Source: Candidatus Kryptoniota bacterium (GTDB taxonomy: Bacteria; Bacteroidota; Ignavibacteria; Kryptoniales; JAKASW01). From it: a stretch of DNA of 64,000 nt. The notes below the pieces were generated by a model. That model saw only the letters and a program-made list of their open reading frames with translations, made no database searches and had not been told where the DNA came from. The stretch is from positions 372,001-436,000 of the forward strand of contig DATCTN010000031.1 of the NCBI GenBank assembly GCA_036567965.1, written 5' to 3'. Of this stretch, positions 1-64,000 are shown piece by piece; within the stretch, counting starts at the first letter, position 1; each line of letters starts with the position of its first letter. The translations under genes and the position numbers were made by a program.

Positions 1-22
1 AAATTGATGTGGAGATTTCAAA

Positions 23-730
23 CTGAAGCAACGACGGAAACGGGAAGACATTGATTGGGGCAGGGCCCTTCGCCCGCTTTTCCAGAAATACTCGGGAAGG
101 AAACACCCGCTCGATTTCAAAAACAGATACCAGTTGGTTGTTCTCGTGATTCTTTCTTCCCGAAGTGCCGACGTTTTCATAAACAAAATAGCACCCGCAC
201 TCTTTGCGGCCTTTCCATCGATGAAGGAGTTATCCAAAGCATCTCCGGAAGATCTCTTTCCGTATGTCCACGGTATCACCAACTTCAGGCATAAATCTGA
301 GTGGCTCGTTTCGATCGCCAGAATCCTCGGAGATGATTCGAATGTACCGGAGACAATGGAAGAGCTCGTGAAACTTCCGGGGATTGGAAGAAAATCAGCA
401 AACGTCATCATAAGCCAATCGGGTGGAAAGCCTGAAGGAGTGATTGTCGACCTGCACGTGGCGCGAGTTGCGCCGAGAATCGGGATTGCGCGTGGCAATG
501 CGCCGGACAAGATCGAAGCCGAGCTTATGCGATTCATCCCCCAAAAATATTGGACGGAGGCGGGCATGGGAATGACTATTCTCGGACGTGAGGTCTGCAG
601 ACCGAAGAATCCGCATTGTAGGGAGTGTGTGGTGAGTTCTGTGTGCGGGTACTACCGGAAGAACGGCGGAGAGGGAAGAAAGGTAAGAAGGTTAAGAGGT
701 AAAGAGGTTAATAGGTTAAGGGGCAAATAG
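23..730 (+). CDS. nth: Endonuclease III (HhH-GPD DNA glycosylase/AP lyase), start uncertain
   Basis: Base-excision-repair glycosylase with AP-lyase activity on oxidised pyrimidines. The helix-hairpin-helix motif LPGIGRKSANVI (about 383-418) holds the catalytic Lys, and VDLHVARV (about 448-471) the catalytic Asp (usually VDTHV). Four C-terminal cysteines spaced C-x6-C-x2-C-x5-C (594-647) match the [4Fe-4S] loop. Family-like sequence (DWGRALRPLF, GRKHPLDF) continues in frame well upstream of the first ATG/GTG/TTG codon, a TTG at 134, and an in-frame TGA lies at 5-7. The best explanation is a CTG start at 23 with GGAG at 11-14, giving 235 residues, a normal family length. A TTG start at 134 would remove conserved residues. 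The last 16 codons are made by an 8-bp tandem repeat and look like a non-conserved tail. Function is confident; the start is not. Confidence 0.85.
   Translation: MKQRRKREDIDWGRALRPLFQKYSGRKHPLDFKNRYQLVVLVILSSRSADVFINKIAPALFAAFPSMKELSKASPEDLFPYVHGITNFRHKSEWLVSIARILGDDSNVPETMEELVKLPGIGRKSANVIISQSGGKPEGVIVDLHVARVAPRIGIARGNAPDKIEAELMRFIPQKYWTEAGMGMTILGREVCRPKNPHCRECVVSSVCGYYRKNGGEGRKVRRLRGKEVNRLRGK
681..728 (+). repeat. Six tandem 8-bp units at the 3' end of nth
   Basis: Six consecutive 8-bp units close to AGGTTAAG (aggtaaga, aggttaag, aggtaaag, aggttaat, aggttaag, gggcaaat) run up to the nth stop codon. Because 8 is not a multiple of 3, three units encode an 8-residue peptide repeat, visible as RLRGKEVN then RLRGK. 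Gain or loss of one unit would change the reading frame and move the stop codon. Confidence 0.8.
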
Positions 731-1075
731 ATTCTGGCGACTGATCTCTCCGGGCGAGCCCCGAGCTTGTTTTACCGCAAAGGCCGCAAAGAACGCGGAG
801 TCCCGAGTGACACTTAATCCATATCGGGACGGCGCTCCGCGCCGAAAGCGCAAAAATCGCTGAGGGAAATATATTTATTCTCTGCATTCTCGGCGGATCT
901 GGCGCCGTGCCCCATCGTATGATGTACATCGGATGTTCATGTCGGGAGGTTGCGCCCTCTGCCGTTAAAAGAAGTCAAGGCTTGCCCCAAGATTTGCAAC
1001 CGAGCCATTACCACTGAAGCCTGCAGTTTGATTCTACAGGATAGTCCGTCTATATTTTCTCCAGGAGGAAACTGT
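731..1075. other. Non-coding stretch with decayed repeat
   Basis: No convincing gene. Around 771-801 there is a short degenerate direct repeat (ccgcaaaggccgcaaag followed by aacgcgg), resembling dispersed intergenic repeats of Bacteroidota/Ignavibacteriota genomes. The frame of the next gene is open upstream to about 950 but lacks coding character there. A strong AGGAGG lies at 1063-1068. Confidence 0.5.
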
Positions 1076-1315
1076 ATGAAACTCAAAATACTCGAGCGGG
1101 TGTTCTCGGTGGCACTGGTGGGCGTGTGGATACTTCTGCTGCTTCGTGCCCACGCATTGAGACCGATCGCGTTTTATCAAATGCAACCCATCCTGTATGT
1201 GGGCGACGTCGCTGTATTGTTAGTAGCCGTCTTGTCCCTTAGCACCAAGCGTCCCCTCTTTAGCGATAAGAAGACGGAAGAAGAGGTGCCCCCCGAAATA
1301 AAGATCGAGGAATGA
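1076..1315 (+). CDS. Small two-helix membrane protein, unknown function
   Basis: A 79-residue protein. The ATG at 1076 is chosen because a perfect AGGAGG (1063-1068) sits 7 bases upstream; longer in-frame starts lack such a site. Two hydrophobic segments (about residues 10-25 and 41-56) flank a short loop containing Arg and Tyr, and the tail is strongly acidic (KKTEEEVPPEIKIEE). This suggests a small inner-membrane protein with a charged cytoplasmic tail. I do not recognise the family. It stands alone between two repeat-rich gaps. Confidence 0.6.
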   Translation: MKLKILERVFSVALVGVWILLLLRAHALRPIAFYQMQPILYVGDVAVLLVAVLSLSTKRPLFSDKKTEEEVPPEIKIEE

Positions 1316-1330
1316 GCTAATCTTCCGTAC

Positions 1331-1562
1331 CCTCCGTGTCTTCAGCGTGCTAGAGGTAAGGCAAAAAGACAGCACACGGGAATCACGGACGGCCACGGAT
1401 TCTCACGGAAGAGAAATAATATTGTAGAATCCCTGCTCATCCGTCCCCTCCGTGTCTTCAGCGTGCTAGAGGTAAGGCAAAAAGGCAGCACACGGATATC
1501 ACGGACGGTCACGGATTCTCACGGAAGAGAAATAATATTATGAAATTGGTGCTCATTCGTCC
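1331..1562. repeat. 116-bp tandem duplication, two copies
   Basis: Positions 1331-1446 and 1447-1562 are near-identical (for example cctccgtgtcttcagcgtgc at 1331 and 1447; gagaaataat at 1411 and 1527). Each copy contains cacgg/ccgtg words in opposite orientations, so each can fold imperfectly. A partial third copy (catccgtttcatctgtgttcc) follows. It fills most of the 350-base gap before sucC; the remainder (1563-1665) holds only the sucC ribosome-binding region. Confidence 0.85.
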
Positions 1563-1665
1563 CATCCGTTTCATCTGTGTTCCTTCTTTAACTCGGATTT
1601 CTTGAGTTCATAAACCCCTTTTCATATATTGACTTACCACAATTTTGTCCTTCTGAGGTGACTTA

Positions 1666-2829
1666 ATGAAGATACACGAGTACCAGGCAAAAGAGATTCT
1701 GAAAAAATTTAATGTCGCCATTCCCAAAGGAAAGGTCGCATTCAGTGTCGATGAAGCAGTCAGGGCCGCGGTCGAGATAGGCGGAAGCGTTTGGGTTGTC
1801 AAGGCACAGATCCATGCGGGCGGTAGAGGCAAAGGCGGCGGCGTAAAGATCGCGAAGAGTATAGAAGAGGTAAAACAGCTCGCGAAGCAAATGCTCGGGA
1901 TGACTCTGGTCACCCATCAGACGGGTCCTGAAGGAAAAGTCGTGAAGCGGCTTTTGATCGAGCAGGGAATTAATATCGCGCGCGAGCTTTACGCGGGAAT
2001 CGTACTCGACAGGTCATCGTCGAAGGATGTGTTGATGGCTTCGACAGAAGGCGGAGTTGAAATAGAGAAAGTTGCTGCGGAATCACCCGAGAAAATCATG
2101 AAGGAGACAATCGATCCCGGGTTAGGTCTGATGCCTTATCAGGCGAAGAAGCTCGCGTTCGGGCTTGGCCTCGAGGGCGAAGCGAACAAGAACGGCATAA
2201 AATTCCTGACTGGTTTGTATAAAGCGTACGTGGAGACGGACGCGAGCCTTGCAGAGATAAACCCTCTGGTGCTGACAAAAGAGGGAGCAGTAATGGCGCT
2301 CGACGCGAAGATAAATTTCGACGACAATGCACTCTACCGTCATCCTGAAATCGTGGAGATGAGAGATCTCGACGAAGAATCGCCTCTCGAGGTCGAAGCG
2401 TCAAAGTCGCATCTGAATTACATCAAGCTCGACGGCAACGTCGGATGTATGGTGAATGGCGCCGGGCTGGCAATGGCGACAATGGACATCATTAAACTCA
2501 CCGGCGGTGAACCCGCTAACTTCCTCGACGTCGGCGGCGGCGCAAACGTGGAGACGGTCTCTAGCGGATTCAGGATCATACTTTCCGACAAGAACGTTAA
2601 AGCGATCCTGATAAATATTTTCGGCGGCATCGTCAGGTGCGACCGGGTCGCGCAGGGTGTGATCGAGGCGGCAAACCGCGTGTCGGTCGCGCTTCCGGTC
2701 GTGGTCAGGCTCGAAGGAACAAACGCTAAGGAGGGCGCCGAAATTTTGAAAAATTCCGGATTGAATTTCGCGGTCGCCACAGGATTAAAAGATGCCGCGG
2801 AAAAAGTGGCGGCAGCACTCAGGAACTAG
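1666..2829 (+). CDS. sucC: Succinyl-CoA synthetase (ADP-forming), beta subunit
   Basis: Cytoplasmic TCA-cycle enzyme subunit making ATP from succinyl-CoA with the alpha subunit. The 387-residue length is typical. The N-terminal ATP-grasp domain shows [16 protein letters not shown] (residues 44-59) and AEINPLVLT (about 196-204). The C-terminal ligase domain has the glycine-rich LDVGGGA (about 287) and GGIVRCD (about 320), which contacts the phosphohistidine loop of the partner. The ATG at 1666 has GAGGTG at 1655-1660. sucD is not adjacent, so the two subunits are encoded apart here. Confidence 0.97.
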
Positions 2830-2919
2830 AAACTTATTTCAATTTCCCAATTTTGAGCCTTCATTTGCAGTTAGCGGTTCACAATTGAAGGTTCATTATT
2901 ACGCACAAGGTAATTAAGG

Positions 2920-4383
2920 TTGAACTGGAACAAATTCGAAGCGGTCATCGGTCTCGAAGTGCATTCCCAGATGCTCACTGAGACAAAAACCTTTTGCGGC
3001 TGCTCCACGAAGTTCGGTAAACCGCCGAACTCAAACGTGTGCCCGGTCTGCCTCGGTATGCCTGGAGTCCTTCCCGTTCTCAACAAGAAACTCGTCGAGT
3101 TCGCGGTCAGGATGGGCCTCGCCGCAGGAAGTACGATCGCTCCGTATTCAATTTTCGCCCGAAAGAATTATTTCTATCCGGACCTTCCAAAGGGCTACCA
3201 GATCTCACAGTTTGAACAACCCATCTGTTCCGGCGGATCCATTGAAATAGAAAAGCCGGACGGGACGAGGAAGAAAATCAGACTGGTCAGAATTCACATG
3301 GAGGAAGATGCCGGGAAATCCATCCATGACCAGGACGTCGATACGCTTGTCGACCTGAACAGGTGCGGGGTCCCGCTGCTTGAAATCGTGAGCGAACCCG
3401 ATATCAGCAATGCGGAGGAAGCTCACCTGTATCTTCAACAGATAAAACAGATTGTGACATACCTCGGGATCTGTGACGGTAACATGGAAGAGGGCTCGCT
3501 TCGATGTGACGCTAATGTCTCAATTCGGCACAGGGGAGAAACCAAACTGGGGACGAAGGCCGAAATAAAAAACATGAACTCGTTTCGCAACGTTGAGCGC
3601 GCCCTCGATGTCGAAATCGAAAGACAGTATCTCCTTCTTGAATCCGGCGGGCACGTCGTGCAGGAAACGCTTCTCTATGACGCGAACACGAACGAAGTAC
3701 GCCCGATGCGCTCGAAGGAAGAGGCGAATGACTACAGATATTTTCCTGATCCCGACTTGGTCCCCATCCTCGTGAGCGAAGAATGGAAGCAGAAATTGAA
3801 ATCCGACCTCCCCGAACTTCCGAGCGCGCGAAGAGAGAGGTTCATCGTGGAATATTCCCTCCCGAAATATGACGCGTCGATTCTCACCGGAGACAAAGAG
3901 ATTGCGGACTATTACGAAACTGCAGTCGAGAGCCTAAGGCTGAAATCGCGCGACGCGTACAAGCAGGCGAGTAATTACGTGATGACGGATGTCCTGCGCG
4001 TTGTCAACGAGCGGCTCATAAAGATACATCAGTTCTCGATCCAGCCAGAAAACCTTGCGCGCATGATCGACCTGATCAACGAGGGGACAATCTCGACAAA
4101 GATCGCGAAGGAAGTCTTCGAGGAAATGGTCGTGTCCGGACAATCTCCCGATGCCATCGTGGAGAAGAACGGCTTGCGCCAGGTGTCGGACGAATCAGCA
4201 ATCGACAAAGCAGTTCAGGAGGTGCTCGAGTCAAATCCGGAAGAGGTCCGCCGGTTTCTGGGTGGAAAAGATAAGTTGTTCGGATTTTTTGTCGGCGAGA
4301 TCATGAAGAAGACACGGGGCAAAGCGAATCCTAAGATTCTTAACGACCTTCTCAGGCAAAAACTGGAGAAAATGAGGAATTGA
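2920..4383 (+). CDS. gatB: Aspartyl/glutamyl-tRNA(Asn/Gln) amidotransferase subunit B
   Basis: Subunit of GatCAB, which amidates Glu-tRNA(Gln) and/or Asp-tRNA(Asn). It starts with [10 protein letters not shown] and carries the zinc site Cys26/Cys28 and Cys41/Cys44 (FCGCS and CPVCLG). The helical and YqeY-like tail is complete through the C-terminus (487 residues). The start is TTG at 2920, with AAGG at 2907-2910 nine bases upstream. gatA and gatC are not in the window. Confidence 0.97.
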
Positions 4384-4494
4384 CTCGTGTTTCCGTGCCG
4401 GGCGCGCAGGGGGAAATGATAGTCCGCTGTTTCTCAATTGATTCTTATCTGAAAAATCGCAAACTAATCTAACTAACTTGACTATCGAGGAATT

Positions 4495-5262
4495 ATGAGA
4501 AAGAAAATCATTGCTGCTAATTGGAAGATGAACAAAGACTTAAATGAGACTTCAGATTTCATCTCGGCGTTCAGGAAAGAGATGAACGATTATAATGCAG
4601 CTGCGGAGTCGGTTATCTGTCCGCCTTTTGTCGCGCTTGATGTCGCGGCGAAATCGCTGCAGGGCACGAAGTTCAAATTGGGTGCGCAGAATCTTCACTA
4701 CGAAAACGACGGCGCGTACACCGGTGAAATTTCGGTGAGAATGCTGAAGTCCGTCGGTGTGCAATACGTAATTGTCGGCCATTCGGAGCGCCGCCAGTAT
4801 TTCGGGGAGACGGACGAAATTGTTTCAAAGAAAGTGAAGAAGGCTTTGAGCGGCGATCTCAAAGTTATACTCTGTGTCGGAGAAAGCTTAAGCGAGCGGG
4901 ACGGCGGCGTTACCGAGAAGGTGCTGGAACGCCAGGTGAAAGCAGCGCTCAACGGCATTACGACCCAGCAGGTTTCGTCTCTCGTGATTGCATACGAGCC
5001 CATTTGGGCCATCGGGACCGGGCGCAACGCAACTCCTCAACAGGCTCAGGACGCCCACGCGTTCATCAGAACGACCGTCGCGAAAATTTTCGACAAGGAC
5101 ACTGCCGCACAATTGACGATTCAATACGGAGGAAGTGTAAAACCGGACAACGCTGCACAGCTCCTTTCGCAACCTGACGTGGATGGGGCACTCGTCGGCG
5201 GCGCAAGCCTCACTGCAGATTCTTTCGCGAAGATCGTGAAAAGTTCTCCAGCTTCAAGATAA
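4495..5262 (+). CDS. tpiA: Triosephosphate isomerase
   Basis: Glycolytic TIM-barrel enzyme interconverting dihydroxyacetone phosphate and glyceraldehyde 3-phosphate. All catalytic residues are visible: Asn9/Lys11 in ANWKMN, His96 in VGHSERR, Glu168 in AYEPIWAIGTG followed by the mobile loop, and the phosphate-binding GGSV and GGASL segments near the C-terminus. The 255-residue length is standard. The ATG at 4495 follows a weak GAGG (4486-4489). Confidence 0.97.
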   Translation: MRKKIIAANWKMNKDLNETSDFISAFRKEMNDYNAAAESVICPPFVALDVAAKSLQGTKFKLGAQNLHYENDGAYTGEISVRMLKSVGVQYVIVGHSERRQYFGETDEIVSKKVKKALSGDLKVILCVGESLSERDGGVTEKVLERQVKAALNGITTQQVSSLVIAYEPIWAIGTGRNATPQQAQDAHAFIRTTVAKIFDKDTAAQLTIQYGGSVKPDNAAQLLSQPDVDGALVGGASLTADSFAKIVKSSPASR

Positions 5263-5286
5263 GGTGACGCCTGCCCGACTGATACG

Positions 5287-8200
5287 ATGTCTCGTGTTAA
5301 GTCCGGATTCTTTATTCTCCTTTTCGCCGTTGCGACCTCTCCGCTATGGGGCGCGCTCGGCGTGTGTTTCGGGCAGGCGACATCCAACTCGATCGTGGCT
5401 CACATCTCCTCCGCGGATACCCTCATCCGCCTTCCGCAGAAATTCATATTCAGAAATTCCGACTGCGTGGTTGTGGATTCCATAACGCTCAGGCGCGATT
5501 CGGATTACGTCATGGATTATACCGCGGGCACAATTAGATTCAAGAAGACGGGAATATTCTTTTCAGGAAGAAAAGATTCCGCATTTACGATCCGCATAAG
5601 CTACAGGAATTTTCCCTTCGACATCCCGACCGAATACAGCATGCACACGACAATTGTCAGGTACGACACGACTTCGAAAAAAAACGTAACGTATATTGAG
5701 CAGAGTGCACCCCTCAGTCCTTCCGAACTTTTCGGAGGCGGGATACAGAAGAGCGGAAGCATCGTGCGCGGATTTACCATCGGATCGAACCAGGACCTCA
5801 CCCTGAATTCGGGTTTCCGTATGCAGCTTGCGGGCAATCTCACGAATGATGTTGAGGTTACTGCGGCGTTGACGGACGAATCGAGTCCGATCCAGCCGGA
5901 AGGGAACACGAAAACTTTGCAGGAGTTCGACAAAGTATTTGTGAATATAAAGTCCCCTCATATCTCCGGCACGCTCGGCGATTTTGAGATGACTCAGACC
6001 GGTACGGAGTTCGGGATAATTCACAGAAAGCTGCAAGGAGCAATGGGTGTCGCGAATTACGGCGAATCGTCAGTCATGCTGAGCGGCGCCGTGAGCAGGG
6101 GGAAATTCCGGACGCAGCAGGTAACTCCTATCGACGGAAGCCAGGGGCCGTACCAGCTTGTTGGGGACGACGGAAGCGCAGAAATAATAATCATCGCGGG
6201 AACTGAAAAAGTCTATCTTGACGGAATCCAGATGACCAGGGGAGAAACGAACGATTACGTGATTGACTACTCAAACGCGCAGCTCACATTCACACCGAAA
6301 CATCTAATCACTAACCTAAGCAGGATTTTCGTCGACTTCGAGTACTCTAACGGAGATTTCCAGAGAACCTTCGCCGGTGGAAATGCTTCAACGAAACTAG
6401 CGGACAACAAACTCGAGCTCGACGTCTCGTATTATCAGGAGGGAGACGATCCGACAACTTCTTTCGGCGTGACCCTGTCGGACTCCGATAAAGCGCTCCT
6501 GAGCACGGCGGGAAAGAACAGGATCGCCGCGTCCAGGAGCGGAGTGAGCTACGCCGGTAGAGATTCAATAACTGGAGTCGGGAAGGGGCAGTACCGGAGC
6601 GACTCTCTCCTGATCTCCGGCAAGCCATACTATATCTACAGATTTGTGCAACCCACCGATACGGCAAATCTCGATAACGCTGTGTATAGCGTCGCATTCT
6701 CCGAGGTCGGCAGCGGAAAAGGCGACTACCAGTCCGTCGGGTTCGGCGAGTTTGACTTTGTCGGCGTCGGGCAGGGAGACTATGCCCCGATAGAGATTCT
6801 CCCTATGCCGCAGTTCCAGCAGCTCGCGGACGTTGCCGCCACCTACAGATTCAACAGCGAAGGTTCTTTAAGCCTGGAATATTCCGCGAGCAGTCTTGAT
6901 GTCAACCGCCTCTCTTCGCTTCCCGGAGTCACTTCCGACGGGTACGGAATGAAATTCGGATTCGGTTACTCTCCAAAGCGACTTCAACTGGGAGATGCGG
7001 ACATCGGCGCACTCAACTTCAACGAGTTGACCAGATTTGTGAACCGGGATTTCAACCCGATGGACCGCACCAATGACGTCGAGTTTAACCGGGAGTGGGG
7101 GATCGACTCCCTTCTCCCCGAAGATGAATTGTTGAATCAAGCTCATCTTGATTTCTCGCCAGCCATGAAAGCTGCGAAGCTCACAATCGGCGGCGACGTC
7201 GGCAGAATTACCCGCGGCACTGATTTCAGCTCGGGGAGGTATTCTGCGCTCGCCAGCCTCGGCGGCGACTCCGCCTGGATACCGTCCGTCAATTACCAGG
7301 CGACTATCGTTGACAGCAAAGACGAAGCGCTCTCCAATACCGGAAAATGGTTCAGGCAAAACGGAGACGTGAAATTCTCTTTCGGTAAGTTCTCGCCCGG
7401 CTTCAGACTTTCATCGGAGGACAGGCGACTTGCCGGGACCGGCACGGATTCGCTGTGGTCGAATTCCTACAAGTATGTCGAGTACGGCCCGAGCGTAACG
7501 TTAAGCCAGATTTACCATTTCGATTTCGATGCAGAGATCTACGAGAGACAGGAGAGCGGCATCATCGGCGGCTCGCTATTGCCGTCGTCAAACTCCTTGA
7601 CCGACCAGTTGTCTGTCCGCCTCAACGAATGGAATGACCTCTCGTCAAATCTCACATTGACTTACAGGAAGAAAACATACACGGAGAGTTTTAGAAATCT
7701 CGGCAACTCCGACAACGAATCGGTGTTGTCAAAGTGGGAAACCAACTACAATCCGCTCGCCCGCGGGCTTGAGACCAATCTCTTCTACCAGGTAACCACC
7801 GAGCGGGCAGCCCGGCTCGAACAAATCTTCTGGAAGGTTCTGCCGGGTCAAGGACAGTACCAATGGATCGATGGAAACCACAATGGGCAGGTCGATATTA
7901 CAAACCCACTGGACTTCCAGCAAGTCAACTTCAACGGAGATTATACGCTGCTAACCAGGCCGACAGCAACTCTCTATCCGGTAGTCGACCTGAAGACAAA
8001 TTTCAGGGTCGGATTGACGCCGGAAAGATTTGTTAACAATAACGGCAGCATCTCCAGTTCGATCCTGCGAGCGCTCTCGACGGTCACTATGTGGCAGGTA
8101 GCCGAGAATAACCAGACCTCGAACGTCAGCGATATTTATCTTCTTCGACTTTCTAAGTTCCTCAACGACAGTCTGACGATTAACGGCTCGCAGCTGTTTC

Positions 8201-8829
8201 AACAGGACGTTTACGTTCTACAGAACAACCGTGACTTTTCACTGCGGCTGCGGTTTCTTCAGACTAAATCGCTGAACCAGTATTCGATCTCAACCGAGCG
8301 CGGCTTCAAACGCGAGCAAAGTGCGAGGCTGAGAACCAAATTAACGGACACGTTTTACGAGGAGCTCGATGTAGCGCTCAACGACGACAACGTTCGCACC
8401 ACTTACACCGATAGGGCACATGAAATCGGCTCCTCTACTGCCTCTTCCGAATTGTCTTATCGTCCAGACATAAACGTGGAATCGTCCTTCAGAGTCCAGC
8501 TCTCGAAATCGGTGGATGATTACCGGTCGGGTCTTACCAATTCGATGAATACCGAGTTGCTGAAGATTGCCTACTCGATCCTGACAAAAGGAAGATTGAG
8601 ATTTCAACTCGAGAGGGATGAAGTCGCGATCAGCAACCAGCCGCAAAACATTTATCTCCCGTTCGAGTTGACGGGCGGATTTCTTCCGGGGCAGACCTAT
8701 ATCTGGGAAGTCGGATTCGAATACAGGATCAGCTCGTTTATCCAGGCGAACGCCGATTACACCGGGAGGAGCCAACCGGGCGGTGCGCCCATTCACACAA
8801 TGACGGCAGAAGTAAGAGCTTTCTTCTAA
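5287..8829 (+). CDS. Large outer-membrane protein with SprA/Sov-like N-terminal motifs
   Basis: An 1180-residue protein with an N-terminal signal peptide (hydrophobic FFILLFAVATSPLWG). Residues about 150-230 contain the run IVRGFTIGSNQDLTLNSG, then IQPEGNTKTLQEFDKVFV and GDFEM, and about 300-330 TEKVYLDG and YVIDYSNAQLTFTP. I associate these with SprA/Sov-type outer-membrane proteins of Bacteroidota. The remainder is alternating polar/aromatic beta-strand sequence ending in ...VRAFF, a typical barrel C-terminus. At 1180 residues it is about half the length of true SprA, so it is a shorter relative, not the type 9 translocon itself. It starts 24 bases after tpiA. Role unknown: surface assembly, adhesion or secretion are all possible. 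Confidence 0.7.
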   Translation: MSRVKSGFFILLFAVATSPLWGALGVCFGQATSNSIVAHISSADTLIRLPQKFIFRNSDCVVVDSITLRRDSDYVMDYTAGTIRFKKTGIFFSGRKDSAFTIRISYRNFPFDIPTEYSMHTTIVRYDTTSKKNVTYIEQSAPLSPSELFGGGIQKSGSIVRGFTIGSNQDLTLNSGFRMQLAGNLTNDVEVTAALTDESSPIQPEGNTKTLQEFDKVFVNIKSPHISGTLGDFEMTQTGTEFGIIHRKLQGAMGVANYGESSVMLSGAVSRGKFRTQQVTPIDGSQGPYQLVGDDGSAEIIIIAGTEKVYLDGIQMTRGETNDYVIDYSNAQLTFTPKHLITNLSRIFVDFEYSNGDFQRTFAGGNASTKLADNKLELDVSYYQEGDDPTTSFGVTLSDSDKALLSTAGKNRIAASRSGVSYAGRDSITGVGKGQYRSDSLLISGKPYYIYRFVQPTDTANLDNAVYSVAFSEVGSGKGDYQSVGFGEFDFVGVGQGDYAPIEILPMPQFQQLADVAATYRFNSEGSLSLEYSASSLDVNRLSSLPGVTSDGYGMKFGFGYSPKRLQLGDADIGALNFNELTRFVNRDFNPMDRTNDVEFNREWGIDSLLPEDELLNQAHLDFSPAMKAAKLTIGGDVGRITRGTDFSSGRYSALASLGGDSAWIPSVNYQATIVDSKDEALSNTGKWFRQNGDVKFSFGKFSPGFRLSSEDRRLAGTGTDSLWSNSYKYVEYGPSVTLSQIYHFDFDAEIYERQESGIIGGSLLPSSNSLTDQLSVRLNEWNDLSSNLTLTYRKKTYTESFRNLGNSDNESVLSKWETNYNPLARGLETNLFYQVTTERAARLEQIFWKVLPGQGQYQWIDGNHNGQVDITNPLDFQQVNFNGDYTLLTRPTATLYPVVDLKTNFRVGLTPERFVNNNGSISSSILRALSTVTMWQVAENNQTSNVSDIYLLRLSKFLNDSLTINGSQLFQQDVYVLQNNRDFSLRLRFLQTKSLNQYSISTERGFKREQSARLRTKLTDTFYEELDVALNDDNVRTTYTDRAHEIGSSTASSELSYRPDINVESSFRVQLSKSVDDYRSGLTNSMNTELLKIAYSILTKGRLRFQLERDEVAISNQPQNIYLPFELTGGFLPGQTYIWEVGFEYRISSFIQANADYTGRSQPGGAPIHTMTAEVRAFF

Positions 8830-9133
8830 TTACATCGTGGTACACCATCGGATCTTCAAACTCTTCTAATGCTCGATTCTTATATTGACCAAAGTGAACT
8901 TGTTTTTGTGATTCGGTAGAGATGGAATTAAACTTAACAAATCGGAATGGAGTCCAGGTGAAGTCTCGATACAAATCTGCTACGATCGGTGGAGGAACAT
9001 GAACACTAAGCCAGTGAGCCGCTATCCGCGACTCGAATCAGACGCGGCCTGATTTTTCTGCGCGCGAGACTCTTGGACGAAAGGCCCATTCACCTGGGGA
9101 ACGTTAAGCTATCGTCAACAGTTTTATGAGTAC
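8830..9133. other. Intergenic region with two tiny overlapping reading frames
   Basis: No convincing gene. A 26-codon frame (ATG 8922 to TGA 9002) overlaps by ATGA a 17-codon frame (ATG 8999 to TGA 9052), which has GGAGG at 8991-8995 only three bases before its start. They could be leader peptides or chance. An A/T-rich stretch at 8875-8915 may hold the promoter for the downstream pair. Confidence 0.3.
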
Positions 9134-9811
9134 ATGAATCCTTTCGAAACGAACTACGGGACACTCACCAGGAGCGGTGGAGCGATAGACACAAAATCTC
9201 CTCTTCCTCCGAAAGAGTTGATTCCGCGAGTATTTGCTTTTCCGCCGAATCCGGACAGTTTCGGCGGAATTTCATATCTTGTCAAGACTCAGTCAAACTC
9301 TTTTATGGTCGATGTACCCGAGTATATTCGTCAGAATATCGGCTTCATTGAAAACACCGGGATTCCCGAATTTGTATTTCTCACTCACAGAGACGACGTC
9401 GCAGATGCAGACTTATTCAGGAGAGAATTCGGCACGAAACTCATTATTCATCAGTCTGAGAAATATGCCGTTAAATCGCCGGACATTACATTCCAGAACT
9501 CCTTGAAATTGAATGGCGTCGAAATAATTCATACACCCGGTCATTCTCCCGGCTCGTCTTGTCTCTATTTTCCGGCGGGTCGCGTCATGTTCACGGGTGA
9601 TCATATAACCGCCGACGGGGGCAAACCTGTCGCCGAGGATTTCTCGTGGACATACGATTATGAACTGCAAATTCTGAGCGGGAGAAAAATTCTCGAGTAT
9701 GATTTTCAATTCATCCTGGCCGGTCACGGGGGACGATGGTTGATACGGAACGCAAAAGAGGAATTAAAGAAGTTCATCGATGGTTCCGGGATCGGTGCGA
9801 AAAATGGGTAA
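9134..9811 (+). CDS. Metallo-beta-lactamase-fold hydrolase, variant metal motif
   Basis: A 225-residue MBL-fold protein. The usual THxHxDH is replaced by LTHRDDVADAD (His85, Asp87, Asp88, Asp91). The other metal ligands are normal: HTPGHSPGS (His137), MFTGD (Asp156) and AGHGG near residue 196. I recall the THRDDVAD variant from a subgroup of stand-alone MBL proteins. The substrate is unknown; hydrolysis of a thioester or lactone is a family-level guess. Its 3' end overlaps the LigB-family gene by 8 bases, so the two are probably co-translated. Confidence 0.8.
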   Translation: MNPFETNYGTLTRSGGAIDTKSPLPPKELIPRVFAFPPNPDSFGGISYLVKTQSNSFMVDVPEYIRQNIGFIENTGIPEFVFLTHRDDVADADLFRREFGTKLIIHQSEKYAVKSPDITFQNSLKLNGVEIIHTPGHSPGSSCLYFPAGRVMFTGDHITADGGKPVAEDFSWTYDYELQILSGRKILEYDFQFILAGHGGRWLIRNAKEELKKFIDGSGIGAKNG

Positions 9812-10667
9812 TGTCGTTCTGACGTCATACCTCTCTCACGGCGCACCGACTTCGCTCATCGAGAGAACAAAGATTCACGATGTGTATACCAAATTCGGTC
9901 ACGCCCTCGTCGAAAAGGGTGTCGACACCATTGTCATCTCCTCGCCGCACTATCTGTCAAAAAGTGAATTCCAAATTGAATCGCGGGAGGATATACCCTG
10001 CATACAGGACTATTATGGATTTCCCGACGAGCTTTATAAATATTCATATAATGCGAAGAACAATCTGACTCTTGTCGCTCTGATCGAGAGTGAGGCGGCG
10101 TCGAAAGGTATAGCCGTGTCCGGTTCGGACTCGTGGGGACTTGATCACGGTGCGTGGCTGCCGCTTTATTTCATGTTCCCTGAGAGCAACGTGAAGGTTG
10201 TTCCGGTATCGATTACCGGCCGGTCTCCGGAAGAACATTTCCTCTTCGGCGATGCAATTAAGAGCGCAGTTGAAAAGAGCGATTGTACTGCCGCCGTTAT
10301 AGGAACGGGATCGCCTCTTCACAGGCTTGATCTTATAAGATTCGGTTACTACGGTCCTGACAGATTTGAGCCCGGCGAGAAGCTCGACAATCAGCTGATA
10401 GAAACCGTCGCGGCTGGTGATTTCGAAAAGATATTGAGGATTCGCGATGACAACCCGTCGCTCTTCCGGGCTGCAGCGCCGGAAGGGAATCTTAACCCGC
10501 TCTACATTTCTCTAGGCGCGTCAGACCGCAAACATTTTGTCGGGAGAACCCTTGTCCATGAGTTCATGTACTACGGTGTGTCGCTTGTCGCGATTCTGTT
10601 GAGCGCCGATGACGATTTGACCGAAAAAATTCTTTCATCAGATCATGAATCCGCCCGGAATGGCTGA
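9804..10667 (+). CDS. LigB/DODA-type extradiol dioxygenase family protein
   Basis: A 287-residue class III extradiol ring-cleavage dioxygenase-like protein. Putative metal and acid-base histidines occur in the family order: His12 (YLSHGAP), His49 (ISSPHYL), His115 (GLDHGAW) and His173 (GSPLHRLD). The C-terminal HEFMYYGVSL matches the family's terminal strand. The start is ATG 9804, inside the end of the preceding MBL gene; a longer frame from 9780 would deepen the overlap and lacks support. It may cleave an aromatic diol or be a Memo/DODA-type protein of other function. Confidence 0.8.
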   Translation: MGNVVLTSYLSHGAPTSLIERTKIHDVYTKFGHALVEKGVDTIVISSPHYLSKSEFQIESREDIPCIQDYYGFPDELYKYSYNAKNNLTLVALIESEAASKGIAVSGSDSWGLDHGAWLPLYFMFPESNVKVVPVSITGRSPEEHFLFGDAIKSAVEKSDCTAAVIGTGSPLHRLDLIRFGYYGPDRFEPGEKLDNQLIETVAAGDFEKILRIRDDNPSLFRAAAPEGNLNPLYISLGASDRKHFVGRTLVHEFMYYGVSLVAILLSADDDLTEKILSSDHESARNG

Positions 10668-10729
10668 CTTGATAATATGATCACCTTCGACCAGGCTCGT
10701 CGGTCGATTCCGCTTAATGGAAGACTTCT

Positions 10730-11344
10730 TCAGAATTTCCCGAACTTGAAAGTAAGGTAAATCGAAAGGTCCGACAATTCGGAATCAGTTATGCCTACAA
10801 GGTCGCTTCCTCTCACGAGCCGGTAACTCCCTCCGGCGTTCAACCTGAAGAATGGTGTAATATTCAATTCAACTCCGGCGCCGGGTTCGAGGACAAAAAA
10901 GGCCGATGTGGGTGAACTTATCCCCCATAAGGAATTCGAATAGTTATTCCAATAGCCGTATCCGACTCCGCCTGCACCAATAAGAGTTGAGATGGAAAAG
11001 TGAAACAAATTATCCGGCGCTCCGATGTATTCGAGGAAAAGTCCTCCGTACCCGAAATTGAAACGGAAATCCTGTCCGGCGCTGTAATAGAGTGTAGCGG
11101 CCTGCGGCGCGGAAATGCTGTTCACGAGTCCATATCCGCCGCCCCCGAGGAGAAATGTATGGTTGATGAGCCATCCTCCGTACCCGCCGACCATCACCGC
11201 GAAATGGTTGTCGATGGTCGAGAACCTAACAGCTGGTCCGCCGTAACCGCCGCTTTCAATCGGCCCGCTGATCAGAGTCTGTTCTTGTGCGCACGCGCTC
11301 ATTGAAATAAAAAAAGACACGACGATGAAGGAAATTGCTTTCAT
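10730..11344 (-). CDS. Small outer-membrane beta-barrel protein, unknown function
   Basis: A 204-residue protein with an N-terminal signal (FIVVSFFISMSACAQ). The Cys in MSAC could be a lipobox or just precede a signal-peptidase I site. The mature part is rich in Gly, Tyr and alternating strands (GGYGG repeated) and ends FKFGKF, a barrel-type C-terminus. It stands divergent from ppk2. No family recognised; similar proteins are usually annotated as hypothetical outer-membrane proteins. Confidence 0.65.
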   Translation of the reverse strand: MKAISFIVVSFFISMSACAQEQTLISGPIESGGYGGPAVRFSTIDNHFAVMVGGYGGWLINHTFLLGGGGYGLVNSISAPQAATLYYSAGQDFRFNFGYGGLFLEYIGAPDNLFHFSISTLIGAGGVGYGYWNNYSNSLWGISSPTSAFFVLEPGAGVELNITPFFRLNAGGSYRLVRGSDLVGITDSELSDLSIYLTFKFGKF

Positions 11345-11499
11345 GGTTGCCCTCGTAAGTATTTTTCATATTCGCAAAATGAAACACGACATTAGTTCCA
11401 ACGGAAAAGCATGAGTAATGTTTTGGAAAAATTACAGGGTGTGATGCTGACCAAAATCATATTTTAGTGGAAAAAACTTGAAAGAACGAAGGGAGATAA

Positions 11500-12372
11500 A
11501 TGAAAATCAGATCAGCTGACTTTCGGGCGCCTGAAGGCGAAACGATAGATTTGAGGAAATGGCCGACCAGGGTGAATCCCATTTATAAATCTAAGAAGGA
11601 ATATCGAAATCTGCTTGATGAGCATGTGGCCAAATTAAGCGCGCTCCAGAATGTCCACTATGCATCGGGCCGAAATGCCGTTCTCCTTATTTTCCAGGCG
11701 ATGGACGCTGCCGGGAAGGATGGCACCATCCGACACGTATTGTCCGGAGTCAATCCACAAGGCTGCCAGGTTTTCAGCTTCAAGCAACCGAGCGCCGAGG
11801 AGCTTAATCACGACTTTTTGTGGCGAACCACGAAATGTCTCCCCGAAAAAGGGAAGATCGGTATCTTCAATCGTTCCTATTACGAAGAAGTCTTGATCGT
11901 GCGAGTCCATCCGGACCTTCTCCATGGCGAAGGCTTTTCTGAGAATATTGCCTCCGAAGGAAAATTCTGGGAACACCGCTATCGGTCGATAACTCAATTT
12001 GAGAATCATCTTTACAGGAACGGAACAAGGATTGTCAAATTCTTTCTGCATTTGTCCAAAGACGAGCAAAAGAATCGCTTCCTCCAACGAATCGATGATC
12101 CGGAAAAGAACTGGAAATTCAGTGAGGCGGACATCAAAGAGAGGCGCCACTGGAAGGAATATATGAAGGCTTATGAGGAATGCATAAGTGCGACGAGTAC
12201 TAATGATTCTCCCTGGTACATAGTTCCTGCGGACGACAAGGAAAATGCGCGCGTAATTGTTTCGCAGATCGTCGTTGATACGCTCAGGTCATTCAAATCG
12301 GATTATCCGAAAACGTCACGCGAAAGACGAGAGGAACTCAAATCCATCCGCAAGCTCCTCGAAAAGGAGTGA
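11500..12372 (+). CDS. ppk2: Polyphosphate kinase 2 (PPK2) family
   Basis: Transfers phosphate between polyphosphate and nucleotides, usually making NDP/NTP from polyphosphate. The PPK2 Walker A is [10 protein letters not shown] (residues 66-75), the lid/Walker B region includes IFNRSYYEE (122-130), and the [10 protein letters not shown] and [12 protein letters not shown] segments are family signatures. The length of 290 residues fits a single-domain, class I-like PPK2. The start at 11500 has GGGAG shortly upstream. It is monocistronic with its own upstream region shared with the divergent outer-membrane gene. Confidence 0.93.
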
Positions 12373-12557
12373 AAGCAGGAGTTCGTTTTCTTCCTGTCAA
12401 ATGAGAAGGAAGATCTCAGAAATTCGTCGACCTGGAATTATTAGAAGCATCGCTTTGTGTAAGGATGCGGGCCGATTCATCGACAAATATGATAGTGAGC
12501 CGTTCCACCTGCCGAACGGCGGAACTTTAATCTGAAAACAAAGTTAGAGAAATTATA

Positions 12558-14300
12558 ATGCTTATACTTCTCGGATTTGCTTTTCTTGCGGGATTGGTTA
12601 CGATCCTCGCGCCCTGTATCTGGCCGATTCTGCCTGTAATTCTCTCTTCGTCGGTCGCGGCCAAGGGACACAAAAGGCCAATGGGCATCACACTTGGGAT
12701 CATGCTCAGCTTCGCATTCTTTACATTGGCGATATCATACCTCGTGAAAGTTTTCCATTTCGACCCGAACGCACTCCGTTTCCTCGCGGTGGTCGTGATC
12801 GCTTTTCTCGGGCTGACTATGATCATTCCGGCACTTTCCAAGGTGATCGAGGGATTCATAAGCCGGCTTAGCAGCTATTTCGGTCAAAGGGGTAAAGCGG
12901 GGAGCGGATTCGGCGCGGGATTCCTGACGGGCCTATCGCTTGGAATAGTCTGGTCTCCGTGCGCAGGACCGATACTCGCAGCTATCGCCACTCTTGCCGC
13001 TACCGGCAAGGTTACCTTCGCAGTCGTATTAGTCACAGTGGCCTACGTGACAGGAGTCGGAATACCGCTGTTCCTCTTCGCTTATGGCGGGCAGAAAGTA
13101 ATTACAAGGACACGATTTCTTTCTGCGCATCTCGGGCGAATCCAGCAGGGATTTGGAGTCATCATGGTACTGACTGCCCTGGCAATTTACACGAGCTACG
13201 ACAGGCTGATAGAGACAAAATTATTGAATGCGTTTCCGCAATTCAGCGCGAGCCTGCGCGGGTTCGAGTCTAATGAGGCGGTCGCACAGCAGTTAAATGT
13301 TCTCAAGGGAAAAAACGAAACGGAAATCATACCCGTGGCGAAGAAGAGCCTGTACTTCAACGCGGATACGCCGGCTCCCGATTTTGTCGGCGTAACGAAA
13401 TGGCTGAACACCGACAAGCCGCTCACCATGAAAGATCTCCGCGGGAAGGTTGTGCTAGTTGACTTCTGGACTTACACCTGCATTAATTGTATCAGGACTC
13501 TTCCCCACATTACGTCATGGTACGAGAAGTATAAGGATAAGGGATTCGTAGTGGTCGGCGTCCACACTCCCGAATTTCAGTTCGAGCACAATACCAGTAA
13601 TGTGGAGGATGCGATCAAAATGTACGGTATCCATTACCCCGTCGCTCAGGACAACGATTATTCGACGTGGAACAATTTCAACAACGAGTACTGGCCTGCT
13701 GAATATTTGATCGACGCGAACGGAAAAATCAGGAGGACACATTTTGGTGAAGGTGAATATGACGAAATGGAACTCGCGATCCAGGAGCTCCTGAAAGAAA
13801 ACGGCCAGTCGCTGGCGTCTTCGATAGACAACATGCCTGATCAGACACCGACCGGAATGCAGTCGCCCGAAACGTACGTGGGCGCGGAAAGAATGGAATA
13901 TTTTTTCCCGTCTCATAAACTCGACACCGGGAAGAGGACGTTTGTACTTTCGGATCGCTTGAAACAAGATTCATTTACCCTCGGCGGAGAATGGGAAATC
14001 CGGAGCGAAGACGCCGTGGCGGGTAAAAATGCAGAGCTCAACTATCATTTCTACGCGGACAAAGTGTATCTCGTTCTCCGCCCCGGGAGCGCCGGTTCAG
14101 CAGCAAAGGTCCGGGTCCTCATGGACGGCAATCCGGTCGATGTCACTAATGCAGGTGCCGATGTGCATGATGGTACAGTAACGGTGAATGCCGACCGGCT
14201 GTACAATCTTGTCGATCTCAAGGGAAAATCGGGTGGACATATTCTACTCCTGAAATTCGAGACCCCCGGAATCGAAGCTTTTGCGTTCACGTTTGGTTGA
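12558..14300 (+). CDS. DipZ-like CcdA-thioredoxin fusion (transmembrane electron transfer)
   Basis: A 580-residue three-part protein. Residues 1-225 form a CcdA/DsbD-type membrane domain with the paired cysteines Cys20 (LAPCIWP) and Cys135 (WSPCAGP). Residues about 275-415 are a TlpA/AhpC-like thioredoxin domain with CINC (Cys308, Cys311). The remainder is a beta-rich carbohydrate-binding-like domain, as in mycobacterial DipZ. Electrons would pass from cytoplasmic thioredoxin through the membrane domain to the external CINC pair. msrB begins 16 bases downstream, pointing to methionine sulfoxide reduction outside the cytoplasm as the sink. An inverted repeat GCCGTTC/GAACGGC (12499-12520) lies upstream. 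Confidence 0.88.
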
Positions 14301-14316
14301 GGAAAGGAAGAAGAGC

Positions 14317-14847
14317 ATGAAAAAGAATTTGGGTTTGATTCTCGGCGTCACGATTATTGCGGCAGTAGCGGCGGGGCTATACAGGCACCCGGCGAAATCC
14401 GGGGGACCATCGGACCCGGGAGGCAAAATTGTGTCGGGCACGTTTGATTCTACTCAATTCAGGACCGACGCGGAATGGAAAAAAGTTCTCTCTCCGATGC
14501 AATATTATATTTTGCGAGAGGCCGGCACGGAAGCGCCGTTCACGGGCGCGCTGGATCACGAAACGAGAAAAGGAACGTACTACAGCGCGGCGACGCATCA
14601 GCCGCTCTTTCGCTCGGAGCAGAAATTTGATTCGGGCACAGGCTGGCCGAGCTTTTGGGCGCCGATCAGCCCCGACATAGTTGTGCTCCGATGGGATTAC
14701 AGCGTTCCGGGCGAGCCGCGGCTGGAGGTCCTCGACAGAAGCGGAAGCCACCTCGGTCACGTTTTCGATGACGGCCCGCCGCCCACCGGCAAGCGCTACT
14801 GCATGAATTCGGCCGCCTTAATCTTCGTACCGGACAGCTCGAAGTAA
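14317..14847 (+). CDS. msrB: Membrane-anchored peptide-methionine (R)-S-oxide reductase
   Basis: A 176-residue protein reducing methionine-R-sulfoxide in proteins. An N-terminal hydrophobic helix ([16 protein letters not shown]) suggests export or anchoring. The MsrB domain shows [11 protein letters not shown] (about 104-114), [13 protein letters not shown] and the catalytic RYCMNSAAL (Cys162). Cys162 is the only cysteine: the zinc CxxC pairs and a resolving cysteine are absent, so it must be regenerated by an outside thiol, plausibly the preceding DipZ-like protein. The ATG at 14317 is preferred over an in-frame TTG at 14281 because AGGAAAGGAAG lies just upstream. Confidence 0.92.
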
Positions 14848-14991
14848 TTTTTCTGCGCCGCCAAGTCGGACTAAATTCACATTTCAATCACCGCCTCACG
14901 TACTGAGGCATGCATCGCACGCAGGGATTTGAAAATTCATTCCGACTCGCTAGATTTGACCAGGGCAATTCTCAAAAAGCGAGTCGTGTAA

Positions 14992-16788
14992 ATGGGTTGG
15001 TTCATCGGGTTGACGCCTGCGACCGGAATAATTGATCGCTCGGAAAGAAAATCCCTCAAAAATCGTTTGATCAAATTGTTGGGCGAAGATCCTGTCTTTG
15101 CCGTCTCGAACGACAGGTTGTTGCTTCTGGGTGGCGGTCTCCCGGACCTCTTCAAATCCCAAATCACGCCTGACACAAACGCCGGCTGGCTTGCAGGCGG
15201 TGTCGGAATTAGAAGCGGTGACAGCGTTCCTTCACTCATGCACGAAAAGGATTGGGACGCGCTCCTTTCCGGCGCTCCGTCGGAGGAAAAAGTCCATGCC
15301 CTGGGCGGACATTTCACCGCTATCAGTTGGAGCGAAAATCGCATTGAAATCTTTTGCGATGTCCTGGAACTGAGCAGAGTCTATTTCACCAGGATCGGAA
15401 ATCTTCACGCCTTTTCTTCGAGACTCGATTGGATGGTTTCGCTTTTACCCGGATGCTCAATTGATCCTGAAGAAATCGCAAGCGCCTGGACCCTGATCAA
15501 TTCACTGTCCGATAAGTGTTTTGTTCGCGGCGTGAGTAGGCTTGGTCCGTCGGGGCATCTTTCGATAATCAATGGCAGCTTGAATCATACATGGCACCAT
15601 TGGACTCCGACAGTATCTCCTGAAGTTGACGTGACTTCACTCTTGCGGGAAATGGTCGCGCTTCCTTTGCGCGACGGGAAAAGACTTACCCTTGGATTGT
15701 CCGGAGGAATCGATTCGAGGACTCTCCTTGCAATTTTGCTGGGTTCGCCGGCTGAAACCTGGCAGGTACATTCGATTGGCGATACAAATAATCGGGATAT
15801 CTCTGTCGCCGCAATGCTCGCGAAAGAGTTCGCGGTCAAACATCAAATCTGCTATTACACGCCCAACCAGAACGATTCCGCGGAGAAAGTTGCGGCTAAA
15901 CTTCGCGACTACTCAATGAGGACTGAGATGTCCGACTCTCCGTTCGGTTATCCGAAGCTGGATCTCTTTGACGACATGGGCAGGCGCGGCTTCTGGATGA
16001 TCGATGGCGCGTATGGCGAGCTTCTCCGCCGATCTTACGGACATACACTTCTTCCGGCCGTTAAACTGGCTCTCCGGGAGAATAACTTCCTGCCCATGAT
16101 TAATCGCCTTGCCTCACCAAGGTCCGCGTTCTTTGCGCGGGAAATCCGCGAGACCTTTGGTCATGCGATCATGGCACAAATGGAAAATGCGATTCGCTCT
16201 ATGCCCCACGAGCTGGAGGACGATCCTGAAAATTGGATAGACCTGTTTCATCTCAGGTACAGGCTGAAAAATTATGCGGGCGGCAGCCAGGGACTTTATG
16301 ATTCACATATACCTAACTACATGCCATTTGCACAGCCGTCGATTTTGAATGCATCTTTCTCAATCGCGCTCCAAAAAAGAAGGAATAACAGGATCAACCG
16401 GCAAATGATCTTAGAAGGCGACAAACGACTTACAAAGATTCCACTTCTCAGCTATGGTGTCGTGGTGCCATACTGGACCTGCAGAAATATCTCACTGTCG
16501 AGGTTGATTGGAAAAATCAAGAGAGAATTCTTATCGCGCAATCACGAGACGGAAAGATCGTTCCGTCTTAATACGCTTCTCCTTCTGCGCGAATTTATTC
16601 TGGATAGAATCCACTCGACTGATGTGGAGAAATGCGAGCTGTATGACCATGTTTCATTGGACACGACCGTGAGGAAATTTTATCTGGAGCCCAACGAAAC
16701 CGACGCGCAGATCATCGACGACTGGCTCACTTTCGATTTCTGGAGGGAGAAACTATCCGATACTTTGAGTTCCGTTCATCTCGGCTGA
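14992..16788 (+). CDS. Asparagine-synthetase-like ATP-pyrophosphatase without glutaminase nucleophile
   Basis: A 598-residue protein related to asparagine synthetase B. The PP-loop LGLSGGIDSRTLLA (about residues 233-246) is intact, so adenylation of a carboxylate is likely. The N-terminal ~200 residues keep the Ntn-glutaminase layout (GGHFTAISW, EIFCDVLELSRVYF, HAFSSRLDWM), but the protein begins Met-Gly-Trp with no Cys2, so it cannot hydrolyse glutamine in the normal way. It may use ammonia or another amine, or act in peptide or lasso-type modification or exopolysaccharide work. No precursor or partner gene is seen nearby. The start at 14992 has no clear Shine-Dalgarno. Confidence 0.75.
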   Translation: MGWFIGLTPATGIIDRSERKSLKNRLIKLLGEDPVFAVSNDRLLLLGGGLPDLFKSQITPDTNAGWLAGGVGIRSGDSVPSLMHEKDWDALLSGAPSEEKVHALGGHFTAISWSENRIEIFCDVLELSRVYFTRIGNLHAFSSRLDWMVSLLPGCSIDPEEIASAWTLINSLSDKCFVRGVSRLGPSGHLSIINGSLNHTWHHWTPTVSPEVDVTSLLREMVALPLRDGKRLTLGLSGGIDSRTLLAILLGSPAETWQVHSIGDTNNRDISVAAMLAKEFAVKHQICYYTPNQNDSAEKVAAKLRDYSMRTEMSDSPFGYPKLDLFDDMGRRGFWMIDGAYGELLRRSYGHTLLPAVKLALRENNFLPMINRLASPRSAFFAREIRETFGHAIMAQMENAIRSMPHELEDDPENWIDLFHLRYRLKNYAGGSQGLYDSHIPNYMPFAQPSILNASFSIALQKRRNNRINRQMILEGDKRLTKIPLLSYGVVVPYWTCRNISLSRLIGKIKREFLSRNHETERSFRLNTLLLLREFILDRIHSTDVEKCELYDHVSLDTTVRKFYLEPNETDAQIIDDWLTFDFWREKLSDTLSSVHLG

Positions 16789-17137
16789 AGAATGAGAGAC
16801 AACGGGAGCGGATCTCGATCGCATCCGACTCGGTTCTCTTTGAACCGCCACCCCGAAAAATCATTTGATTGTGAATTTCAAATCTTTTTTCGCTGAGCCT
16901 TTTTGCCAAGTCACTTACACATTTCTTTGCTTTATAAATTTTTAACGTTTCGCTCTTTACTTCTCACCCCTCTGTCTTTGCCATAGCGCTCCGAACTTTC
17001 CCCGTCATCTTTGGAACAAGTCTAAGTCCGGGCCCTGTAAAATTTTATTCTATGAAAGGATTCTTAAATGAATTCGACTTAACTTTGTAATGAGGCCGCG
17101 GGACATTTCTGTGGCTGGATGAAATGGAGGCAGTCGG
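16789..17137. other. Non-coding stretch upstream of GNAT-like gene
   Basis: No gene seen. The left part carries several T-rich runs; the right part has TAACTTTG (17080-17087), which fits the TAnnTTTG -7 box of Bacteroidota promoters, but no TTTG box at the expected distance upstream. GGAGG at 17126-17130 belongs to the next gene. Confidence 0.3.
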
Positions 17138-18256
17138 ATGCAAATAAAGGATGTAGATGGCATCAGGGACATGAAACGGTTTGTCATGTTCCAATATTCT
17201 CTTTATCGCGACAACAAATACTGGGTCCCCCCGTTATGGGGCGACGAGTTGAAATCCCTGAGACCCGACAAGAACCCGGCGTTTGATTTCTGTGACGCGA
17301 GATACTGGCTTGCTTATAAAGATGGCAAGATCGTCGGCCGGATTGCAGGCATAATCAACAAGAAATACAACGAAAGATGGTGCGCTAAGTCGGCGCGATT
17401 CGGATGGTTCGACTTTGTAGACGACCGGGAGGTTTCTTCGGCACTTCTAAGCACCGCTGAAAAATGGGCCAGGGAAAACGGAATGAAGTCGATCCACGGC
17501 CCGCTGGGCTTCACCGACATGGACGGTGAGGGCGTACTCATCGAGGGATTCGAAGAGGTCAGTACGCTTGGAGCTCTCTATAACTATCCCTATTATGCTG
17601 GCCATATTGAGTCGGCCGGTTACTGTAAAGACGCTGACTGGGTGGAGTACGAAGTCTTGACCCCAACCGAATTCAACGATGAGATCGCGCGCGTCGCCGA
17701 CATTGCACTCAAGAGAAATAACCTCCACGTTCTGGTAGCGAAGAAGCCGAAAGAAATGCTTCCCTACGCTAAAGAGGTTTTCTATGTTCTCAATGCGGCA
17801 TATAAAGATCTCTATGGATTTGTCGAACTGTCGGATAAACAAATCGACGTGTATGTCAAGCAATATTTCGGCTACATAATACCCGAGTATGTTCCGATCG
17901 TGTTGGATGCGAACAACAACGTAGTCGCCTTTGGCATCACTATGCCGTCACTATCCGCGGCGCTCCAGAAGAACAGGGGAAGACTCTTCCCGCTGGGATT
18001 CATCCCGTTGCTCAGGGCCATGAAAAAGAACCCGAAGGCAGATCTCTACCTGACCGCTGTGCGCCCCGACTTGCAGAACAAAGGAGTCAATGCGATCCTC
18101 ATGAAACAGGTCATGGAGACGTTCATAAAAAACGGGATAAAGACTGTCGAGACGAACCGCGAGCTGGAAGGGAACACAAAGGTTCAGGCACAATGGAAGT
18201 TCTTCCAGCGACGACAGCACAAGAGGCGGCGATGTTACAAGAAAGAACTGGTTTGA
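17138..18256 (+). CDS. GNAT-fold acetyltransferase-like protein
   Basis: A 372-residue protein. The C-terminal part resembles GNAT enzymes: the ADLYLTAVRPDLQNKGVNAILMKQ segment around residues 300-320 fits the acetyl-CoA-binding strand and Q/RxxGxG-like loop, and VETNRELEGN follows. The N-terminal half (QYSLYRDNKYWVPPLWGDE; GRIAGIINKKYNE; GPLGFTDMDGEG) resembles a widespread family of two-GNAT-domain proteins related to E. coli YghO, usually found without defined substrate. The ATG at 17138 follows GGAGG by 7 bases. Substrate unknown. Confidence 0.65.
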   Translation: MQIKDVDGIRDMKRFVMFQYSLYRDNKYWVPPLWGDELKSLRPDKNPAFDFCDARYWLAYKDGKIVGRIAGIINKKYNERWCAKSARFGWFDFVDDREVSSALLSTAEKWARENGMKSIHGPLGFTDMDGEGVLIEGFEEVSTLGALYNYPYYAGHIESAGYCKDADWVEYEVLTPTEFNDEIARVADIALKRNNLHVLVAKKPKEMLPYAKEVFYVLNAAYKDLYGFVELSDKQIDVYVKQYFGYIIPEYVPIVLDANNNVVAFGITMPSLSAALQKNRGRLFPLGFIPLLRAMKKNPKADLYLTAVRPDLQNKGVNAILMKQVMETFIKNGIKTVETNRELEGNTKVQAQWKFFQRRQHKRRRCYKKELV

Positions 18257-18421
18257 TAATACATTCTCAGGTCGACATTAAATTCTAAGTTCGCGGTTCC
18301 GCCGGAATTGGGGTTCGATCTGCATTAACATCACAGCTTGGCAATGAAGTCAGCAGCAGAAACAGCGGAATGAGCCAACGAATTCTTGAACTATAACCCA
18401 CCCTCTTTTATATTCCACTTG

Positions 18422-19075
18422 ATGAAAACCGTGCATCTCTCTAAATTTAATGAAGATGTGATCGTGCCGAAGATCTTCTGTCTCGGCAAGAATTACGCGA
18501 AACATGCAGCCGAAATGAAGTCCGAGGTTCCTGGTCGGCCTGTTGTCTTCATGAAACCCTCGAGCGCGATCGTACACAACGGCGCAAAAGTCAAGATCCC
18601 TGCAATGACAAAGAACCTTCACCACGAGACCGAAATTTTTTTCGTGATCGGTAGAGAGGGAAGAAAGATTCAAAAATCTGACGCGCGATCATATTTATCC
18701 GGCGTCGGGATCGGACTTGACCTGACCCTCCGTGATATTCAAGACGAGCTAAAAGAAAAAGGGAATCCGTGGCTGATTTCAAAAGGGTTCGACGGATCGG
18801 CGCCCATATCCGACGCCGTCCCAACTGACGGACTTGATTTCAATTCACTTCAACTTCAGCTCTCAGTCAACGACCAGCAGCGTCAGCACGGATATTATAC
18901 CGATACGATTTTCAAGATTGAGGATGTCATCGCATTTATCTCCGAACTGTTTACGCTTGAAAGGGGAGATTTGATATTCACGGGCACGCCTGAAGGTGTT
19001 TCCCGGCTCGTGGCGGGTGACAGGCTTCATGCGGAACTAGTCGGTCTGACTTCACTGGATATGTCGGTTATCTGA
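18422..19075 (+). CDS. Fumarylacetoacetate hydrolase (FAHD) family protein
   Basis: A 217-residue single-domain FAH-fold enzyme, the type that hydrolyses or decarboxylates acylpyruvates and related 2-oxo acids. Metal ligands are visible as Glu69 and Glu71 in HHETEIFF and Asp100 in GIGLDLTLRD. Also present are CLGKNYAKHAAE (20-31), KGFDGSAPIS and FTGTPEGVSRL. The ATG at 18422 is chosen since family homology begins there; an in-frame TTG at 18386 is less likely. It is the first gene of a close-packed run; parA begins 2 bases after its stop. Confidence 0.88.
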   Translation: MKTVHLSKFNEDVIVPKIFCLGKNYAKHAAEMKSEVPGRPVVFMKPSSAIVHNGAKVKIPAMTKNLHHETEIFFVIGREGRKIQKSDARSYLSGVGIGLDLTLRDIQDELKEKGNPWLISKGFDGSAPISDAVPTDGLDFNSLQLQLSVNDQQRQHGYYTDTIFKIEDVIAFISELFTLERGDLIFTGTPEGVSRLVAGDRLHAELVGLTSLDMSVI

Positions 19076-19077
19076 TC

Positions 19078-19914
19078 ATGCGCGTAATTTCTATTGCAAT
19101 TCCCAAAGGGGGAGAGGGCAAAACCACGACAGCAGTGAATCTGGCGGCAAGTCTGGCCGCTGCGGAAAAGAAAACTCTCCTCATAGACGCCGATACGCTG
19201 GGCGCGAGCGGTATCTCACTCGGCTACACAGCGGACCAGGTGAAGAGCGGATTATACGACGTGTTCAACTATACCCATTCGCTCAGCCGCGTCATTTACA
19301 AAACCGAGCTGACTTATCTCGATTTCGTCCCATCGAATATATCCACGGTCCAAATGGAGGAACGCCTCCTAAGATTGAGCGAGAACAGGACTGTCATGCG
19401 TATGGCGCTCAGGGATATAGAACGCCAGTACGATTATGTCATCATCGATTGTCCGCCCACTCTGCGCGGGATCACAACGAACGCTCTATGTGCGTCGAAC
19501 TCAGTCATCATCCCTATGCGCGCCAGTCATTTTTCGCTCGATGCGGTGATGCGGCTGATGCGCTACCTCAAATGGATTCGCGAAGTGGCGAACCCGCAGA
19601 TTTTTGTCGAGGGTATTCTCCTCACGATGTTCGAGCCCAACACTAAGATCTCCGACATAACCGGGCGCGAGCTGCGTTCAAGGTATTCCAAATTTCTTTT
19701 CAAGATTGTCATACCGAAAAATTCAACGCTTGCTGAAGCCGCATTCTATGGAAGACCTGTGCTTCTGTACAACATAAATTCCAAAGGGGCTCAAGCGTAC
19801 TTTGAACTTGCCACTGAACTCATTTCGCGTGAATCTCTCTCTGCCGGAACGGGCGAGATCCCGGCGGTGGCAGCCAATGAGAGCCCGGGCGCTTCAGGGG
19901 TGAATCCCGCCTGA
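19078..19914 (+). CDS. ParA/Soj-family ATPase
   Basis: A 278-residue ParA-type ATPase. The deviant Walker A KGGEGKTTTAVNLA (residues 10-23) has the signature first Lys, followed by LLIDADTLGASG (A') and YVIIDCPPTLRG (Walker B). Such proteins segregate chromosomes or plasmids or position large complexes. No parB or parS is adjacent; the gene sits between a FAHD hydrolase and an M23 peptidase, so positioning of cell-envelope machinery is as plausible as DNA segregation. Its stop overlaps the next start (TGATG at 19912-19916). Confidence 0.85.
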   Translation: MRVISIAIPKGGEGKTTTAVNLAASLAAAEKKTLLIDADTLGASGISLGYTADQVKSGLYDVFNYTHSLSRVIYKTELTYLDFVPSNISTVQMEERLLRLSENRTVMRMALRDIERQYDYVIIDCPPTLRGITTNALCASNSVIIPMRASHFSLDAVMRLMRYLKWIREVANPQIFVEGILLTMFEPNTKISDITGRELRSRYSKFLFKIVIPKNSTLAEAAFYGRPVLLYNINSKGAQAYFELATELISRESLSAGTGEIPAVAANESPGASGVNPA

Positions 19915-21650
19915 TGGGTGTTGCTTCTCGCGGTCTCCTATTCCTCTGTCTTTCCTTAACTGTCGCTGACCCCGTCGCCTCGACAAATCACATCATCTCC
20001 AATTCGGGAGGCAATTCTTATCTATTTCCGACTGACGCTTCACATAAGATAAACTCGGGGTTTGCCGACTATCGTTCCTCCCATTTTCACGCGGGGATAG
20101 ATATTTCCACGAACAGGAAGATCGGTTATCCCGTGTATGCCGCGAGAGCGGGATATGTCTACCGAATATCTGTGTCTCCGTTCGGGTATGGAAAGATGAT
20201 CGTCCTCAGGCATGATGATTCGACTTTCACGGTTTACGGACATCTCTCGGAATTCAGCAGCGATATCGAAAAGAAAGTTGACGCTAAACAAAGCGAGGCA
20301 GGGAAGTACGGAGTGAATATCTATCTCTCATCCTCCGAAATAAAGGTTGAACGCGGAAAAATAATTGCTCGCACAGGAGCGACCGGTGTAGGAGGTCCCC
20401 ATCTTCATTTTGAAATAAGGGGAAAAGATTTTTCTCCGATCGATCCGCTGATCTACAGTTCCCTTGATGTGTCCGGATTCCGGACCCCGAAAATATTCGG
20501 AGTTGCCGTTCGTGGATTCAATTCGGACGTAGCAAGAGTCGCACGCGTAGTGAGATCCGGGAAGGAATATCGATCACGAGGTGAGTTCCGAATGCGGGAA
20601 CCCTTTTACTTTATTGTTCACGCGGCGGATTCATACGGGCATGGAGCTTACAAGCGTCCGCCGAAGTTCATACAGCTGAAAGTCGACGATCTCCAGGTAC
20701 TCAGCCTCGATCTGACGCGGGTTGATGTCGATGACGATCTCGACATAAGTTCTCTTGTCGATCTCTCCCTCTCCCGCCGATCTAAGACGTACTACAAACT
20801 TTGCGTGGACCGCGCGATCCCGTTTTCCGTTTTTACTCCCGGTTCGCCCGGCAGCGGAGTCATCGGCGGAAATTTCAGAAACGGAAAACACACCTACGAA
20901 ATTTCCATCGAAGACGAGGACGGCAACAGGGTAAGCGTGGCGGGAACGTTCTTCCTTGATATTCCCTCCTCTGCTGGTAAGAACGCCAACGCCGGCGGGA
21001 ACTTCATGCTGTCCCTCCAACCTTTCGATGAGAGAACTATTTCGCCTTCAACCAGCCTGACTTTGAATTTCCCGACGAATTGCTTCGATAGAGACGTGGA
21101 TGTCACTGTCGACCAGAACTCTCCTACATCCTTTTCGATTCTCCCGGCAAACCGGCAGCTCAGAAGAAGAATTGACGTCGTCTGGAAAGTTGATGATCGC
21201 GATGTCACTCTCTTTCGCAGAGTTAGAAATCATTGGACACCGGTCTTCAGCAAGAACGACGGAAAAGTCCTCACCGCTGAAATTGCCTACAAAACAGGCG
21301 AATTCTCGTTGCAAAAAGATAAAACGCCGCCGACGGTGGGGAAAATCCGGTTTGCCAGGAAGAATCCCTTTTACATTTCCGTCGCGCCGAACGACTTAAG
21401 TCGAGTTTTTGTATATTTTAAAGTGTCAGACAGCATGTCAGGAGTCGACACGGACCATATATTACTCAAAGTCGGTGACCGGACATATTTGTGTGAGTAC
21501 GATGTCGACAAGCATTCAGCATTTTGCAGTGTGAGCAGAGAAAGACTGCTGGCGGCGAAAAAGGTGGAATTGTCCGTACATGACAACGCAGGGAATGAGA
21601 GAAGGATCGTATCTAGGACGAGAGCGGGTTCCTTTGGGAAAAGGGTCTGA
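19914..21650 (+). CDS. Secreted M23 (LytM) peptidase-domain protein
   Basis: A 578-residue exported protein with an N-terminal signal (GLLFLCLSLTVADPVAS). The M23 domain (about 40-190) has the zinc ligands His59-x3-Asp63 (HFHAGID) and GPHLHFEI (His163, His165), so the metal site looks complete. The family cleaves peptidoglycan cross-links or activates amidases. The remaining ~380 residues are beta-rich Ig-like repeats containing KDKTPPTVGKIRF and SMSGVD. It is translationally coupled to parA upstream and to the potassium channel downstream by one-base TGATG overlaps. Confidence 0.88.
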   Translation: MGVASRGLLFLCLSLTVADPVASTNHIISNSGGNSYLFPTDASHKINSGFADYRSSHFHAGIDISTNRKIGYPVYAARAGYVYRISVSPFGYGKMIVLRHDDSTFTVYGHLSEFSSDIEKKVDAKQSEAGKYGVNIYLSSSEIKVERGKIIARTGATGVGGPHLHFEIRGKDFSPIDPLIYSSLDVSGFRTPKIFGVAVRGFNSDVARVARVVRSGKEYRSRGEFRMREPFYFIVHAADSYGHGAYKRPPKFIQLKVDDLQVLSLDLTRVDVDDDLDISSLVDLSLSRRSKTYYKLCVDRAIPFSVFTPGSPGSGVIGGNFRNGKHTYEISIEDEDGNRVSVAGTFFLDIPSSAGKNANAGGNFMLSLQPFDERTISPSTSLTLNFPTNCFDRDVDVTVDQNSPTSFSILPANRQLRRRIDVVWKVDDRDVTLFRRVRNHWTPVFSKNDGKVLTAEIAYKTGEFSLQKDKTPPTVGKIRFARKNPFYISVAPNDLSRVFVYFKVSDSMSGVDTDHILLKVGDRTYLCEYDVDKHSAFCSVSRERLLAAKKVELSVHDNAGNERRIVSRTRAGSFGKRV

Positions 21651-22786
21651 TGAAAAGATTCTGGAAACGACGGGACACTGGAGTAAGTGTAAATCTTGTT
21701 CCGGTTACCGCCGCACTCATCGGGCTGGTTCTCGTCGGAGCGTGCCTCGCGTATTTTGCCGAATGGCATCGTGGTCAGATTCATTCGTTCTGGGACGCGA
21801 TCTGGTGGGCGGTGGTCACCATGACGACAGTGGGTTACGGCGACATCGTTCCGCATACCGTCCTCGGGCGGATCGTCGGGATGTTCGTAATGCTGGCGGG
21901 AATTTCCGTCATCTCGCTTCTAACGGCGACGATCTCCTCGTTATTCGTAGCGCAAAGAATAAGAGAGAGCCAGGGATTGAGACAGGTAAAGATTAAAGGA
22001 CACATAATCGTTTGCGGGTGGAACGAGAGGCTCGACAGCCTCCTTGAGACGCTCGACAGGACGTCGGCCGGAAGGAAGGATACCGTCGTTCTTGTTAACG
22101 AGATGCCTCCGGAGCGTATGGAGGAAGTCATGTCCGGTTATCGTAATCTGACAGTCAAGTATGTCCACGGTGACTACACGAAAGAACCGACGCTTTCAAG
22201 GGCGAATATCAAAGAAGCGCGGGCGGCGATAATAATCCCGGACATGTCGACGACTTCCTCTCCTCGTGACGACAAAACGCTTCCCGCCGCGCTAGCCATT
22301 AAGTCGATGAAGCGAGATTTGAAAGTTTACGCGCACATTATCGACAAAGAGAACCTCTCGCATCTGCGGCGAGCGAATGTCGACGACGTTATTGTCAGCG
22401 ACGATCATATCGGCTACCTCCTGGCTTCGGACATATCGTCGCCAGGCGTGGCACAGACAGCCGCGATTTTATTGAGCAGTGAAGCCGGGACGAGTTTGGC
22501 GCGAGTCCACGTCCCGCGGGAGCTTGTCGGAAAAAGTTTTCGCGAGCTCCAGGATTATTTCAAGTCGCATCAGAACAGCATAGCCATCGGGATGGTTGTG
22601 GAAGAAGAGTCCGTGAAGCTGACCGATCTTTTATCGGCGGATTACAGCGCGATAGACGCATTCATCGAAAGAAAATTCAAGGCCGCGGGTCTTGATATGC
22701 TCGAGAAGGGCGGCGTCCGCCTGAATCTGAATCCGCCTCTCGATTATGTCGTACAGGAAAAAGAAGACGCGATCGTGATAGGATGA
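21650..22786 (+). CDS. Potassium channel with RCK (TrkA-N) domain, MthK-like
   Basis: A 378-residue channel subunit: TM1 about residues 16-38, pore helix and selectivity filter TVGYGD (60-65), TM2 about 71-98, then a cytoplasmic RCK NAD-binding-like domain beginning HIIVCGWNERLDSLLE (about 118) and a TrkA-C-like portion. The architecture matches two-TM gated K+ channels such as MthK. The loop of the canonical GxGxxG in the RCK is altered (CGWNER). Its stop overlaps the next gene by ATGA (22783-22786), linking it to a cyclic-nucleotide-binding protein. Confidence 0.92.
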   Translation: MKRFWKRRDTGVSVNLVPVTAALIGLVLVGACLAYFAEWHRGQIHSFWDAIWWAVVTMTTVGYGDIVPHTVLGRIVGMFVMLAGISVISLLTATISSLFVAQRIRESQGLRQVKIKGHIIVCGWNERLDSLLETLDRTSAGRKDTVVLVNEMPPERMEEVMSGYRNLTVKYVHGDYTKEPTLSRANIKEARAAIIIPDMSTTSSPRDDKTLPAALAIKSMKRDLKVYAHIIDKENLSHLRRANVDDVIVSDDHIGYLLASDISSPGVAQTAAILLSSEAGTSLARVHVPRELVGKSFRELQDYFKSHQNSIAIGMVVEEESVKLTDLLSADYSAIDAFIERKFKAAGLDMLEKGGVRLNLNPPLDYVVQEKEDAIVIG

Positions 22787-23298
22787 GAACTCAATCGCTT
22801 GATATCGATCTGGGCAAGACAACGGTGTTTGCCGGTCTTGCCGAAGACAAGCTCGCGAAGATCGCCAGCATCGTCACAGTAAAGAACTTTCCGGCCGACC
22901 AGTTGGTTTTCAAGGAAGGCGAAAGCGGCGACAGCATTTTCATCCTTCTTTCCGGTGAAGTCGAAGTTTCCAAGTCGCTCGTCATTCACTCATCCGGTGC
23001 CGCGGTCGATCCCCGCGACAAGTCGCTGCTCCGGCTCTCGGCAAAAAATTTTCCGTTCTTCGGAGAGATGTCTCTCTTCGATAAGGAGAGCGCGAGGAGC
23101 GCAACGGTTCGTACTTCGGCCCCGTCCAGGTTCGCCGTGATCAATCTCGCGGATTTCGTCAAGCTGGCGGAATCCGATTATGAAATCGGATACAGAACCA
23201 TGCTCAATGTGGCATGGGTGTTGAGCGATCGGCTCAACAAGACGAATAACGATTTGCTGAAAGTGACTACCGCCCTCGGCATCGCACTGGAGAGATAA
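22783..23298 (+). CDS. Cyclic-nucleotide-binding domain protein
   Basis: A 171-residue protein made of one CNBD with short flanks and no DNA-binding helix-turn-helix. The beta roll shows FKEGESGDSIFILLSGEVEV (43-62) and a phosphate-binding cassette FFGEMSLFDKESARSATV (92-109), with Glu95 and Arg105 in the positions that usually hold cNMP. A 4-base ATGA overlap with the K+ channel gene suggests a separate regulatory subunit for that channel. It could equally bind another ligand, since the cassette is not a perfect match. Confidence 0.85.
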   Translation: MRTQSLDIDLGKTTVFAGLAEDKLAKIASIVTVKNFPADQLVFKEGESGDSIFILLSGEVEVSKSLVIHSSGAAVDPRDKSLLRLSAKNFPFFGEMSLFDKESARSATVRTSAPSRFAVINLADFVKLAESDYEIGYRTMLNVAWVLSDRLNKTNNDLLKVTTALGIALER

Positions 23299-23336
23299 AC
23301 TCCAAAGGGCCGCAATAATTCGAAAGACGTTTTTAA

Positions 23337-25985
23337 ATGAGCAGAGAAATTCCCAAAACATATTCACCTTCCGAAATCGAAGACAAGTGGTACAAATTCT
23401 GGCTCGACAAAAAATTATTCGAAGCGAGAGTAAATCCTGAAAAGAAACCATATACAGTAGTCATCCCCCCACCTAACATCACCGGCATCCTTACCATGGG
23501 ACATGTCCTCAACAATTCCATCCAGGATGCATTTGTCCGCTGGAAGAGAATGAAGGGCTATGAGGCCTGCTGGGTTCCGGGCACCGATCATGCAGGCATA
23601 GCAACTCAAAACGTCGTGGAGAAAAGTCTCGCTAAAGAGGGGAAGGATCGCCACGCACTGGGAAGAGAGAAATTTGTCGAGCTCGTCTGGAAATGGAGAG
23701 AGAATTACGGCGGGGCAATTATCAAACAGTTGAAAAAGCTCGGCGTTTCATGCGATTGGACACGCGAAAGATTTACGATGGACTCCGGTTTGTCGCATGC
23801 GGTTCAGGAAGTTTTTGTGAGATTGTACAAGAAGGGACTTGTCTATCGTGGAAAATACATCGTCAACTGGTGCCCGAAGGATCATACGGCGATAAGTGAC
23901 GACGAAGTCGAATACCAGGAAAAGAACGGCAAACTCTATTTCCTGAAGTATCCGCTTGAGGATGGAAGCGGGCATATCACTGTCGCTACAACTCGTCCTG
24001 AGACGATGCTTGGAGACGTAGCGGTTGCGGTTAATCCCGCCGATGAACGGTATAAGAAGTATGTGGGACAAAATCTCGTCCTTCCCCTGGTCGGCAGAAA
24101 GATGAGAGTAATCGCTGATGACTATGTTGACAGGGAGTTCGGGACAGGCGCTGTCAAGATCACTCCCGCTCACGATCCGAACGATTTCCGGGTCGCTGAA
24201 CGCCACGGCCTTGAGAAGGTTGTGGTCCTCGATATCTCGGCTAAGGTCAATGAGAATGCTCCCGCAAAATACAGAGGTCTGGATCGATTCAAAGCAAGAA
24301 AACAGGTGGTCGAGGATCTCGATGCACTCGGACTCGTTGAGAAAATCGTCGATTACAATTTGTCAGTCGGTGAATGCTACAGGTGCCACACTGTCGTAGA
24401 ACCGTATCTTTCCGATCAGTGGTTCGTGAAGATGCGCCCTCTCGCGGAGCCGGCGTTGAAAGCCGTTCGTGAGAGGAAAATCAAATTCTACCCGGAGCAC
24501 TGGCTGAAGACATATGAAAACTGGATGGAAAATATAAGGGATTGGTGCATAAGCCGGCAGCTCTGGTGGGGCCACAGGATCCCGGTTTGGTACTGCAAGG
24601 AGTGCGGTGAACTCACTGTTAGCACAAGCGAGCCTTCGGTGGCATGTCCGAAATGCGGAAAAAGATCTTACAAGCAGGACGAAGATGTTCTGGACACCTG
24701 GTTCTCTTCGTGGCTGTGGCCGTTCTCCGTTTTTGGCTGGCCGGACAAAATGGACGATGTAAAATATTTCTATCCGACCGACACGCTGGTCACCGCGCCG
24801 GACATAATTTTCTTCTGGGTTGCGCGGATGGTGATGTCGGGGATCGAGTTCATGGGCGACATACCGTTCAAAGATGTTTATTTCACGAGTATCATCCGCG
24901 ATATGCAGGGGAGAAAGATGTCCAAGTCGCTCGGCAATTCTCCCGATCCGCTCGATGTGATAGAAAAGTACGGAGCCGACGCGCTCAGGTTCACAATACT
25001 CTATCTCGCCCCACTCGGTCAGGACGTTTTGTTTTCAGCCGAGAAGTGCGAGATCGGTCGCAACTTTGCTAACAAGATCTGGAATGCCGGGCGATTTCTT
25101 CTTATGAACCGCGACAAGCTTGAAGTATCTGCGGCACCCGATAATTCCGTTTTTGATTTCGCCGACCGATGGATCATCAGCAGAATGAACCGCACGATCC
25201 GCGACCTCAACGACGCGCTCGGGGTTTTCCGGATCAACGAAGCGGCGAAGATCATTTATGACTTCGTATGGCATGATTACTGTGACTGGTATGTAGAAAT
25301 GGTTAAGGAACGGTTGAACCTGGAACCTGCCGCGATGACGCGAGCCATAATTACTGCCAATGCAATTTCTGTATTTGAAAACGCGCTTAAGCTCCTGCAT
25401 CCGATCATGCCCTTCATAACGGAAGAGCTGTACAACGTTATGCAGACCGGACAGGAAAGCATAACCGTAGCCGAATTTCCCGAGGCGGATGGGCGATTCA
25501 TCAGCGATGCTGTAGATAACGAAATGAGTCTCGTGCAGGAGACTATCACTGCGATAAGATCGATCCGAAAAGAAGCTGACGTGCCGCCTGGTGTTCTGGT
25601 GGACATAGTGATAAAACCTAATGATGATTCGACCCTGGATACGTTGTCAGTTAACCAGGCGTATATCAGGCGACTCGCGAAGGTCGAGTCGCTGAGCATC
25701 GGTTTCACTTTGCATAAGCCCGCGACTTCTGCCAGCACGGTCATCAGAGGCACTGAGATTTTTGTTTCCCTCGAGGGTCTCGTGAACGCCGACGCGGAGC
25801 GTAGCCGGCTGGAAAAGGAAATGAATCGCCTGAAAAGCGCCATTTCTGGAATTGAGGCGAAGCTGAAGAATGAACAGTTCGTACAGCGCGCACCGGCAAA
25901 TGTAATTGATAAGGAAAAGATTAAACTCGATTCAATGAAAGGGAGTCTCGCCAAACTTGAACAGAACTATCAGGCAATCAAATAG
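23337..25985 (+). CDS. valS: Valyl-tRNA synthetase
   Basis: Class I synthetase charging tRNA(Val). The HIGH-type motif is PPPNITGILTMGH (about 42-54), the editing CP1 domain has TTRPETMLGD, zinc-binding cysteine pairs occur (WYCKECGEL, CPKCGK), the second signature is KMSKS (527-531), and the C-terminal coiled-coil arm is present (SRLEKEMNRLKSAISGIEAK). The 882-residue length is normal. It starts 38 bases after the CNBD gene with no strong Shine-Dalgarno. Confidence 0.98.
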   Translation: MSREIPKTYSPSEIEDKWYKFWLDKKLFEARVNPEKKPYTVVIPPPNITGILTMGHVLNNSIQDAFVRWKRMKGYEACWVPGTDHAGIATQNVVEKSLAKEGKDRHALGREKFVELVWKWRENYGGAIIKQLKKLGVSCDWTRERFTMDSGLSHAVQEVFVRLYKKGLVYRGKYIVNWCPKDHTAISDDEVEYQEKNGKLYFLKYPLEDGSGHITVATTRPETMLGDVAVAVNPADERYKKYVGQNLVLPLVGRKMRVIADDYVDREFGTGAVKITPAHDPNDFRVAERHGLEKVVVLDISAKVNENAPAKYRGLDRFKARKQVVEDLDALGLVEKIVDYNLSVGECYRCHTVVEPYLSDQWFVKMRPLAEPALKAVRERKIKFYPEHWLKTYENWMENIRDWCISRQLWWGHRIPVWYCKECGELTVSTSEPSVACPKCGKRSYKQDEDVLDTWFSSWLWPFSVFGWPDKMDDVKYFYPTDTLVTAPDIIFFWVARMVMSGIEFMGDIPFKDVYFTSIIRDMQGRKMSKSLGNSPDPLDVIEKYGADALRFTILYLAPLGQDVLFSAEKCEIGRNFANKIWNAGRFLLMNRDKLEVSAAPDNSVFDFADRWIISRMNRTIRDLNDALGVFRINEAAKIIYDFVWHDYCDWYVEMVKERLNLEPAAMTRAIITANAISVFENALKLLHPIMPFITEELYNVMQTGQESITVAEFPEADGRFISDAVDNEMSLVQETITAIRSIRKEADVPPGVLVDIVIKPNDDSTLDTLSVNQAYIRRLAKVESLSIGFTLHKPATSASTVIRGTEIFVSLEGLVNADAERSRLEKEMNRLKSAISGIEAKLKNEQFVQRAPANVIDKEKIKLDSMKGSLAKLEQNYQAIK

Positions 25986-26067
25986 TCGACGGCGAGCCGT
26001 CAATGCTCTCCTTACTTTCAATTCGTCCACATTTTGACTTTTTCAATTTGATTTATACGGAGGACTT

Positions 26068-26559
26068 ATGCCTTCATTCGATATCGTGAACCGCGTTGAC
26101 CTGCAGGAAGTCGACAATGCGATAAATAATACGAAGAAAGAGATTGCGACACGTTACGATTTTCGCGGCTCGCCCGCCGAGGTCAACCTGGACAAGAAGG
26201 AAAAGGTGATCCATGTCGTAGCTGAACACGAGATGAGGATGGACGCGGTAATGGATATGCTGATGACTCATTTGATAAAACGAAAAGTCGACCCGAAGGT
26301 GCTGAAGCTCAAAGCTATCGAGCCGACGTCACAGGGTCATGTGAAGAGAGATATAACTATACAGGAAGGAATCGAGACGGAGATCGCGAAGAAAATTGTA
26401 AAGATGATCAAAGATGAGAAACTAAAAGTGCAGGCGGCGATCCAGGACGAACAAGTCCGTGTCAGCGGCAAGAAGATCGATGATCTTCAGGATGTGATTA
26501 AGATGCTTCGCGGCCACGACCTCGGGATACCGCTCCAATTTGTCAACATGAAAAGTTGA
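26068..26559 (+). CDS. yajQ: YajQ-family nucleotide-binding protein
   Basis: A 163-residue UPF0234 protein beginning MPSFDIVNRVDLQEVDNA, with TRYDFRGS and the C-terminal DLQDVIKMLRGHDLGIPLQFVN, all family hallmarks. Members bind nucleotides, and in some species cyclic-di-GMP, and are small cytoplasmic proteins with a two-fold repeat of an RNP-like fold. The start has a GGAGG at about 26059. rfbC follows 9 bases after its stop. Confidence 0.95.
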   Translation: MPSFDIVNRVDLQEVDNAINNTKKEIATRYDFRGSPAEVNLDKKEKVIHVVAEHEMRMDAVMDMLMTHLIKRKVDPKVLKLKAIEPTSQGHVKRDITIQEGIETEIAKKIVKMIKDEKLKVQAAIQDEQVRVSGKKIDDLQDVIKMLRGHDLGIPLQFVNMKS

Positions 26560-26568
26560 GCCTCAAAA

Positions 26569-27120
26569 ATGCCGTTTCATTTTACATCGGTAAGAAGTCC
26601 GGAAGGGCTGACGATAATCGAACCGTACACGTTCGGTGACGAACGCGGGTTCTTCATGGAGACATATCGTCAGGATGAGTTTGCGAAAGCGGGCATCGAA
26701 GACAAGTTTATCCAGGACAACCATTCGAGATCCGCCAAGGGTGTGATTCGCGGACTTCATTATCAGGTAGACCCGAGCGAACAATCGAAGCTGGTCCGGT
26801 GCGTTCGGGGCGAAATATTCGACGTGGCGCTAGATCTGAGGATGAAATCGCCGACTTTCGGTGAATGGTACGGTCTGGTTCTCTCTGAAGAAAACAAGAA
26901 GATGTTCCACGTTCCGAGAGGTTTTGCCCACGGCTACTCCACGCTCTCTGATATTGCGGAGGTGGTTTACAAGGTCGACGAGTTTTATTCGCGTGAAGAC
27001 GAGCGCGGAATCAGATTTGACGACCCGAAGCTGGCAATCGAATGGCGTGTTTTCAACCCGGTAGTCTCCAGCAAAGACAAAGCGCTGCCTCGGTTCGACG
27101 AGAAAGGCGAGTATTTCTAA
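26569..27120 (+). CDS. rfbC: dTDP-4-dehydrorhamnose 3,5-epimerase
   Basis: Cupin-fold epimerase of dTDP-L-rhamnose synthesis, acting in the cytoplasm on dTDP-4-dehydro-6-deoxyglucose. The catalytic pair is His64 (IRGLHYQ) and Tyr134 (VVYKVDEFY). FVPRGFAHG-type (HVPRGFAHGYSTL) and GERGFF-type (GDERGFFMETY) motifs are present; 183 residues is the usual length. The other rhamnose genes are not in the window. Confidence 0.95.
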   Translation: MPFHFTSVRSPEGLTIIEPYTFGDERGFFMETYRQDEFAKAGIEDKFIQDNHSRSAKGVIRGLHYQVDPSEQSKLVRCVRGEIFDVALDLRMKSPTFGEWYGLVLSEENKKMFHVPRGFAHGYSTLSDIAEVVYKVDEFYSREDERGIRFDDPKLAIEWRVFNPVVSSKDKALPRFDEKGEYF

Positions 27121-27250
27121 AACGAATCCATAACTCTTAATTTACGATTTATGATCCATATGGTGTCAGGGGAAATTGATTGACGAATAAAGATGGAATT
27201 GAAGACGGACGGCTCTCGCCGGGTGACAAATCTTGAATTGTAGACTATAA

Positions 27251-27667
27251 ATGTTCGTTCAACGTGAAATTCAAATCGCTACACGTCGGCATTCTGAAAT
27301 GCACGATCTGACCGAAAGAGTACAGTCGATAGTTTCTGAATCAAAGATTTCTGTCGGCACCGTAAACGTTTCTGTTGTCGGGAGCACGGCTGCAGTGGGA
27401 ACAATAGAATTTGAGCCGGGACTGGAACGCGATCTGCCGGAACTTCTTGACAGGCTGATACCGCCAGGGAGAAACTACGGGCACGAACAGGCGTGGCACG
27501 ATGGAAACGGACACTCGCATTTGCAGGCGACGATGCTCGGGCCGAGTTTAACTCTGCCGATAAGCGATGGAAGATTATTAGTCGGGACTTGGCAACAGAT
27601 TTTTTTGATTGAGCTGGACATCAAGCCGCGGAACAGGGAAGTAGTCGTGACGGTTTATGGAGAATGA
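27251..27667 (+). CDS. YjbQ-family (UPF0047) protein, secondary thiamine-phosphate synthase type
   Basis: A 138-residue protein with the family's histidine cluster YGHEQAWHDGNGHSHLQAT (about 77-95), the STAAVGTIEFEPGL segment and GTWQQIFLIELD. Members have weak thiamine-phosphate synthase activity, but their physiological role is unsettled. It is the last housekeeping-type gene before the restriction/accessory island. Confidence 0.92.
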   Translation: MFVQREIQIATRRHSEMHDLTERVQSIVSESKISVGTVNVSVVGSTAAVGTIEFEPGLERDLPELLDRLIPPGRNYGHEQAWHDGNGHSHLQATMLGPSLTLPISDGRLLVGTWQQIFLIELDIKPRNREVVVTVYGE

Positions 27668-27741
27668 AACGGAAAAATTTTTATGATGTGCAAATCGAAC
27701 TGCCGAGGGGCTGAAGCGACATGGGAGAGATGACCGCAAGG

Positions 27742-27771
27742 TTGATTTCTTAGGCAATGCGGGTTAGTTTG
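27742..27771 (+). promoter_or_regulatory. Candidate Bacteroidota-type promoter for the island
   Basis: TTG at 27742-27744 and TAGTTTG at 27765-27771, 20 bases apart, approximate the -33/-7 pattern TTTG-N19-21-TAnnTTTG, 73 bases before the first ATG of the island. The match is one base short in each box, so this is only a candidate. Confidence 0.25.
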
Positions 27772-27844
27772 ATAAAGTGGAAATGGCACTGTTTGTAACT
27801 TGGGTGACTGAAACTCAACACGTTGCAAAATTTGGGGGCGAACA

Positions 27845-29248
27845 ATGAAAACTGAAGCAACTACGACGGTGCTGGCACAAATCCTCAAGGACTCAGATTA
27901 CAATCTTTCCATCTTTGCAGACGAGGACATCAAAGGGTTGGAAGCAAAAATCACAGTAGTGAAGAGCAAACCTTATGTCGAGTGTATAATTCGTGAAAAG
28001 GATGTCCAGCTTAAGCCGGAGGAAATTGTTCGCCAGCTTTACACAATGAAGTTGATGAAGGATTATGGTTATCCTAAGAAACGCATCAGGTTTGAGCATC
28101 CCGTGCAGTTTGGAAGGGAAACAAAATCGGCTGACATTGTGGTCTTTGACAGGGACAGGCCAACTGTCGAGTATATCATCGTAGAGGTTAAAAAGCCCAA
28201 ACTCAAGGACGGAAAGGAACAGCTCCGTTCTTATTGCAACGCGACCGGGGCGCCTATTGGTGTCTGGACAAACGGCGGCCAGATTTCTCACTATAACCGC
28301 AAAGACCCCAATTTCTTCGAGGACATTACGGATATTCCCAAATCAGATCAGACTCTCCAGGATATTTTGAAGGAGCGATTCACGCTCAAGGATTTGGTGA
28401 TCCGGGACAAGATTCCTAACGAAGGGAAATCGCTCAAAGACATCATAACTGAGATGGAAGACGAGGTACTCGCGAATGCGGGCGTCGATGTGTTCGAAGA
28501 AGTGTTCAAGCTCATCTTCACAAAACTGTATGACGAATACCTCAGTCAGAAAGATAAAGCCGTCATCAACTGGAATCTAAATGGTGCTTCTGCTCCGAGG
28601 GTTTCAGAGCGCCGCCGGTCCACCAGCAGGAACAAGAACGATTCATTCGAGTCGATGAAAAAGGTCGTCGAAAGGATTGACGATACCACGTTCCGAGTGC
28701 TTGAGTTTAGAAACACAGGGCAGTCAGAAGGGGATTTGAAAAATAAGATTCAAAGACTGTTTGACGATGCGAAGCAGAAATGGCCGGGTGTATTTCCGGA
28801 CAGCAGCAAGATTGATCTCAGCCCTTCTCATCTTTCCGTTTGCGTTGCAAGTCTTCAGGACATCAAGCTGTTCAATTCAAACCTGCAGGTGATCGATGAA
28901 GCCTTCGAATATTTAGTGAGCAAATCGGCGAAGGGAGAGAAAGGCCAATACTTCACTCCGCGCCACGTGATAGACATGTGCATCAAGATGCTTAACCCGA
29001 AACCAGGTGAGTACATGATAGATTCGGCAGCTGGCTCCTGCGGGTTCACGGTACACACGATCTTCAAGATTACGGGCCATCTCTTCGACAGCAGGGATAT
29101 ATCCGAAGAGGAAAAGAAAGATGTGTTGAAGGTGTTCGGGATCGATTTTGACGAAAAAGTCGTGCGTGTTGCCAGGACGCTGAACCTGATAGCCGGCGAC
29201 GGCGAGACGAACGTTCTTCACCTCAACTCTCTCGACTACGACAGGTGA
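27845..29248 (+). CDS. N-terminal fragment: PD-(D/E)xK nuclease domain plus SAM-binding half of methyltransferase
   Basis: 467 residues. Residues about 55-165 form an HsdR_N-like nuclease domain with Asp97 (SADIVVF), Glu114 and Lys116 (VEVKKPK). A helical HsdM_N-like region follows. The methyltransferase starts near KGEKGQYFTPRHVID, and motif I is DSAAGSCGF (from residue 393). Translation stops before catalytic motif IV. The ATG at 27845 follows GGGGGCG-rich sequence that can serve as Shine-Dalgarno. Confidence 0.85.
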   Translation: MKTEATTTVLAQILKDSDYNLSIFADEDIKGLEAKITVVKSKPYVECIIREKDVQLKPEEIVRQLYTMKLMKDYGYPKKRIRFEHPVQFGRETKSADIVVFDRDRPTVEYIIVEVKKPKLKDGKEQLRSYCNATGAPIGVWTNGGQISHYNRKDPNFFEDITDIPKSDQTLQDILKERFTLKDLVIRDKIPNEGKSLKDIITEMEDEVLANAGVDVFEEVFKLIFTKLYDEYLSQKDKAVINWNLNGASAPRVSERRRSTSRNKNDSFESMKKVVERIDDTTFRVLEFRNTGQSEGDLKNKIQRLFDDAKQKWPGVFPDSSKIDLSPSHLSVCVASLQDIKLFNSNLQVIDEAFEYLVSKSAKGEKGQYFTPRHVIDMCIKMLNPKPGEYMIDSAAGSCGFTVHTIFKITGHLFDSRDISEEEKKDVLKVFGIDFDEKVVRVARTLNLIAGDGETNVLHLNSLDYDR

Positions 29249-29305
29249 AACGAGACCGTTAACAACCGCGACTGGTCGGCGACGTATGGCTCAGGGTTCA
29301 AGAGG

Positions 29306-29929
29306 TTGGAAGCGCTCAGAAAGGATCCAAGCGGATACAAAGAATTCAAGTTCGACATGCTTATGGCAAATCCACCATTTGCTGGCGACATAAAAGAATC
29401 TCGCATCATTCACAAATACGAGCTCGGCTATAATGAAAAGAATAAGCCGAAGTCGAAAGTTGGGCGCGACATCCTGTTCATCGAAAGGAACCTTGACTTG
29501 ATAAAACCAGGCGGCCGGATGGCGATAGTCCTGCCCCAGGGAAGGTTCAACAACACTTCGGACAAAGAGATAAGGGAATTCATTTCTGAACGCGCACGCA
29601 TCATCGCCGTGGTTGGCTTACATGTGAATACTTTCAAGCCTCACACAGGAACGAAGACGAGCGTTCTGTTCCTGCAGAAGTGGGACGAAAGGCTCTGCCC
29701 GAAGAAGGAAGACTACCCGATCTTCTTTGCCGTATCGGAAAAGTCCGGCAAGGATAATTCGGGTGAGTATGTCTATGTCAAGAACGGCGAAGGCAAACCC
29801 AAATTAGATCTAAACGGACACTTCATAGTGGATCATGACCTCCACGATCAGGGAGGGGAGTTGCCAAAGGGAATTGCGGAAGAGTTTGTCGAGTGGGCGA
29901 AGAAAGAAAAACTGAGCTTCTGGAAGTAA
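29306..29929 (+). CDS. C-terminal fragment: catalytic half of the N6-adenine methyltransferase
   Basis: 207 residues if translated from an in-frame TTG at 29306. It contains catalytic motif IV NPPF (29369-29380), the downstream LDLIKPGGRMAIVLPQGRF strand and the HTGTKTSVLFLQ segment typical of type I M subunits. Alone it lacks the SAM-binding motif and cannot methylate. hsdS starts three bases after its stop. Confidence 0.8.
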   Translation: MEALRKDPSGYKEFKFDMLMANPPFAGDIKESRIIHKYELGYNEKNKPKSKVGRDILFIERNLDLIKPGGRMAIVLPQGRFNNTSDKEIREFISERARIIAVVGLHVNTFKPHTGTKTSVLFLQKWDERLCPKKEDYPIFFAVSEKSGKDNSGEYVYVKNGEGKPKLDLNGHFIVDHDLHDQGGELPKGIAEEFVEWAKKEKLSFWK

Positions 29930-29932
29930 TCA

Positions 29933-31342
29933 ATGAAAGTCTCGGTTGCTCGATTTTCTGAATCCTCAAGAAATGATAGAATTGACTCTGAGTTCTTCAG
30001 GGACGATTACGTCAAAGACGTATCGATGGTCTCGGGAAAGCGGTGTGATAGTATTAGGTCGGTCGCTTCTGTTTCGGATGGGAATCACTTGAAAATCGCC
30101 GAAGAGTTTACCGACTCTCCTGGAGTAAGGTACCTGCGAGGACAGGATCTATCTACGGATATGGTATTGAGTGATAGGAACGTTGTGTTTATTCCAGACG
30201 ACTTCTTCCGTAGGCTCAAGCGTTCACACATATTTAGAAATGATATTCTGATTACAATTGTTGGGGCGAACACGGGCCTTGTTGGCCTAGTTTTCTCACC
30301 GCCGCAAAAACTCGTCGCAAGCTGTAAACTCGGAATAATCAGACCCACGAAGAGTATTCTTCCCGGCTATCTTTATTCGTTTCTCGCAGGCAGGTATGGC
30401 CAGAGCCAAGTGTTTAGGTCAATTCGCGGAGGTGGTCAGACTGGTCTGATTTTGCCGGATTTGAAGAAACTTGTGGTCGTTCGATTCGAAAAAGAGTTTG
30501 AGTGTCAGATTCACGAAGTTGCCACAAAGGCGCACTCCATGATTGCCAGTTCAACCCAAGTGTACAAGGCCGAAGAGCAACGTCTACTGAAGCTGTTAGG
30601 GTTTGCAAATTGGAGACCTCGAAAGCAACTCTCATTCGTCCGGAATTTCTCCATGTCGACTGAAGGTCATCGTATCGACGCCGAGTACTTCCAGCCAATG
30701 TACGATGAGACTCTAAGAACAATTAAGAATTACAGACACGGGTTTGGATTCGTATCGGAGTTATTCAAATCAAACAAAGCCGGTTTCAAAGTAAAACGGG
30801 ATGCACTGTATCAGTATGTGGAAATCGGCTCGGTAGATACTTCTTCAGGACAAATCGAGCCACTTTCTTTGTACGAAAAAGATTTGCCGGCAAATGCAAA
30901 AATCAAATTGAATAAAGGTGATCTGATAATTTCGAAGGTTCGCACTTATCGAGGTGCGGTTGCGATTGTCCAGAGTGACGACCTCATCGGAAGTGGAGCT
31001 TTCACTGTGTTGCAGGAGTCCAAGAAAATTAACAAAGAGACAGCTTATGTGTTTTTTAAGTCTGCTCCCATTTTAAACCTGTCTTTGAAGTATAATGCAG
31101 GCACCTCATATCCCGTTATTGACGAGACCGACATTTTAGGTTTACCGTTTCCGCTTATTCCTGTCAAGGTACAGCAAGCTATCAGGTCCAAAATTACAGA
31201 AATGTATGAAACCAGGGCACTCTCAAAGCGTCTTCTTGAGATTGCCAAGCGTGGCGTCGAGATGGCGATTGAAAAGAATGAGAAGGAGGCGGAGATGTGG
31301 ATGAATAAAGAGCTGCAGGCGATAGACAAAGGGCAACAATAG
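29933..31342 (+). CDS. hsdS: Type I-like restriction specificity subunit
   Basis: A 469-residue S subunit with two target-recognition halves. The first (about 1-225) contains RYLRGQDL, NDILITIVGANTG and GGGQTGLIL; the second (about 235-430) contains YVEIGSVD, KGDLIISKVRTYRGAVAIV and NAGTSYPVIDETDI. Each is followed by a helical spacer. The split sets the bipartite DNA target of the neighbouring nuclease-methyltransferase. The two halves are quite different in sequence, implying an asymmetric site. The start ATG is 4 bases after the methyltransferase stop. The next gene begins 2 bases after its stop. Confidence 0.9.
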   Translation: MKVSVARFSESSRNDRIDSEFFRDDYVKDVSMVSGKRCDSIRSVASVSDGNHLKIAEEFTDSPGVRYLRGQDLSTDMVLSDRNVVFIPDDFFRRLKRSHIFRNDILITIVGANTGLVGLVFSPPQKLVASCKLGIIRPTKSILPGYLYSFLAGRYGQSQVFRSIRGGGQTGLILPDLKKLVVVRFEKEFECQIHEVATKAHSMIASSTQVYKAEEQRLLKLLGFANWRPRKQLSFVRNFSMSTEGHRIDAEYFQPMYDETLRTIKNYRHGFGFVSELFKSNKAGFKVKRDALYQYVEIGSVDTSSGQIEPLSLYEKDLPANAKIKLNKGDLIISKVRTYRGAVAIVQSDDLIGSGAFTVLQESKKINKETAYVFFKSAPILNLSLKYNAGTSYPVIDETDILGLPFPLIPVKVQQAIRSKITEMYETRALSKRLLEIAKRGVEMAIEKNEKEAEMWMNKELQAIDKGQQ

Positions 31343-31344
31343 AA

Positions 31345-32202
31345 TTGCTCTACTACGGCATCAAACCTGAATCGCTCGGTCAACTCGGAGTTTTGGGTCG
31401 TCAAATATGTCAGTGTGAAGAAAGAGTTGTTGAACTGAAGGTCAAATTCCTGAGACCCTACGGAGTGGCTTATCTCGACCAGATGATGTTATACGACAAG
31501 GGTGCTCAGAGGCGGAAAAATCTCGTCTCCACTTACCCGAATGTTAATCGATACTTGAAGCAAAGCGGTTTCAAGCACCTCCATCCGAAAGCGATCTGCG
31601 ATAAGCCATTTCCCCAAGAGGACATCATCAAGGTAAAGAGGTTTAAAGGAGAACCTCTCGATGTGGAGGCTGCTGTGGTAAGGTGGTTAAGGAAGGAGGT
31701 TATCCCTTGTCTACCCACATTGTCTCCGCGCGTACACAAGCAAATCGTGGAGAACCTCTGGGAAATCGTGCATAATGGACTAAAGCACGGCCACGGAACA
31801 CATGGCGTCACTGCCGCCGGGCAATTTTATCCGAAGATGGGTTACTTTGAAATCGCATTCTATGATAGGGGATATGGCATTCCGGGTCGGGTCAGGGACT
31901 TTGGAGCTCTTGGCGGAAATAGTCCTGATTCTGATTGCATCACTTGGGCGTTAGAGAAAGGTCACTCAACCGAACCGGTCGACCAGTCGGCAGGACTGGG
32001 TTTGCATCTTTTGCGCCAATTCCTTATGCTGAACGGTGGTTTGCTTCAAATTGTGTCGGGAAACGGATACTTACAGCATTCAGGTGGGGATTTAATGCCT
32101 ATTCATACCGAGACAATGCGAAACTCTATTGACGGGACTCTCGTTAATATTCGTGTAATTTATGACGATAAACTATATAAGATGGCAGGAGAAGATTTAT
32201 GA
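31345..32202 (+). CDS. GHKL-fold ATPase (histidine-kinase-like, no HisKA)
   Basis: A 285-residue protein. An N-terminal ~120-residue region of unknown fold precedes a GHKL ATP-binding domain: N-box ENLWEIVHNGLKHG (136-149), G1 box FYDRGYGIP (172-180) and G2 box SAGLGLHLL (215-223). There is no phospho-acceptor His domain, so it resembles anti-sigma kinases of the SpoIIAB/RsbW type or MutL/Hsp90-like ATPases rather than a sensor kinase. The start is TTG at 31345, 2 bases after hsdS, with AAAGGG upstream. A 4-base ATGA overlap joins it to the STAS-like gene, so the two products are probably partners. Confidence 0.85.
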   Translation: MLYYGIKPESLGQLGVLGRQICQCEERVVELKVKFLRPYGVAYLDQMMLYDKGAQRRKNLVSTYPNVNRYLKQSGFKHLHPKAICDKPFPQEDIIKVKRFKGEPLDVEAAVVRWLRKEVIPCLPTLSPRVHKQIVENLWEIVHNGLKHGHGTHGVTAAGQFYPKMGYFEIAFYDRGYGIPGRVRDFGALGGNSPDSDCITWALEKGHSTEPVDQSAGLGLHLLRQFLMLNGGLLQIVSGNGYLQHSGGDLMPIHTETMRNSIDGTLVNIRVIYDDKLYKMAGEDL

Positions 32203-32558
32203 ACACAATACGAGTTGTTAAACTGTTCGATAATCCTGTCTTGCTCGCTCCCGAAAAGGGAGAGGAGCTTTGTACGAAGATCAAAGCTGGTCTGAAGCGT
32301 TTCGGAAATGTGAAGGTTGATTTCGCGGGGTACGAATTTATTTCGAGTGCGTTTCTCAACAGGGCATTCGGGCAGCTCTGCATCGACTTGGACCTGGATA
32401 CGGAGGAGTTTCACGAGAAGGTACAAATTATGAGTCTGAGTCAAGATGATGTTGACGACCTTGAACTTGCAATTGACAATGCGCAATTCCGCCGCAAACT
32501 TATCAAGCAGGGCGTTACAGATATAGGAGAATATTTCGCGTCACGACTTCCCGCGTAG
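32199..32558 (+). CDS. STAS-like domain protein (DUF4325 type)
   Basis: A 119-residue single-domain protein. KVDFAGYEFISSAFLNRAFG (about 39-58) resembles the central strand-turn-helix of STAS anti-anti-sigma factors, where SpoIIAA has its phosphorylatable DSSG. Here the turn is ISSA, with Ser49 and Ser50 as possible acceptors but without the Asp. The fit to DUF4325 is by pattern only. It overlaps the upstream ATPase gene by 4 bases and lies 7 bases before the PIN gene, which suggests a kinase-like ATPase/STAS switch controlling a third component. Confidence 0.75.
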   Translation: MNTIRVVKLFDNPVLLAPEKGEELCTKIKAGLKRFGNVKVDFAGYEFISSAFLNRAFGQLCIDLDLDTEEFHEKVQIMSLSQDDVDDLELAIDNAQFRRKLIKQGVTDIGEYFASRLPA

Positions 32559-32565
32559 GTGCTAC

Positions 32566-33180
32566 GTGGCGATAGTCGTGGACGGATTGAAATTGGTGGA
32601 ATCAAAGAGGAGGCTTTCCAAGGAAGCCTTTTTTGTTGATACGAATGTTGTAATAGATTTCAAAGACCCCTTTGGCAGGACAAGCATTGACCGCACCATT
32701 GAGAGACGACACGGTGAGATTTCAAGCATAGTAGGTTATCTGAAGTCATCCGGGATCAAGAGCCTAAGCACGGTCAGTGTTATCTTAGAATACTACAAGA
32801 ACATTCAAGTGGGTTTCTATAAAGTGCGAACGGGAAACGAACAATTCCAGATTCGGGACTTCAAACGACTTCGCGACAAGGATATCGATTTTATGAATGC
32901 ATGGGATCTTCAAATGAAAATGCTCAAGCGTACTTTTACGAGGAATTTCCCGGTGTACGATGGTTCACCCAACCCGGGGGAAACAGTTCTGAATTTTGCG
33001 GGCGGGAGCTTGGATTTCGGCGACCACCTTCTCTACGAGACCGTGACTGTGTCGCCTAGGAACTTATGGTGCATTTTCTCCAACGACAGTGATTTTTATT
33101 CGCTCCCCGACGAAATCTTTCTACTGACCAATAACGAGGAGATTATCAAATCAGCCGAGAAAAACGGGAAGCTTTACTGA
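32566..33180 (+). CDS. PIN-fold nuclease-like protein
   Basis: A 204-residue protein with the acidic pattern of PIN-domain ribonucleases: Asp25 in FFVDTNVVIDF, Glu75 in SVILEYYK, Asp150/Asp153 in GGSLDFGDHLL, and Asp174/Asp176 in IFSNDSDFYSLP. That would place four carboxylates around a metal site. The start is GTG at 32566, with AGGTG at 32557-32561 overlapping the STAS stop codon. No antitoxin of the usual VapB type is adjacent; instead the gene ends an ATPase-STAS pair. It may act on RNA or DNA and may be released or inhibited by the upstream switch. Confidence 0.75.
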   Translation: MAIVVDGLKLVESKRRLSKEAFFVDTNVVIDFKDPFGRTSIDRTIERRHGEISSIVGYLKSSGIKSLSTVSVILEYYKNIQVGFYKVRTGNEQFQIRDFKRLRDKDIDFMNAWDLQMKMLKRTFTRNFPVYDGSPNPGETVLNFAGGSLDFGDHLLYETVTVSPRNLWCIFSNDSDFYSLPDEIFLLTNNEEIIKSAEKNGKLY

Positions 33181-33228
33181 GAAACATGAAGAGTTGATCC
33201 TCTCTTTTCCTTCGTCTCGGTCCGGGAT

Positions 33229-33894
33229 TTAGTTCATCAGCTTACCTTGCTTCTCGCCGAGGGCTTTCACTACCTCGTCGATATACATCTCCTCCGGCAT
33301 CGCTCCCTCGAAATGACGCGTTTCGTTTATCACGATCCTCGGCACGCCGCGTACGTTGTATTTCATTGAAAGATCCGGGAACTCCGTGGCTTCCACCATG
33401 TCCGCCTTTATGTTCTCGTTGACAAAGGCGAACTGGTGTCCGGTAACCACAGCTCGCGGGCAGTACGGACATGTCGGCGTGACGAATACCTGTATGTGAA
33501 CAGGCTGGTCCACTGTTTTCAGTTTTTCTATTGTGAGGTCGCTCAGTCCATGACTGCCGGTAGAGATCATTTCAATGTCCTCGAGCACGGATGAAAACTC
33601 GTAACCCGAAGGAATGCCGTAATATCTGATGCCATAATCCCTGTCCGGCGAGGCAATAACTATTGCCGGAATCTTGTCGATCTTATAAAGCCCGACTTTG
33701 TCCTTGTCTGTCAGAAAATTGTAGACTTCTAGTGTAAACTTATCCGACAGCGCGGCCAATTCTTCAAGTATCTGGCGCGTCTCTTTGCAATACTGGCATT
33801 CCAGGGATTGAGTGAAGATTATTATCTTGACCGGATTCACAAGCACTGCGAACCTCTTTTTAATTTCCTCTTGTGCCTGATGGTCTAGAAACAT
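33229..33894 (-). CDS. Protein disulfide oxidoreductase with two CxxC sites (PDO-like)
   Basis: A 221-residue protein of two thioredoxin folds: CQYC (Cys33, Cys36) in the first and CPYC (Cys142, Cys145) in the second, matching the archaeal/thermophile PDO and AhpF N-terminal layout. The GVPRIVINE cis-Pro loop is present in the second fold and KIPAIVI in the first. The start is ATG 33894 with AAAGGAAA upstream; the frame is open further upstream without support. It is downstream of the sigma/anti-sigma genes on the same strand, as redox proteins often are in thiol-stress regulons. Confidence 0.85.
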   Translation of the reverse strand: MFLDHQAQEEIKKRFAVLVNPVKIIIFTQSLECQYCKETRQILEELAALSDKFTLEVYNFLTDKDKVGLYKIDKIPAIVIASPDRDYGIRYYGIPSGYEFSSVLEDIEMISTGSHGLSDLTIEKLKTVDQPVHIQVFVTPTCPYCPRAVVTGHQFAFVNENIKADMVEATEFPDLSMKYNVRGVPRIVINETRHFEGAMPEEMYIDEVVKALGEKQGKLMN

Positions 33895-34067
33895 ATCATT
33901 TCCTTTCAAAAGACATTTTAATCCAGCTGGAAAAATGAGACTCCCCAATCGCACTCTTGGTGCCGACGCGGAGGTGTCAATCGATGCACCTACACTAAAC
34001 ACTGCGGCTACTGTACCGAGAGTGCGCTTCTCAAGTATTCTGGAGTGTGACGACCTGGACCTGCGGG

Positions 34068-34268
34068 TTACGCCGGCTTCTGCTGCTCTTTGTAAGTTGA
34101 AAATTTAAACGGGACGTACAGCGGGCAAAAACCAAGCACTCCGGTTACAAGAGGAATCAATCCGAGCCAACCCCATGCTGTCGCGGGCCCCCAAAAAACC
34201 AGACTCACCACGATAAATCCGACTACGATTCTTATCCACCTGTCAACTTTTCCGATGTTTCTCTTCAT
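34068..34268 (-). CDS. DUF2892-type small inner-membrane protein
   Basis: A 66-residue protein starting MKRNIGKVDRWIRIVVG, with two membrane segments and LIPLVTGVLGFCPLY, the hallmark of DUF2892/YgaP membrane domains. It often accompanies rhodanese or thioredoxin-type proteins. The ATG at 34268 has GGAGA 7 bases upstream; a longer frame to 34292 is less likely. It sits between the anti-sigma factor and the disulfide oxidoreductase genes on the same strand. Confidence 0.85.
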   Translation of the reverse strand: MKRNIGKVDRWIRIVVGFIVVSLVFWGPATAWGWLGLIPLVTGVLGFCPLYVPFKFSTYKEQQKPA

Positions 34269-34322
34269 TGCAGTCTCCAATAGTTTTGTCAATCGGTATG
34301 ATGCAATAGAAAGGGTGAGGAT

Positions 34323-34589
34323 TCAGCGAGAGTGCTTCTTTGGAATTGAAATCTTGATGGGTTGTTCCAGGTCCAATCTGGCGAGAATCTCCTTGACGCG
34401 AGAGCCCTTCATCTCCACATCACAGTTCCTGTATAGTATTATCGTCTTCTTTAGCGAATCGTAATACGCGGCGCAATCAGGACAGTGCTCCAGATGTTCC
34501 CTCAACTTTCTGCACGTTGGAGAGGTAAGGTCACGGTCAACCTTTTCGCACATCTCGAGGAGATATTTCTTGTGGTCGATTAATTTCAC
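34323..34589 (-). CDS. Zinc-finger anti-sigma factor (ZAS/RsrA-like)
   Basis: An 88-residue protein with a ZAS-type motif HLEHCPDC (His32-x3-Cys36-x2-Cys39), an N-terminal Cys14 at the position used by RsrA-type redox sensors, plus Cys26 and Cys55. No transmembrane segment is present, so it is a soluble anti-sigma factor. It overlaps the sigma gene by 4 bases (ATGA, 34586-34589). Thiol oxidation may release the sigma factor, by analogy with RsrA/SigR of Streptomyces. Confidence 0.85.
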   Translation of the reverse strand: MKLIDHKKYLLEMCEKVDRDLTSPTCRKLREHLEHCPDCAAYYDSLKKTIILYRNCDVEMKGSRVKEILARLDLEQPIKISIPKKHSR

Positions 34590-35155
34590 TTTGAAAAATA
34601 ACTGTTGAGTTCGTTTCTCAAAAATAATCTTGCCCGATGGAGTCTGGACTTAACTGCGGGAACCGATAATTTGAGCGATTTTCCCACCTCTTCGGTCGAA
34701 AGCCCTTCGACGTCTCTCATCACGAATACGATGCGATATTCGAGAGGAAGTTTCTGAATTGCATTGTCGAGAAATGCGCGCAGCTCCTTGTTGACGACGG
34801 CATCTTGGGGAGTCTCCCCCCAATGTGGAACCTGCAGTTCTCCTGTGCCACCGAATAAATTGCTCTCTTCAAGCGAAACGACCGGATCGTGGGATTTCTT
34901 TCGGTGCATCATGAGGCAATTGTTTGTCACGATCCTGTACAGCCATGTCGAGAATTTGGAATTTCCCGAAAAGGACTTTAGTCCCCTCCAGACATTGATG
35001 AATGTTTCCTGGAGGACTTCTTCAGCCTTCTCAGGGTCCCGGCAAATTTTGAATGAGAAACTATACACAAGCTGCTCGTACTTCTTGACCAGCTGTCCGA
35101 ATGCGCGCTTATCCCCCGCGCGGGCTAACTCAATGAGTGTCGAGTCTTCTTTCAA
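34586..35155 (-). CDS. ECF-type RNA polymerase sigma factor
   Basis: A 189-residue sigma-70 family protein with region 2 (LVKKYEQLVYSFSFKI; EEVLQETFINVWRGL; FSTWLYRIVTNNCL) and region 4 (LPLEYRIVFVMRDVEGLSTEEVG; VPAVKSRLHRAR). The linker is short, as in extracytoplasmic-function sigma factors. The start codon appears to be TTG (35155) without a strong Shine-Dalgarno. It heads the operon sigma, anti-sigma, DUF2892, disulfide oxidoreductase. Confidence 0.93.
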   Translation of the reverse strand: MKEDSTLIELARAGDKRAFGQLVKKYEQLVYSFSFKICRDPEKAEEVLQETFINVWRGLKSFSGNSKFSTWLYRIVTNNCLMMHRKKSHDPVVSLEESNLFGGTGELQVPHWGETPQDAVVNKELRAFLDNAIQKLPLEYRIVFVMRDVEGLSTEEVGKSLKLSVPAVKSRLHRARLFLRNELNSYFSK

Positions 35156-35303
35156 TGAATAAACGATCGGTTTATCTAGAGTAATTTCAAGATTCAGCTT
35201 TCAAGCAAAAAGTCTTCAGCGATCAAGGATCAAATGAGTATATGCGGTTTTGTCTTGGCTGGGAGAAGTCCTTTTGTGAGTTCACCCGGCGATTCTGTAA
35301 ATA

Positions 35304-36182
35304 TCATAGCCCCATCGTCCTGGCTGCTGCCATATACGTGTTCTTCATCAGCATCGAAATCGTCATTGCCCCGACGCCACCCGGAACAGGAGTGATCCAA
35401 CCCGCGACTTCTTTCGCTTCCTCAAAGTCCACGTCGCCCACCAAACCGCCGGGAGTTCTGTTAATCCCAACATCAAGAACAGCCGCGCCCGGCTTTATGA
35501 AATTTCCTTTGATGAAATTTGCCTTACCCATAACGGCAACGAGTATATCCGCTTCTCTGCAAACGGCGTCGAGGTTCTCGGTCCTCGAATGCGCCACCGT
35601 AACAGTTGCATTCTTCGAAAGCAGCAAAGCTGCCGTCGGCTTCCCTCCGAGATTTGATCTGCCGACCACAACCGCCCTCTTGCCTGATACCTCGATGTTG
35701 TATCTCTCGAGGAGTATCATCATTCCGTAAGGAGTGCACGGAAGGAAGAGCTTCTTGCTCATAATCTCATCCCAGGCTTTTGCCTCAGTAAACTTCCCGA
35801 TGTTGAAAGGGTGAAGCGCATCCACATCTTTCGACGGATCGATTGCTTCTATTACCATGTACTCGTTGATGTGTTTCGGAAGAGGCATTTGGACGAGAAT
35901 CCCGTGAACTCTCTTGTCGCTGTTGAATTCCTCGACCCTTGAAATTACCGCGTCTTGAGACGAGTCTTCCGGCATTTTCTCGGTTATCGAATAAAAACCC
36001 AGCGCGGCGCAGGCCTTCGATTTATTCTGTACGTAAACCTGTGAGGCGGGATTGTCTCCCACGAGAATGAATGCGAGACCTGGAGTTGTTCCGTTATGCT
36101 GTTTCAACTTATCCGTCAGTGCCTTCACCTCATCCTTGATTTCCTGTGAGATTATCTTGCCGTCTATAATTTTCGCGGTCAT
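35304..36182 (-). CDS. folD: Methylenetetrahydrofolate dehydrogenase/cyclohydrolase
   Basis: Bifunctional enzyme interconverting 5,10-methylene-, methenyl- and 10-formyl-tetrahydrofolate. The catalytic Lys54 is in YVQNKSKAC; GILVQMPLPKHI, DVDALHPFNIG, CTPYGMMILLERY, VVGRSNLGGKPTA and PVPGGVGAMTISML are all present. Length is 292 residues. Its start overlaps the ymdB stop by 4 bases, so the pair is one transcription unit. Confidence 0.97.
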   Translation of the reverse strand: MTAKIIDGKIISQEIKDEVKALTDKLKQHNGTTPGLAFILVGDNPASQVYVQNKSKACAALGFYSITEKMPEDSSQDAVISRVEEFNSDKRVHGILVQMPLPKHINEYMVIEAIDPSKDVDALHPFNIGKFTEAKAWDEIMSKKLFLPCTPYGMMILLERYNIEVSGKRAVVVGRSNLGGKPTAALLLSKNATVTVAHSRTENLDAVCREADILVAVMGKANFIKGNFIKPGAAVLDVGINRTPGGLVGDVDFEEAKEVAGWITPVPGGVGAMTISMLMKNTYMAAARTMGL

Positions 36183-37006
36183 CCTGCGGACCCGGTTGGT
36201 TGTTCGGCTGAGAAGGGAGGGTAAAAAATTCTCTGGATACTCACCGATTTCCCCGTTGATTTGTCTATCGTAAAAGCGACCGCCGCCAACTTCGCCTCAT
36301 TCTCCGCCGCCTCATACCGCGCCGGAGTAGCATAAATAAATCGTTTGAGAGCGCTTTCTTTTTTCATTCCGATTATCGAGTCGTATGGACCGGTCATTCC
36401 CACATCCGTTATGTATGCTGTGCCGTTAGGCAGGACTCTTTCATCCGCAGTCTGGATATGCGAGTGCGTTCCGATCACGGCACTTACTTTCCCATCGAGG
36501 TACCAACCCATCGCAACTTTTTCGGCTGTCGCTTCCGCGTGCATATCTACGACAATCAGGTTAGTCTCGGATTTTATTTTCTCCAGCGCCCAATCCGAAG
36601 TGCGGAACGGACAATCTATCGGGTACATGAATGTTCTTCCTTGAAGATTTAGTACCGCGATCTTTCCTTTCTGTCCGAGATCGTAAACCACGAACCCAGA
36701 TCCGTAAGAGCCCTTCGGAAAATTCAAAGGACGGAGAAGATTTTTCTCCTGCATCATGTATTCGTGGACTTGAAACTTGTCCCAGATATGATTGCCGCTG
36801 GTGATAACATTCACGCCCGAAGCGTAAAGCTTCTGAGCCAGTTTGTCAGTGATGCCTTTTCCATCGGCGGCATTCTCACCATTGGCGATTACAAAATCTA
36901 TCGAGTGCTTGTCTATAAAGCTCCGAAGGAAGTTCGAGACCATCCCCATTCCCGGATTGCCCACGATGTCTCCCACGAAAAGAACGTTCAGCGTCTCCAG
37001 AGTCAT
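36179..37006 (-). CDS. ymdB: YmdB-family metallophosphoesterase
   Basis: A 275-residue calcineurin-like phosphoesterase of the TIGR00282 family. NVLFVGDIVGNPG (7-19), NGENAADGKG, SGNHIWDK and GTHSHIQTADE give the metal ligands. B. subtilis YmdB hydrolyses 2',3'-cyclic nucleotides and affects biofilm and sporulation choices. The ATG at 37006 is chosen from family homology; the frame is open to 37180 but that extension is not conserved in style. It overlaps folD by 4 bases. Confidence 0.93.
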   Translation of the reverse strand: MTLETLNVLFVGDIVGNPGMGMVSNFLRSFIDKHSIDFVIANGENAADGKGITDKLAQKLYASGVNVITSGNHIWDKFQVHEYMMQEKNLLRPLNFPKGSYGSGFVVYDLGQKGKIAVLNLQGRTFMYPIDCPFRTSDWALEKIKSETNLIVVDMHAEATAEKVAMGWYLDGKVSAVIGTHSHIQTADERVLPNGTAYITDVGMTGPYDSIIGMKKESALKRFIYATPARYEAAENEAKLAAVAFTIDKSTGKSVSIQRIFYPPFSAEQPTGSAG

Positions 37007-37238
37007 TCCTTTTATGCAAAATATAACGGAAGAACACGTAAAATAGAAGACTTTTGAAGAGTCTGGCTCTATTCGAGGCAAATTAACCGGGTGTTTGTTC
37101 CCATTTGCCACCCGTTTCGGCGTCATCCACAATTCCATTCGCGTAATTCTTTCGTTTTTCCCCCATAACTGTCGGCACAACCATTGATGATAATGAATCC
37201 AGTATGAGGAATTTTACAAATAGATTGGAGCAGAAGAG

Positions 37239-39605
37239 ATGGAACAGTACCTAACGATAATACCCCTGTTGGCCTCGGCGGCCAGCATTGTGTATTACTC
37301 TTTATCGCACAGGAGAGAGGATTATATCCGACCGGCGCGCATGTTTTTCCTTGCCGGTTTCTATACGACCGTAATACTATATGCATATTTCCTTTTCCTG
37401 ATCTTCTCTCATCAGTATCAATACTCGTATGTTTGGAGCTACAGCGCGAACAATCTTTCTGTGCCATTGCTCTTCTCGACTTCATATGCGGGTCAGGAGG
37501 GAAGTCTATTTCTCTGGCTTTTCTTTACAGCGGTCATCAGCATTTTTGTCCTGAGATATTCCAGAAAACACAAATACGAGTCTACGGTTATCCCGGTCAT
37601 CTTGCTTTTTGAAATTTTTGTGCTCGCGATTCTCACACTCAAGAGTCCCTTCATGAAAGTATGGGAATCATTCGCGAATGTTCCTTACGGAACTCAGCCT
37701 CAGGACGGTCGCGGTTTGAATCCGCTTCTTCAGAATTTCTGGATTGTCATTCATCCGCCGATTTTGTTTCTCGGCTTCGCTTCCGCGATAGTTCCATTCG
37801 CGTACGCGGTCGCAGGTCTTGTCAAGAAGGACTACCTGAACTGGACCGGATATCTCCAGCCGTGGCTGGTCATGAATGTGCTGACGTTGGGTGCGGGTAT
37901 AATCATCGGCGGTTACTGGGCTTATGTCACGCTCGGCTGGGGAGGATTCTGGGGATGGGACCCGGTGGAAAATTCTTCACTGATTCCCTGGCTCTTTTCC
38001 GCGGCCGCGCTCCACACCGTCATCGTCGCAAGGCGAACCAGGACATACCTCAAGACGAGTTTTGTTTTTGTGATTTTTAGTTTTGTTCTCGTATTGTACA
38101 GTACGTTCCTAACCCGCAGCGGCGTACTGGGCGATACTTCGGTCCACGCGTTCATGGATCCCGGAAAAAGTATTTACATACTACTATTGATTTTGATCGG
38201 GACGTTTGCTCTGCTCGGCTTCGTTCCGTTCTTCAAGAACAGGATTTCAATCCCGAGCGCGGGGGTAAGCCACAATTTGTTGTCGCGAGAGAACGCGTTG
38301 TTCGTAGGCGCAGCTTCCCTCTCTGTGCTGTCGCTTTTCGTCCTCGTAGGAACCTCCTCTCCAATAATCACTGGACTGCTCCAGGGAAAACCAACTGCGG
38401 TTGACTCCTCATACTACGTGACAACAAGCCTCCCGCTCGGGCTCCTTATTATCGCCTTAATCGGTTTGGGCCAGCTTGTCTGGTGGGACAAGTCTGACAA
38501 GAATGCTTTCACCAAAAGTCTCGCGCTCCCCGGCAGTGTTGGTATCCTGACGGCTATTATCGCTCTTCTCCTTTCCGTGACTAATGTCGTGGCCGTTATT
38601 ACTATCGGTGTTGCATCGTTTGCTTTCACGGCGCATGCAGCCGCACTGGTCAGAATCGTGAAGGGGAATCCAAGGTACATCGGAGGACCGATCGCACATG
38701 CCGGACTCGCACTGATATTCATCGGCATCATCACCTCGACAGCGTTGGAAACGAAAACCACCGTTCAGCTTCCGCAGGGAAAAACGGTAAATGTCCTCGG
38801 GCAACAGCTGACTTATACAGGAAACACGAAAGTAGATGGAAGGGACGCGTTCAAAGTCGTGTTGAAAGGGAGTAACGGGACGTCTGAGTTGAGGCCGGTG
38901 ATGTATTACAGTGATTACAACCAGGGAACAATGCGCGAGCCTGATATAAAGAGTTACCTCGCTTACGATATTTATGTGAGCCCGATGGAAATTGAAAATG
39001 GTAGTAGCGGCAACTTGGGTGCAGGTGGCGTCGGTTTGGTCACCGTCGTGAAGGGTAAGCCGACGACACTTGCTGATGGTACTAAACTTCTTCTGACGAA
39101 GTTCGACATGAATACGAGCGGCCATACCACAATGCAACAGGGCGGGAGTTTTGGCGTCGGCGCCGTAATCGAAGCTTCGAAAGGCGGAAAATCTATAGAG
39201 GTTGTCCCTTCATTGAGTTTTACCAACGGTAAACAGAATGCTGTTCCCGCAACTGCCTTTGGGGACATGCTGATAATAATGAGCATGAATGTCGGAATGG
39301 GCGCCGGGAGTCCTGCCACAGTCAATCTCGCGGTGCATTCAGGCGATATGTCTGCCGCTTCGGTTCCAACTCTTACCGCGGAAGTTAGCAGGAAACCCCT
39401 GATCGGGCTACTTTGGGCGGGCACGATCATTCTATTCATTGGTTTGGCAATTTCGATGTACAGACGATTTACGGAAGAGACTGTAGCGCGGCGGTTGTCG
39501 CGATCTGATTTTTCGGCTTCACGCCCTGGCGTGGAAGACCATTCACAAGACAATATCCGCGCACAAGAAAGCGAACATAAGGTGCAGGAAAATGTCGAAA
39601 ATTGA
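37239..39605 (+). CDS. ccmF: CcmF/NrfE-type cytochrome c heme lyase
   Basis: A 788-residue membrane protein with many transmembrane helices. The tryptophan-rich WWD motif WGGFWGWDPVENSS (about residues 232-245) and conserved histidines on either side (VIHPPILFLGF; VHAFMDPGKS) identify the heme-handling module that attaches heme to apocytochrome c outside the membrane. The C-terminal part (about 500-720) is a soluble extracytoplasmic domain ending in a last helix (LWAGTIILFIGLAI). Other ccm genes are not in the window. A 14-base overlap joins it to a cysteine-rich protein. Confidence 0.94.
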   Translation: MEQYLTIIPLLASAASIVYYSLSHRREDYIRPARMFFLAGFYTTVILYAYFLFLIFSHQYQYSYVWSYSANNLSVPLLFSTSYAGQEGSLFLWLFFTAVISIFVLRYSRKHKYESTVIPVILLFEIFVLAILTLKSPFMKVWESFANVPYGTQPQDGRGLNPLLQNFWIVIHPPILFLGFASAIVPFAYAVAGLVKKDYLNWTGYLQPWLVMNVLTLGAGIIIGGYWAYVTLGWGGFWGWDPVENSSLIPWLFSAAALHTVIVARRTRTYLKTSFVFVIFSFVLVLYSTFLTRSGVLGDTSVHAFMDPGKSIYILLLILIGTFALLGFVPFFKNRISIPSAGVSHNLLSRENALFVGAASLSVLSLFVLVGTSSPIITGLLQGKPTAVDSSYYVTTSLPLGLLIIALIGLGQLVWWDKSDKNAFTKSLALPGSVGILTAIIALLLSVTNVVAVITIGVASFAFTAHAAALVRIVKGNPRYIGGPIAHAGLALIFIGIITSTALETKTTVQLPQGKTVNVLGQQLTYTGNTKVDGRDAFKVVLKGSNGTSELRPVMYYSDYNQGTMREPDIKSYLAYDIYVSPMEIENGSSGNLGAGGVGLVTVVKGKPTTLADGTKLLLTKFDMNTSGHTTMQQGGSFGVGAVIEASKGGKSIEVVPSLSFTNGKQNAVPATAFGDMLIIMSMNVGMGAGSPATVNLAVHSGDMSAASVPTLTAEVSRKPLIGLLWAGTIILFIGLAISMYRRFTEETVARRLSRSDFSASRPGVEDHSQDNIRAQESEHKVQENVEN

Positions 39606-39921
39606 TTTTCAGTACCTGGATTCTATCAGGTCGAGCGTGTGCAGGGCTTGTTCGAAGAGCGACGCCAGTGGAAAATGCATCGCATCGCCGGGAGTGGAAT
39701 GCTCGCTAGAACTTTACCTGCCACAAGTCACAAAGGCTCTTGAGTCTGCGCACGGTGGAAGCGTCAACGAATATATGCTTTCGCTTAGAACTGAGGTCTG
39801 CTCAGTCTGCAAGTTCAAGGGTGAGACTGGATATTGCTACACCAGCGACAGCTTCGGCTGTCCGCTCGAATCGTTTTTTGAAATGGTCGCGTCCGCAGCC
39901 GTGAAATTGGACGTGGCTTAA
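39592..39921 (+). CDS. Cysteine-rich protein with duplicated Cx2Cx8Cx7C motif
   Basis: A 109-residue protein built from two copies of the same unit: Cys17-x2-Cys20-x8-Cys29-x7-Cys37 and Cys70-x2-Cys73-x8-Cys82-x7-Cys90, with matching flanks (VCRAC / VCSVC; GVECSLELYLPQV / SFGCPLESFFEMV). Such regular cysteines suggest two metal or Fe-S sites. I have no family name. It overlaps the end of ccmF by 14 bases, so a link with cytochrome or electron-transport assembly is possible. No signal peptide is visible, so it appears cytoplasmic. Confidence 0.75.
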   Translation: MSKIDFQYLDSIRSSVCRACSKSDASGKCIASPGVECSLELYLPQVTKALESAHGGSVNEYMLSLRTEVCSVCKFKGETGYCYTSDSFGCPLESFFEMVASAAVKLDVA

Positions 39922-39983
39922 AAAAAGAACATTTTGCTCCAGAGAGCACGATCCTCCTCCCTGAGAATCGACTGCTCCTCCTT

Positions 39984-40018
39984 AACGCGGCCTGGCCTCC
40001 TCCGGGCCGCGTTTCTTT
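39984..40018. terminator. Hairpin terminator between convergent genes
   Basis: A perfect 9-bp stem AACGCGGCC (39984-39992) / GGCCGCGTT (40005-40013) with a 12-base loop, followed by TCTTTT. It lies between the ccmF operon and the convergent ybaK gene and can serve the plus strand; the A-rich side is weaker. Confidence 0.75.
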
Positions 40019-40062
40019 TCGGGCTCTTGCCGGATTGCGTTGTGAAAGTCAAAAACGTCGTA

Positions 40063-40554
40063 TCAAGTTCCGTCAATTGCGACCTCAACCTCCGTCACAT
40101 CAGGCAAGCGCTTCAGATCCCTCGGATCAATCTGAACGAGAAAGCCTCTCTTACCGCCGTTTATGTAAATAGTCTGTAAGTCGAATACAGATTTCTCAGC
40201 GTAGATCGGAAGCCGCTTCCTGGTACCGAATGGACTTGTTCCCCCAAACTGGTATCCAGTGTGTTTCTCCGCGACTTCCGCAGAACAAAGTTCTACTTTC
40301 TTAACCCCGAGGACGCGGGCAAGCTGTTTGGTCGAGACTTCCATGTCGCCATGCATCAGGACGAGTAGAGGAGTTCCAAACTCCGTTTCAAGAACAAGTG
40401 TTTTGATAATATTCCGCTCAGATACTTTGAGACTTTCAGCTGAGACTCTTGTGCCTCCGTGCTCAATATATGTGTAAAAATGAGGGATGAAATTGACTTT
40501 CTTCTCCCTTAACTCGCGGATTGCAGATGTAACCGGGTAAGCTTCTTTAGTCAT
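40063..40554 (-). CDS. ybaK: YbaK/ProX-type aminoacyl-tRNA deacylase
   Basis: A 163-residue YbaK-family protein that removes misattached Cys from tRNA(Pro) in trans. KTLVLETEFGTPLLVLMHGD, the catalytic-Lys region NIIKTLV, and FGGTSPFGTRKRLPIY (the conserved GGxSPxG loop) are present. The start ATG 40554 lies 2 bases from the stop of the upstream alkyltransferase-like gene. Confidence 0.93.
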   Translation of the reverse strand: MTKEAYPVTSAIRELREKKVNFIPHFYTYIEHGGTRVSAESLKVSERNIIKTLVLETEFGTPLLVLMHGDMEVSTKQLARVLGVKKVELCSAEVAEKHTGYQFGGTSPFGTRKRLPIYAEKSVFDLQTIYINGGKRGFLVQIDPRDLKRLPDVTEVEVAIDGT

Positions 40555-40555
40555 C

Positions 40556-40936
40556 TTAAGATTTCTTATTTCGTCGCTTCTTGATTCCGTGGTGACGATT
40601 TGCTTGGCCCGCTCCCGCCGCCACTCCATATTTCAGCAGATCGATCCGGTTCCCGCTGAATCTTATCCCCTCACTTTCGAGAAGGCTTCTTTGGAGCTCA
40701 TAACTTCCACTCTCACGAGGCAATGATATCTCTCCTTTGGAATTGATTACCCGATGCCATGGTACGCCTGAGTTTGCCGGGAGATTATGAAGAGCATATC
40801 CCACAAGCCTCGCATGTTCGCGCAGACCGCAGTGGCGCGCGACTTCGCCATAAGTCGCCACCTTTCCTTTGGGAATCTTACGGACTCCTTCATAAATGAT
40901 TTCATAGAGACTGGGTTTTCTGACTGTCCTTGCCAT
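40556..40936 (-). CDS. Alkyltransferase-like protein (ATL), Cys replaced by Trp
   Basis: A 126-residue protein of the O6-alkylguanine-DNA alkyltransferase C-terminal fold: IPKGKVATYGEVARHCGL, ARLVGYALHNLP, then GVPWHRVINSKG. The active-site PCHRV is PWHRV (Trp60), the hallmark of ATL proteins, which bind alkylated guanine without removing the group and hand it to nucleotide-excision repair. The Tyr29 and Arg43 used in base flipping are kept. The C-terminal tail is very basic (GIKKRRNKKS). Confidence 0.92.
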   Translation of the reverse strand: MARTVRKPSLYEIIYEGVRKIPKGKVATYGEVARHCGLREHARLVGYALHNLPANSGVPWHRVINSKGEISLPRESGSYELQRSLLESEGIRFSGNRIDLLKYGVAAGAGQANRHHGIKKRRNKKS

Positions 40937-41005
40937 TTATTAAAATTAATTGGTCGGGGCTGAAAAGCAATTATTGGAAGGGACTGGGACTAACATATAA
41001 ATTAT

Positions 41006-42637
41006 ATGGCCGATATGTTAAACAACTATTACACACTCCTTCGCCTGGTTCACGAGTTTCGTGGGCGGCTTCTCGCTACCAAGATTTTTCATGCCGTTAC
41101 AAAGAAGAAGTCCACCATCGAAATCTATTTCGAGGATGCGAGAGGCGGAATCACAGCCCTGGTCTGCTCGTGCAGTCCTCGAGAGAATTTTTTATATGCG
41201 CTGTATCGGGGAGCTCCAAAGCCAAAAGGAGCCAATGTCCTTCCGGAAATTGTGGGGAAGACTGTCGACTCAATCGCCGTCGCCGTAAGTGACAGGAAAA
41301 TTGTTCTGAGGTTTTCCGACAGCTCGTGTCTCGTGTTCTTGCTCTTTGGGAGTTCTGCTAACATTCATTACGTGGACGGTGACGGGATGGTGATCAATTC
41401 CTTCTTACGGCCTCATGATCATGTCGGTAAGAAGATTGAATTGAACCCATCCGGAGTTCCGTTTCCGACGAGCATGGATGAGGTGCGAGAATGTGCCGGA
41501 GGGCCCGAAGGAGAGCTCGCCCGAAGATTATCGAAACGCATACCAACATTTGACTCTACGTTAGCCAGGGAGACGCTTTTCCGATACGAGGCTGTCATTG
41601 AGCATGGAGAATCTGAATCTAGCGACCAGAAAAGCACCGGGAAGATGATCAGCCTGGATAGGTTGTTCGAAATCCTTACGGAAATTAAGAACGAGCTTGA
41701 TAACCCTTCACCTCGAATCTATATGAGTGACGGGAAGGCAGTGAGTTTTGCCCTAATCCGGCTCAAGCATCTGACAATGACAGAATTTAGGGAATACGAT
41801 TCGGTAAACGAGTGTGTTCGCGACTTTGTTTTGATTCACGAGAGAGATGACACGTTTATGGATGCGCGTAAGGACATCGTCGGAAAATTGGCTCGGAGGA
41901 TAGAGACTTATAAACGTACGATTTCAAAAATCGATTCCGACGTTTACAGCAACAGATGGACAAGACATCAAGCGGCTGCCGAATATCTGATGGCAAATCA
42001 CAATTCGATTCGCAAAGGCACAAAAGAGGTTCGGATCACAATCGCGGACGGTGACTTCACTGTTTCGTTGGACCCATCGCTGACCCCCATTCAAAACGCC
42101 CAAATATTTTTCGCGAAGGCAAAACAAGCGAAGACTTCAGTTGAACAGTCGGTGCTCAGGAAGGTAGAGCTGTCCGAAAAAATCCGGGGGGATGAAATCC
42201 TACTGCGCGAAGCCAACGAAGCCGGCGATCTCAATAACCTGGAGTCTCTTGCTAAGCGCAATCCGACAGAGGCAGGAGAAAAGAACCCGTTTCGCTTGTT
42301 CGAGAAATACGGCTTCATGATATACGTCGGCAAGAACGCAAAGAATAACGATGAACTCACATTCGGTTTCGCTAAACCTAACGATGTCTTTCTTCACGCG
42401 AGAGGAGCGTCAGGGTCACACGTCATCATCAGGAATTCCTCACGAGACTATCCGCAGAAGCCAGTCATAAAGTACGCCGCCAGTATAGCGGCGCACTACA
42501 GCAAGGCCAGGTCAAGTGGCGTTGTGCCGGTTGCGTACACGATGAGGAAATTTGTGAAAAAGGCTAGAGGTATACCGGGAGCTGTGCTGCTCGACCGTGA
42601 GGAAGTAATATTCGTCAAGCCGGAAATCCCTTCGTAG
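41006..42637 (+). CDS. rqcH: RqcH/NFACT-family ribosome quality-control protein
   Basis: A 543-residue NFACT protein. The N-terminal NFACT-N domain begins NNYYTLLRLVHEFRGRLLATKI, a middle coiled region (about 275-430) follows, and the C-terminal NFACT-R domain has DVFLHARGASGSHVIIR and KYAASIAAHYSKARSSG. RqcH recruits tRNA(Ala) to stalled 50S subunits and adds poly-alanine tails. It is a full-length homologue apart from a shorter middle. The start at 41006 lies in an A/T-rich stretch with no Shine-Dalgarno. Confidence 0.9.
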   Translation: MADMLNNYYTLLRLVHEFRGRLLATKIFHAVTKKKSTIEIYFEDARGGITALVCSCSPRENFLYALYRGAPKPKGANVLPEIVGKTVDSIAVAVSDRKIVLRFSDSSCLVFLLFGSSANIHYVDGDGMVINSFLRPHDHVGKKIELNPSGVPFPTSMDEVRECAGGPEGELARRLSKRIPTFDSTLARETLFRYEAVIEHGESESSDQKSTGKMISLDRLFEILTEIKNELDNPSPRIYMSDGKAVSFALIRLKHLTMTEFREYDSVNECVRDFVLIHERDDTFMDARKDIVGKLARRIETYKRTISKIDSDVYSNRWTRHQAAAEYLMANHNSIRKGTKEVRITIADGDFTVSLDPSLTPIQNAQIFFAKAKQAKTSVEQSVLRKVELSEKIRGDEILLREANEAGDLNNLESLAKRNPTEAGEKNPFRLFEKYGFMIYVGKNAKNNDELTFGFAKPNDVFLHARGASGSHVIIRNSSRDYPQKPVIKYAASIAAHYSKARSSGVVPVAYTMRKFVKKARGIPGAVLLDREEVIFVKPEIPS

Positions 42638-42877
42638 CATATTCTGAGAACCGGAAAGTGGCTCGGGGGTCACAATTTCGAAGAAATTCGCTTTCTATGA
42701 AGGTAATAATTCCAACCTTCCTGTAATCTTTACTCCCACAGAACAAAAAAAAACGGCAACGACGATCCAGATCTCCCTATAACCCTCGGTTTTTGAATGG
42801 CTTTCGCGGTTTTCCCGAAGGGTCGCCAACTTGTCGGGTGCGGCATGATTTTGCAAGATGAAACATGAAAGGAAAAG

Positions 42878-43243
42878 ATGTCTCTAGTCTGCAAAACGCT
42901 CGTGCTCATCGAAGATGAACCAACCTTGGAGGTAGTGAGGGCGGCTTTTCGGCAGCCGAAGTATGAACTTCATTTCGTCAGCTCGTTAGACGAAGCTACA
43001 TCGTGCATCCTCGCCCTCCGAATGGATCTTTTTATAGTTGATGCGAGAATGCAGAAGGAAGAGAGAATCAAATCGATCGTGGACAAATTGCCGACACTCA
43101 TTATTGAAGCCGATCATGTTCAAAAATGTCATGGGCTTGATACCTCCGGCGATGAGGTGAATAAAATCAGAATGGCTGCCGGCCGACTCCTCCGGAAGAA
43201 TTACTTCGACTGGATCCTTGATGCACTTGAGTATACAAGCTGA
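42878..43243 (+). CDS. Divergent single-domain response-regulator receiver
   Basis: A 121-residue receiver-like protein: acidic cluster IEDE (11-14), phospho-acceptor candidate in FIVDARM, and LPTLIIEAD where the conserved Thr/Ser should be. The C-terminal Lys is displaced (LLRKNYFDW). It lies 23 bases before a hybrid histidine kinase and so is likely its diffusible partner. The ATG follows AAAGGAAAAG. The 240 bases before it hold no visible gene. Confidence 0.6.
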   Translation: MSLVCKTLVLIEDEPTLEVVRAAFRQPKYELHFVSSLDEATSCILALRMDLFIVDARMQKEERIKSIVDKLPTLIIEADHVQKCHGLDTSGDEVNKIRMAAGRLLRKNYFDWILDALEYTS

Positions 43244-43266
43244 CATGCTGCTGGAAAACAAATAAC

Positions 43267-45939
43267 ATGAGTGAATTAGTCCTTATCGCCGCGGCCATCA
43301 TATCGTTGTTGTTGATGCTCGGACGTGGTGCACTTGAAAGGCAAAGGACTCTAAAAAGAGAACTCAGTTCATCCAGAAGGATAGCGGTTGTGGCAAGCCT
43401 GAGATTTTCTCCCCTGTCGTCCGTGAAAGAGTCGATCGAGAAAATCGTCCATGGTCTTATCGTGGCCTACGAGGCGAATCATATTTCACTTGAGTTCCAG
43501 AGCGAGCTGTTTGGAAACTTCTCATTCCAAACTAGGGGCAGTCATGAGAAAACCGATGGGGTCATTCGCGGATTGTCAGGAAAAATCGACGAACTCAGTC
43601 TGAGGCTAAAGGGATTAAGCTATGCTGGAAAACCCCGCGACAGAAAGCTAATATATGTTGTCAGCGACCAGTTGTTCACGTCGCGCCTCGAGATTAAGAC
43701 GGACAAGATCCCATATCAGGACGAGTACAGTAATATGCACGAAGTTCTGTGGGAAAAAATGTCCAGATTGCTCTACAGCAGGATAAGCGAAGCGGGAATG
43801 GGTCTCTTGAATACTGCAGAGACGCCATTCGCGATTTTGGATGGTAATGGTAATTACTCTCACCGCAACACGGCTTTCGCGAGCACAGTCAGTGATCGGG
43901 AAGAAAGCTCAATTACAAAACTCTCGTTGAATTTCCAAAATGCCGACAAAGAATCATCAATCGTAAATTCTGAGGACGGCAAGTCGCAATATCTCTTCTG
44001 GAAGATTGACACGGAGCTTGTCATGGTGTCGATCCGAAAGGGTACCGGAATCACTAATTCGGATCCCCACATCAGCAGAGATGACGTGATCCTTCGAGCT
44101 CTTGACGACTTAAGCGTGGGAACGGTTATTCTGGAGAGGGACGGCGAACATGAGGACTCCGAATACAAAGTAACAAACATTAACCGGGGATTCTACCGGA
44201 TATTCGGCCTCGAAGGGTCGACGGCTCAATCAGATGAAGTGGAAGAGATACTAACGAGTGCCGTGCAACCGAATGAGATGAAGAACCTTCTGTCAGGGGA
44301 AGGGCATTCTACCGGCGAGTTCACATACATGAGGCGGGACGGCCTTAGAGTACGCGCAGGCGTAAATGTGCTGAGAGGAGTCGGTGGATCGGGTGTGATA
44401 ATTTTCGAGCCAGTGGAGGATTCGCGGTTTCTCATGTCTTCCTACAGGTTTCTCCTCAAGGCAACCCAGCGCTTGATCGCGACGGGCGACAAGCGGGCGT
44501 ATCTCAAAGACCTAATGCATGGGACTCGCTCCGATGGAGTAGCGCTTGTCAGAAAGACTCCTGTGATGGAGACCTACGAGATCAGCGAAAAGGTCGGCTT
44601 TATCGTGAACGTGCCGCCGCTCCTTCTCGAAGATCTGCCCTCGCGCGAGTTTGTAAATTCACAGGGATATCTTGTCATTCCTCTGAAGGACAACGATGAT
44701 CTTTCAGGCGCGGTGCTTGCTCTTAATCCGAACCCGGATTCGATTGAGGCTGTCTTCATGGGAACAAGACTTCTTGAAGCGTATAATTCCCTACACAATG
44801 AAAGTCGTCGCCTTCAGTTCCAGAACGCGAAACTTCTTGCCGATGCCCGCCGTGCGGAGGCAGCAACGAAATCGAAGTCTGAATTCCTGGCTAACATGAG
44901 TCACGAAATCAGGACCCCCCTCAATTCTGTGATTGGATTCGCGGACATTATCCACTCGGAGGCTGAAGAGTTGACAAAGGAAATGCTTGCCGACTTCAGC
45001 GGCAACATAGTAACCGCCGGCAAACATCTTCTCACACTGATCAATGACATACTCGATCTTGCAAAGATAGAAACCGGCAGAATGAGTCTCGACGTCCAGG
45101 AATTTTCGCTTACCGATGTTATAGAAAGCATCCGCAGGATACTCAAACCATTGCTGGACAAGAAGAATGTCGCATTGGAAATCGAAATTGAACCGGGGTT
45201 GGACATATTCACTGCGGATACGGTCAAGTTTAAACAGATTCTATATAATCTCCTCAACAACGCGATAACTTATAGTCATGAGAGAGGAACCGTTAGACTG
45301 AGCTTAGCGAGGTCTGCAGATGGAATTGAGATGAAAGTAACGGATGAGGGCGTCGGGATTAAGAAAGAGGACCTCGATAGACTTTTCAAGCCATTCATCC
45401 AGGTAGGCAACAAATCCGGCGGGACAGGACTCGGCCTGTCGCTTACAAAGAAATTTGTCGAGCTCCATGGAGGCGCGATCTGGATCAACAGCTCGTTCGG
45501 ACTCGGCACTACCGTAATCGTTTACTTGCCCGGCTCACCCCCATTAGTGCAATCGGAGGTAGAAGATCGTCCGGACGGGAAGAAGGACCGAATTCATGTA
45601 ATAACCGACGACGATGAATTGTTCGGCCTTTTTGCCACAGTGATCGACGGCATGGGATTCAAGCTTAAGAAAGTGAGCCCGCATATGCTGGAAAGCGACG
45701 CCTTTCCAAGAGACAGCGATACTGTTCTTGTAGTCGACGCATCGCTGGAGAATCTGAACGACGAAGTTATAGCGGCATGTCGCGATGCGGAAAAGATCCT
45801 ACTCCTAACGGAACTCACGAACGTAAGGACTGTGACGGAACTTATGAAGGATTTTGGATCCAAAGTTGGGTTCATAGACAGGAGAAACTTTACAAAGAGT
45901 GAACTCTTGGCAGAGCTGAATGTTGCCGGTCGATCCTGA
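43267..45939 (+). CDS. PAS-containing hybrid sensor histidine kinase
   Basis: An 890-residue kinase: one N-terminal membrane anchor (residues 4-20), PAS-like regions about 185-270 and 280-375, a possible GAF-like part 390-500, HisKA with phospho-acceptor His546 in ANMSHEIRTPLNS, and HATPase with N box LYNLLNNAITYS, G1 DEGVGIKKEDL and G2 GTGLGLSLTKKF. A C-terminal receiver-like domain (about 778-890; VITDDDE, LVVDASL) is poorly conserved. The sensory input is not evident. It is likely co-transcribed with the small receiver upstream. Confidence 0.9.
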   Translation: MSELVLIAAAIISLLLMLGRGALERQRTLKRELSSSRRIAVVASLRFSPLSSVKESIEKIVHGLIVAYEANHISLEFQSELFGNFSFQTRGSHEKTDGVIRGLSGKIDELSLRLKGLSYAGKPRDRKLIYVVSDQLFTSRLEIKTDKIPYQDEYSNMHEVLWEKMSRLLYSRISEAGMGLLNTAETPFAILDGNGNYSHRNTAFASTVSDREESSITKLSLNFQNADKESSIVNSEDGKSQYLFWKIDTELVMVSIRKGTGITNSDPHISRDDVILRALDDLSVGTVILERDGEHEDSEYKVTNINRGFYRIFGLEGSTAQSDEVEEILTSAVQPNEMKNLLSGEGHSTGEFTYMRRDGLRVRAGVNVLRGVGGSGVIIFEPVEDSRFLMSSYRFLLKATQRLIATGDKRAYLKDLMHGTRSDGVALVRKTPVMETYEISEKVGFIVNVPPLLLEDLPSREFVNSQGYLVIPLKDNDDLSGAVLALNPNPDSIEAVFMGTRLLEAYNSLHNESRRLQFQNAKLLADARRAEAATKSKSEFLANMSHEIRTPLNSVIGFADIIHSEAEELTKEMLADFSGNIVTAGKHLLTLINDILDLAKIETGRMSLDVQEFSLTDVIESIRRILKPLLDKKNVALEIEIEPGLDIFTADTVKFKQILYNLLNNAITYSHERGTVRLSLARSADGIEMKVTDEGVGIKKEDLDRLFKPFIQVGNKSGGTGLGLSLTKKFVELHGGAIWINSSFGLGTTVIVYLPGSPPLVQSEVEDRPDGKKDRIHVITDDDELFGLFATVIDGMGFKLKKVSPHMLESDAFPRDSDTVLVVDASLENLNDEVIAACRDAEKILLLTELTNVRTVTELMKDFGSKVGFIDRRNFTKSELLAELNVAGRS

Positions 45940-45985
45940 ATAGTCCGATCTTTGTCAAATGTTGTTATGCCCCCTCGAGCTGGCG

Positions 45986-46876
45986 CTACCCGTTTGTGCG
46001 CAGGGTGGTGCCGGCTCTCTTTTTTGAGAGCTCATCGATAATCGCCTTTGCGTCGAATGAAGGCTCCTCCAGGCCGAGAACTTCTGCGATACGTCTAAAG
46101 ACCGGATAATTCACTCCGGATTCCCTGAATACCACTCGTGAATTTCCTTTGCCGAAAAGTCCGTTCTTGCCACCGGCGTATCTGATTCGTCCTTTCGATA
46201 GCAACACAACATCGTCGGCTATAGGGAGAAAGAATTCCAGATCGTGAGATACGATAACGATTGTCTTCCCCCGTGATTTAAGGAATTCCAGCAAGCCCTT
46301 CAAATTCTCCTTCTCTCTCATGGAGAGGCCCGCTGTCGGCTCATCCAAAGCAACGATAGGCGTATCCATCGCCACGCACGCCGCGATCGCCACAATCCTC
46401 TTCTGAGCATATGTAAGTGCGAATGGATTTGACTTAAGTAATTCAGTGAGATTGAGAATCTGCAACACACTCCTGTAGAGAGAATCATTTGATTTAATGT
46501 TCTCAAGTCCGAATCTTATCTCTTTTTCCACTGTGGCTGCAAACAATTGATCGTCCGGATTTTGGAAACACAAAGAACAGTATCGCGCTAACTCGCTTGT
46601 CTTCCTGTCGGCCGTTGGGATGTCGCCCAGGATTACTGTTCCACCACATGGTTTCAGGATTCCATTCATAAGTTTTAAAAACGTACTTTTTCCTGAACCG
46701 TTGTGCCCTGCCAGCAGGGATACTGTTGCTTCTTCGATGACACAGGAAACGTCCTCCAGAGCCAGGAAAGAAGCCGAAGGTGAGTTCGTTTCGGTAAGTC
46801 TATTGCCGGCAACCAATCCGCGGTCACTCTGATCGTTCACATATGAGTAGCTGACCCGTTCAAACGTGATTTTCAT
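45986..46876 (-). CDS. ECF transporter ATPase subunit (EcfA'), atypical signature motif
   Basis: A 296-residue ABC ATPase with Walker A GHNGSGKST, Q-loop CFQNPDDQLF and Walker B IVALDEPTAG, followed by VIVSHDLEFF. The ABC signature normally reading LSGGQ is LTYAQKR, an unusual loss. The start is ATG 46876, overlapping the preceding ATPase gene by 4 bases; the frame is open to 46981 without support. It is the fifth and last gene of the ECF transporter operon. Confidence 0.88.
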   Translation of the reverse strand: MKITFERVSYSYVNDQSDRGLVAGNRLTETNSPSASFLALEDVSCVIEEATVSLLAGHNGSGKSTFLKLMNGILKPCGGTVILGDIPTADRKTSELARYCSLCFQNPDDQLFAATVEKEIRFGLENIKSNDSLYRSVLQILNLTELLKSNPFALTYAQKRIVAIAACVAMDTPIVALDEPTAGLSMREKENLKGLLEFLKSRGKTIVIVSHDLEFFLPIADDVVLLSKGRIRYAGGKNGLFGKGNSRVVFRESGVNYPVFRRIAEVLGLEEPSFDAKAIIDELSKKRAGTTLRTNG

Positions 46877-47703
46877 TTCAAGCTCATGAGCGCTGATAAA
46901 GCAAGACGATAATTGAGTTCGAAAGGATTTACATCGCTCCGGTCCGAAAAAAGTTTTCTGCGCGTCGCTTCCGACACGCATTTTGTCCAGGCGGGTAGGT
47001 CTACATGCGGTTCGCTTAATGGTCCGAGAACCTGAGCGGGTGGGCCGTCGGCAATAATCTGACCTTCATACAATAGGACCAATCGATCGGCAATCTTGAG
47101 AGAGAGGTAGGGATCATTTTCTGCGACAAAAAGTGTCACCTCTCGCTTCAGGTCTAATAGCAAATCGCCGAGATAACGTGTGCTTTCCGAATCAAGTTGG
47201 CTCATGGGTTCGTCCAGCACGAGTAAATAAGGTTTCACCGCGATTGCGGCTGCAATGACGACTTTCTGCTTTTCACCGCCTGAAAGCTCGAGAGGGTTCC
47301 TGTACGCAAGATTCTCTATCTTCATCTTCGATATCGTGTCTTCGACTCTTTTTATGATCTCGTTCCTTTCGAGACCGATATTCTCGCAGGGAAACGCAAT
47401 CTCCTCAAAGACCGTGGATCGCAAATACGTGATCTGAGCGTAAAAATTCTGCAGAACCACACTGACACTCGAACGCGTTGACTCCGAACGCCTGCCATGA
47501 CGAATTTCACCCTCGGAGATCGACGCCGGAAAATTTCCAGTCAGATCGGATGCGGCCATGCACAATGTCGATTTGCCCGATCCGCTCAGGCCGGAGACCA
47601 CAATACTTTCCCCTTCCTCAACATTAAGAGCTATGTTGTGCAGCGCAGCGTGGGTATCATCGGAGTACGAAAACGAATAATTTTTAAATGATAGGATGTT
47701 CAT
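46873..47703 (-). CDS. ECF transporter ATPase subunit (EcfA)
   Basis: A 276-residue ABC ATPase with Walker A GLSGSGKST, Q-loop VLQNFYAQI, canonical signature LSGGEKQK and Walker B LLVLDEPMSQLD. The C-terminal ~50 residues lie beyond the ABC core. It pairs with the next ATPase, whose signature is degenerate, so only one composite ATP site may be fully competent. It overlaps its neighbours on both sides by 4 bases. Confidence 0.9.
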   Translation of the reverse strand: MNILSFKNYSFSYSDDTHAALHNIALNVEEGESIVVSGLSGSGKSTLCMAASDLTGNFPASISEGEIRHGRRSESTRSSVSVVLQNFYAQITYLRSTVFEEIAFPCENIGLERNEIIKRVEDTISKMKIENLAYRNPLELSGGEKQKVVIAAAIAVKPYLLVLDEPMSQLDSESTRYLGDLLLDLKREVTLFVAENDPYLSLKIADRLVLLYEGQIIADGPPAQVLGPLSEPHVDLPAWTKCVSEATRRKLFSDRSDVNPFELNYRLALSALMSLK

Positions 47704-48461
47704 CCGAGCAACTCGAAAATTCCGAACACGATAGTTGCAGCAAGTAATAGTCTCCCCGTGATCAAACCAGGGATGTTCGTCTCGATTACAAGCAGTGTGC
47801 TTGTGCTGGCGCCTGCATTTCTCGTTCTCATGTGGGTGTCAAGATGCGCCGCGTTGAGAGCCATGCCCCTGTCGAGGCTTTCAGCTAGATAAGAATACGC
47901 GAGCGGGACAAGGAGGGGTAAAATGTATTTCGCGCGAGCGGATAAATCACGTGTAGGGTCGAGGCCTCGTGCCGATTGAGCTACGAAGATCTTCCCGAGC
48001 TTGTCCTTCATAAGATGTACCATCGCGATCGAAAGGAGGTAAATATAAACTAGCCGACGATCGGCGCCACTTGAGACCATATACTCAGCGAGCGTTTCTG
48101 ATTCGACTTTCGAGAAGAAGTATCCGATTGAAATTACAATGAGCATGAGGCGGACTGAGACGGTGGCGGCGAAAATCAGACCCTGCTCTTTAAACGCTAT
48201 CGGGCCAAGAGAGAATGCCACATCCCCGGTGAAGAACATGCCGTTTATTGCAAAGCCGATTACGATAAGTGGAAAGACGAACTTCATGAAGCCTCTATAA
48301 ATCTGTCTGCGGTGCCTCGAAACCAGTGTCACACTAATCAGAACCGCGAGCAATACGGCTTGCCATTCGAGCTTGAAAGAGAAAGCCGCGATAATCACAG
48401 CGAGCACGGCGTAGTGATTCAGTGGGTTGTATCTTTTGACGAACCTATCGGGAATTGGCAA
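47700..48461 (-). CDS. ecfT: ECF transporter transmembrane subunit (EcfT)
   Basis: A 253-residue membrane protein with about five to six helices and the coupling helix motif AQSARGLD, plus a second related SLDRGMAL, matching the two Ala-Arg-Gly-type motifs by which EcfT contacts the ATPases. It overlaps the S-component gene upstream by 17 bases and the ATPase gene by 4. This gives a dedicated (group I) ECF transporter. Confidence 0.88.
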   Translation of the reverse strand: MPIPDRFVKRYNPLNHYAVLAVIIAAFSFKLEWQAVLLAVLISVTLVSRHRRQIYRGFMKFVFPLIVIGFAINGMFFTGDVAFSLGPIAFKEQGLIFAATVSVRLMLIVISIGYFFSKVESETLAEYMVSSGADRRLVYIYLLSIAMVHLMKDKLGKIFVAQSARGLDPTRDLSARAKYILPLLVPLAYSYLAESLDRGMALNAAHLDTHMRTRNAGASTSTLLVIETNIPGLITGRLLLAATIVFGIFELLG

Positions 48462-49083
48462 AGCCCGGAAGTCTCCTCAAAATTGTGCGCGGGATTCTTG
48501 TCAAGAGTAAATAAACGAGGAAATAACTAATCGCCTTGTCTACCGGATCCGCAGCGAGTCCCTGCATGAGAGTGCTCTGCATGATCGACTTGCCCACGGC
48601 TCGGAAATACAAGACGAGAAAGTCCGTCCCGCCCATAGTCACGCCCCCGAACATGAAGGCCGCAATAGGCGCGGAGGCGATTGCAGAGATTACGCCTTGA
48701 AGGATTCCCGAAGCAACCGCTGTGTACCATCTTTTGAAAACTCCGAGTCTGGCAACCATCCCGCTAAAAGCCCCGATGACCAGAGCGACAGGTATGAAAA
48801 AGATGAACGCATAATTGAAGAAGAATCCCAGTGTGAGATTTGCTATCGCGCCCGTAAGCATTCCGGCAATAGGTCCCACTATGCATCCGATCAGGACTGT
48901 GCCTACCGAGTCGAGGTAGATCGGAAGTTTGATTAGCTGCACCGCCTGGCCGATGACGACGTTGAGAGCTGCGCCGAAAGCTATAAGTGGTATTGTAGTC
49001 GCGTTGACCTCGCGCTCGAACTTGCCAACTCGTTGTCGCGTTGATTGAATTTCGCCGGCGAGAGGTTTATCGATAGCGGTCAT
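48445..49083 (-). CDS. ECF transporter substrate-binding S component
   Basis: A 212-residue membrane protein with six hydrophobic segments. VNATTIPLIAFGAALNVVIG and IYLDSVGTVLIGCIVGPIAG are typical of vitamin/nucleobase-type S components, and the loops carry the small-residue motifs that contact EcfT. The substrate cannot be told from sequence alone. It overlaps an eIF2B/MtnA-fold gene by 17 bases upstream, so a sugar- or nucleoside-derived compound is one possibility. No riboswitch was recognised upstream. Confidence 0.82.
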   Translation of the reverse strand: MTAIDKPLAGEIQSTRQRVGKFEREVNATTIPLIAFGAALNVVIGQAVQLIKLPIYLDSVGTVLIGCIVGPIAGMLTGAIANLTLGFFFNYAFIFFIPVALVIGAFSGMVARLGVFKRWYTAVASGILQGVISAIASAPIAAFMFGGVTMGGTDFLVLYFRAVGKSIMQSTLMQGLAADPVDKAISYFLVYLLLTRIPRTILRRLPGFANSR

Positions 49084-49951
49084 GCATTGCGGCTTTTAGT
49101 TGTTCGAGCCCGCTTATCGGTGAGAAGACGCCGGCTTCCGTGATGAAGCCGGTGATGAGATGAGGCGCTATTTTATCGAAGTAGAGATTTTTTATTTCAA
49201 ACTCAGGATTTGCGAATATCTCATGCGAGCTCTCTTCCTTGTTCACGAAATCAGCCGGCTTCTTGACGGGATCGCATCTCAACACGCTGGTTACAGCATA
49301 AAAGTCCTTTTTTCCCGCGGCACACAGCGTGGCAAGCGGGTAAGAGCCGATTTTGTTAACCAGTGTGCCGTCTGCCAGTATCGCGTCGGCACCGACGAAT
49401 GCCGAATCAATCTCCTCTATGAAACAACCGACAGAGGCGTCAGCGATAAGTGTCGGTCTGTGTCCCATTCTCTTCAGCGACCGCGCCGTTTGTCGTCCCT
49501 CGAAAAGCGGGCGGGACTCCATTACAAATACGCGGACAAACTTCCCGTTTTCGGCAGCGGCTCCAAATGCGCTCAGCACAAATTCGCTCTGGCTTAGCGT
49601 CGCATAAGATTTCCCGTCATTGATCAACTCAGCTGCCAGCTTAGCGGCATCCGTCGGCGCTCTGTTCACACTCGCACGAAGATCATCTATGTACTTTGCG
49701 GCGTGCGCTGCATCCATGCTTGAAACACCGGCAGTGACCAGTTTGCAGACGTTAGATAGCGCGGCCATTTGGGACTGCGAGTTCGAAACGGATGAACACA
49801 AAGAGGCCAGTTCCTTTGCGAAATCCGGACTCGCGAATTCGACAGTGCAGTAATCGTAAAGCAGACCGAGAGCATCTTTCACAATTTGCTGGGCGCTCGA
49901 GACGTTATCTGTCGCTAGGCGATTCACACGATCAAGGAATTCGGCTTTCAT
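49067..49951 (-). CDS. eIF2B/MtnA-fold sugar-phosphate isomerase-like protein
   Basis: A 294-residue protein of the eIF2B-alpha/methylthioribose-phosphate isomerase/ribose-1,5-bisphosphate isomerase superfamily: FVMESRPLFEGRQTARSL, VGADAILADGTLVNKIGS and AAGKKDFYAVTSVLRCDP match the Rossmann-like C-terminal part. The N-terminal helical part is present. The ATG at 49951 has GAGGG 10 bases upstream; the frame is open to 50113 but that extension is basic and unlike the family. It heads the ECF transporter operon and may act on the transported compound. Confidence 0.75.
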   Translation of the reverse strand: MKAEFLDRVNRLATDNVSSAQQIVKDALGLLYDYCTVEFASPDFAKELASLCSSVSNSQSQMAALSNVCKLVTAGVSSMDAAHAAKYIDDLRASVNRAPTDAAKLAAELINDGKSYATLSQSEFVLSAFGAAAENGKFVRVFVMESRPLFEGRQTARSLKRMGHRPTLIADASVGCFIEEIDSAFVGADAILADGTLVNKIGSYPLATLCAAGKKDFYAVTSVLRCDPVKKPADFVNKEESSHEIFANPEFEIKNLYFDKIAPHLITGFITEAGVFSPISGLEQLKAAMHDRYR

Positions 49952-50121
49952 GTAATGGACCCTCAAGATTAGATTGCGCGTAAGTTTAAGAGCCGGCAGA
50001 CTAAATAGCAATCGTGTCGGAAACCGGTTAACCATGCGTTTGGAACTAATGTCGAAAGTTTCTGTTAGAATATTCGGATCGTCCTGCAGGGATCTTATCT
50101 TATCGAAATTCAAGGAGAGTA

Positions 50122-51300
50122 ATGAGCGAATATAAATACATCATCGTGGGCGGCGGTATGACCGCGGATTCTGCGGTGAATGGAATCGGGGAAGTGGACA
50201 AATCGGGAAAGATTGCTGTTTTCTCTTCAGAAGCCGATGCACCGTACAACAGGCCGCCATTATCGAAAGGTCTATGGAAAGGCGATCCGCTCGATTCAAT
50301 CTGGAGAAAGGGGGATGAAGAATCCCGGGACATCTTTCTCTCCACCCGCGTTCTGTCGGTAAACGCGGAGGAGAAGGCTGTGAAGTCAAGCGACGGAAAA
50401 ACCTTTCGCTACGAGAAACTCCTGCTCGCCACCGGCGGAACTCCACGCAAGCTTCCATTCGGTGGTGACGGCGTCATTTACTTCAGGACTGTGGCTGATT
50501 ACAGGAAACTGAAAAAGCTTTGCCAAGTGAAGAATGATTTTGTGGTCATAGGCGGCGGCTTCATCGGATCGGAAATTGCGGCTGCACTCGCCATGAACGG
50601 CAAGCACGTGACAATGATCTTTCCCGAAGACGGAATCGGTTCAAGGGCATATCCCGGTGGACTGTCCGGATTCCTCAATTCGTATTATGCCGGAAAAGGC
50701 GTGAAGGTGATATCAGGGGGAACGGTAGATGGAATTGAGTCGGTCGGCGAGCATTACAAACTCAGGACGGGGAACGGTGAATTGATATCCACCGACGGGA
50801 TAGTCGCGGGTCTCGGCATCATCCCGAACGACGAAATCGCGAAATCAGTGAACCTCGCGGTCGGGAATGGAATTGTCGTCGATGAATTTCTCAGAACCGA
50901 CAACCATGACATATTTGCGGCAGGTGACGTGGCGAACTTTTACAGCAAGCCACTCGATTTGCGAATGCGTGTGGAGCACGAGGATAATGCTAACATGATG
51001 GGACTTACCGCCGGCCATAACATGGCAGGGAGATCCGAGTCCTATGACCACCTCCCGTTCTTCTATACGGACATGTTTGATCTGGGATATGAAGCGGTCG
51101 GCTTGATTGATTCGAGGCTGCAAACAGTTGAGGAGTGGGAAGAGAAGTACAGGAAAGGTGTGGTCTACTATCTGGAGACTGGAAAACTGAGAGGGGTGCT
51201 CCTCTGGAACACGTGGGGCAAGGTAGACGTGGCGAGAGATTTGATTAAATCCCGAAGGAATTTTTCTCGTAACGAGTTGACCGGACTCATAAAGGATTGA
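50122..51300 (+). CDS. FAD/NAD(P)-dependent oxidoreductase (ferredoxin/rubredoxin reductase-like)
   Basis: A 392-residue two-dinucleotide-binding flavoprotein: FAD site YIIVGGGMTADSAV (6-19), PPLSKGLW, NAD(P)H site FVVIGGGFIGSEIAAAL (about 140-156) and the C-terminal FAD clamp DIFAAGDVA. No redox-active CxxC is seen, so it fits the reductase component of AIF/rubredoxin- or dioxygenase-ferredoxin reductases. The partner is unknown. The start at 50122 has AAGGAGAG just upstream. It is divergent from the ECF operon. A palindromic CCTGCAGG (50082-50091 area) lies in the shared upstream region. Confidence 0.9.
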   Translation: MSEYKYIIVGGGMTADSAVNGIGEVDKSGKIAVFSSEADAPYNRPPLSKGLWKGDPLDSIWRKGDEESRDIFLSTRVLSVNAEEKAVKSSDGKTFRYEKLLLATGGTPRKLPFGGDGVIYFRTVADYRKLKKLCQVKNDFVVIGGGFIGSEIAAALAMNGKHVTMIFPEDGIGSRAYPGGLSGFLNSYYAGKGVKVISGGTVDGIESVGEHYKLRTGNGELISTDGIVAGLGIIPNDEIAKSVNLAVGNGIVVDEFLRTDNHDIFAAGDVANFYSKPLDLRMRVEHEDNANMMGLTAGHNMAGRSESYDHLPFFYTDMFDLGYEAVGLIDSRLQTVEEWEEKYRKGVVYYLETGKLRGVLLWNTWGKVDVARDLIKSRRNFSRNELTGLIKD

Positions 51301-51303
51301 GAC

Positions 51304-51349
51304 TATCAAAAAGAAAAGGCAGGAGTTGTGGTTTCCTGCCTTTTTGATA
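51304..51349. terminator. Bidirectional hairpin terminator
   Basis: A long stem: AAAAGGCAGGA (51314-51324) pairs with TCCTGCCTTTT (51334-51344), extended outside by atcaaaaag/ctttttgat (51305-51313 and 51340-51348). A runs on the left and T runs on the right let it end transcription from both the oxidoreductase and the convergent Yip1-type gene. Confidence 0.88.
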
Positions 51350-51370
51350 CGGTCAATCTGTAAATTTTTA

Positions 51371-52150
51371 TCAGCCGAACCGACCGCCAAGTGCGAAGAT
51401 ACTGACGAGTACCCATATCACCCACACTGCACACACACACGCAGCCGGCATGATACCTTTCCTCCCGGCAAATCTCCCGAGCCCGATCGCTATGACGACT
51501 AATGACCAGATTGTGAACACGTCGATCTTCGACATAAAAAGATAAGCCTTGCTGTCCGTGTTCATCTGAGTGAGTAAACCGAGATGCAGTCCACCGTCCA
51601 GTCGTGACATTGCGACCATAACAACGGTTCCGATTATAACTCCCACGACGGCGATCCATTCAGACAGCCCGAGTATGCCGAGGGCATGGGTGTAAGTGAT
51701 GTTTCCCTTCAGCGCAAACTTGCCCACCAGGAACCAGATCCCGGCAATAATGAAGAAGAAAATGAAAACGGCAACGATTGCCACGATGACACTGACGACA
51801 GTCACAGAAGTCGAACCGTTCTCCATCCTGTCCTTAGCTTGTTGCGCCTGGTCGGCAGTCATTTTCCCCTGCGTCACCATGTTGTCTATGTAACGCTCCT
51901 GCATTTGAGCCATCTGGAACCTCAAGTCGGGCGACGCAAAGCGGAGATAGACGTTGACTCCCGCGAGCAAAGCGACAAGGAGAACCGGCACGAACCAGTC
52001 TGCGAACTTCAAGGGAGATGTCTTCAATGATTCAAAAACCTTAGACGGTTCGTAAAAGACGCCTGCCGCTTTGTCGAGGAATGAAATCGACTCCTGCCCT
52101 GAGGAACCCGGCGAGGGTGGTTGTTCCGTGTTGACAGGTTGTTCCGACAT
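51371..52150 (-). CDS. Yip1-domain membrane protein
   Basis: A 259-residue protein with a low-complexity soluble N-terminus (EQPPSPGSSGQES), then FLDKAAGVFYEPSKVFESL, a typical entry to bacterial Yip1-domain proteins, and about five membrane helices. The ATG at 52150 follows an excellent AAAGGAGG (reverse strand, just upstream). Function unknown; the family is widespread and uncharacterised in bacteria. Confidence 0.8.
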   Translation of the reverse strand: MSEQPVNTEQPPSPGSSGQESISFLDKAAGVFYEPSKVFESLKTSPLKFADWFVPVLLVALLAGVNVYLRFASPDLRFQMAQMQERYIDNMVTQGKMTADQAQQAKDRMENGSTSVTVVSVIVAIVAVFIFFFIIAGIWFLVGKFALKGNITYTHALGILGLSEWIAVVGVIIGTVVMVAMSRLDGGLHLGLLTQMNTDSKAYLFMSKIDVFTIWSLVVIAIGLGRFAGRKGIMPAACVCAVWVIWVLVSIFALGGRFG

Positions 52151-52275
52151 CGATCCTCCTTTTTCGATTAAGATAGTCGAGCGTTCGTAGAAGTACAAAC
52201 TCAATGACGATTTTCCCCGGTCTGCTGAAATGTCATTCCATATAATTAGAAAACCTTTGATTTTCTAGCACCCGT

Positions 52276-52283
52276 TATCTTTG
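52276..52283 (+). promoter_or_regulatory. Candidate -7 box upstream of polA
   Basis: TATCTTTG fits TAnnTTTG exactly, 27 bases before the polA start. The nearest TTTG (52256-52259) is 16 bases upstream, shorter than the usual 19-21, so only the -7 box is supported. Confidence 0.25.
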
Positions 52284-52310
52284 TTAAATTAGAACAAAGA
52301 GGAGCACTCG

Positions 52311-55094
52311 ATGTCCACGAAAAGATTCTTCATCCTTGACGGCACCGCACTGGCCTATCGTGCTTATTTCGCCCTGATCGGACGGCCGTTGATCAATTCC
52401 AAGGGTGTCAATACAAGCGCTGCATTTGGCTTCACCAATTATCTCCTGAAGATCATCGGCGACGAGAAACCCGACTATCTTGTGGCGGTCTTCGATACTC
52501 CCGAACCTACATTCCGTCATAAGGAATATCCCGAGTACAAAGCGACTCGCGAGAAGATGCCTGAAGAGATGATAGAACAGATGAAGCATATAAAGGAAAT
52601 TCTCAAGGCGTTCGGCGTGCCCATAGTCGAACGGCCCGGCTATGAAGCCGATGATGTCATCGGCACTCTCGCCCAGATCGCTTCGAAAGAAAATATAAAC
52701 GTCATGATGGTGACGGGAGACAAGGACTTCATGCAGTTAGTCACGCCGAAAATAAAAATGTATAAACCCGGCAAGAGCGGAATGGACGTGGAGATCGTAG
52801 ATGAAAAAGGCGTGGAAAAGAAATTCGGAGTGAAGCCGTCGCAGGTTATCGAAGTCCTTGCACTTACGGGAGATGCTGTCGATAACGTACCCGGAATCAA
52901 GGGCGTCGGCGATAAGACTGCTATCCCGCTGATCCAAAAATACGGATCGGTAGAAAAACTTCTTGCGAGCGCGGACGAGATAGACAAGCCGGCTCTGCGT
53001 GAGAAGATCAAACAGGGGAAGAAGATGGCCCTTCTCTCGAAGAAGCTTGTCACGATCAAAACAGATGTTCCATTGGGCGTCGACTTTCACACGCTCAAAG
53101 AAAAGAATCCGGATGGTAATGCAATCACGAGTCTTTTTGAAGAGCTTGAATTCAAGTCGCTCCTCCGAAAGGCAAGGGAAATGGTTCTCCCATCGGCTGG
53201 CAAAGAAGATGAACCCGTTCCTGAGGCGGAAATCGCTCCCGACACATCCGACTACGACACGATAGCCACTGTCAAACATAACTACAGACTTATCAATCGG
53301 CTGTCGGATCTTCAGAAGCTCGCCGTGAAATTGAAAGAAACCGAGTTACTCTCGATGGACACCGAAACCACCGACACCGATGCGCTGAAGGCAAAGCTCG
53401 TCGGAATTTCTCTGTCGGTAAAACCTCACGAGGCTTACTACGTGAGTATAGTGTCTGAAGACGGAGATTTGTTTTCGGGAGGCGAGGCGCGGGAGGGGAT
53501 ATCGGCGAAAGACGCGATCAAAGTTCTGAAACCGATTTTTGAATCCGCGAAGATCAGGAAGATAGGGCAAAATTTGAAATATGATTTTCTGGTTCTCTCG
53601 AACTACGATGTCATTACACAGGGAATCGAATTCGACACGATGGTAGCGGCATACGTTCTCAATCCTGATTCCCAGCACAATCTGGATGCGCTTGCGAAGG
53701 AGCATCTTCACTACAAACCGGTGGCAATAGAGGAGCTCATAGGATCAGGCAAAAACCAGAAGAATATGCGGGATGTTGAACCGAAAGTGGTGGCGGAATA
53801 TTCCGGAGAAGACGCCGATATCGCGCTACAGCTTGCCGAAGTACTCCGCGAGAAACTCGACAAGCTCAAGCTCACCGACCTCTGCCAGAAAATGGAGTTC
53901 CCCTTAGTGGAAGTCCTCGCGACGGTCGAGCGGACGGGCGTTGCGATAGACACTGAAATACTCTCGCAAATATCGAAAGAGCTCGAGAGGATGGCGGATA
54001 ATACGCAGCGTGAGATTTACCAACTCGCCGGAACCGAGTTCAACATAAATTCGCCGAAACAGCTCGGCGATATCTTATTTAACAAAATGAAACTCGGCCC
54101 GACAAAAAGGACGAAAACAGGATTTTCAACGGATGTCTTCGTGCTTGAAGAAATCAGCGCGCAGAATCCGATCGCCGAGAAGATCTTGACATACCGGAAA
54201 CTTACGAAGCTTAAGTCAACATATGTCGACTCACTTCCGACGCTCGTGCATCCGCAGACCGGGAGAATTCACACCTCGTTCAACCAGACTGTGGCCGCGA
54301 CGGGGAGACTCAGCTCTTCCGATCCCAACTTGCAGAACATTCCCATTCGTGGAGAAATGGGAAAGGAAATCCGGAAAGCGTTCGTGCCCGGTGAAAAAGG
54401 TTGGGTCATGGTTTCAGCCGACTATTCACAAATAGAACTGAGAGTGATGGCGCATATCTGCAAGGACGAGGGGCTCATAGATGCTTTCAAGAAGCACGAA
54501 GACATTCACCGAACTACCGCATCCAAAGTGTTCGGTGTGACCCCTGACAAGGTCACGACTGACATGAGGCGCAAAGCGAAGGAGGTGAACTTCGGGCTTT
54601 TGTACGGCATCGGACCGTTCGGCTTAAAGATCCGTCTCAGGATTTCACAGAGCGAAGCAAAGGAAGTGATCGACACATACTTTCGGAGATTTCCCCGTGT
54701 GAAAGAATACATCAACAGCACTCTGGAATTCGCCAGGAAGCACGGCTACGTCGAGACGCTTCTCGGGAGAAGACGCTATCTCTCCAACATCAACAGCAAG
54801 AACTCGGCGGTGAGGATGGCAGAAGAAAGGCAGGCGATAAATATGCCGATTCAGGGAACCGCTGCGGACATGATCAAGCTCGCGATGGTGGCGATTTACC
54901 GTGAAATGAAAAAAAGGAAGCTGAGATCGCGGATGATCCTGCAGGTTCACGATGAGTTGGTCTTCGAAGCTCCTAAAGATGAGGTCAAGGAGTTGGAAGA
55001 GCTCGTTTCCGATAAAATGAAGAACGCGCTCAAGCTGGACGTTCCGATAGATGTGGAAGTCGGAAAGGGACCGAATTGGCTCGACGCACATTGA
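52311..55094 (+). CDS. polA: DNA polymerase I
   Basis: A 927-residue family A polymerase with all three activities. The 5'-3' exonuclease domain starts FFILDGTALAYRAY and includes YEADDVIGTLA and TGDKDFMQL. The 3'-5' exonuclease residues are kept: SMDTETTD (about 348), GQNLKYDF and YSGEDADIA. The polymerase domain has DPNLQNIPIR, ADYSQIELRV (about 702), RRKAKEVNFGLLYG and the palm QVHDELVFE (about 877). Proofreading therefore looks intact, unlike Taq. GAGGAG lies just before the ATG. Confidence 0.98.
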   Translation: MSTKRFFILDGTALAYRAYFALIGRPLINSKGVNTSAAFGFTNYLLKIIGDEKPDYLVAVFDTPEPTFRHKEYPEYKATREKMPEEMIEQMKHIKEILKAFGVPIVERPGYEADDVIGTLAQIASKENINVMMVTGDKDFMQLVTPKIKMYKPGKSGMDVEIVDEKGVEKKFGVKPSQVIEVLALTGDAVDNVPGIKGVGDKTAIPLIQKYGSVEKLLASADEIDKPALREKIKQGKKMALLSKKLVTIKTDVPLGVDFHTLKEKNPDGNAITSLFEELEFKSLLRKAREMVLPSAGKEDEPVPEAEIAPDTSDYDTIATVKHNYRLINRLSDLQKLAVKLKETELLSMDTETTDTDALKAKLVGISLSVKPHEAYYVSIVSEDGDLFSGGEAREGISAKDAIKVLKPIFESAKIRKIGQNLKYDFLVLSNYDVITQGIEFDTMVAAYVLNPDSQHNLDALAKEHLHYKPVAIEELIGSGKNQKNMRDVEPKVVAEYSGEDADIALQLAEVLREKLDKLKLTDLCQKMEFPLVEVLATVERTGVAIDTEILSQISKELERMADNTQREIYQLAGTEFNINSPKQLGDILFNKMKLGPTKRTKTGFSTDVFVLEEISAQNPIAEKILTYRKLTKLKSTYVDSLPTLVHPQTGRIHTSFNQTVAATGRLSSSDPNLQNIPIRGEMGKEIRKAFVPGEKGWVMVSADYSQIELRVMAHICKDEGLIDAFKKHEDIHRTTASKVFGVTPDKVTTDMRRKAKEVNFGLLYGIGPFGLKIRLRISQSEAKEVIDTYFRRFPRVKEYINSTLEFARKHGYVETLLGRRRYLSNINSKNSAVRMAEERQAINMPIQGTAADMIKLAMVAIYREMKKRKLRSRMILQVHDELVFEAPKDEVKELEELVSDKMKNALKLDVPIDVEVGKGPNWLDAH

Positions 55095-55124
55095 AGGATG
55101 CGCCCCGCGAGCCCAGGAAGCTGA

Positions 55125-56126
55125 TCAGATATTAATCCCGAACACCGATCTCACGAGCAGACCCACCGCGTAGGTTACACCGACCGCTATGAGAAGTATC
55201 GCGAGGTTCATAAGCAATCTCCTCGAGATCCGCATGCCTGAAAGGAACGCGATGATCGTCGAGATGACGACCATAATGACGGCTGCGACGGCGAGAGGCC
55301 AAAAGATGACTTTCGCGCCGAGAAGGATGGGCAATATCGGCACGACCGCGCCCAGGAGATACGACACGCCGACTACGACTGCAGATTCCATAGGGCTTGA
55401 CGAATCCCCGTCGATCTTTACTGGACCTTCATCCGTGAATTCCTTTTTCGCAGTCTCAATCCTTTCCACTTCTTTTTCCGAGCTGACGGCAGCATAAGCG
55501 CCTGCCGCCATCGAAATCGCGCCTGCAATCGCTACCGCCACGCTGGCGGCCATGATCGCGGGTATGTTCGATAGAGCCGCGAAGAATCCTGATACTGCGC
55601 CGAGAATCTCGACGAGGCCGTCGTTCAATCCGAGAAAAATGTTCCGCACCCGTTCCGGATGAATACGCCTTTCAATTGACGATGAGACGATTTCGTCTTC
55701 ATGCTGAAATTCATCTTCGAGTATTTTCCGGACTGCGTCCCCGGTGGGAGTTCCTTTGTATTTCTCCCAGACTGTCACGTATTTCCGAACGCCGTAAACT
55801 TCAATGGCCTCCAACACGAGGTGCAAACCAAGAGTGCCCAGAACTCTGATCACCATCGTCAAAATGAAAAGCTTTATCCGACGCTTGAGGTCGAGCTTAT
55901 CAACCTTCACTGAAAAGAAATCCTGCCAGAACGCAAAGTGTCTCGCTTCTGTCGGGATAAGCTCTGCGAACATCGGCTCCATACCCTTCGGAGCGTACCG
56001 GCTCACATTTTTGTACAGCGTCAGATCGAAAAGTTCGTCGAGCACAAGCTGTCTTCCCAATTCCATTTGCAAACCTCTCAGAGCTGTTTCTCGCTGCAAG
56101 ATATGCACGTTTCCTCTCATAATCAT
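55125..56126 (-). CDS. Ferritin-like domain fused to VIT1/CCC1 iron transporter (MbfA-like)
   Basis: A 333-residue protein: residues about 15-155 form a rubrerythrin/ferritin-like four-helix part with diiron-type ligands (LVLDELFDL, LIPTEARHFAFW, ILEDEFQHEDEI), and residues about 165-333 are a VIT1/CCC1 membrane domain (FLGLNDGLVEILGAVSGF, then four helices). This is the erythrin-vacuolar iron transport architecture; MbfA exports iron and protects from peroxide. The start at 56126 is the first Met, though Met at 56120 is also possible. Confidence 0.88.
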   Translation of the reverse strand: MIMRGNVHILQRETALRGLQMELGRQLVLDELFDLTLYKNVSRYAPKGMEPMFAELIPTEARHFAFWQDFFSVKVDKLDLKRRIKLFILTMVIRVLGTLGLHLVLEAIEVYGVRKYVTVWEKYKGTPTGDAVRKILEDEFQHEDEIVSSSIERRIHPERVRNIFLGLNDGLVEILGAVSGFFAALSNIPAIMAASVAVAIAGAISMAAGAYAAVSSEKEVERIETAKKEFTDEGPVKIDGDSSSPMESAVVVGVSYLLGAVVPILPILLGAKVIFWPLAVAAVIMVVISTIIAFLSGMRISRRLLMNLAILLIAVGVTYAVGLLVRSVFGINI

Positions 56127-56357
56127 TCTCGCGGACGACCAGCCCAGATGCCACTTGCCCTAACACCACGATTCCTATGGCAATTTGCGGACGGGTTGAC
56201 CGAATCGAATCCACAATCTAATTTCATCTATCCACTGCATTCTCGAATGTGGTGGGTAAATGTCAGAGGAAAGCAAATACAGCACACGTAATTTCGGATG
56301 GGTGTAGATCAATATTTTGTCGTTGAAGTCTGTCGGTTGTGAGAATCAGGAGGCAAA

Positions 56358-56819
56358 ATGAAACAGCAATGTCACATTAGTTTAGTTTACATCAGCTGGT
56401 TGATATTGATCGGCGGCGTGATCGCCTATTTGTTGTTCGGTAATTACATTCAAGCGGCGCTATGGCTTGTATTTATTTACATCGCGATGAGAGCGTACGT
56501 TCATTATTTCCCGAAGATCTCGCGGTACATGGGATACGGCTCTGTAGACGATCAGCCGGCGAGTGAACAGAGATCGTCCGATGCGGCGGTCAAGCTTTAC
56601 ACAGGAGTTGGTTGTCCGTTTTGTCCAATTGTGAAAAGAAGACTGGTGGAACTCCAGAAGAGCATGGGATTCGAGCTCACCGAGATCGATGTGACATTGA
56701 AACCGGATTTGGTGATCAAGAAGGGAATCAGAGCACTTCCGGTAATTGAAGTTGGGAATTCAACTTTGGTCGGCAATGCGACAAGCGAACAGCTATCGAA
56801 ATTTATAACGGCAGGATGA
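56358..56819 (+). CDS. Membrane-anchored glutaredoxin/thioredoxin-fold protein
   Basis: A 153-residue protein with two N-terminal membrane helices (about 8-45), a short linker, and a thioredoxin-fold domain with YTGVGCPFCPIVKRRL (Cys86, Cys89) and RALPVIEVG (cis-Pro). By topology the CPFC site may face the cytoplasm. An AGGAGG lies 5 bases before the ATG. The partner is unknown. Confidence 0.85.
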   Translation: MKQQCHISLVYISWLILIGGVIAYLLFGNYIQAALWLVFIYIAMRAYVHYFPKISRYMGYGSVDDQPASEQRSSDAAVKLYTGVGCPFCPIVKRRLVELQKSMGFELTEIDVTLKPDLVIKKGIRALPVIEVGNSTLVGNATSEQLSKFITAG

Positions 56820-56864
56820 TCGCACCGTGCAGTTCGGACGCAGCTTGAGTCAGCCAATGATTTC

Positions 56865-57854
56865 TTACTTGATGAATATTGAGATAATCTTGTAAGCGCC
56901 GGCACCGATAAGAGCGGAAATTGGAATTGTCAGGACCCATACCAGGACGATGTTCCCTGCAACTCCCCATCTGACTGCCGAGACTCGACGTGTCGCTCCG
57001 ACTCCCATGATGCCGCCATTTATTGTATGAGTCGTGCTTATCGGTATGCCGAAATACGTTCCTATCAAGAGCGTGATGCCGCCGGCCGTCTCAGCACAAA
57101 ATCCGTCCACGGGCCTGAGTCTCGTAATCTTTTGTCCCATCGTCTTCACGATCCTCCAACCGCCGAACAGAGTTCCCATTGCGATTGCAAAATGGCAGAT
57201 CAGAACGACCCAGATCGGTACATGAAATGAGCTCAGATAACCGGTGGTAACCAGAAGTCCGGTTATAATTCCCATCGTCTTCTGTGCGTCGTTCGTTCCG
57301 TGACCGAGACTTAAGAAAGCCGCGGAGACCAGCTGTAATTTTCTGAATGCGCCGTTTACTCGTGTAGACGATCTTTTGTGGAATGCCCATATTACGCTCA
57401 TCATGAGTACGAAAGCCACCAAGAGCCCCATCACGGGGGCTACCACGATAAATGCAAGTGTTGGCGTCCATCCGGCAGGGATTATCACTGAGAAACCCGC
57501 ATTGGCTATCGCGGCTCCGGCGTATCCGCCGATAAGAGCGTGGGAGGAACTGGTTGGAAGTCCGTAGTACCATGTTATGATATCCCAGAGAATTGCGCCA
57601 ATGAGTCCGCCGAGAATTACATAGACTGTCACCGAATGCAATTCGACCAACCCTTCCCCCAGCGTGCCTGCTACCTTCAGCGTAAAGAAAAAGGCCGCGA
57701 CAAAATTGAAAAATGCCGCCCACACCACGGCCTTGCGAGGCGTGAGCACTCTGGTGGACACAACGGTTGCTATTGAGTTGGCTGAATCATGGAAGCCGTT
57801 CAGGAAGTCGAATACAAGCGCGACGAGGATGATGAGGACTACGAGTGTGCTCAT
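56865..57854 (-). CDS. PiT-family inorganic phosphate transporter
   Basis: A 329-residue membrane permease with the duplicated PiT signature: FLNGFHDSANSIATVV at the N-terminus and GHGTNDAQKTMGII in the middle. PTSSSHALIGG and PISTTHTINGGI are the second pair of repeats. It imports phosphate with a cation. It is 15 bases downstream of a DUF47 gene on the same strand, the usual partner arrangement. Confidence 0.95.
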   Translation of the reverse strand: MSTLVVLIILVALVFDFLNGFHDSANSIATVVSTRVLTPRKAVVWAAFFNFVAAFFFTLKVAGTLGEGLVELHSVTVYVILGGLIGAILWDIITWYYGLPTSSSHALIGGYAGAAIANAGFSVIIPAGWTPTLAFIVVAPVMGLLVAFVLMMSVIWAFHKRSSTRVNGAFRKLQLVSAAFLSLGHGTNDAQKTMGIITGLLVTTGYLSSFHVPIWVVLICHFAIAMGTLFGGWRIVKTMGQKITRLRPVDGFCAETAGGITLLIGTYFGIPISTTHTINGGIMGVGATRRVSAVRWGVAGNIVLVWVLTIPISALIGAGAYKIISIFIK

Positions 57855-57869
57855 CGCTGAAGGAATGTA

Positions 57870-58514
57870 TCAGGCATGTTTGATCAATATGGATTCGAGG
57901 ACATTCGCGACATCTTCACAGCGATCTGTCGCCGTTTCCAATCCCACGTAGATCTCCTTCAACTTTATCAGTTCGATGACGTTCTTTTCGTTTTCGAATA
58001 AATCTGCTACCGCGAGAGCGAACACAGTGTCCGCATCGTTCTCGTATTCGTTTACTTTCTTCAGGATTTCCTGGAGCGCAGCGGAATTCCGGAAATCTCT
58101 CAGGTATGAAACCCCTTTGCCGATTGCCTCGACGGATTGCTGTATTATCTCATTAAGCCGCCTCAGGTACTGGGTTCTCTGGTGGACATTGTATAGCACG
58201 AATCTGGACGCGCTTCCGTTTATATAATCCATGATGTCGTCAAGCGCTGACGCAAGCTCGTGGATATCTTCACGATCGAAGGGAGTGACGAAAGTCTTAT
58301 TGAGCTCTGCAAATATGTTGTGCGTGACTTCGTCCGCCTGGTGCTCGAGGTCCTCTATCTCTTTCACGAGCGCCTGCGTCTGTACCGCATCGGAATCCGG
58401 AATCTTCCTCAGAGCGACGGAGGCTTTCAGAAGCAGCTTCGTTGATTCCTCGAACAGGGTATAGAATTTTTCGTCGTGAGGGAGCAGAGTTTGAATTAGT
58501 CTATCAATTTTCAC
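57870..58514 (-). CDS. DUF47/PhoU-like phosphate-transport regulator
   Basis: A 214-residue all-helical protein of the DUF47 (YkaA) family, PhoU-like: FYTLFEESTKLLLKAS, EIEDLEHQADEVTHNIF, TPFDREDIHELASALDDIMD and CEDVANVLESILIKHA are family segments whose Asp/Glu clusters bind metal. It precedes the PiT gene in the same operon and likely modulates its transport. Confidence 0.94.
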   Translation of the reverse strand: MKIDRLIQTLLPHDEKFYTLFEESTKLLLKASVALRKIPDSDAVQTQALVKEIEDLEHQADEVTHNIFAELNKTFVTPFDREDIHELASALDDIMDYINGSASRFVLYNVHQRTQYLRRLNEIIQQSVEAIGKGVSYLRDFRNSAALQEILKKVNEYENDADTVFALAVADLFENEKNVIELIKLKEIYVGLETATDRCEDVANVLESILIKHA

Positions 58515-58948
58515 GGTAGTGCCACAATAAAAGTGATTGGTTCCGAAGCTTTTGAATTTAAGCTCTCATGTCGATTGTTCAAATCCATTTGGCGGGGTCA
58601 GAGAGAAACCTTCCGAGCGTTATCACCAGCATGACATTCAGAGTCGAGTGGATATCCGAATATCACGGAAAAACTTTCCCAAGTCCGCCAACCACTGCAA
58701 GTTCCCTAATCCCGATTTGAACCTCCGTTTCACGCGCTTCCTGGCTGACTTGATTTTCTTCGTGGGATTCCGAAATTGAAAGAGAAGGCAAGGGTGTTTT
58801 TTGTCATATTTCGTTGTTTGATAATAGTAGGATGCTAGTATAAATTAACGATAAGAATTCTGTCAGAGTCCTTTGAATTGATAAGTTGAAACTTGACAAG
58901 ACGCGAATTTGTTGATTTTAGGAACGGAACTAAACCATTAGGATTGAA
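58515..58948. other. Long intergenic region with divergent promoters
   Basis: No convincing gene; an 80-codon frame at 58537-58779 has no coding character. The right half is A/T-rich. Possible clpC promoter elements are TTGTTT (58814-58819) with TATAAA (58839-58844), and TTGACA (58893-58898) with no good -10. No CIRCE inverted repeat or CtsR-type direct repeat was seen. AGGA at about 58940 is the clpC ribosome site. Confidence 0.35.
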
Positions 58949-61465
58949 ATGGAAGGTAATTTTTCTAACCGGGTACAGGACGTAATCAGACTCAGCCGCG
59001 AAGAGGCGTTGAGGCTTGGGCACGACTTCATCGGGACCGAGCATCTCCTTCTGGGGATAATTCGCGAGGGTGAGGGGATAGCGGTAAAGATACTGCGGAA
59101 CCTCGGCGTTGACCTGTACAAATTAAAGAAAGCGGTCGAGGACACGGTACGCACGTCCGGGGGCACGCTTACGATCGGGAACATACCGCTCACAAAACAG
59201 GCGGAAAAAGTTTTAAAGATAACTTACCTGGAAGCGAAGCTTTACAAATCCGATGTCATCGGAACGGAGCATCTCCTTCTGTCGCTTTTGCGCGACGATG
59301 ATAATGTCGCTTCGCAGATCCTTCACCAGTTTAATGTAACGTATGACAGTGTCCGCCAGGAGCTGGACAATATTATAAACGGGAGACCCTCTCAACCGGC
59401 GGCTCCGACAACTCAGCACGCGCCCGGCGCGGGGACCGAGCAGCGAAAGAGCGAGAAGTCTAAGACCCCGGTCCTCGATAACTTCGGACGCGACCTGACA
59501 AAACTCGCGCTTGAGGACAAGCTCGACCCCATAATCGGACGTGAAAAGGAAATTGAGCGAGTCGCGCAGGTGCTCGCGAGACGGAAGAAGAACAATCCGG
59601 TCCTGATCGGGGAACCCGGTGTCGGCAAGACGGCAATTGCGGAAGGTCTGGCTCTCAGGATCGTGCAGAAAAAAGTTTCCAGGGTACTTCATAATAAACG
59701 GGTTGTGACGCTCGATCTCGCGGCTCTTGTCGCCGGAACCAAGTATCGCGGACAGTTCGAAGAGAGGATGAAAGCCGTACTGAACGAGCTTGAAAAAGCG
59801 AAAGACGTGATCCTTTTTATAGACGAACTTCACACGATTGTCGGCGCTGGTGGCGCGTCAGGATCGCTCGACGCGTCGAACATGTTCAAGCCCGCGCTCG
59901 CGAGAGGCGAGATACAGTGCATAGGGGCTACGACCCTCGACGACTACAGGCAGTACATCGAGAAAGACGGCGCGCTGGACCGGAGATTCCAGAAAATAAT
60001 GGTGGAACCGACTACGGTCGATGAGACGATTCAAATCCTCAATAACATCAAACAGAAGTACGAGGAGCATCACAACGTCAGATTTACGGACGCTGCAATA
60101 GACTCTGCGGTGAAGCTAAGCGACAGGTACATGACCGACAGGTTCCTCCCCGATAAAGCCATCGATGTAATGGATGAAGCTGGCTCGCGGATCCATCTTG
60201 CGAACATCATCGCCCCTAAAGAAATAGTCGAGCTCGAAGAAGAAATTGAAAAGATAAAACAGCAGAAGAACAAGGTCGTCAAGACTCAGGACTTTGAAGA
60301 GGCCGCGCGTCTTCGCGATCTCGAGAAGAAACTCCTGTCAGATCTTGAAATCGCTAAGCGCGAATGGGAGTTGAAGGCCGAGACGACAGTGCACGAAGTT
60401 ACGGAAGACCACGTGGCCGACGTCGTCGCGATGATGACGGGGATTCCCGTTAACAAGATTGCCGAGAGCGAGTCGGTGAAGCTGCTCAAAATGTCCGACG
60501 AGTTGACGAAAGTTGTCGTTGGGCAGAGTGAAGCGATTCAGAAATTGAGCAAAGCGATTCGCCGTGCCCGCGCGGGGCTGAAAGATCCCAAGCGACCGAT
60601 CGGCTCGTTTATCTTTGCCGGTCCCACAGGAGTAGGAAAGACCGAGCTTGCGAAGGCGCTTGCGAGATACCTCTTCGATTCGGAGGACGCGCTTGTCCGC
60701 ATCGACATGTCTGAGTATATGGAAAAGTTCAACGTCAGCCGCCTGGTCGGAGCACCTCCGGGATATGTCGGCTACGAAGAGGGCGGTCAGCTCACCGAGA
60801 AAGTAAGACGCAAGCCGTACAGTGTTGTGCTGCTGGACGAGATCGAAAAAGCGCACCCTGACGTCTTCAACATACTTCTGCAGGTTCTTGATGACGGCAT
60901 TTTGACGGACAGCCTCGGAAGGCGGGTGGATTTCAAGAACGTTATTTTGATAATGACCACGAACATCGGAACCCGTGACATTAAGGTGGCCGGCGCGTTC
61001 GGGTTCGGGCAAGCATCGTCCGAAGATAGATACACATCGATGAAGGGCGTCATCGAAGAGGCGATGAAGCGTCTTTTTAATCCTGAATTCATGAACAGGA
61101 TCGACGACGTGATTATATTCCATAATCTCGAAACGGATGACATCAAGAAGATAATCGACATTCATACCGAGAGTCTTCGGAAACGGCTGGGCGCTCTCGG
61201 AGTTAAGCTGGATCTTACCAAGCCGGCGAGGGAGTTTCTCGCTGAGAAGGGATTCGATCCGGCGTTCGGCGCCCGTCCGCTGAAGAGGGCGATCCAGAGA
61301 TACCTGGAAGACCCGCTCGCCGAAGAAATGCTCAAGGGAACTTTCACGGAAAGAATGGTGGTGAAAGTCAAGATTGATAAGCGATCGGGCGAGTTGAAGT
61401 TTTCCGAGTCGAAGGAGACCACCGGACAAAAAGATCCCAATCTTTCGGATGTGAGTACGAACTGA
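58949..61465 (+). CDS. clpC: ATP-dependent Clp protease ATPase subunit ClpC
   Basis: An 838-residue Hsp100 unfoldase. The double Clp-N repeat (1-145) has [16 protein letters not shown] and [14 protein letters not shown]. The first AAA+ module has GEPGVGKTA (about 220-228) and [10 protein letters not shown]. The UVR/M-domain [15 protein letters not shown] (about 447-461) separates it from the second AAA+ module with [14 protein letters not shown] (about 561) and [14 protein letters not shown]. The short M-domain makes it ClpC, not ClpB. It delivers substrates to ClpP, whose gene is elsewhere. A terminator follows. Confidence 0.97.
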
Positions 61466-61484
61466 CGTTTAAATCGGTTGACTG

Positions 61485-61516
61485 AAAAGCCGGGCCGTCT
61501 AGCCCGGCTTTTTTTA
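61485..61516 (+). terminator. Rho-independent terminator of clpC
   Basis: A perfect 10-bp stem AAAGCCGGGC (61486-61495) / GCCCGGCTTT (61502-61511) with a 6-base loop and a run of T to 61515, 20 bases after the clpC stop. Confidence 0.93.
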
Positions 61517-61577
61517 TGTCCTGACCCGGGTGGAGTCCGGCGGATCAAATTGGATTTTCTTTCGACCTTAGTTAAAA

Positions 61578-61790
61578 TTGATACGCGTGAACGTGGAAAA
61601 CGATCATACTTTGGAACCGGGACATGTTCCTGAATTGCAGTTGAAACCCAGCGAAGGCTCCGTTAAGCCGAACGATCCTTCTCCTGAATATTGGAACTAC
61701 TGCGACAATTGCGGGTCGAGACTTCAGACATTCAGGTGCAGGTACGTTTGTCCAAAGTGCGGCTTCTTCCACTCGTGCAGCGAACCGTAA
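61578..61790 (+). CDS. Small zinc-ribbon protein
   Basis: A 70-residue protein if started from TTG 61578; GTG at 61587 or 61593 are alternatives. The C-terminal half has CDNCGSRLQTFRCRYVCPKC, then GFFHSCSEP: Cys-x2-Cys and Cys-x2-Cys pairs of a zinc ribbon, with two further Cys. The N-terminal half is acidic and Pro-rich. No family is recognised. It is followed 49 bases later by a 37-codon basic gene. Confidence 0.7.
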   Translation: MIRVNVENDHTLEPGHVPELQLKPSEGSVKPNDPSPEYWNYCDNCGSRLQTFRCRYVCPKCGFFHSCSEP

Positions 61791-61839
61791 TCGGGTTCGG
61801 ATTTCAGACATTTCACAACGGCAATCATAAAGGAGCAAG

Positions 61840-61953
61840 ATGAACAAGAAGACAAAGAAGGCAGCGAAGAAACACCACAGGAAAGTGAAGAAGATCAAGG
61901 CGAAAATAAAAGCACGACGCGAGCAGGCGCACAAATCAAAAGCGGGCGCGTAA
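61840..61953 (+). CDS. 37-residue highly basic protein
   Basis: A short frame ATG 61840 to TAA 61951-61953, with an ideal AAAGGAG (61829-61835). The product is MNKKTKKAAKKHHRKVKKI continuing KAKIKARREQAHKSKAGA: almost half Lys/Arg/His and no hydrophobic core, so it should bind RNA or DNA. It resembles the short basic ribosome-associated proteins in character only. The clear start signal makes it a likely true gene even though it is very small. Confidence 0.6.
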   Translation: MNKKTKKAAKKHHRKVKKIKAKIKARREQAHKSKAGA

Positions 61954-61997
61954 CTTAATCTGGCATTAATTTTTTCCACTCTTATCGGGGGGTCAGA

Positions 61998-62789
61998 TTG
62001 TTGAAATCATATTCCAAAGAGCTGGAATGTGCTCTTAAGATTGTCAGGGCATCGGAGAAAGTCACTCTCAAGTATTTCCGCTCGCGATTGAGAGTGGACT
62101 ACAAGTCCGACCGTAGTCCTGTTACGATTGCCGACAAAAAGTGCGAGAAGTTCCTCATCGGCGAATTATCGCGTAAATTTCCTCATCACGGTTTTTACGG
62201 AGAAGAGTTCGGAGAAAGCGCCGTCGGGAAGGAATTCAGGTGGATCATCGATCCGATCGACGGGACGAGGAATTTCACCCGAGGTATTCCGTTCTGGGGG
62301 ACCCTCTGCGGCCTCGAGCATGAAGGCGAGATGGTCGCGGGAATCATGTTTCTACCGGCGCTGAAGTCGATCTACTACGCCTCAAAACACCACGGTGCAT
62401 TCAAAAACGGGAAACGAATAAGAGTCAGCACAATCAGAACTCTGGAGAAGGCGGGTATTGTGTTCGGAGGACTCAGCTACTTCGTCGGGACGCATTACGA
62501 AAGGAGGTTCCTCGATATCGTCAAGTCTTCGTATCACGACCGGGGATTCGGCGACTGCTTCGGCTACACTTTTGTCGCGGAAGGCTCGGCAGAGGCGATG
62601 GTCGACCCGATCGTTAAGCCATGGGACGTGGCCGCAATAAAACCTATCATCGAAGAAGCGGGCGGAGTATTTACCGACTTCGAGGGAAACCGCACAATCT
62701 ACGGGAGCACCGGACTCGCGTGCAATCCTTATATCCATGAATTGATACTGAAGCGGCTGTCGGCTAGGGGTGCGACAGATGGTCAGTGA
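61998..62789 (+). CDS. Inositol-monophosphatase-family phosphatase (histidinol-phosphatase-like)
   Basis: A 263-residue IMPase-fold, Mg2+-dependent phosphatase: HGFYGEEFGE (first metal Glu), WIIDPIDGTRNFTRG (about 84-98), and KPWDVAAIKPIIEEAGG (third metal Asp). The GTRNF variant and the sequence around it resemble HisN-type histidinol-phosphatases, but inositol phosphate or other sugar phosphates are possible. The start is one of two tandem TTG codons (61998 or 62001) after GGGGGGT. It ends overlapping the convergent phosphatase gene by 7 bases. Confidence 0.9.
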   Translation: MLKSYSKELECALKIVRASEKVTLKYFRSRLRVDYKSDRSPVTIADKKCEKFLIGELSRKFPHHGFYGEEFGESAVGKEFRWIIDPIDGTRNFTRGIPFWGTLCGLEHEGEMVAGIMFLPALKSIYYASKHHGAFKNGKRIRVSTIRTLEKAGIVFGGLSYFVGTHYERRFLDIVKSSYHDRGFGDCFGYTFVAEGSAEAMVDPIVKPWDVAAIKPIIEEAGGVFTDFEGNRTIYGSTGLACNPYIHELILKRLSARGATDGQ

Positions 62790-64000
62790 GCCGGCGTCGG
62801 CTTCACTTTTATCGCAACCATTGTCATGTCGTCATGCTGTGGGGCGTTGCCGACAAATTTCCTGACACCTTCTTCGATTTCGGTGAGCATCTCGTCCACG
62901 GGGAGATGGCGGGCAGATTCAATGAGTTCCACAAGTCTCGGCTCGCCGAATTCGTTTGCCTGTGAGTCCATTGCCTCGCTGAACCCGTCGGTATAAAACA
63001 CAAGCACGTCTCCAGGCTTCAACGCAATCTCCATTTCTTCCAGCGTAGAATTGAACTTATCCGAGTTGTCGAGTCCAAGCGCGAGTCCGTTCGGCGTGAA
63101 AAGTTTCGCCGAGTTTGCGCCGGTCGAAAAGAACACAAGCGGGTTATGTCCTGCCCTGGCGAAGCGCACCACTTTCGTACGCGTGTCGAGAACCGCGTAG
63201 ATCATACTAATGAAAGTTCCGCGGGAGATTGACTTGAATACTATCGAGTTTATCCTGTTCAGAACTTTCCGCGGAGAGGGCTGGTCTTCACCGTATGCCT
63301 GGAGCGCTCCTTTGGTGAGAGTCATGTATATGGCAGCCGGCAGACCTTTTCCTGAAACGTCCGCGATCGCGGTGCCGATCATTCCGTTCGGGAGTTGGAC
63401 AAAATCATAGTAATCTCCCCCGACTTCGAGGGCGGGAATGCATATTCCTCCGAATTCGAAATCGGAAGGAGAGGGGTTGGATCTCGGAAGGAGGTTGATC
63501 TGAACATTCTTTGCTATCTCGAGTTCGCGCGCCATCCGCTCTCTTTCACTTATCCGCCGGATATGCTTGGGCATCAGGTTGACTGAAAGCTCGAAGTGCT
63601 GTTTCTTTACAAGAGCGACGAACGAAAGAATCACCGGAAGAACAAGAATCGCGAAAGCAACAATCGTGTTCAAGCGATAATAGGAGTTCTCGGAACCGAA
63701 TAGCGGCACGAGCGAGTGTGCGAGATTGAAAAGAATGCTCGCGACCAGGACCGTAAGGAAATCATATCGAAGGAAAATGAAAGTCAGTGCCAGAGATAAG
63801 ACGACAGTGATCAATATGCGAGGGAGGATTTGATACTCGCCGTATGGAAGCGAGTAAAAAAGCGAAGGGACGAACAACACCGCTGAAACTGTGATTCCGG
63901 TGACGAGCCGTTTCTTTCCGAAAAAGGAAAGGACACCGAACCTGTAGAAGGTTTCGCAGAAGAGAGCGAGCGCGAACGATTCGGCTATGACTTGGACCGA
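62783..64000 (-). CDS. SpoIIE/RsbU-type PP2C phosphatase, N-terminus beyond window
   Basis: A membrane protein with a C-terminal PPM phosphatase domain. The reading frame remains open to the right edge, so the gene is 5'-truncated; a GTG at 63880 is internal to it. The visible N-terminal part holds several membrane helices, then the linker RMARELEIAKNVQINLLPR, the phosphatase motifs GGDYYDF, IADVSGKGLPAAIYM, AGHNPLVFF, DVLVFYTDGFSEAMD and the last Asp pair in QHDDMTMVAI. Such enzymes dephosphorylate STAS-type anti-anti-sigma proteins. Confidence 0.92.
   Translation of the reverse strand, partial: SVQVIAESFALALFCETFYRFGVLSFFGKKRLVTGITVSAVLFVPSLFYSLPYGEYQILPRILITVVLSLALTFIFLRYDFLTVLVASILFNLAHSLVPLFGSENSYYRLNTIVAFAILVLPVILSFVALVKKQHFELSVNLMPKHIRRISERERMARELEIAKNVQINLLPRSNPSPSDFEFGGICIPALEVGGDYYDFVQLPNGMIGTAIADVSGKGLPAAIYMTLTKGALQAYGEDQPSPRKVLNRINSIVFKSISRGTFISMIYAVLDTRTKVVRFARAGHNPLVFFSTGANSAKLFTPNGLALGLDNSDKFNSTLEEMEIALKPGDVLVFYTDGFSEAMDSQANEFGEPRLVELIESARHLPVDEMLTEIEEGVRKFVGNAPQHDDMTMVAIKVKPTPAH

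Follow-up and report, generated by a model that had tools for sequence, protein, structure and literature searches.

VapKSC was described by Chambers et al. (EMBO J, June 2026; PMC13373217) as a by-product of work on CapK+CapS, and our literature search met the name in no other paper. The system is a three-gene operon that encodes VapK, a STAS–GHKL kinase, VapS, a STAS antitoxin, and VapC, a PIN toxin; 289 instances were reported, 36% of which have an immune gene no more than 10 kb away (PMC13373217). VapK, which is thought to be activated by single-stranded DNA (ssDNA), phosphorylates VapS, and the PIN RNase VapC is then released. Activation by ssDNA was shown for CapK and is predicted for VapK (PMC13373217). 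Escherichia VapC is toxic and is neutralised by VapS, whereas VapS S48E does not neutralise it, and the VapS2VapC2 complex of Escherichia has been solved as crystal structure 9z7o. The Escherichia operon confers about 100-fold protection against phage Bas42, and VapC D28A, VapS S48A and VapK F54A each abolish phage protection (PMC13373217).

Several other systems share parts of this design. CapK+CapS also combines a GHKL kinase that carries a STAS domain with a STAS substrate, and it is often found downstream of restriction–modification (R-M) genes (88/443), but CapK has an N-terminal HTH, CapS has a C-terminal wHTH and the outcome is transcriptional repression (PMC13373217). In SpoIIAB/SpoIIAA and RsbW/RsbV, a GHKL kinase phosphorylates a serine of a STAS protein. 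In VapBC, a small antitoxin gene immediately precedes the gene for a PIN-domain toxin.

Here we compare with these systems a three-gene cassette at positions 31345-33180 of the window, the whole 64,000-nucleotide stretch of DNA that was analysed. The cassette is very probably a vapKSC operon that operates as the published partner switch and, judged by its sequence, it is a distant but clear member of VapKSC. An earlier note on this DNA had called the triad possibly undescribed; this did not hold, as the system was named in June 2026, with the complex structure and the 289 instances given above.

The three genes at 31345-33180

All three genes lie on the forward strand. The vapK-like gene (31345-32202) starts with TTG and encodes a 285-aa protein in which a degenerate N-terminal STAS-like domain is followed by a GHKL (Bergerat) kinase domain. 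The vapS-like gene (32199-32558) encodes a predicted DUF4325 STAS-like antitoxin of 119 aa with a C-terminal tail at about residues 96-119, and the vapC-like gene (32566-33180) starts with GTG and encodes a putative PIN-domain ribonuclease toxin of 204 aa. The genes are tightly packed: vapK begins 2 bases after the end of hsdS at 31342, vapK and vapS share a 4-base ATGA overlap, and 7 bases separate vapS from vapC. The coordinates and spacing in the earlier note were exact. Promoter-like and terminator-like matches were at about chance level, and the GC content of the region is only slightly below that of its flanks.

Domain searches gave results of differing strength for the three proteins. 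The window ATPase matched Pfam HATPase_c with E=0.0013, by itself under the curated cut-off, and the STAS protein matched PF14213 (DUF4325) with E=1.7e-10, over its curated cut-off, bearing out the prediction of a STAS-like second product. Apart from a weak sub-threshold YtxH match, these were the only Pfam domains in the kinase and STAS proteins, and the window's genome contains one DUF4325 gene. The window PIN protein had no Pfam match; its assignment is supported by the 8 of 14 homologues that matched PF01850 (best E=4.9e-9). An HTH was sought by Pfam in all three cassette proteins and none was found. Neither PADLOC nor NCBIfam holds a model for the three proteins.

Conservation across 23 homologues upheld the earlier readings of the first product as a GHKL ATPase with intact boxes and of the third as PIN-like. 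In VapK, the N-box (E140/N144/H148, with the catalytic Asn, N144, kept in 23/23), the G1 box (174-178; D174-x-G176) and the G2 box (217-219; G217-x-G219) are kept in all 23, except that D174 is kept in 22. F35, the equivalent of F54 of VapK, a putative ssDNA-binding aromatic residue, is F or W in 21 of 23, and the remaining two (L028 and L029) carry F one alignment position off. Seven residues of VapC are invariant in 23/23: the catalytic acidic residues D25 (the equivalent of VapC D28), E75, D150, D153, D174 and D176, as well as N27. In VapS, position 50 is S or T in 23/23 and position 49 is S, A, I or T, making Ser50 the serine that matters; of the Ser49/Ser50 phospho-turn proposed earlier, position 50 stands as the candidate and position 49 falls away. 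We also observed that 22 of 23 VapC homologues retain a mid-protein lysine (K100 of the window VapC, in FKxxR), which perhaps contacts RNA.

VapBC and DISARM were tried and rejected. The arrangement of a PIN toxin and a small upstream antitoxin gene recalls VapBC, but the gene before the PIN gene encodes DUF4325, a STAS protein, rather than a VapB-type DNA-binding antitoxin, and the operon has a kinase gene besides. PADLOC gave a ‘DrmA’ match for 13 of 17 VapK homologues; in the one member with a listed position, this match spans only the N-terminal GHKL-like part of a 1750-position model, and we therefore did not assign DISARM.

Relationship to VapKSC

We found that family profiles connect the cassette to the solved Escherichia complex. 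The STAS family profile matched Escherichia VapS (9z7o_A) with E=4.7e-29, and the PIN family profile matched Escherichia VapC (9z7o_C) with E=2.5e-38. Taken singly, the window STAS protein reached only E=0.14 against the VapS structure and the window PIN protein matched no solved structure, indicating that the window belongs to a divergent sub-clade. Because the window proteins by themselves gave no significant match, their homology to VapKSC rests on intermediates and conserved residues.

The window-clade kinase profile matched E. coli VapK with E=1e-18 and about 28% identity, with F35 paired with F54 (hhalign). The window-clade STAS profile matched E. coli VapS with E=2e-5 and about 24% identity, and the window-clade PIN profile matched E. 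coli VapC with E=8.5e-5, over the C-terminal third only; window VapC and E. coli VapC are about 24% identical. When residues were mapped on native E. coli vapKSC, S50 corresponded to VapS S48 and D25 to VapC D28. An in-frame ATG lies five codons 5′ of the annotated start of E. coli vapK, which makes the published numbering fit. The published domain scheme calls for an N-terminal STAS domain in VapK, and the kinase family profile agrees: its columns 29-87 matched the STAS domains of prestin (E=3.5e-4) and TM1442 (E=0.0019), although in the window VapK itself this domain is degenerate. The C-terminal tail of VapS, which is needed for VapC inhibition in E. coli (PMC13373217), is present in the window protein as about 24 residues whose sequence is unlike the E. 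coli tail.

The window cassette resembles VapKSC in gene order, domain make-up, the lack of an HTH, the equivalents of F54, S48 and D28, the PIN acidic residues, near-identical gene lengths and a frequent defence neighbourhood. It differs in position, as the window operon lies co-directionally right behind R-M genes whereas the E. coli copy is beside prophage genes. Given the weak single-protein matches, the PIN alignment confined to the last third and the dissimilar VapS tail, we filed the cassette as a divergent sub-clade member of VapKSC with a function predicted from homology. The earlier note had proposed a partner switch in which a GHKL kinase and a STAS protein hold or free a nuclease. 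This mechanism has been published for the homologous VapKSC (PMC13373217), and the three key residues are kept here; a prediction made from the DNA letters alone thus independently matches the mechanism published in June 2026.

Recurrence and co-divergence of the triad

A contig scan with the window ATPase led to two congeners (L002 and L003) that have all three genes in unchanged order, with 64-82% identity. Profiles built from the window and these two sets of sequences were searched against 296 Bacteroidota genomes, of which 16 had a kinase match and 3 a PIN match, all of the PIN-bearing genomes being kinase-positive. With a wider PIN profile, two more surveys gave matches in 15 of 391 genomes and 12 of 98 genomes. 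ORF maps around the kinase matches showed the triad in most cases, with a PIN-like third gene. A STAS gene adjoins every complete PIN-profile match with readable flanks, and nearly all have the kinase too; the exceptions that lack a full kinase are decayed copies (L087, without vapK; L088, with a truncated vapK; and L083). The kinase–STAS–PIN order is common to the window, L002, L003, L024-L026, L036, L039, L043 and others, and besides the two congeners at least 20 Bacteroidota loci carry the triad in identical order. On a Deinococcus gobiensis plasmid the triad is annotated as ATP-binding, STAS-like and PIN proteins. A back-translated VapS query led us to a native vapKSC operon in E. coli, where 2 of 5426 genomes have it; the copy that we located adjoins prophage tail genes in a prophage region. 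The three-gene order on which the earlier note based its cassette is therefore conserved in numerous Bacteroidota and, outside that group, in Deinococcus and E. coli.

The distance matrices of the kinase, STAS and PIN proteins from 23 triads were strongly correlated (Mantel r 0.88-0.94), a level reached by 0 of 2000 permutations, which indicates that the three proteins evolve as a unit. This co-divergence bears on the possibility that the locus is a transcriptional switch of the CapKS type, in which the STAS protein would be a DNA-binding repressor of downstream or upstream defence genes. CapKS has the same pairing of a GHKL kinase with a STAS protein, and CapK and VapK are related. We nonetheless regard such a switch as very unlikely here, because the kinase lacks an HTH, the 119-aa STAS protein lacks a wHTH, and the third gene encodes a PIN protein that co-diverges with the kinase and the STAS protein.

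More distant or incomplete arrangements were also observed. Both L087 (2247-2845) and L088 (8869-9327) keep vapS and vapC, and VapC may be locked off in these copies. When viral contigs were scanned with the alignments of PIN and STAS, no relative turned up. A tblastn search of plasmids returned one Deinococcus triad and one Streptococcus kinase–STAS pair without PIN; the latter (L040, 9881-11070) adjoins lysin genes on a Streptococcus plasmid-prophage. Phage records contained weak kinase homologues, mainly from Streptococcus prophages, and those in Streptococcus phages (H13-H21), together with the L040 pair, appear to represent a related switch. More distant pairs of a GHKL gene and a short STAS gene without PIN occur at L032 (8698-9935) and L033 (9017-10204). 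By eye, the next upstream gene in L033 looks like one for an HExxH metallopeptidase, which may be a different effector.

Chromosomal site, restriction genes and proposed mechanism

The R-M genes and vapKSC together occupy a variable chromosomal site (27668-33228) between YjbQ-like and thioredoxin-like genes. The thioredoxin-like gene is kept in 13 genomes of the genus. One flank (trx-DUF2892-anti-sigma-sigma-folD-ymdB) is kept in most genus genomes compared, and the other (valS-yajQ-rfbC-yjbQ) in several. The site holds R-M genes and vapKSC in the window, hsdR and vapKSC in L002 and unrelated genes in others, and it is empty, with 72 bases, in congener G361 (L118). In congener G329 (L083, 9694-10276), it contains a near full-length vapS and a vapC that has lost its N-terminus, with no vapK. 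Loss of the kinase and truncation of the toxin with retention of the antitoxin is the decay predicted by a toxin–antitoxin model in which VapC is toxic and VapS is its antidote.

The conserved flank includes a sigma-70 family gene (34586-35155), raising the question of a SpoIIAB/SpoIIAA-type anti-sigma switch acting on that sigma factor. Family profiles of both kinase domains do resemble anti-sigma kinase and antagonist structures. However, the partner gene that co-diverges with the kinase and STAS genes is the PIN gene, the effector would be a nuclease rather than a sigma factor, and the kinase has a STAS-like domain of its own. Together with its neighbours, the sigma gene forms part of the conserved backbone on the opposite strand, which persists even in L118 with its empty site; these genes therefore lie outside the cassette. 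We consider a sigma switch highly improbable and retain the VapKSC reading.

Two R-M genes on the forward strand precede the cassette: a restriction-methylase gene with HSDR_N and N6_Mtase domains (27845-29929), and hsdS, the specificity subunit gene (29933-31342), a neighbour that lies outside VapKSC. The 695-codon methylase frame is interrupted by a single in-frame TGA (29246-29248); an uninterrupted homologue (L095) encodes Trp at this codon. The TGA is either a nonsense mutation or an assembly error, implying that the restriction system of the window is inactivated or misassembled; the R-M half in this genome is probably not intact. By contrast, vapKSC is intact. The R-M locus of the earlier note corresponds to these two genes, of which the methylase gene is interrupted. 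The methylase and S genes also match the MAD2 and MAD5 models of MADS, which we rejected because the scores, 165.7 and 126.8 of 720 bits for MAD2 (two halves) and 110 of 400 for MAD5, are far under the curated cut-offs.

To gauge the linkage with restriction, we counted loci with readable upstream genes ourselves; in 13 of 25, at least one of the three nearest co-directional upstream genes is an R-M or DNA-methyltransferase gene. Some of the loci come from the same genus and so are not independent. For comparison, there are 4 N6_Mtase genes in the 4.1 Mb of the window's genome. The gaps between R-M genes and vapKSC are often 1-4 bases, or the genes overlap. Type I genes precede vapKSC in L002, L003, L026, L036, L037, L086 and L087. 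L024 has a type IIG-like enzyme there and L080 another N6_Mtase protein, while L034 carries a type III-like pair, L081 a methylase-AAA-DUF4276 set and L089 BREX-like genes. The other 12 loci have housekeeping, unannotated or other neighbours, one of them a SIR2 gene. In L089 (3-8040), vapKSC comes directly after BREX-like genes for DUF6079, AlbA_2/Fic-like_C and a methylase, and the last frame contains an IS200-type domain. In L079 (3459-5000), the SIR2_2 gene lies about 180 bases 5′ of vapKSC on the same strand. The R-M linkage of vapKSC in Bacteroidota is real and recurrent, but R-M genes are missing next to roughly half of the loci sampled. The link with restriction suggested in the earlier note holds as a recurrent association, qualified by these loci and by the interrupted methylase gene.

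One interpretation is that, in this clade, vapKSC works as a component of restriction loci, an R-M-coupled fail-safe in which R-M activity or failure, by producing DNA ends and ssDNA, would be the main trigger of VapK. The presence of type I, IIG-like, III-like and BREX-like genes upstream in 13 of 25 loci, set against 4 N6_Mtase genes in 4.1 Mb, favours this interpretation, and R-M coupling has likewise been suggested for CapKS in the published discussion, where 88 of 443 follow R-M genes (PMC13373217). We find it possible but unlikely, as about half of the loci have no adjacent R-M genes, including the related L025, L028-L031 and L082, the window keeps vapKSC intact beside a methylase gene with a stop codon, and defence genes cluster anyway. 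The coupling is unproved; it would refine the main VapKSC reading without excluding it, and our confidences in the two overlap. We likewise find it unlikely that the R-M-linked vapKSC loci of Bacteroidota form a two-tier defence unit, in which restriction cuts would generate ssDNA and activate VapK, bringing about arrest when restriction is overwhelmed or misfires, with vapKSC as a mobile ‘second stage’ for type I, IIG and III systems.

Our analysis established the gene order, co-conservation and homology of the window clade and showed that it keeps the residues tested in E. coli. Results from the Escherichia homologue cover VapC toxicity, neutralisation by VapS, the solved VapS2VapC2 complex and a protection against phage that is lost in the three point mutants (PMC13373217), and we infer that the divergent Bacteroidota clade works in the same way, as a toxin–antitoxin-like abortive-defence switch. 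In the resting cell, VapS would bind the PIN ribonuclease VapC and keep it inactive. DNA damage or phage infection would yield ssDNA, the presumed signal for the window VapK, and the active kinase would phosphorylate VapS on Ser50, causing it to release VapC. Freed VapC would then halt growth by cleaving RNA in the cell (probably tRNA or rRNA). The adjacent restriction system could feed the switch by making DNA ends.

These findings extend VapKSC to a divergent Bacteroidota clade that keeps the three experimentally decisive residues, and they show repeated, operon-like linkage of vapKSC to unrelated restriction systems. They also make it a testable question whether the toxin is activated when the neighbouring restriction enzyme cuts DNA.
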